A DNA stretch of 64,000 nt from the NCBI GenBank assembly GCA_000153145.1, contig CH672415.1:2588319-2652318 (forward strand). Direction: 5' to 3'. A program made the position numbers and the translations under genes. Under the pieces are notes generated by a model that saw only the letters and a program-made list of their open reading frames with translations, did not search any database and had not been told where the DNA came from. The first letter of the stretch is position 1; each line of letters begins with the position of its first letter. Below, piece after piece: positions 1 through 64,000 of this stretch. Source of the DNA: a marine actinobacterium PHSC20C1 (GTDB taxonomy: Bacteria > Actinomycetota > Actinomycetes > Actinomycetales > Microbacteriaceae).

Positions 1-13
1 ACCGCCATCAGAA

Positions 14-1471
14 TTAGTGCGAGTCAGTTGCTTCGATCTCGCTGCGGTCTCCAGACCACAGAGTGTGGAAGGTGCCATCCATATCGACTCGCTTGTAGGT
101 GTGAGCGCCGAAGAAGTCGCGCTGACCCTGCACAAGAGCCGCAGGCAGTCGTGGTGCGCGCAGGCTGTCGTAGTAGGCGAGCGATGACGAGAATGCGGGA
201 GTCGGGATGCCGGCAGCAGCCGCCCCAGCAACAACACGTCGCCAGGAGTCTTGAGTGCCCGCCATCGCCTCGGTGAAGTACGGGGCGGCAACGAGGGCCA
301 CGAGACCGGGGTTCTCGGCGTACGCCTCGGTGATGCGGTTCAAGAAGCGTGCCCGAATGATGCAACCACCGCGCCAGATTTTGGCAATCTCGCCCTTCTT
401 GATGTCCCAGTTGTACTCTTCAGCTCCCGCAACAATGGCATCGAAACCCTGGCTATACGCGATGATTTTGGAGGCGTAGAGAGCCTGACGGACATCCTCA
501 ATGAATGCAGCCTTGTCGGCGACAACGGGGATCTCGGTTGGGCCGGGCAGGGCACTGGATGCTGCTCGCTGAGCAGGTTTCGAGGAAACGGCGCGAGCGA
601 AGACGGCTTCGGCGATGCCCGAAACGGGAACTCCAAGGTTGAGCGAGGTTTGCACGGTCCACACGCCGGTGCCCTTGGATCCGGCCTGGTCGAGAATGAT
701 GTCGACAAGTGGCTTGTCGGTCTTGGCATCAACTTGGCGAAGCACTTCGGCGGTGATCTCGATGAGGTAGCTCTCGAGTTCGCCCTTGTTCCACTCGGCG
801 AAGATGTCGGCGATTTCGGCTGGTGTCGCGCCGGTGCCCTGGCGGATGAGGTCGTAGGCCTCAGCGATGAGCTGCATGTCGGCGTACTCAATGCCGTTGT
901 GGATCATCTTGACGAAGTGGCCAGCGCCGTCGGTTCCGACGTGGGTAACGCAGGGCTCGCCTTCGGCGATTGCGGCGATCGACTTGAGGATCGGGCCAAG
1001 GGTCTCCCACGCTTCAGCGGAGCCACCGGGCATGATCGATGGCCCGAGGAGTGCGCCCTCTTCGCCCCCGGAGATTCCGGCGCCGACGAAGTTGATGCCC
1101 GTTTCACGTACGGCCTTTTCGCGACGGATGGTGTCAGTGAAGAGTGCGTTTCCGCCATCGACGATAATGTCGCCGGGTTCGAAAGCCTCAGTGAGGGCGT
1201 CGATTACGGCATCCGTTCCCTTTCCAGCCTGCACCATGATGATGGCGGTGCGGGGTGTCGACAGCGACGCGGCAAATTCTGCATAGGTGGATGCCGGAAC
1301 GAAGCCCGCCTCGGGATGTTCCTCAAGCAGCGTCTCGGTCTTCGAGTAGGAGCGGTTGTAGATCGCTACGGTGTTGCCTTCGCGGCTCGCGAGGTTTCGC
1401 GCGAGGTTTGAGCCCATAACTGCGAGCCCTACTACGCCAATGTTTGCGGTTGCCTGCTCAGCAGCGGTCAT
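14..1471 (-). CDS. gnd: 6-phosphogluconate dehydrogenase, decarboxylating
   Basis: Oxidises and decarboxylates 6-phosphogluconate to ribulose 5-phosphate, the last oxidative step of the pentose phosphate pathway, in the cytosol. The 485-residue protein has the Rossmann motif GLAVMG at 15-20, an NRSYSKTE loop that contacts NADP, the GAGISGGEEGA substrate segment in the middle of the first half, and the catalytic-lysine block KMIHNGIEY near residue 187; length fits the long GndA type. An upstream in-frame ATG exists at 1534, but the start at 1471 is chosen because AAGGAG lies eight bases before it. It faces away from the gluconate genes that begin at 2621 and supplies the enzyme that consumes their product. 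Confidence 0.95.
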   Translation of the reverse strand: MTAAEQATANIGVVGLAVMGSNLARNLASREGNTVAIYNRSYSKTETLLEEHPEAGFVPASTYAEFAASLSTPRTAIIMVQAGKGTDAVIDALTEAFEPGDIIVDGGNALFTDTIRREKAVRETGINFVGAGISGGEEGALLGPSIMPGGSAEAWETLGPILKSIAAIAEGEPCVTHVGTDGAGHFVKMIHNGIEYADMQLIAEAYDLIRQGTGATPAEIADIFAEWNKGELESYLIEITAEVLRQVDAKTDKPLVDIILDQAGSKGTGVWTVQTSLNLGVPVSGIAEAVFARAVSSKPAQRAASSALPGPTEIPVVADKAAFIEDVRQALYASKIIAYSQGFDAIVAGAEEYNWDIKKGEIAKIWRGGCIIRARFLNRITEAYAENPGLVALVAAPYFTEAMAGTQDSWRRVVAGAAAAGIPTPAFSSSLAYYDSLRAPRLPAALVQGQRDFFGAHTYKRVDMDGTFHTLWSGDRSEIEATDSH

Positions 1472-1498
1472 ATCGTTCACTCCTTGACTCTGGGACAA

Positions 1499-1541
1499 AG
1501 TGGTGGGCCCAAATTTCACGAGTGGTTGGCCCAATGATCAA
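1499..1541 (-). promoter_or_regulatory. Candidate gnd promoter with two direct repeats
   Basis: On the minus strand TTGATC (1536-1541) and TGAAAT (1513-1518) are 17 bases apart, a plausible -35/-10 pair for gnd. Two 14-base direct repeats, TTGGGCCAACCACT (1521-1534) and TTGGGCCCACCACT (1499-1512), are 22 bp apart, about two helix turns, and bracket the -10. This looks like a regulator site; the regulator is not known. Confidence 0.45.
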
Positions 1542-1635
1542 GCCTAGGGCACCCGGCGGGAGCCACTTGTAGCATCCGTTCAGCTACTGCTCGACGTCCG
1601 GACTGTGGTCGGAATTGGGGGAGTACCGTGGGTGC

Positions 1636-1953
1636 ATGAGTCAGCCCGTGATCGTAACTGCCGTTTTCCACTTTCGTCCAGCGAGCCGTGATGCTGTCCT
1701 CGCTGCACTTCGCCCGGCAGTCAGTGCTGTACATGAGGAGCTCGGGTGTGAGCTCTACGCCCTCCACGAGGCTGTCGATGGTTCGTTTGTGCTGATCGAG
1801 AAGTGGGAGTCGGTGGAGTTGCTGGATGCACACGGCTCGAGTCCCGCCGTTGAAACCCTGGTTGGCGCTATCGGTGAGCACTTGACCGCGCCAGTTGACG
1901 TGACGCGACTCACCGGCATTCCGATGGGTACCGACGCTCAGGGAGCGCTCTAA
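1636..1953 (+). CDS. ABM-domain monooxygenase-like protein
   Basis: A 105-residue single-domain dimeric alpha-beta barrel protein of the antibiotic biosynthesis monooxygenase (ABM) family, small cofactor-free oxygenases or quinol monooxygenases such as YgiN. The sequence runs VTAVFHFRPASRDAVLAAL, then ELGCELYALHE, then the conserved FVLIEKWES strand typical of the fold. The start at ATG 1636 removes a poor 7-residue TTG extension; a GGGGGAG stretch lies about 13 bases upstream. The substrate is unknown. A second ABM protein is encoded at 42654-42956. Confidence 0.8.
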   Translation: MSQPVIVTAVFHFRPASRDAVLAALRPAVSAVHEELGCELYALHEAVDGSFVLIEKWESVELLDAHGSSPAVETLVGAIGEHLTAPVDVTRLTGIPMGTDAQGAL

Positions 1954-1983
1954 CTTGCGCCCTGCTGTGGTGACGCTGCGTCG

Positions 1984-2409
1984 TTAGTACCGTTCGGGCT
2001 CAGGTGCAAGGCGGAACCGACGTCCGCTGACCTCGGTAGGAGTTATTTCGACCCAGACGTATTTGAGAGTTGGAATGAGCGGTTTGAGGGGCAGTTGGTC
2101 GGCCTCGAAAATTTCCTTCTGAGAATCAATAACTCTCGCAGTCCCTTTCACTACAACGCTCCAGGCGATGTGCGTCCCCACCGAGTCAGTCTCGAGTGCG
2201 ACTTTGTCGTTGATGGTGAGCTTCAGCAGCTTGGTGCCCTGCGAAGTGCGCAGCAGTAGGCGGTCTCCGACGGCAATGAAGTTGACGGGCGATATTTCGG
2301 GCTCACCTTGAAAGCTGACTGCAATCCGGCCCAAGCTGGAGCCGCGCAGCAACTCCCAACAGGTTTCCAGCGTTAATTCTTCCACCGGATCGTTCAGATT
2401 CTCGCTCAT
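1984..2409 (-). CDS. Pyridoxamine 5'-phosphate oxidase family FMN-binding protein
   Basis: A 141-residue split-barrel flavin or F420 binding protein. The motifs CWELLRGSSLGRIAVS near the N-terminus and PVNFIAVGDRLLLRTSQGTKL in the centre are the usual signature of small actinobacterial PNPOx-like and nitroimidazole-reductase-like proteins. The ATG at 2409 is chosen over an upstream start at 2490 because GGAAGGA lies just before it. Function is not known beyond the fold; enzymes of this group reduce small molecules or bind haem. It stands alone between gnd and the gluconate operon. Confidence 0.75.
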   Translation of the reverse strand: MSENLNDPVEELTLETCWELLRGSSLGRIAVSFQGEPEISPVNFIAVGDRLLLRTSQGTKLLKLTINDKVALETDSVGTHIAWSVVVKGTARVIDSQKEIFEADQLPLKPLIPTLKYVWVEITPTEVSGRRFRLAPEPERY

Positions 2410-2544
2410 GGAGTCATCCTTCCCTGCTGCAATCTTCCCACTGCGCTGGCCCTGAAGCGAGCTTTTGAGTGGATCCGGGAGGGGGCTCAACGCTAGAACT
2501 GCCGAGAACTCTCCTCCACCTTCGGAGATATTTCCTCAATGACT

Positions 2545-2620
2545 TTGCATTAAGTCTGCTTTAAGGCACACTAGTGAAATTGATATCAGACGTAACGATG
2601 CGTCGATTGTTAGGAAAAGT
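2545..2620 (+). promoter_or_regulatory. Candidate promoter/operator of the gluconate-idonate operon
   Basis: The 211-base gap 2410-2620 has no gene. TTGCAT (2545-2550) and CACACT (2567-2572) could form a weak promoter. Two short perfect palindromes follow, CACTAGTG (2569-2576) and TGATATCA (2581-2588), where an operator for the GntR protein at 6433-7149 would be expected. This is position-based inference only. Confidence 0.3.
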
Positions 2621-3142
2621 GTGGCGTCACAATTTCCACCCCTCATCGTGATGGGTGTCTCTGGATCCGGTAAGTCGACCGTTGGCGCTGCCCTTGGCGA
2701 AGCGCTCGGCATGCAGTTCATTGATGGCGATGACCTTCACCCTCGCGCCAACAAAGTAAAGATGGCAGCCGGGCACGCGCTCAACGACGAAGACCGAGCA
2801 CCCTGGCTAGAGATCATCGCCGACCGCATCGGGGCCGAACTGGCCGAAGGTAATCCCATCATCGTTGCGTGCTCGTCGCTCAAGCGTTCGTACCGCAGTC
2901 TTCTCACGGCATATGCGCCCTCGACGGTTTTCGTGCACCTTCAAGGGGACCGCGCAGTTATCGCTGAACGCCAATCGCACCGTCACCACGAGTACATGCC
3001 AAACAGCCTGCTCGACTCCCAGTTCGACACGCTCGAACCCCTCCAGAACGACGAGCGCGGAGTGCTCGTTGATCTCACTCAAACTCCGGACAACATCGTC
3101 CGGTCAGTCAAAAAAGATCTCACCGACAACTTCGTCGACTGA
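2621..3142 (+). CDS. gntK: Gluconokinase
   Basis: Phosphorylates D-gluconate to 6-phosphogluconate with ATP. The 173-residue protein matches the GntK/IdnK family in length, with P-loop GVSGSGKST near residues 13-21, the DGDDLHP substrate loop, the HALNDEDRAPWL motif and the CSSLKRSYR segment, all hallmarks of the family. It starts at GTG 2621 after AGGAAAA. First gene of a plus-strand set with gntP, idnO and idnD (gaps of 9-23 bases), so it is probably co-transcribed with them. Confidence 0.95.
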   Translation: MASQFPPLIVMGVSGSGKSTVGAALGEALGMQFIDGDDLHPRANKVKMAAGHALNDEDRAPWLEIIADRIGAELAEGNPIIVACSSLKRSYRSLLTAYAPSTVFVHLQGDRAVIAERQSHRHHEYMPNSLLDSQFDTLEPLQNDERGVLVDLTQTPDNIVRSVKKDLTDNFVD

Positions 3143-3165
3143 GCTGCACAACACAAGTTAGGACA

Positions 3166-4575
3166 ATGATGACCGACCTTACATTGCTGTGGGAGTTGCC
3201 CACGTGGGGCCTACTCCTTCTGGCCGCAGGTGCGATTGCGCTCTTGCTGCTGTTGATCATCGTGGGCCGCGTTCACGCGTTCCTCTCGCTGATCATCGTG
3301 AGCCTCGTGACCGCGATCGCCGCGGGTATCCCCACGAACCAAATAATCCCGACCCTCACGTCGGGCTTCGGTGGCACTCTCGCTAGCGTCGCCTTGCTGG
3401 TTGGTCTTGGTGCGATGCTGGGCCGGATGCTCGAAATGAGTGGGGGAGCTCAAGTGCTCGCCGACACCCTCATCCGACGCTTCGGAGAAAAGCGAGCACC
3501 GTTGGCCTTGGCCGTAGCCTCGCTCATGATGGGTTTCCCCATCTTCTTCGATGCCGGACTTGTCGTAATGCTGCCCATCATCTTCACGGTTGCCCGTCGC
3601 CTGGGTGGATCGCTTCTGCTCTACGCCTTCCCCGCAGCCGTCGCATTCTCGGTCATGCACATCTTCGTTCCGCCGCACCCCGGCCCGGTCGCTGCAACGG
3701 GTCTCCTCGGCGCCGACGTTGGTCTCGTGCTGATCTTCGGACTCATCGTCGCCATCCCCACCTGGTACGTCGTTGGCTACAAGTTCGGCACCTGGACCGG
3801 TAAGCGATTCGATATTGCTATCCCCGACATTCTGTTCGGGAGCCAAGATGACGAGAAGGCAGCAGAGTTCAAGTCGAACCCCAAGCTCGGCACGATCCTC
3901 TTCCTGCTGCTTCTTCCCCTCGGCCTAATCTTCATGAACACCGGACTCAACGCCCTCGCGACCGCCGGAGCGGTTGACCTCCAGAATCCCGTAGTTCAAG
4001 TTCTACGCCTACTCGGCGAAACACCGATTGCTCTGCTCATCACCGTCGTCTTCGGCATGTGGTTGCTCGGATGGAAGCGCAACAAGAAGCGCACGCTCAT
4101 CGAGACAATCGTCGATAGCGCACTCGGCCCGGTTAGCTCGATCATCCTCATCACCGGTGCCGGTGGAATGTTCGGTGGCGTACTGCGCGCCAGCGGAATC
4201 GGCCAGAGCATTGCATCCTCGCTTGAGTCAATAGGTATGCCGCTCATCGTTGCCGGCTTCGTGATCGCTGCGATCATCCGGGTAGCTCAAGGTTCAGCAA
4301 CCGTTGCCCTCACCACTGCGGCAGCGCTCATTCAGCCCGTTGTTCTCGCCGATGCCAGCCTCAACCCGGTAGAGCTCGCAGCCATTGTGCTCGCGCTCGC
4401 TGCCGGATCGGTGTTTGCTGGTCACGTAAACGACTCAGGCTTCTGGCTGGTCAGCCGCTTCTTCGGCATGGACACCCAGACCACCCTGCGCACGTGGACC
4501 GTTGGCCAAGCACTCATCGGTGTCATGGGCTTCGCGATCGCGTTCGTCATCTTTATCGTCGCCGGAATGTTCTAG
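3166..4575 (+). CDS. gntP: Gluconate:H+ symporter, GntP family
   Basis: A polytopic inner-membrane permease of 469 residues with about 12 hydrophobic segments that imports gluconate (or idonate) with protons. GntP-family features include GFGGTLASVALLVGLGAMLGRMLE near the N-terminus, FFDAGLVVMLPIIF, the conserved HPGPVAA turn, and the C-terminal GHVNDSGFWLVSRFFGM block. Two adjacent ATG codons (3166, 3169) could start translation; the spacing from TTAGGAC slightly favours the second. It lies 23 bases after gntK. Confidence 0.93.
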   Translation: MMTDLTLLWELPTWGLLLLAAGAIALLLLLIIVGRVHAFLSLIIVSLVTAIAAGIPTNQIIPTLTSGFGGTLASVALLVGLGAMLGRMLEMSGGAQVLADTLIRRFGEKRAPLALAVASLMMGFPIFFDAGLVVMLPIIFTVARRLGGSLLLYAFPAAVAFSVMHIFVPPHPGPVAATGLLGADVGLVLIFGLIVAIPTWYVVGYKFGTWTGKRFDIAIPDILFGSQDDEKAAEFKSNPKLGTILFLLLLPLGLIFMNTGLNALATAGAVDLQNPVVQVLRLLGETPIALLITVVFGMWLLGWKRNKKRTLIETIVDSALGPVSSIILITGAGGMFGGVLRASGIGQSIASSLESIGMPLIVAGFVIAAIIRVAQGSATVALTTAAALIQPVVLADASLNPVELAAIVLALAAGSVFAGHVNDSGFWLVSRFFGMDTQTTLRTWTVGQALIGVMGFAIAFVIFIVAGMF

Positions 4576-4584
4576 GAGATAGCC

Positions 4585-5358
4585 GTGGCATCCACCCTGT
4601 TTGACCTCAGCGGGCGCATCGCGCTCGTCACCGGATCCAGCCGAGGAATCGGGCGCGTAATTGCGCAAGCCCTCGCCGAAGCCGGTGCAACGATCGTGCT
4701 GAACGGTCGCGATGAGGAGCGCCTTGCCGCCACTCACGCCGACTTCAGCTCCGAGTTTGGGGCCCAACGCGTCTACGCTCGCGCGTTTGACGTAGCGGAT
4801 GCCACGGCTGTCGCCACCGCGATTGCCGAGATTGAGGCATCCATCGGTGCGATCGGGGTGCTCGTGAACAACGCGGGCATCCAGCATCGCGAACCGATGC
4901 TCGATCTCAAGGTGGAGGACTGGAACCGAGTCATCTCCACCAACCTCACCAGCGCGTTCCTCGTCGGCCGTGAAGCTGCGCGCCACATGTTGGCACGTGG
5001 TGCGGGCAAGATAATCAACATTGCTTCGGTGCAGGCCGATCTGGCGCGACCGACTATCGGGCCGTACACGGTCTCGAAGGGCGGCATCCGCAACCTGACG
5101 CGTGCCATGACCGCGGAGTGGGCGGGCGGCGGGTTGCAGATCAATGCGATCGCGCCCGGCTACATCCACACCGAAATGACTCAGGCACTCGTTGACGACG
5201 ACACCTTTAACAACTGGATTCTGGGCCGCACGCCTGCCGGTCGTTGGGGAACTCCCGCCGACCTTGGTGGGCCAGCGGTCTGGCTTGCCTCGAGCGGTTC
5301 TGATTATGTGAACGGCCAGGTCATCTTTATTGATGGCGGCATGACCGTCGTCGTCTAG
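4585..5358 (+). CDS. idnO: Gluconate 5-dehydrogenase-like SDR
   Basis: A 257-residue short-chain dehydrogenase, probably reducing 5-ketogluconate to gluconate with NAD(P)H. It shows TGSSRGIG (cofactor glycine motif), NNAG, the catalytic serine in NIASVQ, YTVSK (Tyr and Lys of the catalytic set) and a C-terminal GQVIFIDGGM. The assignment to the IdnO type rests on the neighbours, gntK-gntP before and an IdnD-like enzyme after; related SDRs such as 2-deoxy-D-gluconate 3-dehydrogenase cannot be excluded. GTG start 10 bases after gntP. Confidence 0.85.
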   Translation: MASTLFDLSGRIALVTGSSRGIGRVIAQALAEAGATIVLNGRDEERLAATHADFSSEFGAQRVYARAFDVADATAVATAIAEIEASIGAIGVLVNNAGIQHREPMLDLKVEDWNRVISTNLTSAFLVGREAARHMLARGAGKIINIASVQADLARPTIGPYTVSKGGIRNLTRAMTAEWAGGGLQINAIAPGYIHTEMTQALVDDDTFNNWILGRTPAGRWGTPADLGGPAVWLASSGSDYVNGQVIFIDGGMTVVV

Positions 5359-5369
5359 GACTGGACATC

Positions 5370-6413
5370 ATGACTTATGCAATTCCCGCCGAAACTCTCG
5401 CCGTAACGATTCACGCGCAAGATGATTTGCGCGTCGAGATAATTCCGCTTGCTACACCCGCCGCTGATGAGGCCGTCGTGCAGGTCGCATTTGGTGGCGT
5501 GTGTGGTTCCGATTTGCACTACTGGTCGCACGGTGCCGCAGGGGAGTCGATCCTCAAAGCGCCCATGATTCTGGGCCACGAGGTCGTCGGTACGGTTGTT
5601 CAGCAGGCTGCCGATGGCAGTGGTCCTGCGGCCGGCGCGACAGTCGCAGTTCATCCGGCAACTCCCGGTGGCACTGAGCCGCGGTGGCCAGAAGACAGCC
5701 CGAACCTGTCTCCGGGGTGTACCTACCTTGGGAGTGCAGCGCGATTCCCGCACACAGAAGGCGCTTTTGCGGAGTTTGTGACCCTACCCAGCCGGATGCT
5801 GCGAGCACTCCCGAGCTCGCTTGAACTACGAGATGCCGCTCTCGTCGAACCTGCGAGCGTCGCTTGGCATGCGGTATCCCGTGCCGGTGATGTGCGCGGA
5901 AAGCGTGCTCTCGTCATCGGTGCCGGCCCGATCGGTGCCCTCATCGTCGCCGTTCTCGCCCGCGCAGGTGCACGCGAGATTGTGGCCGTCGATATGTTCG
6001 AGGGTCCGCTTGCGACCGCCAGCGCAGTCGGTGCCACCACCACAATTCCAGCCACCGATGAGGATGCTGTTGCCGCGGTTGACGCCGACATCGTTTTCGA
6101 GTCGTCCGGCAGCTATCGCGGCCTGGCATCCGCAATACGGGGAGCAACCCGTGGTGGCCGCGTTGTCATGGTTGGACTATTGCCTTCGGGTCAGCAGCCG
6201 GCTCTGATCTCACTCGCGATCACTCGCGAACTGGAGTTGGTCGGTTCGTTCCGTTTCAACGACGAGATCGACGAAGTGATTGCGGCGCTCGCCGACGGTT
6301 CTCTGTTTGTGGCGCCGATTGTCACCCACGAGTTTGCCGCCGCCGATGCTCACGAAGCCTTCGCCGTTGCTACAGACTCGGCGAACAGCGGCAAAGTGCT
6401 CCTGCGTTTCTAG
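5370..6413 (+). CDS. idnD: L-idonate 5-dehydrogenase-like zinc alcohol dehydrogenase
   Basis: A 347-residue medium-chain dehydrogenase expected to oxidise L-idonate to 5-ketogluconate. Catalytic zinc ligands are present: Cys45 in GGVCGSDLHYW and His70-Glu71 in MILGHE; the nucleotide motif GAGPIGALIVAVLARAGA follows in the second half. The loop that normally holds four structural-zinc cysteines (about 97-117) keeps only Cys117, so the structural zinc seems lost. The retained LGSAARFPHTEGAFAEF stretch resembles idonate dehydrogenases. It follows idnO by 11 bases and ends close to the converging gntR. Confidence 0.85.
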   Translation: MTYAIPAETLAVTIHAQDDLRVEIIPLATPAADEAVVQVAFGGVCGSDLHYWSHGAAGESILKAPMILGHEVVGTVVQQAADGSGPAAGATVAVHPATPGGTEPRWPEDSPNLSPGCTYLGSAARFPHTEGAFAEFVTLPSRMLRALPSSLELRDAALVEPASVAWHAVSRAGDVRGKRALVIGAGPIGALIVAVLARAGAREIVAVDMFEGPLATASAVGATTTIPATDEDAVAAVDADIVFESSGSYRGLASAIRGATRGGRVVMVGLLPSGQQPALISLAITRELELVGSFRFNDEIDEVIAALADGSLFVAPIVTHEFAAADAHEAFAVATDSANSGKVLLRF

Positions 6414-6432
6414 GGTGATTGTTGTTCGCGCT

Positions 6433-7149
6433 CTAATCGAGGAAGATGCGCGGTTCGCCAGCCCAGATCGGTTCTACCTCATCAATAGTGCGGCTCATGA
6501 TGCGCTCCATTGATGTGTAGGCATCCTCGGGGCGTTTGCCTTGAATCGCGTCAGCGACATCCACGTGCAGCTGAAGGGCTTCTTCGTGTGGTTGTGATGG
6601 CATAAGCCCGCGATGGGTGCGGCCCGTGAGCACTTCGGCGATCACACGGTCGAGGCGCGCGAACATTTCGTTTCCGCTGGCGGCAAGCACAAGCGAGTGA
6701 AAACGGATGTCGAGTTCGAGAAAAAGTTCAAGGTCGCCAGAACGCCCGACTGATCGCATTCGCGCTGCCAGCGCGAGTAGTTCACCGCTCGTCTCTTCTG
6801 AAGCGTACGTTGCGGCAAGCTGTGCAGCCTGAGGTTCGATTGCCGTGCGCAACTCAGTGAGCGACCGCAATTGTTTGCCATTTTCGGTCTGCTCGAGTCG
6901 CCAGCGAATCACGAGCGGATCGTAAAGACTCCACAGTGACATTGGCTGAACGCGCATCCCGACTCGCTTGACCGAGGCAACCATGCCCAGCGACTGCAGT
7001 ACGCGCACAGCCTCACGCACGACCGAGCGGGAGACACCGTATCGCTCTTCGAGTTGCTCGGCGAGGATGGTGGATTCGGGGGAGATCTCGCCCGAGACGA
7101 TGCTGAGCCCTAGATCATTGAGCACGCGTGCGTGAAGACCTCCGGACAT
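6433..7149 (-). CDS. gntR: GntR-family (FadR/FCD) regulator of the gluconate genes
   Basis: A 238-residue transcription factor: N-terminal winged helix with LEERYGVSRSVVREAVRVLQSLGMV, then an all-helical FCD ligand domain containing the metal/acid-binding pattern ELDIRFHSLVLAASGN and a later HVDVADAI. FCD regulators usually sense sugar acids or other organic acids. Its place at the end of the idonate/gluconate set, on the opposite strand, suggests it controls that operon. A TACTGT box six bases before its ATG (7156-7161) suggests a leaderless transcript. Confidence 0.88.
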   Translation of the reverse strand: MSGGLHARVLNDLGLSIVSGEISPESTILAEQLEERYGVSRSVVREAVRVLQSLGMVASVKRVGMRVQPMSLWSLYDPLVIRWRLEQTENGKQLRSLTELRTAIEPQAAQLAATYASEETSGELLALAARMRSVGRSGDLELFLELDIRFHSLVLAASGNEMFARLDRVIAEVLTGRTHRGLMPSQPHEEALQLHVDVADAIQGKRPEDAYTSMERIMSRTIDEVEPIWAGEPRIFLD

Positions 7150-7199
7150 GCTCCTACAGTAGCGGTTTGCCTCAGCGGTTCTGGGCCAGCGAGAGCGTG

Positions 7200-7379
7200 T
7201 ACACTGAGTCGTTGAACTTCGGCGAGGGAACCTTTGGGTTCCGTTATCGACGCGGCGGGCAAGTCACAGGGCTTTTCCTCACGTGGCAGACATCTGATCT
7301 GCCGGCGTTCGAGTTGAACTACAGACAATGATCTGGGCACTGCGCCCACCACGGACCTCTGGTCCACTAGGAGATAACA
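7200..7379 (+). promoter_or_regulatory. Structured 5' leader of rplY
   Basis: A -10-like TACACT (7200-7205) precedes about 170 bases of untranslated leader. It holds four short perfect hairpins: 7227-7242 (GGAACC/GGTTCC), 7285-7303 (GGCAGA/TCTGCC), 7334-7348 (TGGGC/GCCCA) and 7353-7365 (GGACC/GGTCC, directly before the AGGAG at 7369). GTTGAACT is repeated at 7211-7218 and 7313-7320. The arrangement looks like an autoregulatory ribosomal-protein leader; whether it belongs to a known family I cannot tell. Confidence 0.5.
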
Positions 7380-8006
7380 ATGGCTAAGAAAGCCGTAAAC
7401 CACGTCGTCACGGATGCCCGTGATTCCTTCGGCAAGGGTGCTGCCCGCAAGCTTCGCGCTCTCGGCAAGATCCCGGCCGTAATCTACGGTCACGGCACCG
7501 ACCCCATTCACGTTGCCCTTCCCGGCCACGAGATCGGCCTGATCCTGCGTAAGTCGAACCAGATTCTGGACCTCGACATCAACGGCAAGAGCCAGCTTGC
7601 TCTCGTCAAGGATGTGCAGAAGGACCCCGTTCGTCAGATCATCGAGCACATCGACCTCGTGGTTATCCGCAAGGGCGAGAAGGTCATCGTTGATGTACCG
7701 ATCCACCTCGTTGGTGAGTCGGCTCCCGGTACCATCGCCAACCTTGATGCACCGACCGTTTCGGTTGAGGCAGAAGCAACTCACATTCCTGAGTACTTCA
7801 CCGTCGACATTGAGGGCCGCGAAGAGGGCGATCACATTTACGCCAAGGACGTCACGCTCGTCGAGGGCTCAGAGCTTCTCTCCGACCCCGAGCTTCTCGT
7901 TGTCGGCGTCAGCACACCGCGCTCGTCGGTTGAAGCTGAAGCTGCTGAAGAAGAGGCTGCCGAAGTTGCTGCCGACGCTGCTGCGAATGCAGAGGCTGCA
8001 GAATAA
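7380..8006 (+). CDS. rplY: 50S ribosomal protein L25/general stress protein Ctc
   Basis: Binds 5S rRNA in the large ribosomal subunit. The 208-residue protein has the N-terminal L25 barrel ([25 protein letters not shown]) and the longer C-terminal TL5/Ctc domain ([33 protein letters not shown]). The last 25 residues are almost only Ala and Glu, an acidic tail frequent in actinobacterial homologues. ATG start with AGGAG seven bases before. pth follows after 26 bases, the usual pairing. Confidence 0.95.
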
Positions 8007-8008
8007 TC

Positions 8009-8033
8009 CGATTTTTTCGCAAGCGAGAAATCG
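8009..8033 (+). promoter_or_regulatory. Inverted repeat covering the pth ribosome-binding region
   Basis: CGATTTTTTCGC (8009-8020) and GCGAGAAATCG (8023-8033) are near-complementary across a 2-base gap; the right arm includes the purine-rich GCGAGAAA and the first base of the pth GTG codon. It could dampen pth translation or work as a weak rplY terminator because of its T run. Confidence 0.4.
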
Positions 8034-8614
8034 TGGATGACCAATGGTTAGTAGTCGGGCTCGGTAATCCCGGGCCCGGCTACGCCGGTAATCGCCACAA
8101 CGTGGGCCACATGGTGTTGGCCCATTTAGCAGACGAAACGTCTGCGACTTTCAAGAATCACAAAGCCAACGCAGCAGTTGCTGAAGGCCGCAGCTTTGGC
8201 GACGGGCCGAAGCTCATTCTGGCCAAACCCAATTCGTTTATGAATCTTTCGGGTGGCCCAGTAAGCGCTCTCATGCGCTTCTACAAGATTCCCGTCGAGC
8301 GGCTCATCGTTGTTCACGATGAGCTCGACATTGATTTCGACACCGTGAAGCTCAAGACCGGTGGCGGGCACGGAGGCCATAACGGCATTCGCGATATTGC
8401 CGCCGCTGTTGGGTCGCCAGACTTCATGCGGGTTCGTGTCGGCATTGGGCGGCCACCAGGGCGACAGCCCGCCGCTGACTTCGTGTTGCGCGATTTCTCG
8501 GGCGAGGAACGCAGCGTGCTGCCCAATTTGCTCACCGACGCTTCAGATGCAGTTGTCTTGCTGGCAAGCGAAGGTCTCGAAGCTGCGCAACAGCGCTTCC
8601 ACAGCCCTCGCTAG
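8033..8614 (+). CDS. pth: Peptidyl-tRNA hydrolase
   Basis: Releases tRNA from peptidyl-tRNA that has dropped off ribosomes. The 193-residue protein carries the family motifs: [20 protein letters not shown] with the catalytic His in [29 protein letters not shown] with the catalytic Asp, and [13 protein letters not shown]. It starts at GTG 8033 and has only a weak ribosome-binding site (GCGAGAAA) lying in a hairpin shared with the end of rplY. Confidence 0.96.
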
Positions 8615-8716
8615 CTCCGTGCGGTTCTTCAGCCGCGCCACCAAACTGAGACTGCGATTCGTGGTGTTCCCGCTGCGCTGTGGGTGAACTCGCACCGTGC
8701 TGTCGGTCGCCGCGAG

Positions 8717-8722
8717 TAGACT
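8717..8722 (+). promoter_or_regulatory. -10 box for leaderless mfd transcript
   Basis: TAGACT ends six bases before the GTG start of mfd, and no ribosome-binding site is visible, so the mRNA probably begins at the start codon. Confidence 0.4.
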
Positions 8723-8728
8723 CCACCG

Positions 8729-11700
8729 GTGACTCTCGACGGACTTATCTCAGCGCTTTCGCGCGCCCAAACTGTGGAGAACGCACTGCGCTTCTCCCAG
8801 CAGAGCGCAGACTTCTCACTCGTCGAAGGGTTACGAGCACCGCTATTAGGCGCGCTGCTGACGAAGTCTGACGCACCGCGCTCGCTGCTCGCCATCACCG
8901 CCACTGGCCGTGAATCCGAATCACTGCGTCGCTCGCTGAGCAGTTACCTGCCCGAGGCTCAGATCGTCGAATTTCCAGCGTGGGAAACACTTCCGCATGA
9001 GCGGCTGAGCCCCAGCGCAGAAACTGTTGGAAAGCGGATGCAGGCCCTCCGCGATTTTGCGCGGTGGCAAGAGAACCCCGTCGGACAGTTTGTTCTCGTG
9101 GCATCCGTTCGCGCTGCCCTGCAGCCGATCGCAGACAACCTCACTGCAATAGAACCCATTGCGTTGACAGCTGGCGGTCGCAACTACGACCTATCGGCAC
9201 TGTCAGAGCGATTGATTGCGCTGGCATATTCCCGCGTCGACATGGTCACGCGGCGCGGCGAGTTCGCGGTGCGTGGCGGAATCCTTGACGTGTTCGCTCC
9301 CAACCACGAGCATCCACTTCGATTGGAATTCTTTGGCGATGAACTGGAGCAGCTGCGTGAATTCTCGGTAGCCGACCAGCGATCAATCGACGGCGATGTC
9401 GTGTTCGCCGAGCTCGTACCCAGCCGCGAAGTGCTCTTGAGCGAGTCTGTGCGGCAGCGCGCCCGCGAGATGCAGCACGAGTTCCCCAGCCTGTCGACGA
9501 TGCTTGCCAAGATCGCCGAGGGCATTCCCGTTGATGGCATGGAATCCCTAGCGCCCGCTCTCGTTGACAGATTGGTGCCACTCACTCACTACCTACCCGC
9601 GGATGCCGCCATTGCGGTGCTCTCGCCCGAGAAGGTCTCGTCGCGGGCGATCAACCTCGCGGAAACTAACCGCGAATTTTTGAGAGCCGCCTGGAACGCG
9701 GCAACGGCCGGAGCAGAAGCCCCCATCGATTTGGATGCCGGCGACTTCGTCACCCTCAATTCTCTGCGAGAGTCTGCAGGGTCTCGCCCCTGGTGGACCC
9801 TCAGCACTTTTGACTCTGGCGAAGCGGATGCCGCCACCCTGCTCGACACTGCAGAAGAAGCCTCCGAATATGTTCGCCTCGCTGCCGCACCCATGCCCTC
9901 GTTTGCGGGAACGGTTGATGGCGCTCTCGATCACGTGGCTCAACTGCTCACGGATGGCTGGACTGTCGGAATCATCGCCGAGGGCTCCGGGCTGGTCGAG
10001 CGCACTGCCGACCTCCTCGCCGAGCGGGAACTCTCGGGACGTGCCGTTGAGTCGTTCCCGACCGAAACGGAACCCGGTGTTGCGTACCTGCTGCGGGCAT
10101 CCGTCGATCACGGTTTTGCTATGGACGACATCAAACTTGCCGTGCTCAGCGAGGGCGAGTTCTTTGGTCGCTCGGTCGGCTATGCCTCGCGCCCGGCACG
10201 CAAATTGGCAACTCGACGCAAGAACGTTGTCGACCCGCTGCAACTGACGAGTGGTGACTTTGTTGTGCATCACACTCACGGCATCGGAAAATTCCTTGAG
10301 CTGGTTACTCGCCAAGTAAGCACAGGTGGCCGCAACGCCGTCAAGACTCAGCGCGAATTTTTGGTACTCGAATATGCGCCAAACAAGCGCGGCTACCCCG
10401 GCGACAAGCTCTATGTGCCCACAGACCAACTCGACTTGCTGTCGCGCTATGTCGGTGGCGAGGCGCCAACACTTAACAAGATGGGCGGTAGCGACTGGTC
10501 GGCGGCAAAGACCAAAGCGCGCAAGGCTGTTCGCGATATCGCTGTTGAGCTCGTCAAGCTCTATAGCGCGCGCATGGCGAGCCGCGGCCACGCTTTTTCC
10601 CCAGACACTCCCTGGCAGCGCGAGCTCGAAGAAGCATTCGCTTTTGCGGAGACGCCTGATCAGTTGACCACCATCGATGAGGTCAAGGCCGACATGCAGA
10701 GCCCAGTCCCCATGGATCGCTTGCTGAGTGGTGACGTGGGCTACGGAAAAACTGAGGTTGCTGTTCGTGCAGCCTTCAAGGCCGTGCAAGACGGCAAACA
10801 GGTCGCGATGATTGTGCCGACGACGCTGCTCGTGCGCCAGCACATGGAGACTTTCGCTGACCGGTTCGCCGGATTCCCGGTGCATTTGCGGGCACTCAGT
10901 CGCTTCCAAACCGACAGAGAAGCCCGCGAGACTCTCGCCGGTCTTACGGACGGAACCGTGGATGTCGTGATCGGCACCCACAGACTGCTGTCGAAAAACA
11001 TCGCCTTCAAAGATCTCGGACTCGTCATCATCGACGAAGAGCAACGCTTTGGCGTTGAGCACAAAGACGCCCTCAAGAAGCTCAAAACCAATGTCGATAT
11101 TTTGGCGATGACGGCGACCCCTATTCCTCGAACCCTCGAGATGGCGGTCACGGGCATCCGTGAGATGTCGACCTTGGCAACACCGCCTGAAGACCGGCAC
11201 CCCATTTTGAGCTTTGTCGGACCATATTCTGAGCGCCAAGTTTCGGCGGCTATTCGCCGTGAGTTGCTTCGCGAAGGCCAAATCTTTTATGTGCACAACC
11301 GGGTTAGTTCGATCAACCGGGTCGCAGCGAAACTGGCCGAATTAGTTCCGGATGCTCGCATCGCGGTTGCCCACGGGCAGCTGCCCGAGGCTGTGCTCGA
11401 GCAAGTCATGGTCGACTTCTGGGAGCGCAAGTTCGATGTGCTTGTCTCGACCACCATTATCGAAACCGGGCTCGACATTGCTAACGCCAATACCCTGATT
11501 ATCGACCGCGCAGACAAGTACGGGCTCAGCCAACTTCACCAGTTGCGTGGACGCGTCGGCCGCGGCCGTGAACGTGCCTACGCGTACTTCCTTTACGACG
11601 AAGAAAAGCCGCTGAGTGAGACCGCCCACGAACGCCTCGACACTATCGCCGCAAACAACGAGCTCGGTGCCGGAATGCAGATCGCCCTCAAGGACCTCGA

Positions 11701-12337
11701 AATTCGTGGCGCAGGAAACCTGCTCGGTGGCGAACAATCTGGCCACATAGCTGGAGTTGGCTTCGACCTGTATCTGCGGATGATCGGCGAAGCCGTCTCG
11801 ACTTTCCGCGGTGACGTCGCCGAGGGCCAGACGGAGCTCCGCCTTGAGCTGCCGGTCGATGCCAACATTCCCGAAGACTATGTTGAAAGCGAGCGACTTC
11901 GCCTTGAGGCGTACCAGAAGCTTTCGACGGCCAGCGCGCCCGCGGCATCCGCCGACAGTATCGACCGTGTGCTGGAAGAGTTGAGCGACCGCTATGGTGA
12001 GCCGCCCGAGCAAGTGCAGCACCTCATTGCCGTCTCACGGCTGCGCCGTATGGCACAGAAAGCGAGCCTCAGCGAGGTTGTCGTCATGGGCGACAAGCTT
12101 CGCGTCGCCCCAGCAGATTTGCTTGATTCGAAGCAAGTGCGGTTGCAGCGCATGTATCCCGGTTCGAAATATCACTCTGCAGCAGCAGCAGCGATCATCC
12201 CGCTACCGACGGGCGCGGGCGACGGTCAGCTCATCGAGTGGACCAACAATCTGCTGATCTCGATCTTTGGCGCGAAAGACACCACAACCGAACTCGCCGA
12301 GCTCGCAGAGGCAGAGAAAGCAACCGAGCAGGGCTAG
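8729..12337 (+). CDS. mfd: Transcription-repair coupling factor Mfd
   Basis: Displaces RNA polymerase stalled at DNA lesions and recruits UvrA. The 1202-residue protein has the UvrB-like N-terminal region, the RNA-polymerase-interaction domain starting near GDFVVHHTHGIGKFLEL, the translocase core with GDVGYGKTEVAVRAAF (Walker A), DEEQRFGVEHK (motif II), TATPIPRTLEMA (motif III) and GRVGRGRERAYAYF (motif VI), and the C-terminal TRCF domain. Length is normal. Its TAG shares the CTAG at 12334-12337 with the stop of the converging protease gene. Confidence 0.97.
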   Translation: MTLDGLISALSRAQTVENALRFSQQSADFSLVEGLRAPLLGALLTKSDAPRSLLAITATGRESESLRRSLSSYLPEAQIVEFPAWETLPHERLSPSAETVGKRMQALRDFARWQENPVGQFVLVASVRAALQPIADNLTAIEPIALTAGGRNYDLSALSERLIALAYSRVDMVTRRGEFAVRGGILDVFAPNHEHPLRLEFFGDELEQLREFSVADQRSIDGDVVFAELVPSREVLLSESVRQRAREMQHEFPSLSTMLAKIAEGIPVDGMESLAPALVDRLVPLTHYLPADAAIAVLSPEKVSSRAINLAETNREFLRAAWNAATAGAEAPIDLDAGDFVTLNSLRESAGSRPWWTLSTFDSGEADAATLLDTAEEASEYVRLAAAPMPSFAGTVDGALDHVAQLLTDGWTVGIIAEGSGLVERTADLLAERELSGRAVESFPTETEPGVAYLLRASVDHGFAMDDIKLAVLSEGEFFGRSVGYASRPARKLATRRKNVVDPLQLTSGDFVVHHTHGIGKFLELVTRQVSTGGRNAVKTQREFLVLEYAPNKRGYPGDKLYVPTDQLDLLSRYVGGEAPTLNKMGGSDWSAAKTKARKAVRDIAVELVKLYSARMASRGHAFSPDTPWQRELEEAFAFAETPDQLTTIDEVKADMQSPVPMDRLLSGDVGYGKTEVAVRAAFKAVQDGKQVAMIVPTTLLVRQHMETFADRFAGFPVHLRALSRFQTDREARETLAGLTDGTVDVVIGTHRLLSKNIAFKDLGLVIIDEEQRFGVEHKDALKKLKTNVDILAMTATPIPRTLEMAVTGIREMSTLATPPEDRHPILSFVGPYSERQVSAAIRRELLREGQIFYVHNRVSSINRVAAKLAELVPDARIAVAHGQLPEAVLEQVMVDFWERKFDVLVSTTIIETGLDIANANTLIIDRADKYGLSQLHQLRGRVGRGRERAYAYFLYDEEKPLSETAHERLDTIAANNELGAGMQIALKDLEIRGAGNLLGGEQSGHIAGVGFDLYLRMIGEAVSTFRGDVAEGQTELRLELPVDANIPEDYVESERLRLEAYQKLSTASAPAASADSIDRVLEELSDRYGEPPEQVQHLIAVSRLRRMAQKASLSEVVVMGDKLRVAPADLLDSKQVRLQRMYPGSKYHSAAAAAIIPLPTGAGDGQLIEWTNNLLISIFGAKDTTTELAELAEAEKATEQG

Positions 12338-13344
12338 TTCTGGCTGGTTTCGGTAGCCGTTTCGCTCGGCGCTACTGGTGCAGCTGGCGCTACTGGTGCC
12401 ACGTCTGGGGCGTGCTTCGGAGTGAACGCCAGGGGGTTCAGGCGGCCGTCGATGAGGTGCACCCGGCTTACCGCCATCGGGATTACTACTAGCGACCGCA
12501 AATCCAAAACCATGTGCGCAATGATCGCGACGACAATGCTGCCGCTCAGAATGTAGAGCGCCATGAAGATTGCACCAATGATCGTAGTGACGACGATGCC
12601 GGTAACCCCCTGGTAGGAGTGCATGATTCCAAACAGAAGCAGGCTACCGACGATCGCGACAATCGCATTGCCTGTCGTAGCAAACAACAGGGCGGGTAGC
12701 GCGAGTCGAAAGAGTAGTTCTTCGACGACGCCTGCGTTAATGGAGAGCAACGCTCCGAGCCCCAACTCTTGCCGGTTGCGTGGAAGAATCGACTGAATGT
12801 CGCCGACGCTCATTATGTCGTCGCCCTCTTTGCGTACGGCGATGACTCCGATAATGGTGAGCGCCACGATGCCGACTATCAGGCCGATGATCACGCCACT
12901 CGTGATGGCGGGTTGCGCGCCGAGCGCGGCGAGCAACCACGAAACCCAGGGCCATGACTGCACCTCGGCAAGGAGGGGAGCGGCAGAACGGCCGCTGGCC
13001 AGAAGAACCACCACAGCCATCCCACCAAACAGCACGAACGAGATCACGAGCCACCGTCGAAGCATGAGCTGGCGACGTTTCGTGGTGCGGAACCGCTTAA
13101 ATCGGCGATATTCGCGCTGGTCCCGCCGGAACGTGCGCAGGGCGAGTGCGATCAGTACCCCGGCGAGGGTGAGCCACAAAAGCGCAAGCATGAGGGGATT
13201 GGTGGGGTCCAGCATTCCCCAATCGTGCCACGCGCTGGCTGTGAATTTCTGGAACCCATTCCAGAATCGTTGACCAGAGCTGAAATCCGCAATAGTCTGC
13301 CCGATGGTGGGAACGGTGAATGCTGATGCTGCCTCACTAGCCAT
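12334..13344 (-). CDS. CPBP-family intramembrane metalloprotease
   Basis: A 336-residue membrane protein with about eight hydrophobic segments. The CPBP (CAAX protease/bacteriocin-processing, Abi) motifs are seen: VVEELLFRL (motif 1), GIMHSYQG (motif 2) and HMVLDL (motif 3), giving the glutamate and histidine zinc ligands. The C-terminal tail is a low-complexity APVAPAAPVAPS stretch from a short DNA repeat near 12370-12405. The natural substrate is unknown. The 5' part of this gene contains the promoter and palindromic operator of the divergent lacI gene. Confidence 0.85.
   Translation of the reverse strand: MASEAASAFTVPTIGQTIADFSSGQRFWNGFQKFTASAWHDWGMLDPTNPLMLALLWLTLAGVLIALALRTFRRDQREYRRFKRFRTTKRRQLMLRRWLVISFVLFGGMAVVVLLASGRSAAPLLAEVQSWPWVSWLLAALGAQPAITSGVIIGLIVGIVALTIIGVIAVRKEGDDIMSVGDIQSILPRNRQELGLGALLSINAGVVEELLFRLALPALLFATTGNAIVAIVGSLLLFGIMHSYQGVTGIVVTTIIGAIFMALYILSGSIVVAIIAHMVLDLRSLVVIPMAVSRVHLIDGRLNPLAFTPKHAPDVAPVAPAAPVAPSETATETSQN
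13247..13298 (+). promoter_or_regulatory. lacI promoter with palindromic operator inside the CPBP gene
   Basis: A perfect inverted repeat with a 4-base centre, TTCTGGAAcccaTTCCAGAA, occupies 13247-13266. Three bases later TTGACC (13270-13275) and TAGTCT (13293-13298) are 17 bases apart and make a good promoter for lacI, with a leader of about 80 bases. The same block (26 of 29 bases) recurs before the importer operon at 14496-14524. This points to autoregulation. Confidence 0.65.
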
Positions 13345-13386
13345 TGGATGCTGCGGTCGTGTAGAGCGCGCAAGAGAGCAGGTACT

Positions 13387-14418
13387 GTGACAAGCGAGCC
13401 AGGAAACGCGACCAAACTTGCGGGAATGAAAGATGTTGCCGATCGCGCCGGCGTCGCCATGTCGTCAGTATCACGCGTTTTGTCCGACCACCCTGACGTG
13501 AGCGATCGGATGCGCGAGAAGGTGCTCGCCGCTGTCGAAGAATTGGGCTACGAGCCGGATGTGCTCGCGCAGAGCTTGCGAACCGGAGCAACCCGCACCA
13601 TTGGGGTAGTCGTAGCCGACATCTCAAACCAGCTTTTTGCGGAAATCTCGCACGGTGCCGAAACGGTATTACGGGCTCAGGGGTATTCGACTTTTGTCGC
13701 AAACTCCCTCAACGATCCTGAGATCGCGGTGAAGCAGTTGCGGATGTTGATCAAGCGCCGTGTAGACGGGCTGCTGGTATCGGTTGGCGAGGAAGACGGT
13801 GGACCGATTGTCGACGCAATAGCTAATTCTGGGCTGCCGACAGTTCTGATCGACCGGCATCTCGGAACAGCCGGTGCCTCTCGAGTTCTGAGCGACCACC
13901 GCGCGGGAATGAGCGCTGTAGTCGAGAAGCTAATTGATCTTGGTCACACTCGGATCGCGTTGATCAATGGTCTCCCCAACGTCTTGCCCGCGATGGAGAG
14001 GGCAGCAGCCGCGAAGGCGGCAGCGGCATCGCATCCTGGAGTAACCATCGAAGTGCTTTCGGGCGCGTTCTCGTCGCAACACGGTGAGGAAGCAACGCGA
14101 GCCCTCGTGGCGCGGGCGGAGCGTCCGACCGCGATTGTTGCTGGAAGCAACCAGATCCTTGTTGGCGTTTACACGGCGCTGCGAGAGGCTGGCCTCAGCG
14201 CTCCTCATGATCTCAGCTTGGTCACGTGTGACCCTGTGCCCCTTGCAGAGTTCATGACGCCAGCGCTCGACACGATCTGGCGCGATCGTCAAGAGCTGGG
14301 GGCGATGGCAGCAACGCTCATGTTGGAGAGCTTGCGTGGCGGAGAGCCGCGGGAAGTCGTGCTGCCAACGGAGTATCGGGCCGGCGGCTGTATCGGCCCG
14401 GCGCCACGGACCCGGTAG
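13387..14418 (+). CDS. LacI-family transcriptional regulator
   Basis: A 343-residue sugar-responsive regulator: N-terminal helix-turn-helix MKDVADRAGVAMSSVSRVLSDHPDVSDRMREKV with the LacI hinge LAQSLRTGATRTIGVVV, followed by a periplasmic-binding-protein-like sugar domain. GTG 13387 is preferred to an upstream ATG at 13348 because AGAGAGCAGG precedes it and family members begin close to the helix-turn-helix. It precedes a sugar ABC importer on the same strand, and a shared palindrome before both genes supports direct control. Confidence 0.9.
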   Translation: MTSEPGNATKLAGMKDVADRAGVAMSSVSRVLSDHPDVSDRMREKVLAAVEELGYEPDVLAQSLRTGATRTIGVVVADISNQLFAEISHGAETVLRAQGYSTFVANSLNDPEIAVKQLRMLIKRRVDGLLVSVGEEDGGPIVDAIANSGLPTVLIDRHLGTAGASRVLSDHRAGMSAVVEKLIDLGHTRIALINGLPNVLPAMERAAAAKAAAASHPGVTIEVLSGAFSSQHGEEATRALVARAERPTAIVAGSNQILVGVYTALREAGLSAPHDLSLVTCDPVPLAEFMTPALDTIWRDRQELGAMAATLMLESLRGGEPREVVLPTEYRAGGCIGPAPRTR

Positions 14419-14424
14419 CTGCAG

Positions 14425-14450
14425 GCAGACCGGTTTGTCTGCTGTTTCCT
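14425..14450 (+). terminator. Probable lacI terminator
   Basis: GCAGAC (14425-14430) and GTCTGC (14437-14442) form a 6-bp stem with a 6-base loop just after the lacI stop, followed by the T-containing TGTTTCCT. Confidence 0.45.
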
Positions 14451-14496
14451 GCCAAGGGACGACCTTCATTACTGTAATGAGACCAATAATAGGAGT

Positions 14497-14549
14497 TTCC
14501 GGAATCCTTTCCAGAATCGTTGACGGAATCGGTTCTAGGTGGTTAGGAT
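14497..14549 (+). promoter_or_regulatory. Importer operon promoter with LacI-type operator
   Basis: TTCCGGAAtcctTTCCAGAA (14497-14516) is a one-mismatch inverted repeat matching the lacI-promoter palindrome. TTGACG (14520-14525) and TAGGAT (14544-14549), 18 bases apart, form the promoter, about 135 bases before the lipoprotein start. The operator sits just upstream of the -35, exactly as at lacI. The rest of the 270-base gap 14419-14688 shows nothing else clear. Confidence 0.65.
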
Positions 14550-14688
14550 CGCCACAGTGCAACGCGGCCGACCTGGCCGCTTCGTGCAGGGCCGGGTCAC
14601 CGACGGCTCGTCGCCGGTAACAGAATTGGTCAGTCCACAGATCAATCAATCGGCTCAGCAATTCTCAACGAAGAGATGGGAAATCACA

Positions 14689-15966
14689 GTGGTACAGAAC
14701 CGAATCGGGCGAGCAGTACTCGCCGCGGCTGCAGCTGTTGCAGTCAGCATTGCGATGGTGGGCTGCGCGCCAGCATCCGAATCCGAACAGGGCGAAGTTG
14801 AACTTCGATTCTCGTGGTGGGGCACGGACTCGCGTCACGAGCTCACCAACGAGGCGCTAGACCTATTCGAGGAGAAAAACCCCGGAATCACAGTCGTACG
14901 CGACTTTGGCGGATTCGACGGCTACATCGACAAGCTGCTCACTCAAGCCGCCGGCAACAACTCGCCCGACGTCTTCCAGCTTTACGAAGAAGTGCTTCGT
15001 GAGTTCGCTTCGCGAGGCCAGCTCTACGACCTCAACGAAGCAACCAGCCAGGGCCTCAGCCTTGACGGGTGGGACCAAGGCCTGCTCGACACAAGCACGA
15101 TCGATGGCTCACTCTCAGCGCTTCAGTTTGGACTAACCACCCAGGCGTTCATCTTCAACACTGAGCTATTCGACCAAGCGGGCGTCTCGATCCCCACAGA
15201 GGGGTGGAGCTGGGACGACCTCGCTACGGCAGCGAAGAAGGTTAGCGACGGAACCGATTCCGGTACCTTCGGTGTGACCGACTTGTCGACCGGCTACCAG
15301 GTCTTCGAAGTGTGGGCCAACCAAAACGGCGAGTCCTACCTGACAGATGACGGCCTCGGCTTCTCGGCTGGAACCCTCGAGGACTTCTGGAATTACTGGG
15401 CAGACCTTCGCGCATCAGGCGCTGCGACTCCCGGTTCGCTGACCTCGGAGTACCCCACTCCGTTTGACGCGATCATCGCCAGCAAGGCAGCATCCGGCTT
15501 TATTTTCGCGAACCAGATGGCAGCGGTCCAGTCGAGCATCGAGGCTGAAATCGCTGTCGACCGGATGCCCGGAGAATCCCCTGAGGCCGGCTCCTACCTG
15601 CGCACCGCAATGAACATTGCGATCGGTTCCAAAACCGAGCACCCCAAGGAAGCTGCAATGCTCGTCGACTTCCTTCTCAATGATCCTGAGGCTTACGCCA
15701 TCCTGGGCATTGACCGCGGAGTTCCCGCCAACCCTGCAGTGGGCGACGCGGCAACAGCCAACGTTGACGACATCACCGCCAAGGGACTCACTGTCATCGA
15801 TGGTGTTCGTGAAGATGGTGCAGCACCGCCCGTACCGCCGAAGCCCGGCGCCGGTAACGTGAATGCGCTCTTTGCAGAGCTCGCCCAAGAAGTTCAGTTC
15901 GACCGCATGAGCATCAAGGATGCTGTTGCAAGCTTCATCGAACGTGCCGAACAGGAACTGAGTTAA
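14689..15966 (+). CDS. Sugar ABC transporter substrate-binding lipoprotein
   Basis: A 425-residue extracellular solute-binding protein (family 1) anchored to the membrane. It starts with the basic-hydrophobic signal VVQNRIGRAVLAAAA and a lipobox AMVGC; the mature part shows the typical LRFSWWGTDSRHELTNEALDLFEEKNPGI opening and DVFQLYEE segment of sugar-binding proteins. Start GTG 14689 fits the signal peptide; there is no strong ribosome-binding site (AGATGGG, about 12 bases away). First gene of the importer operon; the sugar cannot be read from sequence. Confidence 0.9.
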   Translation: MVQNRIGRAVLAAAAAVAVSIAMVGCAPASESEQGEVELRFSWWGTDSRHELTNEALDLFEEKNPGITVVRDFGGFDGYIDKLLTQAAGNNSPDVFQLYEEVLREFASRGQLYDLNEATSQGLSLDGWDQGLLDTSTIDGSLSALQFGLTTQAFIFNTELFDQAGVSIPTEGWSWDDLATAAKKVSDGTDSGTFGVTDLSTGYQVFEVWANQNGESYLTDDGLGFSAGTLEDFWNYWADLRASGAATPGSLTSEYPTPFDAIIASKAASGFIFANQMAAVQSSIEAEIAVDRMPGESPEAGSYLRTAMNIAIGSKTEHPKEAAMLVDFLLNDPEAYAILGIDRGVPANPAVGDAATANVDDITAKGLTVIDGVREDGAAPPVPPKPGAGNVNALFAELAQEVQFDRMSIKDAVASFIERAEQELS

Positions 15967-15972
15967 CACACC

Positions 15973-16977
15973 ATGACACTGCCTCAGACCTCTAACGACG
16001 TGTCAGCTCCGGCCGACACGCGCGGACGGTCCGAGTCGCGTCCGGGCCGGGGAGCTGCACAAGCTCCCCGGTCTCGGGGTACGCGCTCGTTGCGTCGCAG
16101 AATGATGCTCGACCGCGCAGCCCCGTACCTTTTTCTCGCCCCCTGGTTGATCGGCTTCGTCGTCATCACCTTCGGGCCCATGCTCGTTTCGCTGTACCTG
16201 TCGTTTACCGACTACAGCCTGCTGAGCCCGCCCGAGTGGGTTGGTCTCGAAAACTACGAACGCATGTTTACCGCTGACCCCAAGTACCTTGAGTCGGTAC
16301 GAGTCACCGCAATCTACGTCTTTGTCTCGGTGCCCCTGCAACTAGCGTTCGCACTCATTGTTGCCATGGCGCTTAACCGCGGCATCAAGGGACTGCCGAT
16401 CTACCGCTCGATCTATTACATTCCGTCACTGATCGGCGGCAGTGTTGCCATCGCAATCTTGTGGCGTCAGATGTTTGGTCAGTCCGGTCTCATTAACCAG
16501 GTGCTCGCGCTCGTCGGAATCGAAGGACAGTCCTGGATCGGGCATCCGGACACCGCACTGGGAACGCTGATTGTCTTGAACGTGTGGACTTTCGGATCGC
16601 CCATGGTCATCTTCTTGGCCGCACTTCGCCAGATTCCCGTCTACCTCTACGAGGCGGCTGCCGTCGATGGAGTCACCGCCTGGGGGCGCTTTCGCCACAT
16701 CACCTTTCCGATGCTCACCCCGATCGTGCTCTTCAACATGATCCTGCAACTCATCGGTGCCATGCAGGCGTTCACACCGGCCTATGTGGTTTCGGGCGGA
16801 ACGGGTGGCCCAGCAAACTCCACGCTGTTCTACACCCTGTATTTGTACCAACGAGGGTTCACCGGCCTAGAAATGGGCTACGCCAGCGCGATGGCATGGG
16901 CACTGCTGCTCGTCATCGCCGCGATCACCGGAATCAACTTCTGGCTTTCAAAGTATTGGGTGCACTATGACGACTAA
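15973..16977 (+). CDS. Sugar ABC transporter permease, MalF type
   Basis: A 334-residue inner-membrane permease. An Arg/Ser-rich cytoplasmic N-terminus (about 45 residues) precedes six membrane segments. The EAA loop EAAAVDGVTAWGRFRHITFPML, which docks on the ATPase, is intact. It follows the binding protein by six bases and overlaps the next permease by 11 bases. No ATP-binding subunit is encoded nearby, so it probably uses a shared MsmK/UgpC-type ATPase elsewhere in the genome. Confidence 0.93.
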   Translation: MTLPQTSNDVSAPADTRGRSESRPGRGAAQAPRSRGTRSLRRRMMLDRAAPYLFLAPWLIGFVVITFGPMLVSLYLSFTDYSLLSPPEWVGLENYERMFTADPKYLESVRVTAIYVFVSVPLQLAFALIVAMALNRGIKGLPIYRSIYYIPSLIGGSVAIAILWRQMFGQSGLINQVLALVGIEGQSWIGHPDTALGTLIVLNVWTFGSPMVIFLAALRQIPVYLYEAAAVDGVTAWGRFRHITFPMLTPIVLFNMILQLIGAMQAFTPAYVVSGGTGGPANSTLFYTLYLYQRGFTGLEMGYASAMAWALLLVIAAITGINFWLSKYWVHYDD

Positions 16978-17833
16978 CATGACCGGAATTGTCGGCGCGA
17001 AGAAGAGCAAGACGCGCAAGGCACTCGCGCACTTTCTCATCATCGGGTTCGGCATGCTCATGCTGTACCCAGTGCTGTGGATGATAGGAAGCTCCTTCAA
17101 AGACACGGCCCAGATCTTCAGCGAAGTTTCGTTGATCCCCAACCCGGTAGTCACCGACAACTACGAGCGCGGGTGGGAAGGCGCTGGCATCGGGTTCTCG
17201 ACCTATTTCTTGAACTCCACCATCGTGGCGGCGCTCGCCGTTATCGGAAACCTCATTGCGTGCTCACTAGCCGCGTACGCGTTCGCGCGGTTGGACTTCC
17301 GGCTGCGTCGAGTGCTCTTCGGGGCGATGCTAGCCACGATCATGCTTCCCTATCACGTGGTGATTGTGCCGCAGTATATTTTGTTTGCTCAGCTCGACTG
17401 GGTGAACACCTTTCTGCCCCTCATCGCGCCGAAGTTCTTAGCGGTTGACTCGTTCTTCATCTTCCTGATGGTGCAGTTCATGCGCGGGCTGCCGGTTGAA
17501 CTCGACCAAGCGGCACGAGTGGATGGTGCTGGACCATTCCAGATCTACTGGAGAATCATCCTTCCGCTGACCATTCCTGCGCTAGCGACAACCGCGATCT
17601 TCACGTTTATCTGGACCTGGAATGACTTCTTCACTCCGATGATCTATCTGAGCGACCCCCGTCTCTACACGGTGCCGTTGGGACTGAACTCGTTCCTCGA
17701 CTCCACTGGAGAATCCTCGTGGGGACCCATGTTCGCGATGGCCGTACTCTCACTCGGCCCACTGTTCGGATTCTTCCTCGCAGGTCAGAAGTACCTGACG
17801 AGCGGTATTGCCACAACAGGTTTGAAGGGATAG
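16967..17833 (+). CDS. Sugar ABC transporter permease, MalG type
   Basis: A 288-residue partner permease with six membrane segments and the EAA-like loop LDQAARVDGAGPFQIYWRIILPL near residue 195. Its ATG overlaps the end of the MalF-type gene, a sign of translational coupling. With the lipoprotein and first permease it forms a carbohydrate-uptake (CUT1-like) importer that lacks its own ATPase gene. Confidence 0.93.
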   Translation: MTTNMTGIVGAKKSKTRKALAHFLIIGFGMLMLYPVLWMIGSSFKDTAQIFSEVSLIPNPVVTDNYERGWEGAGIGFSTYFLNSTIVAALAVIGNLIACSLAAYAFARLDFRLRRVLFGAMLATIMLPYHVVIVPQYILFAQLDWVNTFLPLIAPKFLAVDSFFIFLMVQFMRGLPVELDQAARVDGAGPFQIYWRIILPLTIPALATTAIFTFIWTWNDFFTPMIYLSDPRLYTVPLGLNSFLDSTGESSWGPMFAMAVLSLGPLFGFFLAGQKYLTSGIATTGLKG

Positions 17834-17842
17834 CCCAGTTTT

Positions 17843-18940
17843 ATGAAGAAAGCACGCATAGCGGTTGTTGGTGCAGGCGGCATTGGTGCCGCAGCCCATC
17901 TCCCCGCGATTACGGCCCTTGCCGAGCAAGCGGAACTTGTCGGCATCGTCGACCTTGATGAGGCACGACGCGCAGAAGCCGGCGAGCGATTCGGAACAGA
18001 CAAGCTCTACAGCGATCTCGCGGTGATGATGGAAGAACAGCATCCGGATATCGTCGTGTTGGCGACGCCGCCGCACACTCACGAGCCCCTCGCCATCCAG
18101 GTGATGCGCGCCGGAGCGTGGGTGTTCTGCGAAAAACCGATGACTGGGTCACTGGCATCGGTCGATCGAATCGCCGCGGTTGAAGCCGAGACAGGTCAAG
18201 CCTGCATCACGGTCTCGCAGTTCCGTTACTCAGGTGGCGCACGTCAGGTGCGCGACAAGCTTCGCAGCGGAGAGTGGGGCACCGTACTCACCGGGTACGC
18301 CAACACATCGTGGTATCGAGGTCCCGAATATTGGGAGACGAGCTGGCGCGGTAAGTTCGCGACAGAGTTCGCCGGCGCCACCACAACTCAAGCGCACCAT
18401 GCGATTGACCTGCTGCTGTGGTTGATGGGTGACTGGTCAAGCGTTGCCGGATTCGCCGACACCCTCGATAGGCCCATCGAGGTCGAGGATGCCAGCACTG
18501 CCGTAGTGCGCTTCGCTGGCGGTGGCATGGCAACGCTGCTCTCGCAAGTGCTCAGTCACCAACAAGAGACCCGCATCCAAGTCACGGCACAAAAGGCGAC
18601 CATCGATTTGGAGACGCTCTATATGCCGTTGATGGATGAGTGGACCGTTCGCCAAATCGATGACGAAGGTCAGTCACAAGTCGTGAGCGACTGGGCCGAA
18701 CCCGAGGGCGAAAAGCAGGCGCACCGCGAACAATTGGCCAACATTCTGGGACACTGGCGCGCAGGGGAGCGCCCCGAATTGCTTGTAGCGGAAGCCCGCG
18801 CAACGATCGAGTTCCTCACTGCTCTCTACAAATCGGCTGCCACCGGAACACTCGTCAAGCGAGGCGAGATTGTGGCGGGGGATCCGTTCTATGAAGCAAT
18901 CGATGCTGGCGGGCCGGCACGAGCGGAGGCCAAGAAATAG
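17843..18940 (+). CDS. Gfo/Idh/MocA-family oxidoreductase
   Basis: A 365-residue NAD(P)-dependent sugar or cyclitol dehydrogenase. The N-terminal Rossmann fold has GAGGIGAAAHLPAI, and the ATPPHTHEPLAIQVMRAGAWVFCEKPM block supplies the EKP lysine typical of the family. The C-terminal substrate domain includes a TTQAHHAIDLLLWLMGD helix with the catalytic-type His. It is ten bases after the permease, so it likely acts on the imported sugar. Confidence 0.9.
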   Translation: MKKARIAVVGAGGIGAAAHLPAITALAEQAELVGIVDLDEARRAEAGERFGTDKLYSDLAVMMEEQHPDIVVLATPPHTHEPLAIQVMRAGAWVFCEKPMTGSLASVDRIAAVEAETGQACITVSQFRYSGGARQVRDKLRSGEWGTVLTGYANTSWYRGPEYWETSWRGKFATEFAGATTTQAHHAIDLLLWLMGDWSSVAGFADTLDRPIEVEDASTAVVRFAGGGMATLLSQVLSHQQETRIQVTAQKATIDLETLYMPLMDEWTVRQIDDEGQSQVVSDWAEPEGEKQAHREQLANILGHWRAGERPELLVAEARATIEFLTALYKSAATGTLVKRGEIVAGDPFYEAIDAGGPARAEAKK

Positions 18941-18941
18941 C

Positions 18942-19820
18942 ATGCGTATTTCTGATCACAGCGACGGACTTGATGTCGTCGCAGACAACGCCACTATCGC
19001 CGAATACCGTCTCGGGGCAAACATTGACGCCGTCAATACGCCCAAGCCACATTTTCATCCGCTTCGCACTCTCAGCGGGGCACAAATCACTGACTTTGCT
19101 CCCGAGGATCATCCTTGGCATCAAGGCTTGCAGTTTGCCTTTCCGCGCGTGGGAGACCACAACCTGTGGGGCGGAGGCACCTACTTCGGGCCCGAAGACG
19201 GCTACAAGATTGTTGCCGACCAGGGGCGCATCAGCCACGAACGGTGGCAACACCGCGATAACGATGGCGACCAGGTCGGCTGGGTCGAACAGCTCAACTG
19301 GCTGGGGCACGAAGAGCAACCACTGCTGAGTGAGCAACGGACCATCGGCTTGTCGCCCACAACAGAATCAGCGGTCGGCTGGATGCTCGACCACAACTCT
19401 CGGCTCAGCAATGTCACCGACGCTGAACTAACCCTCGCCACTCCCGCACAGCGCGGCCGCCCCGATGGTGGCTATGGCGGCCTCTTCTTGAGGCTTGCTG
19501 AAGGGTTTACCCCGAGCTCCCTCCGGGGCGACTCCGGGGAGATCACGGCGTCAGGCGCGCGCTCACGCACCCTCGTTGTGTCCGGAACCACCGGAGCGGG
19601 AGACACCGTAACGCTGGGGCTCGCGTTCACCGACACGGCTCCAACGGGGGACCAAGCGTGGCTTTACCGCTTCGAGGACTTTCCGGCGATCGGCTGGGCC
19701 GGGGCCTACGAGAACCCCTTCACCGTGCCGCCGGGAGGCTCGCTCGAGTTGAGTCACCGCCTCGCGATCTATGACGGCACGATCGATGCAGCTGCGGTGC
19801 GCCACGAGCTCCTGAAGTAG
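18942..19820 (+). CDS. DUF6807 (PmoA-like) protein
   Basis: A 292-residue protein of the family often labelled methane oxygenase PmoA, a label carried over from another PmoA and not evidence of methane oxidation. Seen: HFHPLRTLSGAQITDFAPEDHPWHQGLQFA near the N-terminus, GGTYFGP, and a C-terminal DFPAIGWAGAYENPFTVPPG. Such genes often sit beside sugar oxidoreductases and importers, as here. ATG 18942 is chosen because GAGCGGAGG precedes it and upstream residues belong to the preceding frame. Enzymatic role unknown. Confidence 0.8.
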   Translation: MRISDHSDGLDVVADNATIAEYRLGANIDAVNTPKPHFHPLRTLSGAQITDFAPEDHPWHQGLQFAFPRVGDHNLWGGGTYFGPEDGYKIVADQGRISHERWQHRDNDGDQVGWVEQLNWLGHEEQPLLSEQRTIGLSPTTESAVGWMLDHNSRLSNVTDAELTLATPAQRGRPDGGYGGLFLRLAEGFTPSSLRGDSGEITASGARSRTLVVSGTTGAGDTVTLGLAFTDTAPTGDQAWLYRFEDFPAIGWAGAYENPFTVPPGGSLELSHRLAIYDGTIDAAAVRHELLK

Positions 19821-19840
19821 CAGGCAGCGGTAGCGGGCAG

Positions 19841-19867
19841 CGGCAGCGGCTCTAGAGCGAGCTGCCG
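19841..19867. terminator. Bidirectional hairpin between converging operons
   Basis: CGGCAGC (19841-19847) and GCTGCCG (19861-19867) pair over 7 bp around the palindrome GCTCTAGAGC. It lies after the DUF6807 gene and overlaps the stop region of the FAD oxidoreductase gene on the other strand. Confidence 0.5.
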
Positions 19868-21228
19868 TTGGCGGCCATGATCGCGCGCACCTGGGAGCCA
19901 GCGATGTCGCGGTAGCCGCGATCTGACTCGAGTGACAGTATCGTCGCAACCGCGGCAGCGTGGCCCAACTCAAAGCACTGCGCCGTGACCCGGGCAGAAG
20001 CAAGGGCTTCATGTTCAGCGCTCAAACATCGGCCAGCAACAATAATGTTTTCGCCAACGGCGGGAACAAGCGTGTTGTACGGAATCTCGTAGTAGTCATC
20101 GAGCAACCAGTGCAGCTTCGGTCGATTGCCGCTGTGGAGTTCGATGGGCCACGGTGATCGCACAATTCCGTGCTCGCTCTTGCGGCATTCCAGCACGTGA
20201 TCGTTGCTGAGCGTCTCGACTCCAACGATGCTGCGGGTCTGACGGATGCCCGCCTCAACGCCCGTGTCAACTACATACGCGTTACGGCATCCGTCGACCC
20301 CAGAAGCAAAGAACTCTGCGTAGGCACGCACTTGCTTGCGCCCCAGCATCTCAGCGATCGTGAAATCTTCGGGATCAATCACGTTGAGCATCCGCCCATC
20401 GCTGTCACTAAGCCGGGTGGCATTCACCAGCAACTCTCCGGGACGTGTTGACCGGAACACCCAGATTTTCTCTCGCGGAAGGTCAGCTCCCTTCTCGCGG
20501 CGACTCACAATCGCCTCGGTAATGGCAGGCGGGGAGATAGTGTCTGCACCCCACTGCGCCCAAAAAGCGTCGGTGTCTATCCCGCCGAGTCGAAAGAACA
20601 TTGTCGGGTTCTGGATGCGACCCTCGTCGCCAAAGAAGTACTTCCCTCCGCCGCGGGCAACCGCCGCAGCATCACCCGATGCATCGATGACCCGGCGGGC
20701 GTGAATGGCACTCATTCCCGCTTTGGAATGCACGATGATTCCGGTGTACTTGTCGGCATCCATAATGACGCCGGTGAGTTGGGTGTGGAACATCACGCGC
20801 ACTCCAGCGTTAAAAAGCAGCGCGTCTGCGACCTCACGCCAGACCAGCGGATCGTGGGCAACGGTATACGTGAGTCCGTAGCGTTGAGGGGGTGTGACGC
20901 CTCCGCGCGCGGCCAGTGCCGCGCGAAAGCGTTCGGTGAATCCGTGGACTACCTGCTCAGGCTCACGCTCCGTCTCTGACGCCAGGTAAAGCCCGCAGAT
21001 CGTTGCGGATAGTCCGGCTACCGCAGACCCGCCGGCGAAACCGTAGCCTTCGACGATGAGCACGGAGAGTCCGGATTCTGCTGCGACCGTTGCGGCTGCT
21101 ACCCCGGCGGGACCGGCACCGACGACGACAACGTCGACTTCGGCTAACACGGGAAAGTCATGATCAGGGCTGTGCGCGTTCGAGATTCGCCAGTGGGAAA
21201 ACTCGGTCTCGACGGGAATGCTTGCCAT
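19852..21228 (-). CDS. FAD-dependent oxidoreductase (FAD_oxidored type)
   Basis: A 458-residue flavoprotein with the dinucleotide-binding motif VDVVVVGAGPAGVAAATVAAE near residues 31-51 and GYGFAGGSAVAGL after it; the centre has RRVIDASGDAAAVARGGGKYFFGDEG, and the C-terminus VGENIIVAGRCLSAEHEALASARV closes the FAD site. The substrate is unknown. It is the last gene of a minus-strand cluster with a CoA-transferase, an enoyl-CoA hydratase, an epimerase and a DapA-like lyase, so it probably oxidises an intermediate of that route. Confidence 0.85.
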   Translation of the reverse strand: MASIPVETEFSHWRISNAHSPDHDFPVLAEVDVVVVGAGPAGVAAATVAAESGLSVLIVEGYGFAGGSAVAGLSATICGLYLASETEREPEQVVHGFTERFRAALAARGGVTPPQRYGLTYTVAHDPLVWREVADALLFNAGVRVMFHTQLTGVIMDADKYTGIIVHSKAGMSAIHARRVIDASGDAAAVARGGGKYFFGDEGRIQNPTMFFRLGGIDTDAFWAQWGADTISPPAITEAIVSRREKGADLPREKIWVFRSTRPGELLVNATRLSDSDGRMLNVIDPEDFTIAEMLGRKQVRAYAEFFASGVDGCRNAYVVDTGVEAGIRQTRSIVGVETLSNDHVLECRKSEHGIVRSPWPIELHSGNRPKLHWLLDDYYEIPYNTLVPAVGENIIVAGRCLSAEHEALASARVTAQCFELGHAAAVATILSLESDRGYRDIAGSQVRAIMAANGSSL

Positions 21229-21254
21229 GGGGTGACCTCTCTGTCGTGGGTGTC

Positions 21255-22082
21255 CTAGCGGCCCGAAAATTGTGGTGCCCGTTTTTCGACAAATGCTGCA
21301 ACTCCCTCAACACCATCTGCTGTCGCAAAGAGCGTCAGCAGCTCCTGCGTTTCGGTCGGGGTGCCGATGGTCGAGGAAGTTGCTGCATGGATCGATCGCT
21401 TGGCTGCGCGAACGCCGAGGGGAGCGCGTTCAGTTATCTGCTGCGCCAATTCGAGCGCTGCAGCATCCACTTCGCCAGCAGCGGTGAGGTGATTGATGAG
21501 ACCCCACGCGTGTGCGACTTCGGCGCCGATGGGGGCACCGCTGAAGATAAGTTCCTTCGCTCGGCGAACGCCAATGGCTTCGGTAAGGCTGGCTGTGCCG
21601 CCCCACCCGGGTATGAGCCCGATGCGCGTTTCTGGCAGACCCAACGATGCGCGGTCGCTCGCCAGGATGAAGTCGGCGGCGAGGGCCAGTTCTAGTCCGC
21701 CACCGAGCGCCATTCCGTCGATGCTCGCGATAACCGGCACCGGGGTCGAGCGAACGAGGTTGACGAGGGTGAGTGCTCGGTTCGTGAACTCGTCGAGGGC
21801 TTCTGCTGATGCTTGGTGGTATCCGCCGATATCGGCTCCGGCGCAGAACGCTCCAGGGCTTCCGGCGAGTACGACGGCGCTGACACTGTCGGTTCCCTCT
21901 GCGCCGCTGGCCAGGGCGGCGAAGATGTCGATGAGCGCCTCAATCATTGAGCGATTCAGGCTATTTCTTTTTGCCGGCCGGTTGAGCCGAATGATCAGGA
22001 CTCGGTCGCGGCGTTCAAGCGTGATGAGTTCGTCGTCGCCCGCAGGCTCGGGGCCCGATGCCGGTGCCGCTGTGCCACTCAC
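21255..22082 (-). CDS. Enoyl-CoA hydratase/isomerase family protein
   Basis: A 275-residue crotonase-fold enzyme acting on a CoA thioester. Oxyanion-hole segments AGSPGAFCAGADI and DGMALGGGLELALAADF are intact, and both catalytic glutamates of true hydratases appear, in GGGLELA and LGLPETRIGLIPGWGG. The GTG start overlaps the stop of the CoA-transferase (GTGA), so the two are translationally coupled and probably act in sequence: CoA activation, then hydration. Confidence 0.9.
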   Translation of the reverse strand: MSGTAAPASGPEPAGDDELITLERRDRVLIIRLNRPAKRNSLNRSMIEALIDIFAALASGAEGTDSVSAVVLAGSPGAFCAGADIGGYHQASAEALDEFTNRALTLVNLVRSTPVPVIASIDGMALGGGLELALAADFILASDRASLGLPETRIGLIPGWGGTASLTEAIGVRRAKELIFSGAPIGAEVAHAWGLINHLTAAGEVDAAALELAQQITERAPLGVRAAKRSIHAATSSTIGTPTETQELLTLFATADGVEGVAAFVEKRAPQFSGR

Positions 22083-23248
22083 AGAAATGCCTTGCTCTCA
22101 GTGAGCTTTCGGATCGCCTCAGCGGAGTAGCCAGCTTCGGTCAGAACCTCTGCCGTGTGCCCCCCGAGCTCGGGTGGGGCCGTGCGAATCCCCGGTCGGT
22201 TGCCGCCATAGCTCACTGGATGGCGAAGCACGCGAATCTCACCAGCAGTCTCGTGCTCAAAGGAGTCGAAGCTGTTGTTGTGATTCACCTGGGGATCGGC
22301 GATCACCTGCTGGTAGTTCTGCACGGGTGCTGACCAGATGCGGTGTTCGTCAAAGATCTCGAACCACTCATCGGTAGTGCGGGTCAGGATGTAGCCGGCG
22401 ATGCGCGAGTTGATCTCATCGCGATGGTCGAATGAGTTGTCTTCGCCGATGGCGGCAAACCACTCGTCGTCGAAGAGCGCCGTAAGAGTCGCCAAACTTG
22501 TCAATGAAATACACAGATGTCCATCGGATGCCGCAAACACCCCATAGGGAGCTTTGTAGTACGACGAAGAGACTCCCGCTGCCGATCGCGTGTCATCCCA
22601 TCCATTGAGTGCGTAGTTGAGCGGCTCAATTTGCAGGTCAAGCGCTGCGTTGAGGAGGTTGCTTTCTACCCGCGTGCCTTCGCCCGACCGCTCGCGCCCG
22701 TGCAAGGCTGCGAGGATTCCCATGGCGCCGAGCACAGCGGCGTGCTGATCGACAATGCACGCGCCGACGGGTGTTGGGTCGTGGTCTGCGCGCCCAGTTG
22801 CGGCAGCAAGCCCCGACATGGCTTGAACCAGCACGTCTTGGCCGGGGCGATCTATATAGGGTCCGTCAGATCCGTAGCCCGATAGTGAACAGTAGATGAG
22901 TCGCGGGTTGATCTCTTTCAGTGCGTCGTAGCCGAGACCGAGGCGATCGAGGGCGCCGGGGCGAAAGCTTTCAATGAGCACGTCGCTGGATCGAACTAGT
23001 TCGAGCAGCGGCTCGAGCGCATCCGGATTCTTCAGATCGACGGCAAGGCTTCGCACATTGCGATTCGCCAGTGTGAAGAACGGGCTGACACCGTTGATCA
23101 TTCGACCTGGGCCTGTCCAGGAGCGCTCGAAAGCACCGGATGGGGGTTCAACCTTGATCACGTCGGCGCCGAGGTCTGCCAAGATTTGGCTCGCTGAGGG
23201 ACCTTGCAAGAAGTGGGTGAAACTGAGAACTCGAATGCCGGAAAGCAT
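22079..23248 (-). CDS. Family III (CaiB/BaiF) CoA-transferase
   Basis: A 389-residue enzyme that moves CoA between acids. It opens with the family signature LSGIRVLSFTHFLQGPSASQILADLGADVIKVEPP, followed by NRNVRSLAVDLKNPDALEPLLELV, the RLIYCSLSGYGSDGPYIDRPG segment and GQDVLVQAMSGLAAATG. The C-terminal part has PVQNYQQVIADPQV. Acceptor and donor acids are not predictable. It is coupled to the hydratase gene by a 4-base overlap and follows the epimerase gene by 30 bases. Confidence 0.92.
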   Translation of the reverse strand: MLSGIRVLSFTHFLQGPSASQILADLGADVIKVEPPSGAFERSWTGPGRMINGVSPFFTLANRNVRSLAVDLKNPDALEPLLELVRSSDVLIESFRPGALDRLGLGYDALKEINPRLIYCSLSGYGSDGPYIDRPGQDVLVQAMSGLAAATGRADHDPTPVGACIVDQHAAVLGAMGILAALHGRERSGEGTRVESNLLNAALDLQIEPLNYALNGWDDTRSAAGVSSSYYKAPYGVFAASDGHLCISLTSLATLTALFDDEWFAAIGEDNSFDHRDEINSRIAGYILTRTTDEWFEIFDEHRIWSAPVQNYQQVIADPQVNHNNSFDSFEHETAGEIRVLRHPVSYGGNRPGIRTAPPELGGHTAEVLTEAGYSAEAIRKLTESKAFL

Positions 23249-23278
23249 GGTGTAGCCAATCGTGTTGACGGTGGAGGT

Positions 23279-24340
23279 TTAGAAGACGCCGGTGCGCACT
23301 TGGAACTTGCTCGGCTTGCCATACGTTTCGCCACCGTTACGAACCCAGTGGGCAACCCACCGCACCATGACGTTGACGGGAATGATGGGGTTGCCGAGTT
23401 CTTGAGCGGCTCGGTCGCAGTTCACCGTGAGGCTGGATTCGCTCTCGGTGCCAACAAAGATTGGCTTGATGCCAAATTCGCGACCGAAGGCCTCAGCGAG
23501 GTAACGAACGCTTACCGTTTCGGGGCCTCCGATATTGATCGGTGTTGACGGTGTCTCGCAGCGGGTGAGGAGGCGCGCGAAGTGGTTGATCGCATCTCCC
23601 TGCCACATCACATTCACGTTGCCGGTGTCGAGGGGGATCGGCACTTCGTTGAAAACCCAATCTGCTATTTCTTGAAAGACTCCGTACCGCATGTCGATGG
23701 CGTAGACAAAGCGCACCAACCGTCCCGGTGTCTCATTGATTTCGGAGAAGTATTGGAACATCCGTTCGCGGCCAACTACGGAGTTGGCGTATTCGCCGGG
23801 GCGGGCCAAGGGCAGGCTCTCTTCGGTGACACCGCCTCGGCGCGAATCGCTCCACGGGTACACGTGGATGGTCGAGAGTGCCACGATTCGCGAGTCGCGG
23901 TAATGCTGCGCCACTAGCGAGGGAACGTAGGTGTTCATCGCCCACAGGAATCCTTCACGACCCCGGAAATCAAATTTGAGGCCAGCCATATAGATAACGT
24001 TGGGCACTAGGGGAAGTGCGGCGATGGCATCCGGATCCAGCAGGTCGCAAACGATGGTGTCGATGCCGAAGCTAGTGAGGTGCGCTTGGGAACCCTCCTC
24101 ACTGAACCGGGCAACCCCGATCACGCGTTTAGTTGGCGCGGCTCGCTTGATCATGCGCGCCAGCGTGACGCCCATTTTTCCGGCAACCCCCAAGATCACG
24201 ATGTCGCCGTCGAGCGTGGCGAGCTCGTCGATTGTGGCCTGGGTGGGCAACGACATGAATTCTTCGAGGTGCGCCGCATCGTTAAAGTGACTGGGAAGTT
24301 CTGCAGCATCAAGGGTGGACGCGACGGTGCGTTCAGGCAT
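23279..24340 (-). CDS. NAD-dependent epimerase/dehydratase family protein
   Basis: A 353-residue extended short-chain dehydrogenase-like protein. It has VILGVAGKMGVTLARMIKRA, close to but not the canonical GxxGxxG, and AGLKFDFRGREGFLWAMNTYVPSL, but the usual YxxxK is not obvious: a tyrosine is seen in LARPGEYANSVVGRERMFQ, with arginine where lysine is expected. ATG 24340 follows GAGGAAC; an alternative ATG at 24355 overlaps the stop of the DapA-like gene (ATGA). It may act on a sugar-acid intermediate. Confidence 0.8.
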   Translation of the reverse strand: MPERTVASTLDAAELPSHFNDAAHLEEFMSLPTQATIDELATLDGDIVILGVAGKMGVTLARMIKRAAPTKRVIGVARFSEEGSQAHLTSFGIDTIVCDLLDPDAIAALPLVPNVIYMAGLKFDFRGREGFLWAMNTYVPSLVAQHYRDSRIVALSTIHVYPWSDSRRGGVTEESLPLARPGEYANSVVGRERMFQYFSEINETPGRLVRFVYAIDMRYGVFQEIADWVFNEVPIPLDTGNVNVMWQGDAINHFARLLTRCETPSTPINIGGPETVSVRYLAEAFGREFGIKPIFVGTESESSLTVNCDRAAQELGNPIIPVNVMVRWVAHWVRNGGETYGKPSKFQVRTGVF

Positions 24341-24351
24341 AGTGATGTTCC

Positions 24352-25443
24352 TCATTGGGTGGTGGTCTGGGGCGAAGTGGGGAGCGCTCCGAGCCAGCGC
24401 GGGAGGTTGTCGCGCACGAAGGCGTCGTCGTTCATTTGGGGATGTTCTGCATAGACGCGGTTGATTTCCTCCAGCTGGCCGGGGGAGAGCGTTTCGTTTT
24501 CGTCAAGGCACCAGACGCCTTCAAACAGTCCCTGTTTGCGCAAGATCTCGTGGCAGCCGGGGATGCAACCGGCAAAGTTGTTGGCGGCGTCATAGATGGC
24601 GCTGTTGCAATCAGTTACAACGGAGTCGAGTGCGAGGAGATGGTGCGGTGTGCTTGTGCGTTCTTTCGTGACTTCAGCGAACTGTTGGACTGCCGAATGA
24701 GTCCAGACGCTCCAGTGTCCGAGTAGCCCACCACGGATACGCACGGTGACCGTTGTGCCATCGCGAGGGATAGCGAATGGCTGGAGCAGGTCGAGAATGA
24801 TGTGATCGTCGTTGCCCGTATAGAGGGTGACGCGGTCTTCAGCTTTAGCAGCAACCACTGCGCGCACGATATCGAGGGTGCGGTAGCGATTGAATGGCGC
24901 CATTTTGATCGCGATGACGTTGTCGATTTCGGCGAACTGGCGCCAGAAGTCGAACGAGAGGTGGAAGCCGCCGACTTCTGGAAGCAAAGCAAATCCGATT
25001 AGCGGGATTTCATCGGCGATGGCGCGACAGTGCTTCAGCAGTCGATCTTCACCCCAGGACTTGAGTGCGGCCAGATTGAGTAGGCCAGCATGGTATCCGA
25101 GCTGCGTGGCGGTCTGTGCTTCTGAGCGAGCCTGTGCGGTGTCTCCGATGAGGCCGGCAACAAGCGCAATGGGCCGGGAGGTCCACGTTCGCGATTCTTC
25201 TGCCGCGATTGCGAGTACGCGCTCGAACATTCCGCGCTCGCGGATTGCGAACTGGGTGGTGTGAACGCCGACGGCGAGCCCGCCGACTCCCGCGTCAAGG
25301 TAGTAGCGGCTGAGAGCGCGCTGTCGCTGTTCGTCGAGAGTTCGAGTTGCAGTGAGTGCGAGCAAGTGCGCCGGAATGACGGTACCTGCGTGCAGCAGAT
25401 CATAGGCAGCATTCTTAGAATCGATTCCAGCTAAGGACTCCAT
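24352..25443 (-). CDS. Dihydrodipicolinate synthase (DapA)-family lyase
   Basis: A 363-residue TIM-barrel protein of the DapA/N-acetylneuraminate-lyase class I aldolase family. The Schiff-base lysine is probably Lys180 in NVIAIKMAPFNRY, and GGLAVGVHTTQF (54-65) takes the place of the usual GTTGE loop, so the substrate is likely not pyruvate plus semialdehyde. The protein is about 60 residues longer than DapA. Start ATG 25443 has a strong GGAGGTGACG just before it. First gene of the operon running to 19852. Confidence 0.82.
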   Translation of the reverse strand: MESLAGIDSKNAAYDLLHAGTVIPAHLLALTATRTLDEQRQRALSRYYLDAGVGGLAVGVHTTQFAIRERGMFERVLAIAAEESRTWTSRPIALVAGLIGDTAQARSEAQTATQLGYHAGLLNLAALKSWGEDRLLKHCRAIADEIPLIGFALLPEVGGFHLSFDFWRQFAEIDNVIAIKMAPFNRYRTLDIVRAVVAAKAEDRVTLYTGNDDHIILDLLQPFAIPRDGTTVTVRIRGGLLGHWSVWTHSAVQQFAEVTKERTSTPHHLLALDSVVTDCNSAIYDAANNFAGCIPGCHEILRKQGLFEGVWCLDENETLSPGQLEEINRVYAEHPQMNDDAFVRDNLPRWLGALPTSPQTTTQ

Positions 25444-25467
25444 CGTCACCTCCGTGTGTCGATCACG

Positions 25468-25513
25468 ATCAAACCACACAAGTCCTCGGTTTCGCAATCG
25501 TTTCCAGAAACGA
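25468..25513 (-). promoter_or_regulatory. Promoter and palindromic operator of the catabolic operon
   Basis: On the minus strand TTGCGA (25492-25497) and TTTGAT (25468-25473) are 18 bases apart, with a short leader to the DapA-like gene. Abutting the -35 is a perfect palindrome with 7-bp arms, TCGTTTCcaGAAACGA on the plus strand (25498-25513). The adjacent GntR regulator is the obvious candidate to bind it. Confidence 0.6.
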
Positions 25514-25579
25514 ATGCAGAAATCGGTAGACCACGTGAGATGGACTGCCAGCGATGGAGCGGAAGTGCGGGACTACCGA

Positions 25580-26272
25580 CTAGACCGCCGCGCGGTCGAC
25601 GTGGGCCGCCATCCGTTCGCGGGCGAGCGCTGTGTCGCCACTCTGAAGCGCCTCCACGATTGCCCAGTGCTCTGTCAACAGTGTGTGTCGATCACCGGGT
25701 GCCCGGCCGCAACCGCCCCACGTCTCGATCCACAGTTCGTGAGTGGTGCGCTGAAACTCGATGAGAAGCCGGTTACCAGTGAGGCGCGCGAGCAAGGCTT
25801 CGAATCGAACGTCGAGGCTCCCCGAGGGGGCAGCGTCCGCAATCTCACTCTCCACTTGCGTGAGGTGTGCGTGTACCGCGCTGTAGTCGCGGGCTTCGTC
25901 CCCTGCGAGCAAGACCACTCGGTCCTCAAGGGCAGCCCGAACGGCAACAAGCTGATTGAGCGAGGTCTCTCCTCCTGGTACAACACGGCGAAGGTAGTCC
26001 GTCATCGGGTTCGAGTGAGGTTCCCGCACGAAGCTGCCAGAGTTGCGGCGAATCTCGATGCGCCCCATGCTCTCGAGTGAACGCAAGGCTTCTCGAAGCG
26101 AGACTCGGCTCACCGAGAACCTTTCCGACAGCGTCCGCTCAGCGGGCAAGCGATCGCCCGGTTCTAAGCCCTCGATATAAGTGAGAAGCTGCTGCATCAC
26201 AAGACTGTATACAGCGCCATTGGGGAGAGGGAGGACTGTGAATCTCCCGCGCTTTGCTCCGGGGTCAGCCAC
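25580..26272 (-). CDS. GntR-family (FadR/FCD) regulator
   Basis: A 230-residue regulator: winged helix with LPAERTLSERFSVSRVSLREALRSLESMGRIEIRRNSGSFV near residues 40-80, then an FCD-type helical domain. GTG 26272 follows GGAGAA and overlaps the last codons of the enolase-superfamily gene, so the two are co-transcribed. It probably controls the divergently spaced catabolic operon through the palindrome at 25498-25513. The FCD part keeps fewer metal-ligand-like residues than the gluconate regulator at 6433. Confidence 0.85.
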   Translation of the reverse strand: MADPGAKRGRFTVLPLPNGAVYSLVMQQLLTYIEGLEPGDRLPAERTLSERFSVSRVSLREALRSLESMGRIEIRRNSGSFVREPHSNPMTDYLRRVVPGGETSLNQLVAVRAALEDRVVLLAGDEARDYSAVHAHLTQVESEIADAAPSGSLDVRFEALLARLTGNRLLIEFQRTTHELWIETWGGCGRAPGDRHTLLTEHWAIVEALQSGDTALARERMAAHVDRAAV

Positions 26273-27713
26273 GTGCAATTCTCCGCGCTGATTCGATGGT
26301 GAGGGGCTCAAGTGTGCTTACGTCGAGTTCGAAGGCCGTACCAAAAGGGGCGTCCAGGATGCTGTCAAGCAACACTTCACCGTCGGTGATGACTAAGCGC
26401 GCTGGTCCGTCGTCGACGCGAGCGAACGAGTCTGGGTGAGCACTTTCCAGCAGCTCATCAACGATCGGGGACAACGGTGCTGGGGCGCCCCAATAGTGGT
26501 GTCCGTTGCGTTCGATATGCGTCAGTCCCATCGCAGCCGCAACGACGAGATCCTGATTGATGGTGAGAGGGGCAACGGTCGACAAGTCCTCCGCTGTAAG
26601 TATTGTTGCCACTGCTGCTGCAGAATTTGGCGCAGCGCGGGACTTTATGAGCGCCGCATTCGCAAGTCCACGAATAACGCCTTTGCAGCCCTTGTAGGTG
26701 CCGCCGGCGTACCCGAGGTCCATCGCCCTACGTACGGTGTCGAGTGCGTCATCCGACTCATCAATGATCACAAGAAAGCGTTTACTGACGTGTTGCAGGT
26801 CGGCGCGACTCGACTCATCGAGCGCGTGAGAGCGGTGGATGGGTTGTTCGATCGCGATCAGCTTCTCGCGCAGCAGTTCATCAACTTCGGAGTCGGCGGT
26901 GAGGGCTTCGAGCCACTCACGAAGGTCAGCAGCAGTGGTCATCGACTCGTTGCCGTCAATTGTCCACTCTGGGGAGATGCCCGCCTCTCGGCAGACTAGG
27001 TCGATGTGCTTGAGGCGCGGGATGTCGTTACTAGCGTTTCCGGCCGTTTTTATCTTGAGGTACTTGGCCCCGTAGCGAGCGAGAACTGCAGCCAAGCTAA
27101 CAGGAAGTCCATCGTGAGGATCATCTCTCACTTCGTCGTCTGTTAGGGGGTCGGAAAGTCCAACAGTGTGTCGAATCGCAATCGTGGATGCGCAACGTTC
27201 CGGGGCGAAGTCAGCGAGCGAATGTCCCTCTAATTCAGGATGAATCCGGCCGAGCTCTATCCCAAAAGTGTCGGTGTGGATCGCGCGCACGAACGGCGTG
27301 GCGATAAGGCGGCAGGTGGCATCGATGAGTGCTCGCTCAATGAGGCTGGTGCCGAGTCCGGCGACAAGTCCGGGAACATCGTGGCTAGTCGCCCACTGAG
27401 CATGTCGTTCCTGGAGCGACCACCAAAGCTCAAACAGCGAGGCCGCCTCGCTGTCGCTCGCGAGCTCAGCGGCACTTTCGATCGCGACCACGAGGTCTTC
27501 GACGTCATCTACGAAGAGCGAATCTGGGTCTTTAGTAAACCATTTCGGCGGCAGATGTTCAGAAGCGAAACCGCGCGCAGTTGTCGAGCCTTCGCTAACG
27601 ATAATCTCCACAACGACGTGTGGGGCTGCCGTCATTTCTGCGATCCCATACCGGAAGGGGAGCCTCGTGTGGATGGCTGTTACGTGCAGGTTGATTGCGT
27701 CGATGCGAATCAC
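26265..27713 (-). CDS. Enolase-superfamily enzyme (mandelate racemase/muconate lactonising type)
   Basis: A 482-residue protein, longer than usual members (about 370-400). Catalytic pattern: KIK with Lys220 and Lys222, metal ligands Asp253 (TIDGNES), Glu289 (IAIEQP) and Asp318 (IIDES), and Lys341/Lys344 in GGTYKGCKG. This lysine-rich layout resembles muconate lactonising or dipeptide-epimerase subgroups, but the extra length and a GTYKGCKGVIRGLANAAL helix suggest a separate, unassigned clade. GTG start after AGGAAGAG. It leads the GntR gene and probably performs the first chemical step of the cluster. Confidence 0.8.
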   Translation of the reverse strand: MIRIDAINLHVTAIHTRLPFRYGIAEMTAAPHVVVEIIVSEGSTTARGFASEHLPPKWFTKDPDSLFVDDVEDLVVAIESAAELASDSEAASLFELWWSLQERHAQWATSHDVPGLVAGLGTSLIERALIDATCRLIATPFVRAIHTDTFGIELGRIHPELEGHSLADFAPERCASTIAIRHTVGLSDPLTDDEVRDDPHDGLPVSLAAVLARYGAKYLKIKTAGNASNDIPRLKHIDLVCREAGISPEWTIDGNESMTTAADLREWLEALTADSEVDELLREKLIAIEQPIHRSHALDESSRADLQHVSKRFLVIIDESDDALDTVRRAMDLGYAGGTYKGCKGVIRGLANAALIKSRAAPNSAAAVATILTAEDLSTVAPLTINQDLVVAAAMGLTHIERNGHHYWGAPAPLSPIVDELLESAHPDSFARVDDGPARLVITDGEVLLDSILDAPFGTAFELDVSTLEPLTIESARRIARG

Positions 27714-27767
27714 AATTACTCTTCCTGTTGGGCTGTGGTCAGTCCAATCTAGCGCCGAACTGGGATG

Positions 27768-28319
27768 CTAGCAGGCACCCCACATACCCAGTTGCGCGGA
27801 ATGCGCCGCATCTTCAGCGTCGCGCAGCTCAGGCCAATACTGGTCGTTGAGACCAACCTTGATTGCTTCGGCGGCTCCTAGCTCGATCATTGCGAGGTTC
27901 ACGAAAGTTCCGTCGTCGAGGTACACGTAGAGCAGTGAACGCCCGAACCTGTCCTCTGGTTCCCTGTCTTCGAGCGCCCACACCTGGGTGCCCTCGGGGA
28001 GGAAATCTCTCAAAAGCGCGCGAGCTTCTGCTCCGTAACACTCTTCGGCATCCGGGCGCTGCTGGCCGGCAAGTTCCGGGGTGTCGATTCCGATCAGTCG
28101 AACTTTGAGTTCTTCGCGGCCGGTGTCGAGGTAAAGCGTGTCACCGTCATGCACATAATTGACGGTCGCCGAGAAGGCGCCAGGAGGGATAGCGCTAGCG
28201 TTGGAAGCTTCGGAACGCGGCGACGAGTTCACGGAGCACCCGGCAATGGCCAATGCCAAGACCATTAAAATCGTGAGTGCAGAGCCGCTACTGCGGGGGA
28301 GTTTGTGCTGAATTGACAC
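27768..28319 (-). CDS. Thermonuclease (SNase)-family lipoprotein
   Basis: A 183-residue exported nuclease. The signal peptide LTILMVLALAIAGC ends in a lipobox, so it should be membrane-anchored outside the cell. The OB-fold SNase domain shows ATVNYVHDGDTLYL, VRLIGIDTPEL with the catalytic Arg and Asp, and LEDREPEDRFGRSLLYVYL, plus a C-terminal ELRDAEDAAHSAQLGMWG. It would degrade extracellular DNA or RNA. GTG start; the ribosome-binding site is poor. It stands alone. Confidence 0.88.
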   Translation of the reverse strand: MSIQHKLPRSSGSALTILMVLALAIAGCSVNSSPRSEASNASAIPPGAFSATVNYVHDGDTLYLDTGREELKVRLIGIDTPELAGQQRPDAEECYGAEARALLRDFLPEGTQVWALEDREPEDRFGRSLLYVYLDDGTFVNLAMIELGAAEAIKVGLNDQYWPELRDAEDAAHSAQLGMWGAC

Positions 28320-28340
28320 TCGACGATTCTCGCACGAGAG

Positions 28341-29141
28341 CTAACTGGCGGAAGTTCCAGTCCTCAGAGCACGCGCCGTTGCCGCGCCGAGTTGTTTTCC
28401 CCAGTGCGAGTGAACTGCTCGCCAGTTAAACGCATCCTCAATGAACATGCCAGCAGTTGCGAGACTCGGGAACGAAGAATAGGTCACCCCCGGGTGTGCC
28501 GAAGCAACAGCCGCTGATGCCCTATTGAGTCGTTGAATCTGCAACGCGAGAATGCGCTGCACGAACTTGGGCATCGCGCGAAAGCGGTGCATGGGAGGGA
28601 TCGCGGCCACAATCACGGGGCACTCTGGGGTGGCGCTCTGCCGTACAGCCGTGACAATGCGTTCTAGGCTCTTAGTCCACTCATATTGAGTAGTACCAAG
28701 CAGAACATCGGGTACGCCAACGATTACGATGACGGCGTCCGCTTTCAACTCCATCGTATGCACAGCGTTGGCGGCGCGACTCATGGTCATTTCCGTTTCT
28801 GAAATCGTTGTCCAGGAGCACCCAATGTTGTGCTCGCGGGCGACGTAACGGGAGGTTTGGGACGCGACTCCAAGGCCGTGATTGAGCACGTTGTAACTGG
28901 ATGCTGCAATGTCTCCCACGAAAAGTATCCGTGCAGGATGGCGGCCAGCTACTTCGCCCTCCGGCGGGCCGTCTGGAAAGAGTGCATTCGCTATTTCTAC
29001 GCGGTACCCCAGCAAGCTGACTTTGAGTAGCGGGCGAAAGAGGCGAATGATTTCGCCCGTGATTTTGAAGCCCGCTTTGCGGCGAGGAATACGTGATGTG
29101 GCTGGGGGGAGATTGCTTGCTTGTTTTTGCCACGAGACCAA
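28341..29141 (-). CDS. SGNH/GDSL hydrolase-like protein with altered active site
   Basis: A 266-residue protein that aligns by eye with actinobacterial SGNH hydrolases: block I ILFVGDIAASS near residue 70, a central VIVIVGVPDVLLG near 147 and a final AVHSHWGKQLG near 245. The nucleophile position reads GDI instead of GDS, and the GxND motif reads GVPD, so the Ser and Asn are both gone while the last His remains. The start is uncertain: TTG 29141 is the only upstream option and has no ribosome-binding site. Probably not an ordinary esterase. Confidence 0.7.
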   Translation of the reverse strand: MVSWQKQASNLPPATSRIPRRKAGFKITGEIIRLFRPLLKVSLLGYRVEIANALFPDGPPEGEVAGRHPARILFVGDIAASSYNVLNHGLGVASQTSRYVAREHNIGCSWTTISETEMTMSRAANAVHTMELKADAVIVIVGVPDVLLGTTQYEWTKSLERIVTAVRQSATPECPVIVAAIPPMHRFRAMPKFVQRILALQIQRLNRASAAVASAHPGVTYSSFPSLATAGMFIEDAFNWRAVHSHWGKQLGAATARALRTGTSAS

Positions 29142-29232
29142 TAGTGACGCTGCGATAAGCGCTACGCGGGCAAGACATGCCTACAACCGGTAGGTGATCT
29201 TCGCTTACTTTTGGAAGTGGAAGAATGGGGCA

Positions 29233-29913
29233 ATGACCGAGCCTGCAGCAGTGCACCCTGAACTCGACAAACTGATTGGCACCCTCGAGAAACTGCGCGC
29301 ACCTGGCGGTTGCGCTTGGGATCGCGAGCAAACTCACGAGTCGCTCGTGCAATACCTCGTCGAAGAGACCTACGAGCTGATTGAGGCGATCGAGGCTGGG
29401 GACGCTCACGACATGGTCGAGGAACTTGGTGACGTGCTCTATCAGGTGCTATTTCACTCCGACATCGCAGCTGAGGCGGGGCGATTCACTCTCGAGGACG
29501 TTGCAGCAAACATGACCGCGAAGATGATCGGTCGGCATCCTCACGTTTTTGCGGACACCACGGCAGAGACAGCTGATGCTGTCATAGCGGTATGGGACGA
29601 GGTCAAAAAGACCGAGAAACCACACCGCACGAGCGTGCTCGACGGCATCCCTCAAGCAATGCCAGCACTCGCGCTCGCGGACAAGTTGCTTGGCCGCGCC
29701 CACAAGGTGGGACTTCTGGATGCCACAACGCCGGGTGCGATCAACGTCACGGAAGAAGACGAACTCGGTCCGCTATTGCTCGCGATCGTGGCCTCCGCAA
29801 AAGCGAATGGACTGGATTCGGAGAGAGCGCTACGTGCGGCGTTACGTCAACTGGGAGACGAGATTCAGGCGCACGAGGCTGAGTCCGTGCAGAAGCCGGC
29901 GAGCGAAATCTAA
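29233..29913 (+). CDS. mazG: Nucleoside triphosphate pyrophosphohydrolase MazG
   Basis: Hydrolyses (d)NTPs, including damaged ones, to monophosphates and pyrophosphate. The 226-residue protein has LRAPGGCAWDREQTHESL, the metal motif EETYELIEAIEAGD and VEELGDVLYQVLFHSDIA, and VWDEVKKTEK followed by GIPQAMPALALADKL, all MazG hallmarks. ATG 29233 is preferred over 29194 because it precedes the conserved HPELDKLIGTLEKLR; a purine-rich GGAAGTGGAAGAATGGGG lies upstream. It diverges from the SGNH-like gene. Confidence 0.92.
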   Translation: MTEPAAVHPELDKLIGTLEKLRAPGGCAWDREQTHESLVQYLVEETYELIEAIEAGDAHDMVEELGDVLYQVLFHSDIAAEAGRFTLEDVAANMTAKMIGRHPHVFADTTAETADAVIAVWDEVKKTEKPHRTSVLDGIPQAMPALALADKLLGRAHKVGLLDATTPGAINVTEEDELGPLLLAIVASAKANGLDSERALRAALRQLGDEIQAHEAESVQKPASEI

Positions 29914-29918
29914 AGGGT

Positions 29919-30054
29919 GGTGCCCTCCCTAACCCGAATAGAGAGGGCACCGGCGCAATACCCGTAGATGAGACATGTGATCGCACGTCGATCATCTATT
30001 TATGGCATCGCGCGCTGACGGATCGGTGGGATTACCCGGCCGACCGATCCAGCG
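29919..30054 (+). terminator. Three consecutive hairpins after mazG
   Basis: Stem 1: GGTGCCCTC (29919-29927) with GAGGGCACC (29943-29951). Stem 2: TAGATGA (29965-29971) with TCATCTA (29992-29998), extended inward by GAC/GTC and GTG/CAC and followed by a TATTTAT run. Stem 3: CGCT plus GGATCGGT (30013-30027) with ACCGATCC plus AGCG (30043-30054), enclosing a GGG/CCC mini-stem. Stem 2 looks like the real mazG terminator; the others may be tandem terminators or part of a small RNA. The rest of the gap to 30175 holds the tetR promoter. Confidence 0.5.
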
Positions 30055-30146
30055 TTTGAGAAGCCCCGGGTGAGGGGGATTCAAGCTGTTGTGGTGCCGC
30101 TAGCAGACTGTTGGCACAAGGAGAAATCATAACCGTTGCCTACCTG

Positions 30147-30177
30147 ATAAGCAAACAACCGTTATGTTAATGCTTAT
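30147..30177 (+). promoter_or_regulatory. tetR promoter and probable self-operator
   Basis: ATAAGCA (30147-30153) and TGCTTAT (30171-30177) form an inverted repeat that encloses a -10-like TATGTT (30163-30168) and touches the ATG at 30176. ACCGTT also occurs twice nearby. This geometry suits a TetR protein repressing its own leaderless transcript. Confidence 0.45.
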
Positions 30178-30775
30178 GGCTCGCAAACCCGACCCGACCC
30201 GCAAGCCAGCGCTTATCCAGCAAGCACTCGAATTCCTTGTTGATAGGCCGCTGTCTAGCCTCACTTTCCGCTCACTAGCGAAAGCCCTCGACGTGAGCAC
30301 CTTCACGCTCGTTTACCACTTCGGCACTCGCGCGGAGCTAATCCGCGAAATCGTGCGGGCCAACGCCCGAGGGGTCACCCCGGAAGAAGCGTCAACGCTG
30401 CCCGCCAGCACCGTTGACGACTACTTTTCAAGCCTCAACCTGTCTTGGCAGTGGACTCAGCTGCCCGAAAACCTGCACCGACAGCGTCTCGAGTTTGAAG
30501 CGGGACTCCTCGAAGCAGTCGAACGAAGCGAGCTCACGATCACTCGCAGCTATTTTGAGCAATGGGTTGGTCTTGGCGCCCGGGCGCTCGTCGCGCTCGG
30601 TGTTGAGAAGGCGCAGGCAGAAGTCGAGTCGCGGCTTCTCATGAATACCTTTCACGGGATTCAATTCGATCTCGTGCTCAATCAAAACCTTGAGGCATCG
30701 TCTGCTGTCTTTGACACTGCTGTGCGCCACCATCGCAGTCGCGTCGAAGCCCTGATCGTTCAAGCCTCCCAGTAG
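30176..30775 (+). CDS. TetR/AcrR-family transcriptional regulator
   Basis: A 199-residue regulator. The N-terminal helix-turn-helix is ALEFLVDRPLSSLTFRSLAKALDVSTFTLVYHFGTRAELIREIV, a standard TetR DNA-binding domain, followed by an all-helical ligand domain. Three in-frame ATGs (30164, 30170, 30176) are possible; the third fits a leaderless transcript and starts at MARKPDP. The target is unclear: upstream mazG and downstream hisS are housekeeping genes. Confidence 0.85.
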   Translation: MARKPDPTRKPALIQQALEFLVDRPLSSLTFRSLAKALDVSTFTLVYHFGTRAELIREIVRANARGVTPEEASTLPASTVDDYFSSLNLSWQWTQLPENLHRQRLEFEAGLLEAVERSELTITRSYFEQWVGLGARALVALGVEKAQAEVESRLLMNTFHGIQFDLVLNQNLEASSAVFDTAVRHHRSRVEALIVQASQ

Positions 30776-30811
30776 CCGCGAAACTCTGCTGCGTGCGAGA
30801 GAATGGAAGTT

Positions 30812-32104
30812 ATGGCGTCAACTGTTAATCCTCCGCGTGGAATGCGCGACTTTCTTCCCGCAGAGAAGGCGCGCCGTGAGCGCGTCCTCGGTGTGATTCG
30901 GGGCAGCTACCGCGCCCACGGTTTCGACGAGATCGAGACTCCGGTCATGGAAGACAGCTCCCGACTGCATGCGGGTTTGGGCGGCGACAACGAAAAGCTC
31001 GCCTTCGCTGTGATGAAGCGGGGGCTTACCGCTGACAAGCTACAAGCGGCATCCGAAGCTTTAGATCTTGCTGACCTCGGATTGCGTTTCGACCTCACAG
31101 TTCCCCTCGCACGGTTTTATGCCACACACCGCGCTGAACTGCCGAAGGTATTCCGTGCGATTCAGATTGCACCCGTGTGGCGTGCGGAGCGCCCGCAGAA
31201 GGGCCGTTACCGCCAATTCGTTCAGTGCGACATCGACATCATGGGGGAGGCGGGCCCCAGCGCTGAGATTGAACTGATCACGGCAACAGCTGCCACGCTT
31301 GATGCTCTCGGGATCGACGGCTGCACGATTCGCGTCAACGACCGCCGATTGCTGTCGAGTGCGCTCACTATTCTCGGCTTCCCCCTCAAGGAGCACGACG
31401 CCGTGCTCATCACGGTCGATAAGCTCGACAAGCTCGGCGCTGAGGGTGTTATCGCTGAGCTTCGCGAACGTGCTTTCCCCAACGCTCCGGTCGCCGCGCT
31501 CGCAGAATTTTTGAGCCGACCCCAGCCCGAAATCAAGACAGAGTTCACGGCGGACGCGATCCGTGCAGCACTGCCTGCAGGCGTGAACGAAACAGTCATT
31601 TCCGAGCTAGCAGCAATTGGACACGCGGTCGAAGCAGGTCGCGGCACCTCAGGCGCTCTCATCGAGTTCGACCCGTGGCTGGTGCGCGGTATGGGTTACT
31701 ACACCGGCGCGATCTTTGAGGTCGCTCATCCCTCCCTCGGATACTCGCTCGGCGGTGGTGGCCGCTACGACGGCATGATTGGCCGATTCTTGGGTAGTGA
31801 CGTCCCCGCTGTGGGTTTCTCGCTTGGATTCGAGCGACTGGTTGACCTGGTCGAGTTGGATGAAGCTTCCGAGGACGACCAGCTCGCTCTCATCTATGAC
31901 GCAGACGTGAACCCGACAGTGTTGGTTCGCCTTCAAGCTGAGTTGATTCGCTCTGGCAAGCGCGTGCGCCTCGAATCTCGCCCACGCAAGCTGCCCCAGT
32001 TGCTCGACCAGCTGCGTGACGCAGGCTTCACCAGCTTCGCAATTGTGCGCACAGACGCTGGCGACGTTGCTAGCCTTGATTTCAAGGTTTTCGACGAGCA
32101 GTAA
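30812..32104 (+). CDS. hisS: Histidyl-tRNA synthetase
   Basis: Charges tRNA-His; class II aminoacyl-tRNA synthetase of about 430 residues. Motif 2 region RAIQIAPVWRAERPQKGRYRQFVQCDIDIMG, histidine-binding LVRGMGYYTGAIFEV and motif 3 GGGGRYDGMIGRF with VGFSLGFERL are all visible. ATG 30812 is preferred over 30803 because GAGAGA is nine bases upstream, a normal distance. It is followed by a CPBP membrane protease gene after 20 bases. Confidence 0.95.
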   Translation: MASTVNPPRGMRDFLPAEKARRERVLGVIRGSYRAHGFDEIETPVMEDSSRLHAGLGGDNEKLAFAVMKRGLTADKLQAASEALDLADLGLRFDLTVPLARFYATHRAELPKVFRAIQIAPVWRAERPQKGRYRQFVQCDIDIMGEAGPSAEIELITATAATLDALGIDGCTIRVNDRRLLSSALTILGFPLKEHDAVLITVDKLDKLGAEGVIAELRERAFPNAPVAALAEFLSRPQPEIKTEFTADAIRAALPAGVNETVISELAAIGHAVEAGRGTSGALIEFDPWLVRGMGYYTGAIFEVAHPSLGYSLGGGGRYDGMIGRFLGSDVPAVGFSLGFERLVDLVELDEASEDDQLALIYDADVNPTVLVRLQAELIRSGKRVRLESRPRKLPQLLDQLRDAGFTSFAIVRTDAGDVASLDFKVFDEQ

Positions 32105-32124
32105 CCCGATCTCAAGGAGTGCCG

Positions 32125-33060
32125 GTGTCACGCAAATTTGTTCCGATTGTCGTGTTTCTGGCGCTCAGTTTTGGGTTGTCGTGGCTATTCGCCCTTCCAC
32201 TGTGGTTGAGCGATGGACTGGCGAGTCCATTTTTCCTCGTCGTTGCGATCGCAGTCATGGCCACTCCGGCAATCGCGGCACTCGTGGTGGTGTTTTTCGT
32301 CGAGAAGCACCCGGCCAAGGGAGCGCGGCGTCGCGCGCTCGGCCTCGGCTCGGTTCGCCCAGTGGGCCGATTCATCGGCTATCTCGGCTTGGCGATGTTT
32401 GTGCCGCCGGCGCTCATCTTGGCGGCGCTGCTGGTGGGCACAGCGTTCGGCCTGTACCCGGCAGACTTCGTGAACTTCTCCGGATTTCAAGAGACCATAG
32501 ATGCTCAACTGGAGGCGGTAGGCCAAGCAACCCTCCCTATCCCCATCGGCCTGTTGGTCGCGCTGCAATTCGTGAACGTGCTGATCGGGTCGATCATCAA
32601 TATCATCCCTGCGCTCGGTGAAGAACTTGGCTGGCGCGGTTGGCTATTGCCCAAACTTTTGCCGCTCGGGCTTGTGCCGGCACTCCTGATCTCGGGAGTC
32701 ATTTGGGGCTTGTGGCACGCACCCCTTATCTTGCTTGGCTACAACTACGGCAACGTTCCTGGATGGTTGGCGCTTGCTGCAATGGTGGGAATGACCACGG
32801 TTATCGGTGCGGTGTTCTCGTGGCTGCGCATCCGGTCTGAGTCGGTCTGGCCGGCAGCTCTGGCGCATGGTTCGTTTAATGCTGCGGCAGGGTTTTCCCT
32901 CGTCTTCGTGATGGCTGGAGAGTCTTTCGATCCCCTGCAGGCGACGATCCTCGGATGGTCGGGGTGGCTTGTTCCGCTCGGTCTCGTAATCGCGCTTTTC
33001 GCAACGGGCCAGTTTCGTGTGCCCGTAACTGAGTCGGCATCTGTCACTGACGCGGAGTAG
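32125..33060 (+). CDS. CPBP-family intramembrane metalloprotease
   Basis: A 311-residue membrane protein with about eight membrane segments. Family motifs: GEELGWRGWLLPKL (EExxxR), GVIWGLWHAPLIL, and AALAHGSFNAAAGF, supplying Glu and His ligands. This type resembles Abi/CAAX proteases and differs in sequence from the one at 12334-13344. GTG 32125 is preceded by AAGGAG at an ideal distance. Function unknown; CPBP proteins can process prenylated proteins or bacteriocins. Confidence 0.88.
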   Translation: MSRKFVPIVVFLALSFGLSWLFALPLWLSDGLASPFFLVVAIAVMATPAIAALVVVFFVEKHPAKGARRRALGLGSVRPVGRFIGYLGLAMFVPPALILAALLVGTAFGLYPADFVNFSGFQETIDAQLEAVGQATLPIPIGLLVALQFVNVLIGSIINIIPALGEELGWRGWLLPKLLPLGLVPALLISGVIWGLWHAPLILLGYNYGNVPGWLALAAMVGMTTVIGAVFSWLRIRSESVWPAALAHGSFNAAAGFSLVFVMAGESFDPLQATILGWSGWLVPLGLVIALFATGQFRVPVTESASVTDAE

Positions 33061-33108
33061 GCTTTCCCCCGGACATCCACCACTAACAGTCCAAACAATC
33101 TTTCTTGA

Positions 33109-34401
<1,293 letters not shown>

Positions 34402-34418
34402 CGCTCATCAGCGTCGTC

Positions 34419-34424
34419 TAGCAT
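34419..34424 (+). promoter_or_regulatory. -10 box for leaderless ftsB transcript
   Basis: TAGCAT ends seven bases before the ATG of the ftsB-like gene, and no ribosome-binding site is seen there. Confidence 0.35.
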
Positions 34425-34431
34425 CGAACGC

Positions 34432-34938
34432 ATGGCTAGGCGAGTGCGAGCAAAAAAGGTAGCGGTATCGCTGCCCGAGGAGAGCGCGCCCGATCACTGG
34501 TTGCGCACGATCCGCTTCTCGGGCTTCACCGTGCTCATGCTTGGTTTGCTCATACTCGCCGTCATCGTTCTTGCCCCCAATCTGCGCATCCTGATTGAGC
34601 AACAGCAGACCATCGCGCGTTTGCAAACTCAAGTGGATGAAGCTCAAGAATCGGTCGACGCTCTCAATGAGAACGTCGCACGCTGGGACGACCGGGCGTA
34701 CATCGAGTCTCAAGCTCGCGACCGGCTGTACTACGTGTATCCGGGCGAAGTCAGTTACCTAGTCACCGGTGAGGCTTCTGAAGTAACCACCAACGATGGG
34801 GTGCCCGTGAGCACGAGCATCCAGACCACAAAGATTGATTGGGTGCAGACTCTCGTGTCGTCGATCTACACTGCTGGTCTCACCGAAGACGCGCCCGATG
34901 AGCTGACTATCCCCGCAATTGAAGGACCAAAGCAATGA
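34432..34938 (+). CDS. Septum formation initiator (FtsB/DivIC-like)
   Basis: A 168-residue bitopic division protein. After a basic cytoplasmic segment comes one membrane helix (FSGFTVLMLGLLILAVIVLA, residues about 31-50), then a coiled coil (QQQTIARLQTQVDEAQESVDALNENVARWDD) and the conserved YIESQARDRLYYVYPGEVSYLV block of the DivIC/FtsB family. It should join FtsL and FtsQ at the septum. It lies 30 bases after eno and overlaps the DUF501 gene by four bases (ATGA). Confidence 0.88.
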   Translation: MARRVRAKKVAVSLPEESAPDHWLRTIRFSGFTVLMLGLLILAVIVLAPNLRILIEQQQTIARLQTQVDEAQESVDALNENVARWDDRAYIESQARDRLYYVYPGEVSYLVTGEASEVTTNDGVPVSTSIQTTKIDWVQTLVSSIYTAGLTEDAPDELTIPAIEGPKQ

Positions 34939-35474
34939 CCACTCCACCGTTTGACGCCGTCAGCGATGAAGATGTGCGCATTGTGTCGCTTCAATTGGGT
35001 CGCCCCGCTCGTGACGTAATCGGTATCGCCGCGCGCTGCGTGTGCGGTGCACCGACAGTTGTCTCGACAAAGCCGCGCCTGAGCGACGGAACGCCGTTCC
35101 CCACTATTTATTACCTGTGCCACCCGGCTGCGACGGCATCCGTCTCGACTCTCGAGGCTGAAGGCCACATGCCAGAGCTTGCAGCGATGCTGGTTGGCGA
35201 CATTGCAGAGCAGTATCGGGCCGCTCATGACGCGTACATTTCTGACCGGGACGGTATCGAAATTGTTCCTGAGCTTGCAGGCGTTTCTGCCGGCGGTATG
35301 CCTACTCGCGTTAAGTGCCTTCATGCGCTCGTCGGCCACACGCTTGCGGCGGGCCCCGGAGTAAACCCCATTGGTGATATCGCGCTTGAGCGTGCGACGT
35401 GGAGCCCGACCGTGTGCCAGTGCCCAGACTATTCGGATGCTGCGGCGACCGAGACAGTGGAGAGCTCGCCGTGA
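34935..35474 (+). CDS. DUF501 domain protein
   Basis: A 179-residue cytosolic protein of the actinobacterial DUF501 family. Conserved features seen: VSLQLGRPARDVIGIAARCVCGAPTVV, PTIYYLCHPAATASVSTLEAEGHMPE, PTRVKCLHALVGHTLAAGPGVNPIGD and a final VCQC. The repeated Cys and His positions suggest metal binding. The gene normally sits between ftsB and a ppx/gppA-like gene; here a subtilase gene follows. Function not established. Confidence 0.88.
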   Translation: MTTPPFDAVSDEDVRIVSLQLGRPARDVIGIAARCVCGAPTVVSTKPRLSDGTPFPTIYYLCHPAATASVSTLEAEGHMPELAAMLVGDIAEQYRAAHDAYISDRDGIEIVPELAGVSAGGMPTRVKCLHALVGHTLAAGPGVNPIGDIALERATWSPTVCQCPDYSDAAATETVESSP

Positions 35475-36730
35475 CGCGAGAGCGGCCTCTGAAGCGCTGG
35501 GCGGCTGGTCTCGTTTTGATGGCGAGTCTGGCATCCGTGCTGGTGGCGACACCCGCGCACGCTGACGCTGTACGGGATCAGGAATATTGGCTTCAGGAGT
35601 ACGGCATTGAGGCCGCGTGGAAGACAACGAAAGGCGCCGGAGTCACGATTGCGGTGATTGATACCGGTGTCGATGGCACTGTGAAAGAGCTTGTTGGCGC
35701 GGTGACCGGCGGCACTGACTTCTCTGGAAAAGGTTCGCCGAACGGTCAGACGCCTGTCGGAGATGAGAATCCTGCTCACGGAACGCTGGTCGCCTCGTTG
35801 GCTGCTGGTCGCGGTACGGGGGCTGGCGCCGGCGTGATTGGTGCAGCACCTGAAGCCAATATTTTGGCGATTTCGATTGGCTTCACGGGTGGTCCAATCA
35901 GTTCGGATGATCAGATTGCTCAGGCCGTTCGCTATGCCGTCGATCAGGGCGCAGACGTAATCAACCTGTCGCTGACACGAGAGACTTTGGATTGGCCACT
36001 CAGCTGGGATAGTGCATTTCTCTATGCCATGGACAACGACGCCGTAGTGGTGGCGGCGGCAGGAAACCGCGGAAGCGGAACAACTTCGGTTGGTGCGCCC
36101 GCGACGATGCCGGGTGTGCTGACGGTTGCCGGCGTTGATGTGAACGGGGTGGCGAGTTTCAACGCGTCCACTCAGGGCATCACGATCGGTGTTTCGGCGC
36201 CAAGCGAAGACCTTGTGGGCGTTGCTCCTGGCGGTTCCCATGTGCTCTGGAACGGAACCAGTGGGGCAACCCCGATTGTGGCCGGCATCGTTGCGCTAGT
36301 GCGTGCCGCGCATCCGGAGCTTGATGCTGACAACGTGATTAACCGCATTGTGTCGACAGCCCATGACACGGGCGCACCGGGAACCGATGCGATTTATGGT
36401 TTTGGGCTCATCGACGCCGAGGCCGCAGTTAACGATCAGGTACCGCTTGTCTCGGCCAACCCGATGGGCAGTCTTGCTGAGTGGATCACGATTTACCGTC
36501 GTGCCGCGTCGACGCCGACCCCCGTTCCCTCGTTCAGTCCTCCGCCTGTTCCTGAGGCTGTACCGGATGTTGCTGGCCCGGTCAGCCCACTGGGCACCCT
36601 CTTGCCAACGGTGAGCATGCTTCGCAATGTCGGTGTCCCGCTCGCTGTTTATGGCATTTTCTTAGTGATTCTCGCTGGCTGGGGCGTGCTGGCTTGGCGT
36701 CGGTTTAGGAGTCTGCGCGAGACAGAGTAG
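35471..36730 (+). CDS. Membrane-anchored subtilisin-like (S8) serine protease
   Basis: A 419-residue secreted protease. Signal peptide RWAAGLVLMASLASVLVATPAHA; catalytic triad in VIDTGVDG (Asp), NPAHGTLVASL (His) and NGTSGATPIVAG (Ser), with an AAAGNRGSG oxyanion segment. A Pro-rich linker and one C-terminal helix (VPLAVYGIFLVILAGWGVLAW) anchor it, as in mycosins, but no type VII secretion genes are nearby. The GTG start overlaps the DUF501 stop (GTGA), with GGAGAG upstream. Extracellular target unknown. Confidence 0.9.
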   Translation: MTRERPLKRWAAGLVLMASLASVLVATPAHADAVRDQEYWLQEYGIEAAWKTTKGAGVTIAVIDTGVDGTVKELVGAVTGGTDFSGKGSPNGQTPVGDENPAHGTLVASLAAGRGTGAGAGVIGAAPEANILAISIGFTGGPISSDDQIAQAVRYAVDQGADVINLSLTRETLDWPLSWDSAFLYAMDNDAVVVAAAGNRGSGTTSVGAPATMPGVLTVAGVDVNGVASFNASTQGITIGVSAPSEDLVGVAPGGSHVLWNGTSGATPIVAGIVALVRAAHPELDADNVINRIVSTAHDTGAPGTDAIYGFGLIDAEAAVNDQVPLVSANPMGSLAEWITIYRRAASTPTPVPSFSPPPVPEAVPDVAGPVSPLGTLLPTVSMLRNVGVPLAVYGIFLVILAGWGVLAWRRFRSLRETE

Positions 36731-36769
36731 ATTTGGTGACGAACTTCCCCCTTTAGGAGACTTTTACTC

Positions 36770-38086
36770 GTGCCAAAAATCTTGATCGTCGGCGGCGGTT
36801 ACGCCGGTTTCTACACTGCTCGCAAGCTTGAAAAGTGGCTGCGTCGGGGTGAAGCAGAGGTCACCATGGTTGACCCTCTTCCCTACATGACGTACCAGCC
36901 GTTCTTGCCTGAGGTTGCTGCGGGCTCGATCGAGCCACGCCACGCGGTTGTTCCCCACCGTCGCCACTTGAAGACCACCAAGGTCATCACAGCGAAGGTC
37001 ACAGGAATCAACCACGCAGCGAAAACTGCAACAATCCAGCCCGAGGTTGGTGATTCATGGGAGATCGATTACGACCTCGTTGTGGTCACTGCCGGTGCTG
37101 TGTCGCGCACCTTCCCGATTCCGGGAGTTGCCGATGAAGCGATCGGCATGAAGACGATCGAAGAAGCCATCGAGGTTCGCGATCGCCTGCTCACCAACTT
37201 TGACAAGGCAGCAAACCTGCCGGCCGGTCCCGAGCGCGATCGTCTGCTGACGTTCGTAGTCGTCGGTGGCGGTTTCGCGGGTATCGAAGCGTTCGGTGAG
37301 ATGCGCAGCTTTGCATCATCGTTGTTGCCGCTCTACCCGAACCTCAAGTTCGAAGACACGCACTTCCACCTCATCGAGGCTATGGGTCGCATCATGCCCG
37401 AGGTTTCGCTCGAGACGAGCAAGTGGGTTATCAAGAACTTGGCTGAACGTGGTGCCCAGATTCACCTCGACACCCAGCTGAAATCAGCTGTGGATGGCGT
37501 CGTTGAGCTGTCGACCGGCGAAAGCTTCCAGTCAGACACCATTGTGTGGACTGCAGGAGTTATGGCGAACCCCGTCGTACGCAGCACCGACCTCCCCGTT
37601 GAAGAGCGTGGACGGATCCGTGTGCAGGCTGACCTACGGGTCATCAACGACGACGGTGTTGTCGAAGGTGCTTGGGGTGCGGGCGACGTCTGCGCCGTTC
37701 CTGACCTCACCGGTGGTGGCGTTGGCGGTTTCTGTGTTCCGAACGCCCAGCACGCTGTTCGCCAAGCAAAGCTCATGGCGAAGAACATTGTTGCGTCGCT
37801 TCGTGGCGAAGGCACCCAGGACTACTTCCACAAGAACCAGGGTGCGGTCGCCGGTCTCGGTCTGTACCACGGTGTCTTCCAGTCCGGCAAGGTCGCGATC
37901 AAGGGCTTCCCGGCCTGGATCATGCACCGCGGCTACCACGGCATGGCAATGCCGATGTTCGAGCGCAAGGCTCGCATCTTCGGTAACTGGATCATCAACT
38001 TCTTCTGGGGACGCGACACGATCTCGATCGACGCGCGCGTAGAACCGCGCCGCGCATTCGAAGAGTTCGCCTCACGCCCCAAGTAG
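36770..38086 (+). CDS. ndh: Type II NADH dehydrogenase-like flavoprotein
   Basis: A 438-residue FAD and NAD(P)H binding protein that probably passes electrons from NADH to the quinone pool without pumping protons. Motifs: ILIVGGGYAGFYTARKLE (FAD site), the YDLVVVTAGAVSRTFPIPGV segment, TFVVVGGGFAGIEAFGEM (NADH site) and EGAWGAGDVCAVPDL. The C-terminal amphipathic part (AWIMHRGYHGMAMPMFERKARIFGNWIINFF) fits membrane attachment. GTG start with AGGAGA upstream. Confidence 0.92.
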   Translation: MPKILIVGGGYAGFYTARKLEKWLRRGEAEVTMVDPLPYMTYQPFLPEVAAGSIEPRHAVVPHRRHLKTTKVITAKVTGINHAAKTATIQPEVGDSWEIDYDLVVVTAGAVSRTFPIPGVADEAIGMKTIEEAIEVRDRLLTNFDKAANLPAGPERDRLLTFVVVGGGFAGIEAFGEMRSFASSLLPLYPNLKFEDTHFHLIEAMGRIMPEVSLETSKWVIKNLAERGAQIHLDTQLKSAVDGVVELSTGESFQSDTIVWTAGVMANPVVRSTDLPVEERGRIRVQADLRVINDDGVVEGAWGAGDVCAVPDLTGGGVGGFCVPNAQHAVRQAKLMAKNIVASLRGEGTQDYFHKNQGAVAGLGLYHGVFQSGKVAIKGFPAWIMHRGYHGMAMPMFERKARIFGNWIINFFWGRDTISIDARVEPRRAFEEFASRPK

Positions 38087-38119
38087 AGTTTGTTGTGCCC
38101 CACGCACTGCGTGGGGCGT

Positions 38120-38193
38120 GCCCCGGTAGCCCAATTGGCAGAGGCAGATGACTTAAAATCATCCAAGTCAGGGTTCGAGTCCCTGTCGGGGCA
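38120..38193 (+). tRNA. tRNA-Leu (anticodon UAA), short variable arm
   Basis: A 74-base cloverleaf folds cleanly: acceptor GCCCCGG with TCGGGGC (one G-U pair), D-arm GCC/GGC with GG in the loop, anticodon stem GATGA/TCATC around CTTAAAA (anticodon TAA), 5-base variable region CAAGT, T-arm CAGGG-TTCGAGT-CCCTG, discriminator A, and no encoded CCA. The anticodon reads UUA (Leu), but a normal leucine tRNA has a long variable arm, so identity is slightly open. Its 3' end is repeated at 40707-40735. Confidence 0.9.
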
Positions 38194-38199
38194 CAGTTA
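38171..38199 (+). repeat. Left attachment repeat (attL, in tRNA 3' end)
   Basis: Begins at GGGTTCGAG in the tRNA T-arm and ends at CACAGTTA six bases past the tRNA. It matches 40707-40735 with one difference (G at 38188, A at 40724). Confidence 0.75.
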
Positions 38200-38212
38200 A
38201 GAGAATTGGTTG

Positions 38213-38229
38213 CCTAAGCTCGGCTTAGG
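38213..38229. terminator. Hairpin after the tRNA gene
   Basis: CCTAAGC (38213-38219), loop TCG, GCTTAGG (38223-38229) form a perfect 7-bp stem 20 bases after the tRNA. It also covers the stop codon of the small minus-strand ORF, so it could serve both directions. Confidence 0.4.
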
Positions 38230-38332
38230 GGCGGATCGCCTCAATAAAGGTGGAAGCTTCTAGGAGCGCTTTCGCGAAGACCTCACGCTGTGTATGGATG
38301 TCGAGAGCACGTGTGTAGGCAGCGAAGTGCAT
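38225..38332 (-). CDS. Possible small protein in the island, 35 residues
   Basis: A short reading frame beginning MHFAAYTRALDIHTQ and ending FIEAIRP, with AGGAAA seven bases before its ATG and codon choice similar to real genes of this genome. I do not recognise it. It may be a genuine small island protein, a remnant of a larger gene, or chance; no neighbouring frame extends it. Confidence 0.3.
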   Translation of the reverse strand: MHFAAYTRALDIHTQREVFAKALLEASTFIEAIRP

Positions 38333-38439
38333 TCTCGATTTCCTGTGCAACTGATCCTAAGAATCGACGATCTGGACCTCGTCGACAGGGCGGGCCGCAT
38401 CGCGCGCTGAGCCTTGCTCTGAAACAAGCACTCCTCAAA

Positions 38440-38469
38440 TACACTCTACGCAGGCACTAGATCGAGTGC
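38440..38469 (+). promoter_or_regulatory. OLD gene promoter and palindrome
   Basis: TACACT (38440-38445) is a good -10 box; no convincing -35. The near-palindrome GCACTAGATCGAGTGC (38454-38469, 14 of 16 symmetric) lies about where transcription would begin, 25 bases before the start codon, and could be an operator. Confidence 0.4.
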
Positions 38470-38494
38470 GCACGGAATGAGGAGAGATCAACGC

Positions 38495-40402
38495 ATGCTG
38501 CTAGATAGGATCCAGATTTTCGGGTATCGGCGCATGGTCGATGCCTCAGCGTACGTCGGGCGGAAGACAGTTGCGCTGGTCGGCCCCAACGAAGCTGGCA
38601 AGAGTTCAGTTTTATCTGCTCTCAGGCTATTTGGGGATGACAGCCCGGTACCTCCGCTCTCGTTCTCCCGCGCCACCCGCGGGCAAGCTCGCGACGCAAC
38701 TGATGACGTCGTAATTTTGTCGCTAGCGCTGACTGCGGAACAGCTGTCCATACTCAAGGGCATGCCGTTGAGCGTCCTCCCAACGCACTACACCTTGCAC
38801 AAGCAGATCGACGGCACGCGGAGATACTCGTTTCTTCCCTTTCCGGAGGTGGATCCAGCGATCAGGAAGAAGGCCGCGGACGGCTGGCCCAAGCTCGCCG
38901 CGGTGCTTGAGGTGGGGATCGATTCTGGCGCCGATGATGCGGATGCGCAGACCGCGGACTTGGACTCAGTCGGGCGTCATTTCTTGCCGGGAGTTTATGA
39001 AGAAGAGGTCTTCAAGCGTGTTCACGGCCGTATCGTCGGAATGCCGTTCGATAAGCAAGCCAAGAAGGTGCAGAGTGCAATCGCGGCGTTTGAAGAGTAT
39101 TTTCGCATCGGTCGCCCCGATCTGAACTTGCGATCTCTAATACGAGCCGAGTTGAAAATCACGGATCCAGTATTCGCTATGTTCGGGGATCGCGAGCGCG
39201 ACATTGAAGCGGAATATGAGATCGCTGGGGCTGATACTGAATCGAGCGTTGCGTTGGCCAATCTTTTGGCCCTCGCAGGTTTGAGCCTGACTAGCATTCG
39301 CCAGAATTTGCCCGACGCAGGGTATCTCGAGCAACTTGTCAACGACGCCAACGACCGTTTGAGTGAGTATTTTGCGTCGAAGTGGAGTCAAGAGAGCGTT
39401 GCAGTCGGCCTAAAAGTTGACGGTGACGTGCTGCGGGTATTTGTGAAAGACGTGCGCCCAGGCTCGGTGGGGTGGATCAACATAACCGAGCGGAGCGACG
39501 GGCTACGGATGTTCGTCGCTCTAGCAACTTTCCTAGCGCGTCAGGAGTTCGCGACTCCGCCGATTCTTCTGATTGATGAAGCGGAGCAGCACCTCCACCT
39601 GAACGCTCAGGGAGATTTGGTCAGAATGCTCCAAGAATTAGAGCAAATTCAACAGGTGCTCTACACAACACACTCGCCGGGCTGCCTACCCGCGGATTTG
39701 GGTAACGGGGTGCGGTTTGTAGAACCTCTCGATGGAGGCAGATCGCGTATCCGCCATGACTTCTGGTCGCTGCGCGGTGATGACCACGTTGGTTTTAATC
39801 CGTTGTTGATGCTCATGGGTGCGGGAGCCGCCGCATTCTCCGGGTTGCGGAACGCTCTCGTAGTGGAGGGTGCGTCGGACATGCTTCTTTTGCCCACTTT
39901 CATCAAGATTGCGACCGGTCAGCGCGAGTTGTCGTACCAGGTTGCGCCTGGCATCTCGGTTGCTAGCAAGGGTGATCTCGCACGGATGGATCTTGTCGCT
40001 AGCCGCGTCGCGTACTTGGTCGATGGCGACCCAGCAGGGAACGTGTGGAGAGGCCAATTGGAGCTTGCGGGCGTGGCTGCTGCGAGAATTCGTCAGCTTG
40101 CTGCGGGGAGCGCCATCGAAGACCTGCTGGATTTGCAGTTCTATGTCGATACAGTGAACGACTTCTTGACTACTCAGATCGTATCCGCCGAGGAATTGGA
40201 TGGAGTAGGGGCTGTCAAGGGGCAATTAGATCGATGGTCTGCTGCCCGAAACGTCACCTTGCCGGGGCCGATAGTAGTTGCGGAGCAGATGCTCGGCAAT
40301 CATGAAACTGGCCGACGACGAATAACCCTGAACCCGTCGAAAAAGCAGTCGTTGAAAGCTCTTCACGCTTGGGCGGTAGATACCTTCGCGGCGGCAAGAT
40401 AG
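38495..40402 (+). CDS. OLD-family ATP-dependent endonuclease (ATPase-TOPRIM)
   Basis: A 635-residue protein resembling stand-alone (class 1) OLD nucleases. ABC-type ATPase: Walker A GPNEAGKS at 30-37, signature SDGLRMFVALA near 333, Walker B ILLIDEAEQHLH near 360 and TTHS near 391. C-terminal TOPRIM nuclease: VVEGASD near 455 (Glu), VDGDPAGN near 510 (the Asp-x-Asp pair) and AIEDLLD near 541. ATG 38495 is chosen as AGGAGA lies nine bases before; an ATG at 38477 is also in frame. No GajB-like helicase or other partner is nearby. OLD proteins act in phage defence. Confidence 0.85.
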   Translation: MLLDRIQIFGYRRMVDASAYVGRKTVALVGPNEAGKSSVLSALRLFGDDSPVPPLSFSRATRGQARDATDDVVILSLALTAEQLSILKGMPLSVLPTHYTLHKQIDGTRRYSFLPFPEVDPAIRKKAADGWPKLAAVLEVGIDSGADDADAQTADLDSVGRHFLPGVYEEEVFKRVHGRIVGMPFDKQAKKVQSAIAAFEEYFRIGRPDLNLRSLIRAELKITDPVFAMFGDRERDIEAEYEIAGADTESSVALANLLALAGLSLTSIRQNLPDAGYLEQLVNDANDRLSEYFASKWSQESVAVGLKVDGDVLRVFVKDVRPGSVGWINITERSDGLRMFVALATFLARQEFATPPILLIDEAEQHLHLNAQGDLVRMLQELEQIQQVLYTTHSPGCLPADLGNGVRFVEPLDGGRSRIRHDFWSLRGDDHVGFNPLLMLMGAGAAAFSGLRNALVVEGASDMLLLPTFIKIATGQRELSYQVAPGISVASKGDLARMDLVASRVAYLVDGDPAGNVWRGQLELAGVAAARIRQLAAGSAIEDLLDLQFYVDTVNDFLTTQIVSAEELDGVGAVKGQLDRWSAARNVTLPGPIVVAEQMLGNHETGRRRITLNPSKKQSLKALHAWAVDTFAAAR

Positions 40403-40706
40403 TCTACGAAACGTAGGACGAGCGTCGATATCGTTCGCGCACTCGGGTGAATTTGAGTCGAGCTCGCTGGGTCCGAACGCCGGATAGGATTTAATGTGGC
40501 CTGCGCTAAAGACATCCTTGTCGCGTGCATGCACCCGCTGCGCCCCTCGTCTTCGGCTAAGTGGCGTTCAGAGTTAGACGTAGCTTGCGAAACGAAAGCC
40601 AGTGGACGCTCGAACAGCTGGGGTTCGTGAGCAGGCGACACCGCTGGCGGCAAGTGAGTTCTCCTGCGTCTTGTGGCTTGAACGCGCCCTACCTGCTCGT
40701 GCACGC
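40403..40706. other. Gene-free right end of the island
   Basis: About 300 bases after the OLD gene hold no frame I can support on either strand: the minus-strand open frame here only continues antisense to arsC codons and has no start signal. No clear terminator with a T run was found. GCCCT at 40686-40690 could pair with AGGGC in the right attachment repeat. Confidence 0.4.
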
Positions 40707-40735
40707 GGGTTCGAGTCCCTGTCAGGGCACAGTTA
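40707..40735 (+). repeat. Right attachment repeat (attR)
   Basis: Copy of the tRNA-Leu 3' end (28 of 29 bases). The last three bases, TTA, are also the TAA stop codon of arsC on the minus strand, so the insertion ended exactly at that gene without damaging it. Confidence 0.75.
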
Positions 40736-41140
40736 CGCGGGAAGGATCTCCGCCAGCAGCTTCTGGATGCGCGCCTTGATGTCGTCGCGGATCGGGCGCA
40801 TTTCATCGAGGCCCTTGCCCTTCGGGTCGACGAGCTCCCAGTCTTCGTAGCGCTTGCCGGGGAAAATCGGGCAGACGTCGCCGCAGCCCATGGTGATGAC
40901 GACATCCGAGGCTTGCACTTGGTCGGTCGTCATGAGCTGCGGCACGGCCTGCGAGATGTCGATGCCCTCTTCAGCCATGGCCAGAATTGCGGTGGGGTTG
41001 ATCTCGTTGCCGGGCTCAGAACCGCCCGAGCGCACCTCTACCGCGCCATTCGACAGGGCGGTCATGTAGCCGGCTGCCATCTGGGAGCGTCCGGCGTTGT
41101 GGATGCAGACGAAAAGGACAACAGGCTTCTGAGTGGTCAT
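40733..41140 (-). CDS. arsC: Arsenate reductase, low-molecular-weight phosphatase type
   Basis: Reduces arsenate to arsenite in the cytosol. The 135-residue protein has the phosphatase loop CIHNAGRS (Cys12), and Cys86 and Cys90 in TMGCGDVCP, suiting a disulfide relay with thioredoxin or a low-molecular thiol. DPKGKGLDEMRPIRDDI follows as usual. Its TAA stop lies in the attR repeat. A TATTCT box six bases before the ATG (41147-41152) suggests a leaderless mRNA. It diverges from an aquaporin gene, a known arsenic-detoxification pairing. Confidence 0.92.
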   Translation of the reverse strand: MTTQKPVVLFVCIHNAGRSQMAAGYMTALSNGAVEVRSGGSEPGNEINPTAILAMAEEGIDISQAVPQLMTTDQVQASDVVITMGCGDVCPIFPGKRYEDWELVDPKGKGLDEMRPIRDDIKARIQKLLAEILPA

Positions 41141-41263
41141 GTTTCCAGAATACGTGAGCTGTATGACGCGGCAGGCGTTGCCTGTGCAGAGTTCATGAAG
41201 CGTTCACCATCGTGTCAGCAGTGCGCGAGGAAGTGTGTTCACTCTCAGTTGTAGGCGACTAGG

Positions 41264-41269
41264 TATGAT
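41264..41269 (+). promoter_or_regulatory. -10 box for leaderless aquaporin transcript
   Basis: TATGAT, nearly consensus, ends six bases before the ATG at 41276; no ribosome-binding site is visible. Confidence 0.45.
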
Positions 41270-41275
41270 CGCCGA

Positions 41276-41962
41276 ATGACCGCGCCCCGCAGCCTCGCCC
41301 TTGCCCGCAGCTTGACCGCAGAATTCGTGGGCAGCGCCGGCCTTGCCGCCGTGGTGATCGGCTCCGGCATTGCGGCGCAGGAGCTGTCGCCAAGCGACAC
41401 TGGCCTGCAACTTCTCGAGAATGCCCTCGCCACTGCGTTCGGCCTTGGCGTGCTCATCCTTGTCTTCATGACGGTCAGCGGTGCGCACTTCAACCCCGTT
41501 GTCTCGATCGTCGATTCGCTGAGCGGGCTTCGGTCGTGGCGCGACACCGCTTTCTACATTCCGACACAGATCGTCGGATGCATCGTTGGCGCGATTCTCG
41601 CCAACCTCATGTTTGCGCAGGCCGCCGTCACCTTCAGCACCACTGTGCGACTCACCCCTGGCCACTTTCTCAGCGAGGTCGTGGCAACCGCGGGACTCAT
41701 CGTCGTGATCTTCGCCCTCGTGCGCACCGGCCGCGCAAACCTCGCGCCCATCGCCGTCGGCGCGTACATCGGCGGTGCCTACTTCTTTACGAGCTCCACG
41801 AGTTTCGCGAATCCCGCGATAACCATCGGTCGGATGTTCAGCGATACTTTCGCGGGGATCGCCCCCACTTCAGCTCCCGGATTCATCGCGGCTCAACTGC
41901 TCGGCGCGGCTATCGGGTTCGTGCTTGTGCGGTGGCTCTTCCCCGAGCGTCGCATGGCGTAG
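41276..41962 (+). CDS. MIP/aquaporin-family channel
   Basis: A 228-residue channel with six membrane segments and the two pore half-helices: SGAHFNPVVS (NPV instead of NPA) near residue 74 and FANPAIT (NPA) near 182. Divergent from arsC, it resembles the AqpS arrangement of rhizobia, in which ArsC makes arsenite and the channel lets it leave the cell. The role is inferred from the pairing; a general water or glycerol role is possible. No ArsR or ArsB is seen nearby. Confidence 0.88.
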   Translation: MTAPRSLALARSLTAEFVGSAGLAAVVIGSGIAAQELSPSDTGLQLLENALATAFGLGVLILVFMTVSGAHFNPVVSIVDSLSGLRSWRDTAFYIPTQIVGCIVGAILANLMFAQAAVTFSTTVRLTPGHFLSEVVATAGLIVVIFALVRTGRANLAPIAVGAYIGGAYFFTSSTSFANPAITIGRMFSDTFAGIAPTSAPGFIAAQLLGAAIGFVLVRWLFPERRMA

Positions 41963-42026
41963 TTACGGCTGCGGGAGTAGCCTCGGGGCAAAGCCAGCGT
42001 CAGGGTTTCTCCAAGGAGGAAACAAC

Positions 42027-42272
42027 ATGGTCGATTTCACAGGATTGCAGATTGTCATCGTGCTGGGCGTGATCGCGTTTTTCATCGTAACGATCTGGGC
42101 GATCGTCCTCACGGTTCGTGATGAAACAGTCTTACCCATCATGACGGCGCTGTGGGTTGCGGCGCTCATCTTGTTTCCCGGAATAGGGCTGCTCGCCTGG
42201 ATAATCTGGCGAATAATGCGAAAGAGTGGCAACCTTCCCGGCTTCACACTACCGACCAACCGAAGGCACTAG
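42027..42272 (+). CDS. Small PLDc_N-like membrane protein
   Basis: An 81-residue protein with two membrane helices (IVIVLGVIAFFIVTIWAIVLT and IMTALWVAALILFPGIGLLAWIIW), matching the phospholipase-D N-terminal-like (PLDc_N) family of small membrane proteins. AAGGAGGAAAC gives a strong ribosome-binding site before ATG 42027. A paralogue follows at 42397. Function unknown. Confidence 0.75.
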   Translation: MVDFTGLQIVIVLGVIAFFIVTIWAIVLTVRDETVLPIMTALWVAALILFPGIGLLAWIIWRIMRKSGNLPGFTLPTNRRH

Positions 42273-42396
42273 CTCGCGCGACCGAAACCTCCACGGCCGC
42301 ATTCCGGCTGGTTCTTGGATCGCTGATGTGATCTGTGTGACTCCTCGCCTAGTCTAGAAGAGACAGATACTCACAAATCGGGCGGGGCCGATCAGC

Positions 42397-42615
42397 ATGC
42401 TAGAAAACCTAGGGATAGTGCACATTCTGCTGGTCGTGGCAGCAATCTTGCCGTTCGCTCTCAACGTGTGGGCGATCGTCGTGACAGCCCGCGATCGCAG
42501 CGTTTCTCCCACCACGATCGTGCTGTGGGTCATTGCGCTCTTCGCGTTCCCCGTCATCGGCGTGACCATCTGGGCGCTCTGGTGGAACCGAAAGAGAAAC
42601 AGCCGGGTCGCCTGA
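42397..42615 (+). CDS. Small PLDc_N-like membrane protein, paralogue
   Basis: A 72-residue protein with two membrane helices and the same plan as the gene at 42027 (shared elements VWAIVVTARD versus IWAIVLTVRDE, and FAFPVIGVTIWALWWNRKR versus LFPGIGLLAWIIWRI). The ribosome-binding site is weak. The two look like a tandem duplication that has diverged. Function unknown. Confidence 0.7.
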   Translation: MLENLGIVHILLVVAAILPFALNVWAIVVTARDRSVSPTTIVLWVIALFAFPVIGVTIWALWWNRKRNSRVA

Positions 42616-42653
42616 GTAACGTTCCACGCTGGCCTGCACCCCGCGCAAGCCTG

Positions 42654-42956
42654 CTAGTTGCGCAGCGGTGACCCGACAACTTCGAACCGGTTGCCACCCA
42701 TCTCGCCGCTGAGCAGAGGCATCGCCTCCTTGATGGCGGACTGAACACTCGCGAGTTGAAGCGACGACTGATGGGCTTCGGCCGAAACCCAGAGTTCAGA
42801 AACGAACACAGTGTCGGGATGCTCGTCGCTGACGCCGACCTCATAGCTGAGACATCCGGCCCCATCGAGGTCGGTGCTGCGCCGGGTGAGAATGGCCACA
42901 ACCTCATCGCGGTGGCCGGGCTTCACTCCAAGGGTGCCTACGTTTGCGAAAGTCAT
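42654..42956 (-). CDS. ABM-domain monooxygenase-like protein
   Basis: A 100-residue ABM dimeric alpha-beta barrel protein: MTFANVGTLGVKPGHRDEVVAILTRRS, GCLSYEVGVSDEHPDTVFVSELWVSAEAHQSSL. The ATG at 42956 starts directly at the first strand; a second ATG seven codons upstream is less likely. Substrate unknown. It is distantly similar to the ABM protein at 1636. Confidence 0.78.
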   Translation of the reverse strand: MTFANVGTLGVKPGHRDEVVAILTRRSTDLDGAGCLSYEVGVSDEHPDTVFVSELWVSAEAHQSSLQLASVQSAIKEAMPLLSGEMGGNRFEVVGSPLRN

Positions 42957-43115
42957 GATTCCACTTAACGGCAGCAACGCTGGCTGGTCAAGCAGCCAAG
43001 GTACCCCGTTGTGTTGCGCGCATCGTTCTGGGAAAGTTGAGCAACCAAGGCGCTGAAGTTTCTCCCGGCCTCATCAGCGTTTCGACGCTCACCGCCGTGC
43101 ACCCGAAGGAAATTT

Positions 43116-44342
43116 GTGAAGCTGCTCAGTACCCCCGCAAGCCCCTGGCACGCTCCCGAGCAGTACTGGCAACAACTCAGCGAAGCCACTGCAGCCCTCG
43201 ACACTCCCTACGGGGTGCTTTCGCTCGATGCGCTCTCGCACAATGCCGCCGATCTCGTGAGGCGGGCATCCGGTCTTCCCATTCGGGTTGCGAGCAAGTC
43301 AATTCGGGTTCGCGAAGTAATGGATGCAGTACTCGCCCTCGATGACTACCGCGGTGTTCTCGCCTACACCCTTGCTGAGGCGCTCTGGCTTGCTGGCTCG
43401 ATTGATGATGTGGTGGTCGGCTATCCCTCAGTGGACCGCGCTGCGATTGCCGCGCTCGGAACTAGCCCGGGGCTCGCCGAACGGGTCACGATCATGATCG
43501 ATTCGGTTGAGCATCTCGACTTTGTCGATTCGGTGCTTTCGCCTCAGCATCGCGAAACGATCCGGGTGTGTATCGATGTGGATGCGTCGTGGCATTCGCC
43601 CCTGCTCGGGCATGTTGGTGCGCACCGTTCGCCGGTGCACTCGGCGGCGCAAGCGCGCACGTTGGCCAGCACGGTCGTTGATCGTGATGGCTTCACTCTT
43701 GTGGGTGTCATGGCCTATGAGGCGCAGATTGCGGGGGTCGGCAATCGTCCGCCGGGTAAGCCTCTTTACGGGCGAGTGCTCGACGTCGTGCACAGTGCGT
43801 CGGCGAAAGAACTGCAGGAGCGCCGCGGCGAAATTGTTGCCTCGGTGCGCGAGATCGTCGAGCTCGAATTCGTGAATGGTGGCGGCACAGGTTCGCTCGA
43901 ATCTACTGCCGCTGACGCATCCGTCACCGAAGTGGCGGCAGGCAGCGGGCTATTCGGCCCGCACCTCTTCGACCAGTACAGCCACTTCACTCCAGCCCCG
44001 GCTGCCGCCTTCGCGCTCTCGGTCGACCGCAAATTCTCACCTCAGATCGCCACCGTTCATGGTGGCGGCTGGATCGCATCCGGTGATCCAACTCCTGACC
44101 GGATGCCTCAGCCCACCTGGCCCGCAGGTCTCAAATACCTGCCACGTGAGGGCGCGGGCGAAGTGCAGTCTCCGCTCACGGGCCCGGCTGCTGAATCGTT
44201 GGAGATCGGCGACCGCGTGTGGTTCCGTCATACTAAAGCGGGCGAGCTTTCGGAGCATCTCAACGAGTTTGCAGTGGTCGCTGATGGCCGCATTATCGAA
44301 ACCGTGCCGACGTATCGTGGCGAAGGCAAGGCGTTCCTGTGA
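43116..44342 (+). CDS. Fold-type III PLP enzyme (amino acid deaminase/aldolase)
   Basis: A 408-residue protein of the alanine-racemase-barrel type that includes D-threonine aldolase and D-serine dehydratase. The PLP lysine is in PIRVASKSIRVREV near residue 62; the second domain contains the metal-site-like segments near ATVHGGGW and VWFRHTKAGELSEHLNEF. GTG start with GAAGGAAAT before it. Its stop overlaps the start of the lactone oxidase gene (GTGA), so the two are coupled. Exact substrate unknown. Confidence 0.82.
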   Translation: MKLLSTPASPWHAPEQYWQQLSEATAALDTPYGVLSLDALSHNAADLVRRASGLPIRVASKSIRVREVMDAVLALDDYRGVLAYTLAEALWLAGSIDDVVVGYPSVDRAAIAALGTSPGLAERVTIMIDSVEHLDFVDSVLSPQHRETIRVCIDVDASWHSPLLGHVGAHRSPVHSAAQARTLASTVVDRDGFTLVGVMAYEAQIAGVGNRPPGKPLYGRVLDVVHSASAKELQERRGEIVASVREIVELEFVNGGGTGSLESTAADASVTEVAAGSGLFGPHLFDQYSHFTPAPAAAFALSVDRKFSPQIATVHGGGWIASGDPTPDRMPQPTWPAGLKYLPREGAGEVQSPLTGPAAESLEIGDRVWFRHTKAGELSEHLNEFAVVADGRIIETVPTYRGEGKAFL

Positions 44343-45673
44343 CCGCGCAAACCTCGGTACCGACAAGCATTCGGCCGGGTGCCCAGTGGCGCAACTGGGG
44401 TCGTTCAGAGAGAACGCGTCCCGAGTTTGTGGCACAACCGACCAGCGTTGATGAGGTCGTAGAGACCATTAACTTCGCTCGCGATCATGGGCTCACCGTC
44501 AAGGCGTGGGGTGCTGGGCACAGCTTCACCTCAATCGCCGTGACCGATGGGGTACATCTCGACGTTGGCGCGCTCGACGGCGTGCTCGCAGTTGATGACA
44601 CCCACGTCACTCTCGGTGCTGGCACGAATCTGCACCAACTGCCCGCGTTGCTCGAACCACTCGGCCTCGCCCTCGCCAACATGGGTGACATCGATCGCCA
44701 GACCATTTCCGGCGCAATCTCTACCGGAACTCACGGCACGGGTGCACGGTTCGGCGGCATCGCCACCCAAGTGCGCGGTGTCACCCTCGTCACGGCAGCG
44801 GGCGCGGTGTTGCGCATCAACGCGACCGAAAATCCTGAACTGCTCCCCGCCGCAGCCCTCGGTCTCGGCGCGCTCGGAATCCTCGTCGACGTCACGATCG
44901 AATGCGTGCCCACCTTTCTGCTGCACGCGGTGGAGCGACCAGAACCCGCTGACACCGTCCTGAATGAGTGGTTGCAGCGCAGTGCCGAGACCGATCACTT
45001 TGAGTTCTACGTTTGGCCGCACACCACGACGGCCCTCACCAAGAGCAACACGCGCCTTCCGGGCGATGAGCCGCGGCATCCGCTCACCAAGTTCTCGAGT
45101 TGGTTCGATGATGAGTTCATGGCGAACGGGGTGTATCGCGCCATCGTCGCTGCGGGCAAACACGTGCCCGCGGTCATCCCGCCCATCAATCGTCTTGCGG
45201 TGAAGCTCTCGGGCAACCGCGAGTTCACCGATGTCTCGAGCAGGGTCTTCGTCACTAACCGCACTGTGCGATTTCGCGAACTGGAATACGCTCTCCCCAT
45301 CGACGCGGTTCCGGATGCCGTGCGCGCGATCCAGAAACTGATCACTGACCGCAAATGGAAAGTTTCATTCCCGATCGAGGTGCGTTCGGCGGCTGCTGAC
45401 TCTTTGCTGCTGTCAACCGCGTCAGGGCGAGCTACCGGATATGTCGCGGTGCACCGGTATTGGCGCGAAGACCCTACCGAGTATTTTCGTGAGGTTGAAG
45501 CGATCATGATGGCGCATGACGGTCGACCTCACTGGGGAAAACTGCATAATCGGCATGCCGAGTCGCTCTCAGGCATGTATCCGGGTTTCAATGAGTTCTT
45601 GGCAGTACGAGAGCTCCTTGATCCCGGGCGGGTATTCACGAACGATTATCTCCGCCAGGTTTTAGGGAAGTAG
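44339..45673 (+). CDS. D-arabinono-1,4-lactone oxidase-family FAD enzyme
   Basis: A 444-residue aldonolactone oxidase-like protein. N-terminal FAD-binding PCMH domain with VKAWGAGHSFTSIAVTDGVHLDV, whose His in GAGHS is the covalent-flavin position in this family, and GTHGTGARFGG. The C-terminal ALO domain ends with HWGKLHNRHAESLSGMYPGFNEFLAVRELLDPGRVFTNDYL, including the HWGK active-site motif. It probably oxidises a sugar or sugar lactone. Translationally coupled to the PLP enzyme upstream. Confidence 0.9.
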   Translation: MTAQTSVPTSIRPGAQWRNWGRSERTRPEFVAQPTSVDEVVETINFARDHGLTVKAWGAGHSFTSIAVTDGVHLDVGALDGVLAVDDTHVTLGAGTNLHQLPALLEPLGLALANMGDIDRQTISGAISTGTHGTGARFGGIATQVRGVTLVTAAGAVLRINATENPELLPAAALGLGALGILVDVTIECVPTFLLHAVERPEPADTVLNEWLQRSAETDHFEFYVWPHTTTALTKSNTRLPGDEPRHPLTKFSSWFDDEFMANGVYRAIVAAGKHVPAVIPPINRLAVKLSGNREFTDVSSRVFVTNRTVRFRELEYALPIDAVPDAVRAIQKLITDRKWKVSFPIEVRSAAADSLLLSTASGRATGYVAVHRYWREDPTEYFREVEAIMMAHDGRPHWGKLHNRHAESLSGMYPGFNEFLAVRELLDPGRVFTNDYLRQVLGK

Positions 45674-45707
45674 TCGCCAATCTTGGCGGCATCGGAAGGG
45701 CAAGATT

Positions 45708-46862
45708 ATTAAAGCCATTGTGTGTGGAGCAGGAATTTCGGGACTCACGGTCGCCGGTCAATTGGCGAGCAATGGCTGGGAGGTCACCCTTCTTGAGGCT
45801 GCACCTGAACGGCGCACCCAGGGTTACATGATCGACTTCTTCGGCCCGGGCTTTGACGCTGCAGAGAAAATTGGTCTCCTCGACAGGCTTCGCAAGTTGC
45901 ACTATCCGATTAGTGAGGCACGATTCATTCGACCCAATGGTCGTTCCCGGTCCGTGGGGTACGGCATTGTGGCGGCGAATGAGGGCGGCAAGCTCTTGAG
46001 TCTCATGCGTCAAGATCTTGAACTTGCCCTGTTCGAGTTGCTTCCTGACAACGTCGATCTTCGTTTTTCTAGTGCAGTGGTCGCGGTTGAGGATCGCACA
46101 GACTACGTCACCGCGGTTTTGGCAGATGGCTCACGTATTTCTGGAGATGTCGTGGTGGCTGCTGACGGCATCCATTCGGCGGTGCGACACAGTGTGTTTG
46201 GGGATCAGCAGTCGTTCGAAAGACAGCTGGGTATGCACACCTGCGCATATACCTTTGATTCGCCGCGACTGCATGCCATGTTGGGTGACGCACTCGTGTC
46301 GACCGACGTACGAGATCGCATGGTTGGACTGTATGCGTTGCGCGATGGGAGCGTCGCACTGTTTGCAGCCCACCGTGTTGACGATCCCGCACTGCCAGCC
46401 GACTCGCGTGAGGCGATTCGCGAGGCCTATGCGGGTCTCGGTGCCGATATCGACGAGGCGCTAGCGAAGTGCCCCGATCCTGAGAAGCTGTACTACGACC
46501 AGGTCGCACAGATTGAGTTGCCGGTCTGGAGCCGCGGTCGGGTTGTCTTTGCTGGCGATGCGTGCCAAGCGGTTTCGTTGCTCGCAGGCCAGGGGGCCTC
46601 GCTTGCCATCGCAGGGGGAGTGCTCTTGGCAGAGAAACTGGTGAGCGACAGTGAGCCGAGTGCCGCCTTTGCGGAATACGAGGAAGAGTGGATGCCGGTA
46701 GTCGCCGAGAAGCAGCTAGCCGGGCGTCGTGCCGCAAACGGTTTTCTGCCGCACACGGCGTTCCAGTTGTGGATGCGTCGCGCGGCGCTTGCTGTGATCC
46801 ACACTCCTGTGTTGGGAAAATTTGTCACGTCGTCGATTACCGGAACGAAAGCGTTGAAGTAA
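45708..46862 (+). CDS. FAD-dependent monooxygenase, apparent ATT start
   Basis: A PHBH-fold flavin hydroxylase of about 384 residues: IVCGAGISGLTVAGQLA (FAD motif 1), VVVAADGIHSAVR (DG motif) and RVVFAGDACQAVSLLAGQGASLAIAGG (GD motif). The first canonical start, GTG 45720, would remove the first beta strand. ATT 45708 gives M-K-A-I-V before the glycine motif and lies eight bases after GGAAGG; no ATG, GTG or TTG exists upstream before the in-frame stop at 45663. Substrate unknown; related enzymes hydroxylate aromatics or modify antibiotics. Confidence 0.8.
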   Translation: MKAIVCGAGISGLTVAGQLASNGWEVTLLEAAPERRTQGYMIDFFGPGFDAAEKIGLLDRLRKLHYPISEARFIRPNGRSRSVGYGIVAANEGGKLLSLMRQDLELALFELLPDNVDLRFSSAVVAVEDRTDYVTAVLADGSRISGDVVVAADGIHSAVRHSVFGDQQSFERQLGMHTCAYTFDSPRLHAMLGDALVSTDVRDRMVGLYALRDGSVALFAAHRVDDPALPADSREAIREAYAGLGADIDEALAKCPDPEKLYYDQVAQIELPVWSRGRVVFAGDACQAVSLLAGQGASLAIAGGVLLAEKLVSDSEPSAAFAEYEEEWMPVVAEKQLAGRRAANGFLPHTAFQLWMRRAALAVIHTPVLGKFVTSSITGTKALK

Positions 46863-46943
46863 ACGGCGTCATCCTCGACATTCCACCCGTGGTTGGGGGC
46901 CAGCGAACGTATGGTTTCTCGGTGGAGGCACAGCAGTACGTTC

Positions 46944-46949
46944 TATAGT
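46944..46949 (+). promoter_or_regulatory. -10 box for leaderless lemA transcript
   Basis: TATAGT ends six bases before the lemA ATG at 46956, without a ribosome-binding site. Confidence 0.4.
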
Positions 46950-46955
46950 TGACGT

Positions 46956-47522
46956 ATGGAATTCCTGATCGTACTTGGCGTCATCGTTCTGCTCGTCGTC
47001 ATCGTTGGTATCTACCTGTGGACGACCTACAACTCGCTCGTGACTCTCAACGTTCGCGTTGATGAGGCGTGGAGCGACATTACGGTGCAACTCAAGCGCC
47101 GTGCCGACCTTTTGCCGAACCTCATCGAGGCGGTCAAGGGCTATGCGGCTCACGAGAAGGGCGTCTTCGAAGCGGTCACTAAGGCTCGCGCCGAGACGTT
47201 GAACGCTCAGGGCCCTGTGGATGCTGCTGCCGCTGAGAACCACATGCAGACGGCTTTGAAGAGCATCTTCGCTGTCGCGGAGGCGTACCCCCAGCTGCAG
47301 GCCAGCCAGAACTTTCTTCAGCTTCAGGGCGAACTGGTTGACACTGAAGACAAGATTCAGGCCAGCCGCCGTTTCTACAACGGTGGTGTGCGCGAGCTCA
47401 ACACCAAGATCAAGGTCTTCCCCAACACACTGTTCGTGCGCAGCCTTGGCTTCACCGAGCGTGATTTCTTCGAGGTTGCGGATGCGGCATCCATCGCAGA
47501 GCCCCCTCGCGTGCAGTTCTAG
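46956..47522 (+). CDS. lemA: LemA-family membrane protein
   Basis: A 188-residue protein with one N-terminal membrane helix (FLIVLGVIVLLVVIVGIYLW) and a helical LemA domain: NSLVTLNVRVDEAWSDITVQLKRRADLLPNLIEAVKGYAAHEKGVFEAVTKAR, then AYPQLQASQNFLQLQGELVDTEDKIQASRRFYNGGVRELN. LemA commonly pairs with HtpX, which follows after 37 bases. Its function is unclear; it may help membrane-protein quality control. Confidence 0.93.
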   Translation: MEFLIVLGVIVLLVVIVGIYLWTTYNSLVTLNVRVDEAWSDITVQLKRRADLLPNLIEAVKGYAAHEKGVFEAVTKARAETLNAQGPVDAAAAENHMQTALKSIFAVAEAYPQLQASQNFLQLQGELVDTEDKIQASRRFYNGGVRELNTKIKVFPNTLFVRSLGFTERDFFEVADAASIAEPPRVQF

Positions 47523-47559
47523 TTCCCTGTCTTACTGAGAGCATGACCAGGAAGTTTAG

Positions 47560-48444
47560 ATGTATCGCGCCATAGCGAAAAACAAGCGCAACACTGTCTT
47601 GATCATCATTCTGTTTGTCATCCTCATTGGGTTCCTTGGCTTTGCGCTGAGCTTCCTGATGGGTGGCGATCCGCTGACGGTCACTATCGGCACAATCATT
47701 GGTGCGGGTGCGTTCACGGTGATTCAGTACTTTGCGGCGTCAAAGCAGGCGTTGGCGATGAGTGGCGCGATCGAGATTCAAAAATCGGACAATCCACGGT
47801 TGTACCGCATCGTCGAAAACCTGTCGATTACGACGGGTACGCCGATGCCAAAGGTGTACATCGTCAATGACCCGGCGCCTAACGCGTTTGCTACCGGGCG
47901 CGACCCGGAGCATGCTGCTGTTGCGGCGACGACCGGCATTCTGGAATTGCTTGACGATTCAGAGCTTGAGGGCGTGATGGCTCACGAGATGGGTCACGTG
48001 CAGAACTACGACATCCGTGTTTCGATGATCGTTTTCGGCCTCGTTGTGGCTGTCGGTTTCATCTCAGACATTGCGTTGCGCTTCACTCTGTTTGGCGGTC
48101 GCGGAAATAACAACAACTCGAACCCGATCATGATCGTGGTTGGTTTGGCCGCCCTCGTGATTTCGCCCCTCGTTGCTGCGGCAGTGCAGGCGTCTATTTC
48201 GCGCCAGCGCGAATACCTTGCCGACGCGACCGGCGCACTCACGACACGGCACCCGGATGCTCTAGCTAGCGCCCTGCAGAAGTTGTCGGATTACAGCCGT
48301 CCGATGAAGAAGCAGAACTCGACGATGGCCCACATGTGGATTTCTGACCCGACAAAGCCGGGCATCATGGACCGTCTGTTCAGCACACATCCGCCTCTTG
48401 CGGAACGAGTCGCACGTCTCAGCAAGATCGGCGGCGGCTTCTAA
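47560..48444 (+). CDS. htpX: Membrane zinc protease HtpX (M48)
   Basis: A 294-residue integral membrane metalloprotease that cleaves misfolded membrane proteins. Two N-terminal membrane helices, the zinc motif HEMGHVQ within EGVMAHEMGHVQNYD, two further helices, and the third-ligand region RQREYLADATGA are present, then FSTHPPLAERVARL near the end. Co-directional with lemA. Its TAA is directly followed by the converging stop of the glycosylase gene. Confidence 0.95.
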   Translation: MYRAIAKNKRNTVLIIILFVILIGFLGFALSFLMGGDPLTVTIGTIIGAGAFTVIQYFAASKQALAMSGAIEIQKSDNPRLYRIVENLSITTGTPMPKVYIVNDPAPNAFATGRDPEHAAVAATTGILELLDDSELEGVMAHEMGHVQNYDIRVSMIVFGLVVAVGFISDIALRFTLFGGRGNNNNSNPIMIVVGLAALVISPLVAAAVQASISRQREYLADATGALTTRHPDALASALQKLSDYSRPMKKQNSTMAHMWISDPTKPGIMDRLFSTHPPLAERVARLSKIGGGF

Positions 48445-49677
48445 CTAGCGCTGCAATTCTGCCTCGATTGCGGGGGAGAGGGTGCCGCGCCCGGTTACCG
48501 CGATCTCGCCCATGCCTTGCCAGAGTGCGATCTCGCGCAGGGTGGGCACGATGCGTTCTGCTAGAGCCCCGGTGCCTCCGGGCAGTGCGTCGAGACCATC
48601 TTCGTGCCAGGCGGATTGCACGCGCAGCACGCCCGACTGCCGGTCGGTCTTGAGGTCGATGCGGCCAACGAGGGCGTCATCCACGAGCACGGGCAGTGAG
48701 TAGTAGCCGAATGTGCGTTGAGGCTCGGGGAGATAAATCTCAATGCGGTAGTGGAAGCCAAACATGCGCTCGGCGCGCTTGCGATCCCACACGACGGGGT
48801 CGAAGGGCGAAAGCAGGGCGACGTGGTCGATGCGTCGGGGGATGCGTGCATCTCGATGCAACCAGGCAGGCTGATTCCAGCCGCGCACGGTCACGGGAAC
48901 GAGCTCGCCGGAATCTGTGAGTTCCTCAATTGCCGGTCGCACGTCCACACTCTTCAGCCGGAAGTAGTCAGCGAGGTCGGATGCCGTGCCGACTCCCAGC
49001 GCCCGTGCTGACTCAGCGACCAGGGCTCGATGCGCGTCGGCGCGGTTGACTTCGCGTTCACGTAGTTCGGCGGGAACGATCTGCTCGGTCAGCGCGTAGG
49101 TGCGTTCGAAGCGGGTGCGGCCAGCGCTGACGACTTCGCCCCAACGGAACAGCATCTCAAGACCCTGCTTGACGTCTGACCAGCCCCACCAGGGACCGGT
49201 GCGACGGTTGGCGTCGTGCTCGATGTCTCGGGCGGTGACGGGGCCGGTGGCGGCGAGTTCTTCGCGCAACCACTGCAGCATGGGCTGGTTGTTGCGCACC
49301 CATTCGTAGCGTTCGGAATCGCGTTCGCGCAGGGCATCCATTTTCCAGCGCCACAGTGGCCACGACTCGAGCGGAATGAGCGCGGCTTCGTGCGCCCAGT
49401 ATTCGACGTAGCGACCAGGGCTGCGCGGTGTCGGCTTGCGGAACGTCAGCGCATCGAGAGCGGCCTTGTCATAGTGGCCGAGACGAGCAAATACCGGCTG
49501 GTAGTGACTGCGCTCAAAGACGTTGACTGAGTCGAGCTGCAACAGCCGGATGCGGTCAAACAGCAGGTTGAGCTGTCGCGTTCCCGCGGGGCTGTCCGCA
49601 CTCGCGGTGCCGCGTCCAAAGCCCTGGGCAGCGAGCAGCACTCGGCGCGCTTGCGCTGCAGAGAGGGAATCGAGCAC
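48445..49677 (-). CDS. AlkZ/YcaQ-like DNA glycosylase (HTH_42)
   Basis: A 410-residue protein of the winged-helix family that unhooks interstrand crosslinks and removes bulky alkyl adducts. The catalytic QxD motif is seen in LLQLDSVNVFERSHYQPVFARLG near residue 48; RYVEYWAHEAALIPLESWPLWRWKM and GWNQPAWLHRDARIPRRIDHVALLSPFDPVVWDRKR follow. GTG 49677 is chosen because TAGAGT (49685-49690) lies seven bases before it, giving a leaderless mRNA; an ATG at 49707 lies upstream of that box. Confidence 0.85.
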   Translation of the reverse strand: MLDSLSAAQARRVLLAAQGFGRGTASADSPAGTRQLNLLFDRIRLLQLDSVNVFERSHYQPVFARLGHYDKAALDALTFRKPTPRSPGRYVEYWAHEAALIPLESWPLWRWKMDALRERDSERYEWVRNNQPMLQWLREELAATGPVTARDIEHDANRRTGPWWGWSDVKQGLEMLFRWGEVVSAGRTRFERTYALTEQIVPAELREREVNRADAHRALVAESARALGVGTASDLADYFRLKSVDVRPAIEELTDSGELVPVTVRGWNQPAWLHRDARIPRRIDHVALLSPFDPVVWDRKRAERMFGFHYRIEIYLPEPQRTFGYYSLPVLVDDALVGRIDLKTDRQSGVLRVQSAWHEDGLDALPGGTGALAERIVPTLREIALWQGMGEIAVTGRGTLSPAIEAELQR

Positions 49678-49684
49678 GGAACAG

Positions 49685-49690
49685 ACTCTA
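49685..49690 (-). promoter_or_regulatory. -10 box for leaderless glycosylase transcript
   Basis: TAGAGT on the minus strand ends seven bases before GTG 49677. Confidence 0.4.
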
Positions 49691-49834
49691 CCGAGCGGCG
49701 GCGACATCCACCGGGCTCACGTCGTTGTTCAACAAGCAATTGTGTTTGTGTCGTTCATGGATCGTTTACCGCGATGACAGCCAGCGACGCTTCCTGCTGC
49801 GTACCGTCAACTCCGGATCGTTTCGGTACCCTCT

Positions 49835-49853
49835 GCCCGCTCACAGCGCGGGC
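49835..49853 (+). promoter_or_regulatory. Hairpin before the ABC importer operon
   Basis: GCCCGC (49835-49840) and GCGGGC (49848-49853) pair around a 7-base loop, 15 bases before the GGAGGA ribosome-binding site. It may be an attenuator or an operator; the upstream 100 bases show only weak promoter-like boxes. Confidence 0.3.
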
Positions 49854-49879
49854 GGCCGTGACGGTCGTTGGAGGAAGTC

Positions 49880-50992
49880 TTGTTCACTAAGCGCACCCTC
49901 GCCGCTGTTGCACTCGTTGCAGCATCGGCGATCTCACTCAGTGGTTGCAGCACCACCGAGGCAGCAGCGGGCGATGTTGACGCATCTACCGCAACCACCG
50001 TTGAAGACTTCGGCGGAATGGACGCTCTTATCGCAGCCGCGCAGGCTGAGGGCGAACTCAACGTCATCGCGTTGCCCGACAACTGGGCAAACTACGGCGA
50101 AATCAAGGCTCTTTTTGAAGAGAAGTACGACATCATCGTCAACTCCGCTGACCCCGACGTGTCTAGCGCCGAAGAAATCGCCGCGGCGGACAACCTCAAG
50201 GGCCAAGACACCGCGCCTGACGTCTTCGACCTCGGTACCGCTGTCACGCTCGACAGCCTCGACTACTTCGCTCCCTACATGGTTGCCAACTGGGATGAAA
50301 TCCCTGCGGACAACAAGGAAGCTACTGGCCTCTGGGTCAACGACTACACCGGCAGCATGTCGATCGGTTATGACTCCAACTCGGTTCCCGAGCCCACGAG
50401 CCTCGACGACCTGCTCAAGCCGGAGTACCGCGGCGCTGTTGCGCTGAACGGTGACCCCACGCAGGCAGGAGCCGCATTCGCTGCTCTCGGTCTCGCCACG
50501 GTTCACGAGGGCGGAACGCTTGACGATTTCACCCCCGGTATCGAGTTCTTCGAGAAGCTCAACGACGCGGGTAACTTCATCCCGGTCAACGTCACGGGAG
50601 CAACCATCGCTGCCGGCGAGACCAAGGTTGCCTTCGACTGGAGCTACAACAACCTCGCTGCAGCAGCAACAGTTGATGGCTGGAAGGTCACCACTCTTCC
50701 TGGCGCCGTCTACACGAGCTTCTACAACCAGGCCGTCAGCAAGGATGCCCCGCACCCGGCCGCTGCTCGCCTCTGGCAAGAGTTCCTTTACAGCCCTGAA
50801 GCGCAAAACCTCTTCATCGTCGGTGGCGCGTACCCCGTCACGATTCAGGCTCTACAGGATGCCGGAACCGTTGACACCGCAGCCCTCGACGCCCTCGGCG
50901 CTCTGGAAGGTGAACTCGTCACACCCACTCCCGAGCAGGCTGAGAAGAATGCAGGAATCTTGGCTGAGAAGTGGACTGCGGCAATCAGCTAA
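49880..50992 (+). CDS. ABC transporter substrate-binding lipoprotein
   Basis: A 370-residue extracellular solute-binding protein of the polyamine/iron/phosphonate-like group. Signal RTLAAVALVAASAISLSGC with lipobox LSGC; mature part with AEGELNVIALPDNWANYGEIKALFEEKYDI and a conserved LPGAVYTSFYNQAVSKDAPHPAAARLWQEFLYSPEAQ. TTG 49880 is chosen because GGAGGA precedes it. With two permeases and an ATPase it forms a complete importer; the substrate is not determined. Confidence 0.9.
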   Translation: MFTKRTLAAVALVAASAISLSGCSTTEAAAGDVDASTATTVEDFGGMDALIAAAQAEGELNVIALPDNWANYGEIKALFEEKYDIIVNSADPDVSSAEEIAAADNLKGQDTAPDVFDLGTAVTLDSLDYFAPYMVANWDEIPADNKEATGLWVNDYTGSMSIGYDSNSVPEPTSLDDLLKPEYRGAVALNGDPTQAGAAFAALGLATVHEGGTLDDFTPGIEFFEKLNDAGNFIPVNVTGATIAAGETKVAFDWSYNNLAAAATVDGWKVTTLPGAVYTSFYNQAVSKDAPHPAAARLWQEFLYSPEAQNLFIVGGAYPVTIQALQDAGTVDTAALDALGALEGELVTPTPEQAEKNAGILAEKWTAAIS

Positions 50993-51028
50993 GGCTGATT
51001 CCCTCACGTACCGTCAGCTGAATACATC

Positions 51029-51970
51029 GTGTCGCTAGCCACCGCGCCAGCGCCCGAACAGGATGGTGTCGAGCTCACCGCTCGGCACCATCCTCGGGTG
51101 GCCCTGGTCAAGCCGTCGAACCGGCGTCGTCGCCTCGCTTATGCGGGGCTTACGCCGTTTGCGGCCTACGTTCTCATCTTCCTCGCCCTGCCTACAGTGC
51201 TTGCCGTGGTGACGGGCTTCTTCTCCGACGACGGTTCGCTGACGTTCGAGAACATTACGGGGTTGTTTACCCCGACCATCCTCGCCACCTTCGGTAGTTC
51301 GTTTTGGCTCTCGGGCGTCACCGCAGTGATCGGTGCTGTCGTCGGTGTCCTCATTTGCTACGCCATGCTCGGCACCAAGGTTGGCGGGCTGCTGCGCACC
51401 ATCATCGAATCGGCAGCAAGCGTACTCGCCCAGTTCGGCGGTGTGATGCTCGCCTTCGCGTTCATCGCGACGATCGGGGTGCAGGGGCTCGTCACGGTCA
51501 TCCTGCGCGACACCTTCGGCGTCGACATTTTTGCAGATGGCGTGTGGCTCTATCAGGTGCCCGGCCTCATCCTTCCCTACGTCTACTTTCAGGTTCCCCT
51601 CATGGTGATCACCTTCTTGCCCGCCCTCACCGCGCTGCGCCCGCAATGGGCGGAAGCCAGTGCAACGCTCGGCGGCACTCGCTTCGCGTACTGGCGCTAC
51701 ATCGCCGCCCCCGTGCTCGCCCCGGCATTCCTCGGCTCGCTGCTGCTGCTCTTCGCCAACGCCTTCTCGTCGTTCGCCACGGCCGCCGCGCTCATCAGCC
51801 AGGGCTCGCAAATCGTGCCCCTCCAAATTCGTGCCGCCCTTGTCAGCGAAACCGTGCTTGGCCGCGAAAATATGGCGGGTGCGCTCGCGCTCGGGATGAT
51901 CGTGGTCATGGTCGTCGTCATGTGGGCGTACTCGGTGCTGCAGGCTCGCACCTCGCGGTGGCAAAAGTGA
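51029..51970 (+). CDS. ABC transporter permease (PotB type)
   Basis: A 313-residue permease with six membrane segments and the EAA loop LRPQWAEASATLGGTRFAYWRYIAAPVL near residue 205. The first 30 residues are soluble. GTG start 36 bases after the binding-protein gene; its stop overlaps the start of the second permease (GTGA). Confidence 0.92.
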   Translation: MSLATAPAPEQDGVELTARHHPRVALVKPSNRRRRLAYAGLTPFAAYVLIFLALPTVLAVVTGFFSDDGSLTFENITGLFTPTILATFGSSFWLSGVTAVIGAVVGVLICYAMLGTKVGGLLRTIIESAASVLAQFGGVMLAFAFIATIGVQGLVTVILRDTFGVDIFADGVWLYQVPGLILPYVYFQVPLMVITFLPALTALRPQWAEASATLGGTRFAYWRYIAAPVLAPAFLGSLLLLFANAFSSFATAAALISQGSQIVPLQIRAALVSETVLGRENMAGALALGMIVVMVVVMWAYSVLQARTSRWQK

Positions 51971-52788
51971 GCGCCAACCAGGCCGTGCGCATCGGGGCGG
52001 AACCGAGCACGCTTGCGCGCCGCCTCATCCTGGGCATCATCGGCGGAATCTTCCTGATCCCCGTAATCGCGATGATCGAGTTCACTTTCCGCAACGGACT
52101 CGCGGGCGACTACACGACGAGCCACTGGACGGGCCTGTTCAGCGAAGACAGCGCCCGCACCTATCGCGGTCTCTACCAAGCGATCGAGAACTCGCTCGTG
52201 CTTGCCGCCGTGACCGTCGGCATCGTGCTCGTGTTGTTGCTGCCAACGATGGTGCTCGTGCACATGCAGTTCCCGCGCCTTAAGCGCACCCTCGAATTCA
52301 TCTGCATCATCCCCATCACGGTGCCCGCCATCGTGCTCGTTGTTGGGCTCGCGCCCGTGTACTCGGTGGTGGTTCACGTACTCGGCGGTTCCACCTGGAC
52401 TCTCGCCTTCGCCTACGGCATCACCGTGCTGCCGTATGCCTACCGCGCCATTCAGAGCAACCTCGACGCGATCCCCGTGAAGACTCTCAGCGAGGCTGCC
52501 AGTACGCTCGGCGCGGGGTGGATGACCGTGCTCTGGAAGATTTTGCTGCCGAACCTTCGCCGGGGAGTGCTCGCCGCATCCTTCATCTCGATTGCTGTCG
52601 TGCTTGGCGAGTTCACCATCGCGAGCCTGCTCAACCGCCGCAACCTGCAAACCGCGCTGCTTCAGGTTTCGCAATCTGACCCCTGGGTCGCCGTGATCTT
52701 CGCGCTAGCAGCCCTCGCCCTCGCTTTCATCCTGCTGCTGATCATTGGCCGCCTCGGATCAGCAACGCCCTCTAGGAGAAAATCATGA
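51967..52788 (+). CDS. ABC transporter permease (PotC type)
   Basis: A 273-residue permease with six membrane segments and the EAA loop LSEAASTLGAGWMTVLWKILLPNL. The GTG at 51967 overlaps the stop of the first permease; longer upstream reading is only an open alternative frame of that gene. It overlaps the ATPase gene by four bases (ATGA), so all subunits are translationally coupled. Confidence 0.92.
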   Translation: MSANQAVRIGAEPSTLARRLILGIIGGIFLIPVIAMIEFTFRNGLAGDYTTSHWTGLFSEDSARTYRGLYQAIENSLVLAAVTVGIVLVLLLPTMVLVHMQFPRLKRTLEFICIIPITVPAIVLVVGLAPVYSVVVHVLGGSTWTLAFAYGITVLPYAYRAIQSNLDAIPVKTLSEAASTLGAGWMTVLWKILLPNLRRGVLAASFISIAVVLGEFTIASLLNRRNLQTALLQVSQSDPWVAVIFALAALALAFILLLIIGRLGSATPSRRKS

Positions 52789-53879
52789 CCGCAACGTTCA
52801 ACCTGACGGGACCGACGCCTACCGCCAGCCCCGCCCCGCCCACGGGAGCAACGGTTCAGCTCAGCGCCGTCGTGAAAGCGTTCGCTGGCCATACCGCCCT
52901 CAACAGCATCGACCTCGACGTCGCACCCGGCGAACTCGTCGCGCTGCTCGGACCCTCGGGCTGCGGCAAAACCACAGCCCTGCGCAGCATTTCGGGGCTC
53001 GAGAGCATCGACAGTGGCCGCATCTTGATTGATGGTGCGGATGTCGCTGACACTCCCACGAACAAGCGCGACATTGGAATGGTCTTTCAGGCCTATTCGC
53101 TGTTCCCGCACATGACCGTGCTCGAGAACGTGGAGTTCGGCCTCAAGATGCGCAAAGTCGCTGCCGCTCGTCGCCGGGAACGCGCCCTCGAAACCTTGGA
53201 CATGGTCGGCCTCACGAAGCACAGAGACAGGTTCGCCCACCAACTTTCAGGCGGCCAGCAGCAACGCGTTGCTCTCGCCCGTGCGCTCGTTACGCGGCCG
53301 CGCGTGCTCCTACTCGACGAGCCGCTCAGCGCTCTCGACGCCAAAGTGCGCGTGCAGTTACGCGAAGAGATCCGTCGCCTCCAAACCGAGCTCGGCATCA
53401 CAACAGTCTTCGTCACCCACGATCAAGAAGAGGCGCTCGCCGTCGCCGACCGCGTTGCCGTCATGCGTGACGGTCGCATCGAACAAATCGGTACCCCTGA
53501 AGAGCTCTACGCGACGCCAGCCAACGCCTTCGTTGCCGACTTCGTTGGCCTCAGCAACCGGATGCCCGCCGAACTCCTCGACGGCCAGGTGCACCTCCAC
53601 GGCTGCACTCTCAACCTCCTCGGTGACCCCATGCCCGATGGCCCGGTCATCGCGCTTGTTCGCCCGGAGGACATTGCCCTCGCCGCTGACGGAATCGCCG
53701 GCACCGTCATCTCGTCGAGCTTCTTGGGCTCCCTGCGCCGCACGCGGGTGAGACTCGACGACGGCACGGTCGTTGCGATCCAGCATGAGGTGGAATTGCA
53801 TCCGTTGCCAGGAGCGTCTGTGTCGGTGCGCTTGAAGGGCACGCCGGTAAGTGCCTTGCCACCAAAGCCGAAGAAGTAG
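52785..53879 (+). CDS. ABC transporter ATP-binding protein (PotA type)
   Basis: A 364-residue ATPase that powers the importer from the inner face of the membrane. Walker A GPSGCGKTT, Q-loop MVFQAYSLFPHMT, signature LSGGQQQRVALARAL, Walker B LLLDEPLSALD, switch His in VTHDQEEALAVADRV. A C-terminal TOBE domain (about 290-360) is present. Last gene of the operon starting at 49880. Confidence 0.95.
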   Translation: MTATFNLTGPTPTASPAPPTGATVQLSAVVKAFAGHTALNSIDLDVAPGELVALLGPSGCGKTTALRSISGLESIDSGRILIDGADVADTPTNKRDIGMVFQAYSLFPHMTVLENVEFGLKMRKVAAARRRERALETLDMVGLTKHRDRFAHQLSGGQQQRVALARALVTRPRVLLLDEPLSALDAKVRVQLREEIRRLQTELGITTVFVTHDQEEALAVADRVAVMRDGRIEQIGTPEELYATPANAFVADFVGLSNRMPAELLDGQVHLHGCTLNLLGDPMPDGPVIALVRPEDIALAADGIAGTVISSSFLGSLRRTRVRLDDGTVVAIQHEVELHPLPGASVSVRLKGTPVSALPPKPKK

Positions 53880-53931
53880 GCGGCCAGTGGGGTGGGTTAC
53901 GGAGCGCAGCAGGAGCACACGCCAGCACAAC

Positions 53932-53937
53932 TAGGAT
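53932..53937 (+). promoter_or_regulatory. -10 box for leaderless AI-2E-family transcript
   Basis: TAGGAT ends six bases before GTG 53944, without a ribosome-binding site. Confidence 0.4.
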
Positions 53938-53943
53938 AGGCAC

Positions 53944-55110
53944 GTGGTATTCGGACGACGTACAAAACCAGCCAGTCGGGCAGAGTCACGCGCCAACAGT
54001 GCAGAGCCGACGGCCGTGCCCGCAGCGCTATCTGTTGCTGCTGCGTTCTCGTGGCGGCTGCTCGTAATTTTGGGCCTGATTGCGGTCCTCATCTATCTGA
54101 TCATCACGCTCAAATACATTGTGATCCCGTTCCTTGTCGCGGTTCTCATTGGTGCGCTTCTTGTGCCGCTCGTTCAGTTTCTTGAACGTCACCGTTGGCC
54201 CAAGTGGCTTGCCGTCACGGCAACGCTGATCGGGTTCTTTGCGGTGGTTTCGGGCCTCGTCGTCGTCGTAGTCAGCCAAGTTCGTTTAGGGCTGCCGTCG
54301 TTGCAGCAGCAGTCGATTGCCGCGTTCGAAACCTTCCGAACCTTCTTGAGCGACTCGCCGTTGCAGGTAACCGATGAAGATATCGACAGTCTTCTCGCCC
54401 AGATTACCGGCGTGATTCAGCGCGACAGCCAAGCACTCGTTTCGGGAGTGCTTTCTGTCGGATCCACCGCAGGCCATGTGTTGGCGGGAACGCTGCTCAC
54501 GCTCTTTGCCACGATTTTTGTTCTCATCGATGGCAAACGCATTTGGGCGTGGACCGTGCGCCTCTTTCCGCGTCGGGCCCGTTCGGCCGTGGACGGATCG
54601 GGGCAAGCCGGTTGGATCACGCTCACGACGTTCGTTAAAGTACAGATCTTTGTTGCGGCCGTGGATGCTGTTGGCATTGGCCTCGGCGCGTGGATTCTCG
54701 GTTTGTTCTATGGCGGGTTCCCGCTCGTCATCCCCATCGCTGTTGCCGTGTTCTTGGGTTCGTTTATCCCGGTCGTCGGTGCGCTCATTACCGGAGTGCT
54801 GGCGATCTTTATTGCTCTCGTGTTCCTGGGGCCGATCCCGGCAGTAATCATGCTTGGAATCGTGTTGCTCGTGCAACAACTTGAGGGCCACATTCTTCAG
54901 CCGCTCATCATGGGCACCGCAGTAAAGGTTCACCCGCTCGCTGTCGTGTTTGCGGTCGCAGCAGGTTCATTCATCGCGGGCATCGCAGGCGCACTCTTTG
55001 CGGTGCCGCTCGTGGCTGTAGTTAATGTGATGACTAGGTACATCGCCAGCGGCGATTGGCGCAGCAATGTTCGCCCAACGATCAGCGATGTTCTCGGCGA
55101 TGGTAAATAA
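53944..55110 (+). CDS. AI-2E family transporter (PF01594)
   Basis: A 388-residue polytopic membrane protein. After a basic 35-residue N-terminus come paired helices (LLVILGLIAVLIYLIITLKYIVIPFLVAVLIGALLVPL), a soluble segment, and the C-terminal bundle with GGFPLVIPIAVAVFLGSFIPVVGALITGVLAIFIALV, QQLEGHILQPLIMGTAVKVHPLAVVFAVAAG and AGIAGALFAVPLVAVVNV. The family includes exporters of AI-2 and Na+/Li+-H+ antiporters; the actual substrate here is unknown. Its end overlaps the ilvA start region. Confidence 0.88.
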   Translation: MVFGRRTKPASRAESRANSAEPTAVPAALSVAAAFSWRLLVILGLIAVLIYLIITLKYIVIPFLVAVLIGALLVPLVQFLERHRWPKWLAVTATLIGFFAVVSGLVVVVVSQVRLGLPSLQQQSIAAFETFRTFLSDSPLQVTDEDIDSLLAQITGVIQRDSQALVSGVLSVGSTAGHVLAGTLLTLFATIFVLIDGKRIWAWTVRLFPRRARSAVDGSGQAGWITLTTFVKVQIFVAAVDAVGIGLGAWILGLFYGGFPLVIPIAVAVFLGSFIPVVGALITGVLAIFIALVFLGPIPAVIMLGIVLLVQQLEGHILQPLIMGTAVKVHPLAVVFAVAAGSFIAGIAGALFAVPLVAVVNVMTRYIASGDWRSNVRPTISDVLGDGK

Positions 55111-56338
55111 TCGGGTGCCCGGCCCCACGCTCGCTGACTATCAGAAAGCGCGTGAACGGGTCGCAGAAGTTGCTGACGTTACTCCTATGCAGACGTCCCG
55201 CTTTCTCGCGGAGATCCTGGGCTCGCCAGTCTTCCTCAAGTGTGAAAACTTGCAGCGCACGGGCTCATTCAAGATCCGTGGCGCCTACAACCGGCTCGCT
55301 GGGCTCACTGATGAAGAGAAAGCTCGGGGAGTCGTTGCTGCTTCGGCAGGCAATCACGCTCAGGGCGTTGCCTTCGCTGCTCGTGAGTTGGGCATCAAGT
55401 CGACCATTTTCATGCCCGTCGGTGTTCCGCTGCCCAAACTGCAGGCCACCCGCGACTACGGCGCAGAAGTAATCCTTCGCGGGCACACGGTGGATGAGCC
55501 ACTGCGCGCCGCGGCTCGGTTTGCTGAAGACACCGGTGCCGTCCTCATCCATCCATTCGACCACTTTGATGTTGTTGCCGGTCAGGGCACTCTAGCTCTC
55601 GAAGTCTTCGATCAGGTTCCTCAGATCGACACGGTAATCGTGCCTATCGGCGGTGGCGGCTTGATCTCGGGGGTTGCTGGAGCGCTCAAGCAGCGCGCCC
55701 GCGAAGACGGCAGAAACGTGCGCGTGATTGGTGTGCAAGCGGCAAATGCTGCTGCCTACCCTCCTTCGCTAGAAAAGGGCGAGATCGTTGAGATCAGGTC
55801 CACTCCGACAATCGCTGACGGCATCGCTGTAAGCAAGCCGGGCGAAATCAACTTCCCCATGGTGCGTGATCTGGTGGATGAGGTAATCACCGTCAGCGAC
55901 GACCAAACCGCGTACGCACTGCTCGTTCTATTGGAGCGCGCGAAGCTCGTCGTGGAGCCAGCCGGTGCTGTCGGCGTCGCGGCGATCCTTGCGGGCAAGA
56001 TTGCCCCGAGCGGCAACACGGTTGTGCTGCTGAGTGGTGGAAACATCGACCCCATGATGATGGAACGCATTATCAGTCATGGACTTTCGGCATCCGAACG
56101 GTATTTGAGGTTGCGCATTCCGCTGCCTGACCGTCCAGGCCAGCTCGCACGCATTTCAGGAATTGTCGCTGAGGCGAGCGCGAACGTTGTCGAGGTGCTG
56201 CACAGCAGGCACAACAACAAAGTGCAGTTCAGCCAAGTTCAACTCGAACTGCACATTGAGACCCGCGGCCCTGAGCACGCGGAGTCAGTGCTCGCGCGGC
56301 TCAGGGACGAAGGATTTGACCCGCAGGTCGATTTCTAA
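55100..56338 (+). CDS. ilvA: Threonine ammonia-lyase (threonine dehydratase)
   Basis: Deaminates threonine to 2-oxobutanoate with PLP. The 412-residue protein has the PLP lysine in GSFKIRGAYNRL, the glycine-rich phosphate loop PIGGGGLISGVAGAL and, after residue 335, one ACT domain (LRIPLPDRPGQLARISGIVAEASANVVEVLHSR), the TdcB/IlvA short form. ATG 55100 overlaps the upstream gene's stop; the exact start is uncertain, with ATG 55088 and GTG 55115 as alternatives. Confidence 0.92.
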   Translation: MVNNRVPGPTLADYQKARERVAEVADVTPMQTSRFLAEILGSPVFLKCENLQRTGSFKIRGAYNRLAGLTDEEKARGVVAASAGNHAQGVAFAARELGIKSTIFMPVGVPLPKLQATRDYGAEVILRGHTVDEPLRAAARFAEDTGAVLIHPFDHFDVVAGQGTLALEVFDQVPQIDTVIVPIGGGGLISGVAGALKQRAREDGRNVRVIGVQAANAAAYPPSLEKGEIVEIRSTPTIADGIAVSKPGEINFPMVRDLVDEVITVSDDQTAYALLVLLERAKLVVEPAGAVGVAAILAGKIAPSGNTVVLLSGGNIDPMMMERIISHGLSASERYLRLRIPLPDRPGQLARISGIVAEASANVVEVLHSRHNNKVQFSQVQLELHIETRGPEHAESVLARLRDEGFDPQVDF

Positions 56339-56360
56339 GCGCTACGGCCGAAGCTGGGCG

Positions 56361-56385
56361 CTACTGGGCCCATTAGCCCGAGTAG
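56361..56385. terminator. Hairpin between converging ilvA and greA
   Basis: CTACT plus GGGC (56361-56369) pair with GCCC plus AGTAG (56376-56385), with one bulged base. The stem covers the greA stop codon and could end transcription from both sides. Confidence 0.4.
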
Positions 56386-56864
56386 GTTGCGACCTTCAGG
56401 ATCTCAACCGTGATGTCTTTTCCATTAGGCGCGGTGTACGTGGCCGATGAGCCAACCTTGAGGCCATTGATAGCAAGCCCGAGTGGGCTCTTCTCGCTGT
56501 AGACATCGAGGTCGCTTCCATCGGCGACGATCTCGCGGCTGCCGAGCAGGAACACGCTTTCTTCGCCCATGATCTTGGCCGTTACGAGAATGCCGGGCTC
56601 AACGAGACCATCAGCATCTTGCACGTCGCCTACAACGGCGTGACGCAAGAGTTCAGTGAGAACGCGGATGCGGGCCTCAATTTTGCCCTGCTCTTCCTTG
56701 GCGGCGTGATAGCCACCGTTCTCCTTGAGGTCGCCCTCTTCGCGAGCGGCCTCAATCTTCTTGGCGATGTCGTACCGTGCTTCGCCTGTGAGTTGTTCCA
56801 GTTCGGCGGTGCGACGATCGAACGCCTCCTGGGTCAACCACGTGACGTTATCTTGTGCAGCCAC
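56373..56864 (-). CDS. greA: Transcription elongation factor GreA
   Basis: Rescues backtracked RNA polymerase by stimulating transcript cleavage. The 163-residue protein has the N-terminal coiled coil with the conserved acidic tip EEGDLKENGGYHAAKEEQGKIEARI, and a C-terminal FKBP-like domain ending SPLGLAINGLKVGSSATYTAPNGKDITVEILKV. GTG start with GGGAGAA upstream. Its own upstream neighbour is separated by a strong terminator, so it has its own promoter. Confidence 0.96.
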   Translation of the reverse strand: MAAQDNVTWLTQEAFDRRTAELEQLTGEARYDIAKKIEAAREEGDLKENGGYHAAKEEQGKIEARIRVLTELLRHAVVGDVQDADGLVEPGILVTAKIMGEESVFLLGSREIVADGSDLDVYSEKSPLGLAINGLKVGSSATYTAPNGKDITVEILKVATYSG

Positions 56865-56880
56865 TGTGCTTCTCCCTATA

Positions 56881-56913
56881 CAAAAGAGAAACCGGCCGCA
56901 ATCGGCCGGTTTC
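56881..56913 (-). terminator. Intrinsic terminator of the DUF4307 gene
   Basis: GAAACCGGCCG (56888-56898) and CGGCCGGTTTC (56903-56913) form a perfect 11-bp stem with a CAAT loop; on the minus strand it is followed by TCTTTTG. It lies between the DUF4307 gene and greA. Confidence 0.85.
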
Positions 56914-56931
56914 GAGATGATTTGCTACAGC

Positions 56932-57387
56932 CTAGGTGAGCCAGCACCGGTAGATCAAGCCTGACACTGCTTGTTCTGTCGTGCGGATAGTTTCGCTGAG
57001 AGCTCGGTTGCGGCGATCGCTCGCTGGAACGTCAACAACTTTCCAACCCACGATGGCAAAAGTCGAGTTGAGAGCTTGAACTGCGCAACGGGCATCCGTG
57101 TCTTCTGGCACGTTGAAGCTCCAGCGAACAGTGACAGTGGAATCGTCGATTAGCTCAAAACCAGTGTTCTTGGCTTCGAACTGGGCCGGCGCCTCGAGCA
57201 GGCCGCCCCACACAAGCCACGCGGTAAAGACGGCGACGAATCCGATTGCCACGGTCACGATAATCACGCGATTGTTGCGTGTTGCTTTCGGGCTTCGACC
57301 ATAGCGTTCATCGTGGTTGGCGCCAGTGTTGGAGGCACTTGCCGCGGTTGGGTGAGTGCCAGTGTTGCTACTGGATGCTTCAGGCAC
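56932..57387 (-). CDS. DUF4307 membrane protein
   Basis: A 151-residue protein with a soluble Ser/Thr/Asn-rich N-terminus, one membrane helix (VIIVTVAIGFVAVFTAWLVW) and an extracellular domain containing DSTVTVRWSFNVPEDTDARCAVQALNSTFAIVGWKVVDVP, the pattern of the actinobacterial DUF4307 family. GTG 57387 is chosen because GAGGAG precedes it. In other actinobacteria it lies between greA and the mycothiol S-conjugate amidase gene; here no amidase gene follows. Function unknown. Confidence 0.85.
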   Translation of the reverse strand: MPEASSSNTGTHPTAASASNTGANHDERYGRSPKATRNNRVIIVTVAIGFVAVFTAWLVWGGLLEAPAQFEAKNTGFELIDDSTVTVRWSFNVPEDTDARCAVQALNSTFAIVGWKVVDVPASDRRNRALSETIRTTEQAVSGLIYRCWLT

Positions 57388-57483
57388 GCGTGGCTCCTCT
57401 TCGCGACGGTATTCTGGTGTGTACAAGGCTATTCGCAAACTCGCATGATGAAATCATCGGGTAGACATTCCAGAGGACAAAAG

Positions 57484-57867
57484 TTGATTTCTTTCACTTC
57501 GCTCGCTACCAGCGCGATTCTCTGGATGGCGACTCCGAGCCCGGAGCCGACTATTTATCCGGAGTTTGAGGGTGACCCCAATTCGGTGACACCCGGCGTT
57601 ATCGGTTTTGCGGCCACGCTGTTTATTGCGCTTGCCACGCTGCTCATCATCACTGACATGAACCGTCGAGTTCGTCGGGTGCGCTATCGCGAACTGGCTC
57701 AAGAAGCGATCCGTGAAGAGCAGGCTTTGGCTGCCGAGCAGGCGCTGACCGGCGCTGGAGCGGCGGCAACCGCAACCGACGTTGCCGAGCCTGATGCCGC
57801 GGCAGCCAACACGGATGCCGCTGACGGAAGCAACGATGACGTTCCTCCTACACAACGGGCGGATTAG
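57484..57867 (+). CDS. Small membrane protein with Ala-rich acidic tail
   Basis: A 127-residue protein: two hydrophobic segments (FTSLATSAILWMATPSP, and VIGFAATLFIALATLLIITDMNRRVRRVRYRE, the second followed by a basic stop-transfer) and a long Ala/Asp/Glu tail. I see no known domain. By position it matches the small membrane protein that usually follows the mycothiol S-conjugate amidase gene. TTG 57484 with AGAGGA upstream. Its last 20 bases overlap the converging hemolysin III gene. Confidence 0.65.
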   Translation: MISFTSLATSAILWMATPSPEPTIYPEFEGDPNSVTPGVIGFAATLFIALATLLIITDMNRRVRRVRYRELAQEAIREEQALAAEQALTGAGAAATATDVAEPDAAAANTDAADGSNDDVPPTQRAD

Positions 57868-58597
57868 TCGCAACGAGGAAGATGCCGACCCAGTGGCAGA
57901 GGAACGCCAGTAGCGTCAGCGTGTGAAATATCTCGTGGAACCCGAAGACACCGGGAACGGGATTCGGACGCTTGAGACCGTAAATAACGGCGCCGACGGT
58001 GTAGAAGAGACCGCCAACCATGATCAGAGTCATCATGATCCAGTTAGCTTGGAAGAAGTCGACGATGAACATCATCGCGCCCCAGCCCAAAAGCACATAG
58101 AGCGGAACGTAGAGCCACCGCGGCGCGCCAACCCAGAAGATGCGGAAGCCAATGCCGAGAGCGGCACCGCTCCACACAATCCAGAGCAAGAGTGTTGCCT
58201 TCTCGGGCGGCAGAGCGAGAACCGTGATGGGCGTATACGAGCCGGCGATCAGCAAGAAAATGTTGGAGTGATCAAAGCGCTTCAGCAGCATCCGCGTCTT
58301 GTCGCTCCAATTGAAGCGGTGATAGAGCGCGGAGATTCCGAACAGCATGAGCGACGAAGCGACGAAGACAGCCGAACTGACTTTGGCAGGCACGCCGTCG
58401 GCCAATACGAGCAGGATGATACCCAAGACAATTGCCACCGGGAACGTGCCCGCATGAATCCAGCCCCGCCACGTTGGCTTCTTGTCGACCGCATCAAAAG
58501 CGATTGCATCATCAACTAGTGGAAGCTGGGGGAGGCCTGAAGCATCCTCCGAGTCGACAGCCTCAACTGCGGCTGATTCTGGGGAGTCGTGAGTCAT
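57848..58597 (-). CDS. Hemolysin III/PAQR family membrane protein
   Basis: A 249-residue seven-helix protein of the YqfA/hemolysin III branch of the PAQR superfamily. The soluble N-terminus (about 45 residues) precedes membrane segments containing the metal-site motifs SALYHRFNWS, DHSNIFLLIAGSYTP and FHEIFHTLTLLAFLCHW. Biological role uncertain; haemolytic activity should not be assumed. TAAACT (58604-58609) lies six bases before ATG 58597, suggesting a leaderless mRNA. Confidence 0.9.
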   Translation of the reverse strand: MTHDSPESAAVEAVDSEDASGLPQLPLVDDAIAFDAVDKKPTWRGWIHAGTFPVAIVLGIILLVLADGVPAKVSSAVFVASSLMLFGISALYHRFNWSDKTRMLLKRFDHSNIFLLIAGSYTPITVLALPPEKATLLLWIVWSGAALGIGFRIFWVGAPRWLYVPLYVLLGWGAMMFIVDFFQANWIMMTLIMVGGLFYTVGAVIYGLKRPNPVPGVFGFHEIFHTLTLLAFLCHWVGIFLVATNPPVV

Positions 58598-58622
58598 GCG
58601 CACAGTTTACGCCCGCGTTGGA

Positions 58623-58652
58623 TTGACTCACTGTGTGCCGGATTGGTCTAAC
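58623..58652 (+). promoter_or_regulatory. uppS promoter
   Basis: TTGACT (58623-58628) and TCTAAC (58647-58652) are 18 bases apart; transcription would begin within a base or two of GTG 58661, so uppS is probably leaderless. Confidence 0.45.
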
Positions 58653-58660
58653 GTAGTCCC

Positions 58661-59446
58661 GTGAGTCAGCGACAGTTTCCACTCGGTCGCGGTTTTCTCT
58701 ACGGTCTTTACCAGAAGAAACTGCGGCGCCAATTAGAGGGCCAGCAATTGCCGCGCCACGTAGCCATGATCATTGATGGCAACAGGCGCTGGGCAAAGCT
58801 GAAAGACCTTGAGACCGCCGCGCATGGCCACCGTGCGGGTGCGGCGAAGTATCGCGAATTTCTGGTCTGGTGTGACGATCTCGACATTTCGGTTGCCACG
58901 CTCTACCTGCTCTCGACAGACAACCTCACGGGGCGTTCGCCCGAAGAACTCGGCGAACTTTTCACAATCATCGGTGACCTTGCCGAAGACCTCTCGCACT
59001 TCCGCGACTGGCGAGTACAGCACGTTGGGTCGGATGCTGGCCTCCCCGATCAGCTCAAGGCACAACTCACTGGCGCCCGCGATCGCACGGCAAGCAATAC
59101 CGGTCTCCACGTCAATCTTGCGATCGGATACGGCGGACGCCACGAGATCGCTGAAGCAATGCGACGCATTGTGCGCAATCACAGCGAAGAGGGGCACAGC
59201 CTCGACGCGCTGGCAGAATTGCTGACTCCAGAACTAATCGGCGAGCACCTCTACACGACGGGGCAACCTGATCCTGACCTGGTCATCCGCACTTCGGGTG
59301 AGCAGCGCATCAGCGACTTCATGCTCTGGCAGACCGCTCACAGCGAGCTGTATTTCGTTGAAGCGCTTGGCCCTGACCTGCGTGAAGTCGACTTTTTACG
59401 GGCACTTCGAGACTTCTCTCGGCGCAACCGACGTTACGGGCACTAG
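58661..59446 (+). CDS. uppS: Cis-prenyl (isoprenyl) transferase
   Basis: Condenses isopentenyl diphosphate onto an allylic diphosphate to make Z-polyprenyl carrier lipids for cell-wall synthesis. The 261-residue protein has HVAMIIDGNRRWAK (catalytic Asp), FLVWCDDLDISVATLYLLSTDNL, and the C-terminal DLVIRTSGEQRISDFMLWQTAHSELYFVE. Actinobacteria often carry two such enzymes, a short-chain Z-farnesyl form and a long-chain form; I cannot say which this is. Confidence 0.93.
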   Translation: MSQRQFPLGRGFLYGLYQKKLRRQLEGQQLPRHVAMIIDGNRRWAKLKDLETAAHGHRAGAAKYREFLVWCDDLDISVATLYLLSTDNLTGRSPEELGELFTIIGDLAEDLSHFRDWRVQHVGSDAGLPDQLKAQLTGARDRTASNTGLHVNLAIGYGGRHEIAEAMRRIVRNHSEEGHSLDALAELLTPELIGEHLYTTGQPDPDLVIRTSGEQRISDFMLWQTAHSELYFVEALGPDLREVDFLRALRDFSRRNRRYGH

Positions 59447-59532
59447 GCAAACTTTGCCCCCAGTTTGTGGCGCAATAGTGTCTTGTGGCGTGTCGTTGCC
59501 TTCAGATTGCGCGACAGGATTAGCGTTCAAAC

Positions 59533-59628
59533 ATCAGGTATGGCGCCTGATCGAGACGGCCACGTAAGTTCGTTTTCGTAAAGTACTGGCCGTCTTCGCA
59601 GACTGGATCCGAGTGCTCGCGCACTCGG
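59533..59628 (+). promoter_or_regulatory. Structured leader of phoH: three hairpins
   Basis: Hairpin A: ATCAGG (59533-59538) with CCTGAT (59546-59551). Hairpin B: GACGGCCA (59555-59562) with TGGCCGTC (59587-59594), extended by GTA/TAC past one bulge. Hairpin C: CCGAGTGC, loop TCGC, GCACTCGG (59609-59628), ending five bases before the GGAG of the chosen start. The whole gap 59447-59642 has no gene; CAAACT/AGTTTG just after uppS may be its terminator. Confidence 0.5.
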
Positions 59629-59642
59629 GGATGGAGTGCACG

Positions 59643-61004
59643 TTGGCCGACTTAGCTACCCCCAAGACCACGATCACCACGTCGAAGGCGGGAGGCCGGG
59701 CTAAGCGACAAGCCGAGCGCACCTACGTTCTCGACACCTCCGTTTTGCTCTCCGACCCGAGCTCGATACTTCGGTTCGCAGAACACAACGTTGTACTGCC
59801 AGTCGTGGTAATCACCGAACTCGAAGCTAAACGGAACGACCCCGAGATCGGGTATTTCGCGCGCCAAGCGTTGCGTAATCTCGATGAGATGCGGGTCAAG
59901 CACGAGCGACTCGACTTTCCCATCTCTGTTGGCGACAACGGGGGAACTTTGCGCGTCGAGCTCAACCACTCCAACATGTCGGTACTGCCCTCCGGACTGC
60001 AGCTCGGCGATAACGACTCGCGAATTCTCGCGGTGGCGCTCAACCTCTCCAACGACGGCTTGGATGTCACGGTCGTCTCCAAGGATCTTCCCCTGCGGGT
60101 GAAGGCGGCATCCATCGGTCTCGCAGCGGAGGAATACCGCGCTGAACTTGCCGTTGACTCGGGGTGGACTGGTCAGGCCGAAATTGAGCTCAGCGGCGAT
60201 CAAGTTTCTGAACTCTATGACAAAGAGGAACTTCACTCTCGCGCGGTCGGAGATCTGCCGATCAACACGGGACTCGTTGTTCACTCTGAGCGCGGATCGG
60301 CCCTTGCTCGGGTAACGGCGCGAGGCAAAATGTCGCTCGTTCGAGGAGACCGCGACATTTTCGGACTCCATGGTCGCAGTGCAGAACAGCGTCTGGCAAT
60401 TGAGATGCTGCTTGATCCCGAGTTGGGGATCGTCTCGCTTGGCGGTCGGGCGGGAACTGGCAAGTCGGCGCTCGCTCTCTGCGCCGGACTTGAAGCGGTC
60501 TTGGAGAAGCAACAGCACCGCAAGATCATGGTGTTCCGTCCGCTCTACGCCGTTGGCGGCCAAGAACTGGGCTACCTGCCAGGTGACGCCTCCGAAAAGA
60601 TGAACCCGTGGGCGCAAGCAGTGTTCGACACTCTGGGTTCCGTTGTCTCCGAGAATGTTCTCGAAGAGGTGCTCGATCGGGGGCTCCTCGAAGTCCTGCC
60701 TCTTACTCACATTCGTGGTCGTTCGCTCCACGATGCGTTTGTGATTGTGGATGAGGCACAATCGCTTGAGCGCAATGTCCTCTTGACAGTGTTGAGTCGC
60801 ATCGGTCAGAACTCCCGTGTTGTACTCACTCACGATGTGGCACAGCGGGATAACCTCCGAGTCGGACGACACGACGGAGTCGCGTCAGTAATTGAAACTC
60901 TGAAGGGCCACTCCCTGTTCGGGCACATCACTTTGACCCGATCCGAGCGTTCAGCAATCGCAGCGCTGGTTACCGAACTCTTGGAGTCAAATGAACTTGC
61001 CTAA
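59643..61004 (+). CDS. PIN domain-PhoH ATPase fusion (PhoH2)
   Basis: A 453-residue fusion of an N-terminal PIN ribonuclease ([44 protein letters not shown], the acidic metal site) with a C-terminal PhoH ATPase (Walker [17 protein letters not shown]; Walker [27 protein letters not shown]). PhoH2 proteins unwind and cleave RNA, and in mycobacteria form a toxin-like pair with a small upstream PhoAT; none is seen here. TTG 59643 with GGAG is chosen; ATG 59631 is possible, and GTG 59613 lies inside a hairpin. Confidence 0.9.
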
Positions 61005-61019
61005 CAATTGACTCTCGAA

Positions 61020-61061
61020 GTCTGAGCGTGCCGTGCGAGTGTCAGCAAGGCACGCTCAGAC
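61020..61061. terminator. 13-bp hairpin after phoH
   Basis: GTCTGAGCGTGCC (61020-61032) and GGCACGCTCAGAC (61049-61061) pair perfectly around a 16-base loop. There is no T run, so it is either a U-less terminator or a regulatory stem before the next gene, whose GTG is 17 bases on. Confidence 0.5.
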
Positions 61062-61077
61062 AACGTAAGGTTTTCTC

Positions 61078-61845
61078 GTGGGATGGGTCTGGTGGTTTCT
61101 TGCTGTTCCCCTCGGGGTAGCCGCTCTGTGGGCACTTTTTGCACCCCGAAATCAGTGGCGCAGCCTATTTGCATGGTCGGTCTCAAACGCCCACAGTTCA
61201 GAACCGGGCGGAGCGGCTTTCGCCTATCGCCAAATAATTGCCGCACTTGCTCTCGGTCTCGCGCTGCTCGCCATAATTTTGGCCGCAGTCGGATCCGCGG
61301 CGCGGGAGCCGGCCAAGTCACACCACGCAAGTGAGATTGAAGAGACGTGGGGTAGCCCTGAGCCGCTCCTCGTCTACCGAACTTTTCAAGCGAGCACCAC
61401 GCCTGACGCAACGCTAGTCAATGTGCCGATTGTCAGCTACCTGCCGGTCAATGACGACGAGCGAGCTCCGCTGTACTTGCTCGAACTTGAAGCGTTCTCT
61501 CGGCTTGGCACCACAAACATCCCCGGCTATATCGGTACCCACCCCGCTGAAACCGATTCCACAATCGGGCGAGCTGATGTGGTCGTCAAGGTGAATGGCC
61601 CGCTGCTGTGCATTCCGCGCCGCGTTGTCGTAATCGAAACCCCCGAGACCGTTCAACTCGCGGTCTTCTACGGATTGCCAACGCCCATAGACGGCTCAGA
61701 ACCCGACAATGCGGCGGCATGCCCGCTGGGCGACGATGTTGCCGGCTCGGTACTAATCCCGATCTCTCTCAACGACGTAATAGGAGAACGCACCGTCGAA
61801 AGTCTCGACGGTGCGCCCCTCACGCTGGTGGATCTCGAAGACTAG
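61078..61845 (+). CDS. Membrane protein of unknown function
   Basis: A 255-residue protein with two N-terminal helices ([21 protein letters not shown] and [23 protein letters not shown]) and an extracytoplasmic domain of about 180 residues containing two cysteines ([13 protein letters not shown] and AAACPLGDD) that could form a disulfide. I recognise no domain. GTG start. Its TAG and the stop of fumC share CTAG at 61842-61845. Confidence 0.7.
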
Positions 61846-63239
61846 CCAGGCGTCGTCATCGACAGAACGTCGAGTGCGGCATCCAATTGCTCGATGGTTA
61901 CTTCGCCTCGCTCGACAAAGCCGAGGTCGATAACTGCTTCGCGCACGGTCATCGATTCCGCGACGGAGTGCTTGGCGATCTTGGCGGCAGCCTCGTAGCC
62001 AATGATCTTGTTGAGCGGCGTCACGATTGACGGCGATGACTCGGCAAGAGCGAGCGCGCGCGGCAGGTTTGCCTCAAGTCCGTCAATGGTCTTGTCCGCA
62101 AGTGCGCGCAGCGAGTTGGAGAGCAGTCGGCTCGACTCGAGGAGCGAGGTTCCCATTACGGGAATCGCAACGTTGAGTTCGAAGGCTCCGGATGCTCCGC
62201 CCCACGCGATCGTCGCATCGTTGCCGATAACGCGAGCACAGACCATAAGCACGGCCTCTGGGATGACCGGGTTGACCTTGCCAGGCATGATCGATGAACC
62301 CGGCTGAAGGTCAGGGATGCGCAACTCGCCAAGACCAGTGTTCGGACCGGAGCCCATCCACCGAAGGTCGTTGCAGATTTTCGTAACGGAGACGGCGATT
62401 ACCCGCAGGGCTCCGGATGCCTCAACAAGAGCATCGCGTGCGCCCTGAGCCTCGAAGTGATCCTCGGCTTCGGTAATGGGCAGGCCAGAGTCTTCAGCAA
62501 GAATCGCAATCACGCGCTGTGGGAAGCCAAGCGGGGTGTTGATTCCGGTGCCGACGGCGGTACCGCCGAGGGGAACTTCAGCAACGCGCGGGATGCTCGA
62601 CTGCACGCGAGCGACGCCGAGACGAATCTGGCGAGCGTAGCCGGCGAACTCTTGGCCGAGAGTGACCGGAGTGGCATCCATGAGGTGCGTGCGGCCAGCC
62701 TTGACGGCACCCTTCCACAGTTCGGCCTTCACATCGAGGGCGGCTGCGAGGTGCTCGAGCGAGGGGATCAGATCGCCAAGAAGAGCGCCGGTCACGGCGA
62801 GGTGCACCGAAGTGGGGAACACGTCGTTTGATGACTGGGAGGCGTTGACGTGGTCGTTGGGGTGAACGGCACTGCCGAGCGAATCGGTGGCGAGTCGGGC
62901 AAGAACCTCGTTCATGTTCATGTTCGACGAGGTGCCGCTACCGGTCTGGTAGGTGTCTACCGGGAAGTGGCTGTGGTGCTGACCGCCGATGATTTGGTCT
63001 GCAGCGCCGACAATGGCATCGGCAATGTCCGAATCGAGCTTGCCGAGTTCGCTGTTGGCCATCGCCGCGGCGCGCTTGACGCGGGCCAGGGCGACAATCT
63101 GGGCTGGTTCTAGCCCTGTGCCTGAGATGGGAAAATTCTCTACGGCGCGCTGCGTCTGAGCGCCGTAGAGGGCATCCTTGGGCACGCGTACCTCGCCCAT
63201 GGTGTCGTGTTCGATGCGGTATTCGGTGGAACTCGTCAC
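61842..63239 (-). CDS. fumC: Class II fumarate hydratase
   Basis: Interconverts fumarate and malate in the citric acid cycle without an iron-sulfur cluster. The 465-residue protein matches FumC length, with [53 protein letters not shown] and the superfamily signature [14 protein letters not shown] start, AAGGA about ten bases upstream. A carbonic anhydrase gene lies just upstream on the same strand. Confidence 0.97.
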
Positions 63240-63294
63240 AGCGTTCTAGTCCTTTGTTTGCGAGCGAATTGGTGTGAGAACGTGGTGGAGAGCG

Positions 63295-63936
63295 CTAGAC
63301 CGTACCGATAACAACGTCGGGGACGGCTCTACCTTCAAGCAAGCGGTAATTCGCGCCCACTACTGCAAGCGTACCTGCGGCGATTGAATCGCTGATGAGT
63401 TCAGAGGAGCTCACCAGCTCGGCGATCGTTTCGCGAAGGTGTTCGCGACCAACATCTGTCGAGCTGATCGTCTCGACATCAATGGCGCCAGACTCCTTAC
63501 CGGCTACGCGGCGCACCGCAGGAACAATTTTCGATATCAACGATTGGATGTGCGGAGGCAGAGTCGGAGCATCCGCGGCTTGCGACTCGATGGCAGCAGC
63601 AACCGCACCACACTCGTCGTGACCCAGCACGAGAATCAACGGCACGTTGAGCACTCCGACGGCATATTCAAGAGAACCGATCACCGAGTCAGAGATGATC
63701 TGGCCAGCGTTTCGCACGACAAAGAGGTCTCCGAGACCCTTGTCGAAGATGATCTCTGCGGCAAGACGCGAATCACTGCAACCAAAAAGCGCGGCGTGCG
63801 GCGCTTGAGCCATAGCTAACTCGGTGCGTCGTTCAACGTCTTGACGAGGATGGTTCGGTGCACCAGCAACGAATCGTTCGTTGCCCCGCGCCATTTCATT
63901 CCAGACCTGTGCCGGTGTTCTGGTGGGATTTGTCAT
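63295..63936 (-). CDS. Beta-carbonic anhydrase
   Basis: Hydrates CO2 to bicarbonate. The 213-residue protein has the zinc ligands Cys in FGCSDSRLAAE (CxDxR, also giving the Asp-Arg dyad) and His and Cys in GHDECGAV, with VVRNAGQIISDSVIGSLEYAVGVL between them. ATG 63936 overlaps the stop of the upstream gene (ATGA), so both are co-translated. fumC follows after 55 bases. Confidence 0.95.
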   Translation of the reverse strand: MTNPTRTPAQVWNEMARGNERFVAGAPNHPRQDVERRTELAMAQAPHAALFGCSDSRLAAEIIFDKGLGDLFVVRNAGQIISDSVIGSLEYAVGVLNVPLILVLGHDECGAVAAAIESQAADAPTLPPHIQSLISKIVPAVRRVAGKESGAIDVETISSTDVGREHLRETIAELVSSSELISDSIAAGTLAVVGANYRLLEGRAVPDVVIGTV

Positions 63937-64000
63937 TGTGCCTTTGCCTCGGCAGCGATCGCCGCCGCCAGTAGTTCGAACTCGTCATCGGTGGCTGTTC
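63933..64000 (-). CDS. 3' end of an unidentified gene (partial)
   Basis: The last 21 codons of a frame that continues beyond the window, reading TDDEFELLAAAIAAEAKAQ and stopping at TGA inside the ATGA shared with the carbonic anhydrase gene. In related genomes a DUF4245 or xseB gene lies in this neighbourhood; the tail would suit DUF4245 better, but it is too short to assign. Confidence 0.5.
   Translation of the reverse strand, partial: TATDDEFELLAAAIAAEAKAQ

Follow-up and report, generated by a model that had tools for sequence, protein, structure and literature searches.

The window, a 64,000-nt stretch of a genome of 2,772,187 bases (2.77 Mb; G000) whose positions serve as coordinates throughout (position 1 being its first letter), contains a single tRNA gene, tRNA-Leu(TAA), which ARAGORN places at 38120-38194 on the plus strand and which also matches RF00005 (locus L013). 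To its left lies an NADH dehydrogenase-like gene (NDH; Pfam Pyr_redox_2; 36770-38086, plus strand), a conserved neighbour that tblastn detected in all eight relatives' loci tested, and to its right an arsC-type reductase gene (LMWPc in Pfam and NCBIfam; 40733-41140, minus strand). A repeat search confirmed the initial annotation in finding a 29-base direct repeat with one mismatch (28/29 identical, spacing 2536), of which the attL-like copy is the 3' end of tRNA-Leu (38171-38199, plus strand) and the attR-like copy lies at 40707-40735 (plus strand). This geometry is read directly from the DNA: the repeat starts in the T-arm, spans the tRNA 3' end and extends 5-6 bases past it. About 2e-9 such pairs would be expected by chance (equal base frequencies, 3.3 kb searched), and the 26-base core of the repeat has two sites only in the 2.77-Mb genome, even with up to 3 mismatches allowed. 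The left copy is the end of the working tRNA, and its tRNA part reads as in relatives; the mismatched base sits in the right copy, now outside any tRNA, and all ten relatives of the clade described below read like the left copy at that base. Because arsC lies on the minus strand, its stop codon coincides with the final TTA of the right copy (40733-40735), exactly where the repeat had been said to end, and these three bases may match by chance.

The interval between the two copies, 38200-40706 (~2.5 kb), is here called the island and holds one sizeable gene. Its left (38200-38494) and right (40403-40706) margins are without a recognised gene in ORF, Pfam and margin searches, the Pfam run covering 5 of 13 stop-to-stop fragments (>=35 aa) with zero matches at E<=0.01. 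No recognisable recombinase or integrase was found in the island by a PF00589 search of the genome, in the ORF list or by Pfam on the five margin fragments, and the margin searches and the same Pfam run revealed no remnant of other element genes that would mark descent from an ICE or IME. The early description of one large, OLD-like gene between the repeats, with no integrase in sight, agrees with the ORFs, Pfam, PADLOC and the PF00589 search alike. Across 398 family genomes, the island ends have no relative beyond the tRNA core and short matches judged to be due to chance. Those of the left margin, at ~38365-38407 in 13 other genomes, were dismissed as chance in GC-rich DNA since, apart from a few within one gene, they hit several genes of unrelated kinds, in differing frames and strands; a fourteenth non-self match (L120) sits elsewhere in this margin. 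The idea that the right end contains the core in inverted form, like the hairpin mini-elements described below, was also rejected, such a copy being not significant (p 0.16, 500 shuffles; DNA fold z 0.65). A scan for promoters and terminators returned no terminator-like site and, against 0.9 expected, one promoter-like site, which falls within the tRNA. Composition was discarded as a sign of foreign origin: the GC3 of the OLD gene (0.632, the 8th lowest of 47 long ORFs in the window) is low but not extreme.

The gene occupies 38495-40402 on the plus strand and encodes an OLD-type ABC ATPase/Toprim-like protein of 635 aa; the open reading frame runs from 38477 to 40402, and we chose 38495, which is preceded by GAGGAGAG, as the likeliest start. 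The protein has four Pfam matches, including AAA_15 and AAA_21, and the PADLOC models AriA, GajA and Old are among the matches listed (25 of 117), all covering parts of the protein. It reaches no NCBIfam cut-off, and PF20469 is absent among its Pfam matches at E<=0.001; one homolog (in G017, see below) has a weak match to that family (E 0.019). In an alignment with five homologs of 32-36% identity, the motifs GPNEAGK, ERS.G, DE.E, TTHS, E458-G459 and D510-G511-D512 are invariant in all six sequences. We take GPNEAGK, DE.E and the other motifs of this kind to represent an intact ABC ATPase, including its Walker A (K36) and Walker B motifs, and E458-G459 and D510-G511-D512 are presumably the acidic residues of the Toprim part. 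A profile of the six sequences matched PtuA, the T. scotoductus OLD protein (6p74), AriA and GajA in the PDB, while the best match of the single sequence was 6p74 (E 6e-5, over short stretches); a single-sequence fold prediction (pLDDT 35) was discarded as unusable. The product most likely cuts or senses the DNA of phages or rival elements, and homology and context together suggest that the gene probably has a role in defence.

The same gap was then compared among 27 genomes of the genus, including that of the window, all of which possess the tRNA-Leu gene. In a tree of the NDH-like gene, the window genome belongs to a clade of 11 genomes (support 100/100), within which it nests with G005 and G012 (99/92). 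Both of these have an empty site, as do six further members of the clade (G001, G006, G011, G020, G025 and G026), so that in eight of ten clade relatives the tRNA is separated from the arsC stop codon by a mere 48-76-base spacer, none of the eight spacers containing a second tRNA end. It had been anticipated that an empty site would consist of the tRNA directly facing arsC, but all eight empty relatives retain this spacer. One inverted repeat, resembling a two-way terminator, is common to six of the spacers. The only compact tRNA-arsC arrangement in relatives is a decayed second fragment in G016; when the compact junction was sought as a strict pattern in a one-genome-per-species collection, nothing matched, and the repeat core had no match in viral contigs, both being exact patterns over collections that may lack records close to the window genome.

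The remaining two clade relatives hold unrelated cargo in the gap. That of G010 is 1.1 kb long and comprises an XRE regulator and two small ORFs, and that of G016 (~4.6 kb) encodes a DUF4062 protein, an mREase_IV-like protein (117 bits) and a DUF4041/T5orf172 protein that scores 317 bits against PD-Lambda-1. In G016, these genes are followed by the decayed fragment, one more ORF and then arsC in intact form; the fragment (L076:6740-7040) is a second copy of the NDH 3' end, tRNA-Leu and the arsC 3' end, in which the tRNA stands 3 bases from the arsC stop codon, as at the right repeat of the window. Neither cargo has a clean tRNA-end repeat, which indicates that other routes of entry into this gap exist. 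Three different cargos are therefore found at one gap within a clade of 11 genomes, and at least one besides the OLD gene, that of G016, appears to be defence-like. Of the 16 genus genomes outside the clade, G004 carries ars genes ~0.3 kb behind tRNA-Leu in a different order, and the other 15 have no arsC match near tRNA-Leu, although contig ends could hide some. In G019, an 11.8-kb stretch at the same tRNA-Leu ends in a copy of the tRNA end (4/23 bases off); its genome has six PF00589 matches at E<=1e-5, none on the contig of this stretch.

Among the 27 genomes, the OLD insertion at the tRNA-Leu 3' end occurs in the window genome only. The comparison with relatives that the initial annotation had called for thus found no relative carrying the OLD gene at this place and no second repeat in an empty spacer, and the proposed insertion was upheld. 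The insertion is specific to the window lineage, and one gain in that lineage is the simplest explanation. It can safely be called lineage-specific but not recent, because the nearest clade relative is 89% identical to the window genome in the NDH-like gene.

Homologs of the OLD protein are sporadic. With the window genome counted each time, they were found in three of the 27 genus genomes (G000, G017 and G024; E<=1e-20, 60 genomes searched), in 5 of 398 genomes of the family sample (E<=1e-20) and in 7 of 396 of the order sample (profile, E<=1e-40). No relative was confirmed among 68 pattern hits in the one-genome-per-species collection, where a degenerate-pattern scan finds close relatives only, or among four pattern hits in IMG/VR; a plasmid search with the protein returned 31 records, none with 80% cover, and a phage search returned one. 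Twelve OLD loci were read, the window included, two of which (G099 and G674) begin near a contig end, leaving one side unseen. A tRNA is nearby in three of the twelve (G000, G166 and, at 9.4 kb, G017) and in none of the six from the order sample, whose stretches measure 12-19.5 kb; in stretches of this length, a few OLD loci near a tRNA are expected by chance. These counts weakened the notion of a general tie between this OLD subfamily and tRNAs, which was not retained. In G330, the homolog adjoins an AAA_13 protein and is preceded by genes that, in our reading, look like a type I restriction operon.

Two of the homologs stand in modules comparable to the island. In G017, an integrase-bearing module (PF00589, E 3e-18) stands behind tRNA-Arg(CCT), and next comes a second module, of 7.3 kb, in which no integrase was recognised and which carries the OLD homolog and an adjoining SF1 helicase. 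The latter module is bounded by imperfect 150-base repeats that are 78-85% identical; the far repeat contains the 3' end of the tRNA-Arg (1 mismatch in 25 bases) and the near repeat a much decayed form of it. In G166, which belongs to another genus, an integrase-less 5.2-kb insertion composed of a KAP NTPase, a 258-aa ORF and the OLD homolog lies exactly behind tRNA-Ala(CGC) and retains a mere trace of a right repeat, while in G220, of the same genus as G166, this tRNA runs straight into the downstream flank, representing the empty site. A perfect 51-base copy of the 3' part of tRNA-Ala(CGC) was also observed in G268 (C319:216587-234937; L160, L164 and L170), 18.3 kb behind that tRNA, which is the same target as that of the KAP/OLD insertion in G166.

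The survey of tRNA loci brought to light two further sequence families. A short non-coding hairpin family lies behind tRNA genes of the genus (L134-L137, L139, L141 and L143-L145 near position 1500; G017 L093:12330-12535), found in 14 of 27 genomes, with a maximum of 10 matches in one of them, and without a match in the window genome. A tRNA gene (Leu, Arg, Ser, Lys, Ala or Tyr) is nearby in 10 of 12 loci fetched; in six of these ten, a copy of the 3' end of that very tRNA (22 bases, 0-3 mismatches) follows 131-184 bases behind it, and the other four have a poorer or absent copy (5, 6, 7 and 9 mismatches). In the three loci scanned, Rfam recognised nothing but the tRNAs. The family appears to be a miniature element, hitherto undescribed, that copies the end of its adjoining tRNA. 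Separately, an inverted motif consisting of AACTTC, ~14 bases and GGCGGAAGTTGGG, with small changes, occurs behind tRNA-Leu in G004 (L077) and G019 (L086) and behind tRNA-Arg in G017 (L131), and is perhaps an integrase arm site common to elements at different tRNAs.

Our best reading of the window locus is a non-autonomous remnant or a cis-mobilizable tRNA island. With some confidence, we propose that 38200-40706 is a small non-autonomous island that site-specific recombination would have brought into the 3' end of tRNA-Leu(UAA), with one solo OLD gene as its cargo, and an integrase is the rather probable agent of this entry, as we infer. In such an event, the left repeat (attL) would restore the tRNA, the right repeat (attR) would be the displaced old 3' end, and the protein brought in would be a solo OLD-type ABC ATPase joined to a Toprim-like nuclease. 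That no recombinase is recognisable could have come about either because the integrase-bearing part was lost or because the integrase is supplied from elsewhere, as for cis-mobilizable elements. The integrase-less modules with OLD homologs at two other tRNAs (the tRNA-Arg array of G017 and the tRNA-Ala of G166) provide a supporting parallel. The entry is also favoured by the course of the repeat from the T-arm to the tRNA end, its absence elsewhere in the genome, the position of the changed base in the right copy, the empty sites and other cargos of the clade relatives and the PD-Lambda-1-like gene of G016. Against it stand the island ends without relatives, the unremarkable GC3, the G010 and G016 cargos that have no clean repeat and the small share of homologs near a tRNA. 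In the window genome, no integrase that targets tRNA-Leu was found: its four PF00589 matches all lie away from the island, and the two that we take, by their scores, to be non-Xer-like have no tRNA in their surrounding 19-kb stretches. The island may still be mobile at present, and its product may act as a nuclease and in defence. A broader and rather unlikely extension is that integrase-free islands of one to a few genes circulate via tRNA 3' ends among these bacteria, moved wholly in trans, with the OLD subfamily as a recurring cargo; the window island would then be a minimal example of this class, and its sites would include tRNA-Leu, the tRNA-Arg array of G017 and tRNA-Ala in another genus.

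The right side of the locus does not conform to this scheme in every respect. The second tRNA end reaches to 3 bases from the arsC stop codon, and the spacer of the relatives is missing, which simple integration does not explain. In addition, all eight relatives' loci tested (G004, G005, G010, G011, G012, G016, G025 and G026) have, between arsC and an aquaporin gene, another arsC-like gene whose front part is ArsR-like in our reading; it is missing from the window (41141-41275), and G000 has one arsC match only. The loss of both the spacer and this gene suggests that the recipient was already compact, that the right side was trimmed later or that homologous recombination took place. The last of these could account for the whole locus if the gap were a hotspot at which accessory genes are swapped by recombination between its conserved flanks, namely NDH-tRNA to the left and arsC to the right, and the tRNA repeat were a fossil of an older event in a donor. 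The decayed NDH'-tRNA'-arsC' segment within the G016 cargo, the G010 cargo without a tRNA-end repeat and the altered right side of the window itself all fit such swapping, whereas the window repeat is clean, confined to the tRNA 3' end and unaccompanied by any extra NDH or arsC fragment, so that we regard this account as possible but doubtful. That the island was ancestral to the clade and lost in the relatives is very improbable: the site is indeed variable, with its three cargos in 11 genomes, but several independent losses on the NDH tree would be needed, each restoring the spacer, and six of the eight spacers share the same inverted-repeat sequence.

The role of the cargo can be questioned independently of its route. 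The OLD-type gene might be a housekeeping, repair or element-maintenance ATPase that rides on the island, as the partial PADLOC matches and the failure to reach any NCBIfam cut-off would allow, and an archaeal OLD-family ATPase is reported, in the available text, to act in the cell cycle (PMC12796447). We consider a non-defence role unlikely in view of the sporadic distribution in the family and order samples and of the company that the homologs keep, namely the SF1 helicase in G017, the KAP NTPase in G166 and, in G330, the AAA_13 protein and the genes resembling a type I restriction operon.

Returning to the proposed integration, the island may be compared with several known systems, each considered here as far as it is described in the accessible parts of the sources cited. 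The term cis-mobilizable element, or CIME, denotes an element that has both attL and attR yet no genes for integration or transfer (PMC5704250), and 15 islands without integration modules are described at ssrA in Dehalococcoides, for which accretion has been put forward (PMC3146451). As in both, the present island has attL/attR-type repeats of the 3' end of an RNA gene, here a putative pair, and lacks integration and transfer genes. It differs from them in consisting of one gene within 2.5 kb and in having no integrase-bearing element in tandem at this site, and its mobilisation would be putative; a tandem of the CIME shape, with an integrase module and an integrase-less module, does stand in G017 with the OLD homolog. 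An autonomous tRNA-integrating island or prophage has an integrase gene inside, which was not found here.

With respect to its cargo, the island recalls class 1 OLD proteins, which are solo genes and among which P2 Old is described as the only one established as phage-protective (PMC10568477). Like P2 Old and the T. scotoductus OLD protein, the window gene is a single gene without a partner, and its product has an ABC ATPase front part with Walker A and B (by its motifs, AAA_15 and AAA_21) and, in our reading of the motifs, putative Toprim-type acidic residues; unlike them, it has 635 aa and is distant from 6p74, and some homologs of its subfamily have partners. It belongs to the same protein superfamily as GajA, which acts with GajB in Gabija, but no GajB-type helicase adjoins it, its neighbours being tRNA-Leu/NDH and arsC, in contrast to the G017 homolog with its SF1 helicase. 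As only P2 Old is established in this class, a minimal island whose single gene is of the OLD type represents a useful test object.

The locus also resembles the 18 defence hotspots described in tRNA loci of E. coli (PMC10121019), in that differing defence-type cargo is found at one tRNA locus in related genomes; in E. coli, however, the carriers are prophages, P4-like satellites and mobilizable elements, whereas here they are inserts of ~1.1-5.5 kb in which no integrase was recognised. Among titles and opening lines of abstracts on such islands, drawn mostly from papers outside subscription, nothing was seen on this locus. Its component parts are already known, and what it adds is the one-gene size and a hotspot placed on a tree. 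Taken together, one clade with eight empty sites and three cargos offers a clean, tree-placed case in which probable anti-phage genes would enter one gap in the form of very small units that bring no recombinase of their own, and it makes the movement of integrase-less islands directly testable.
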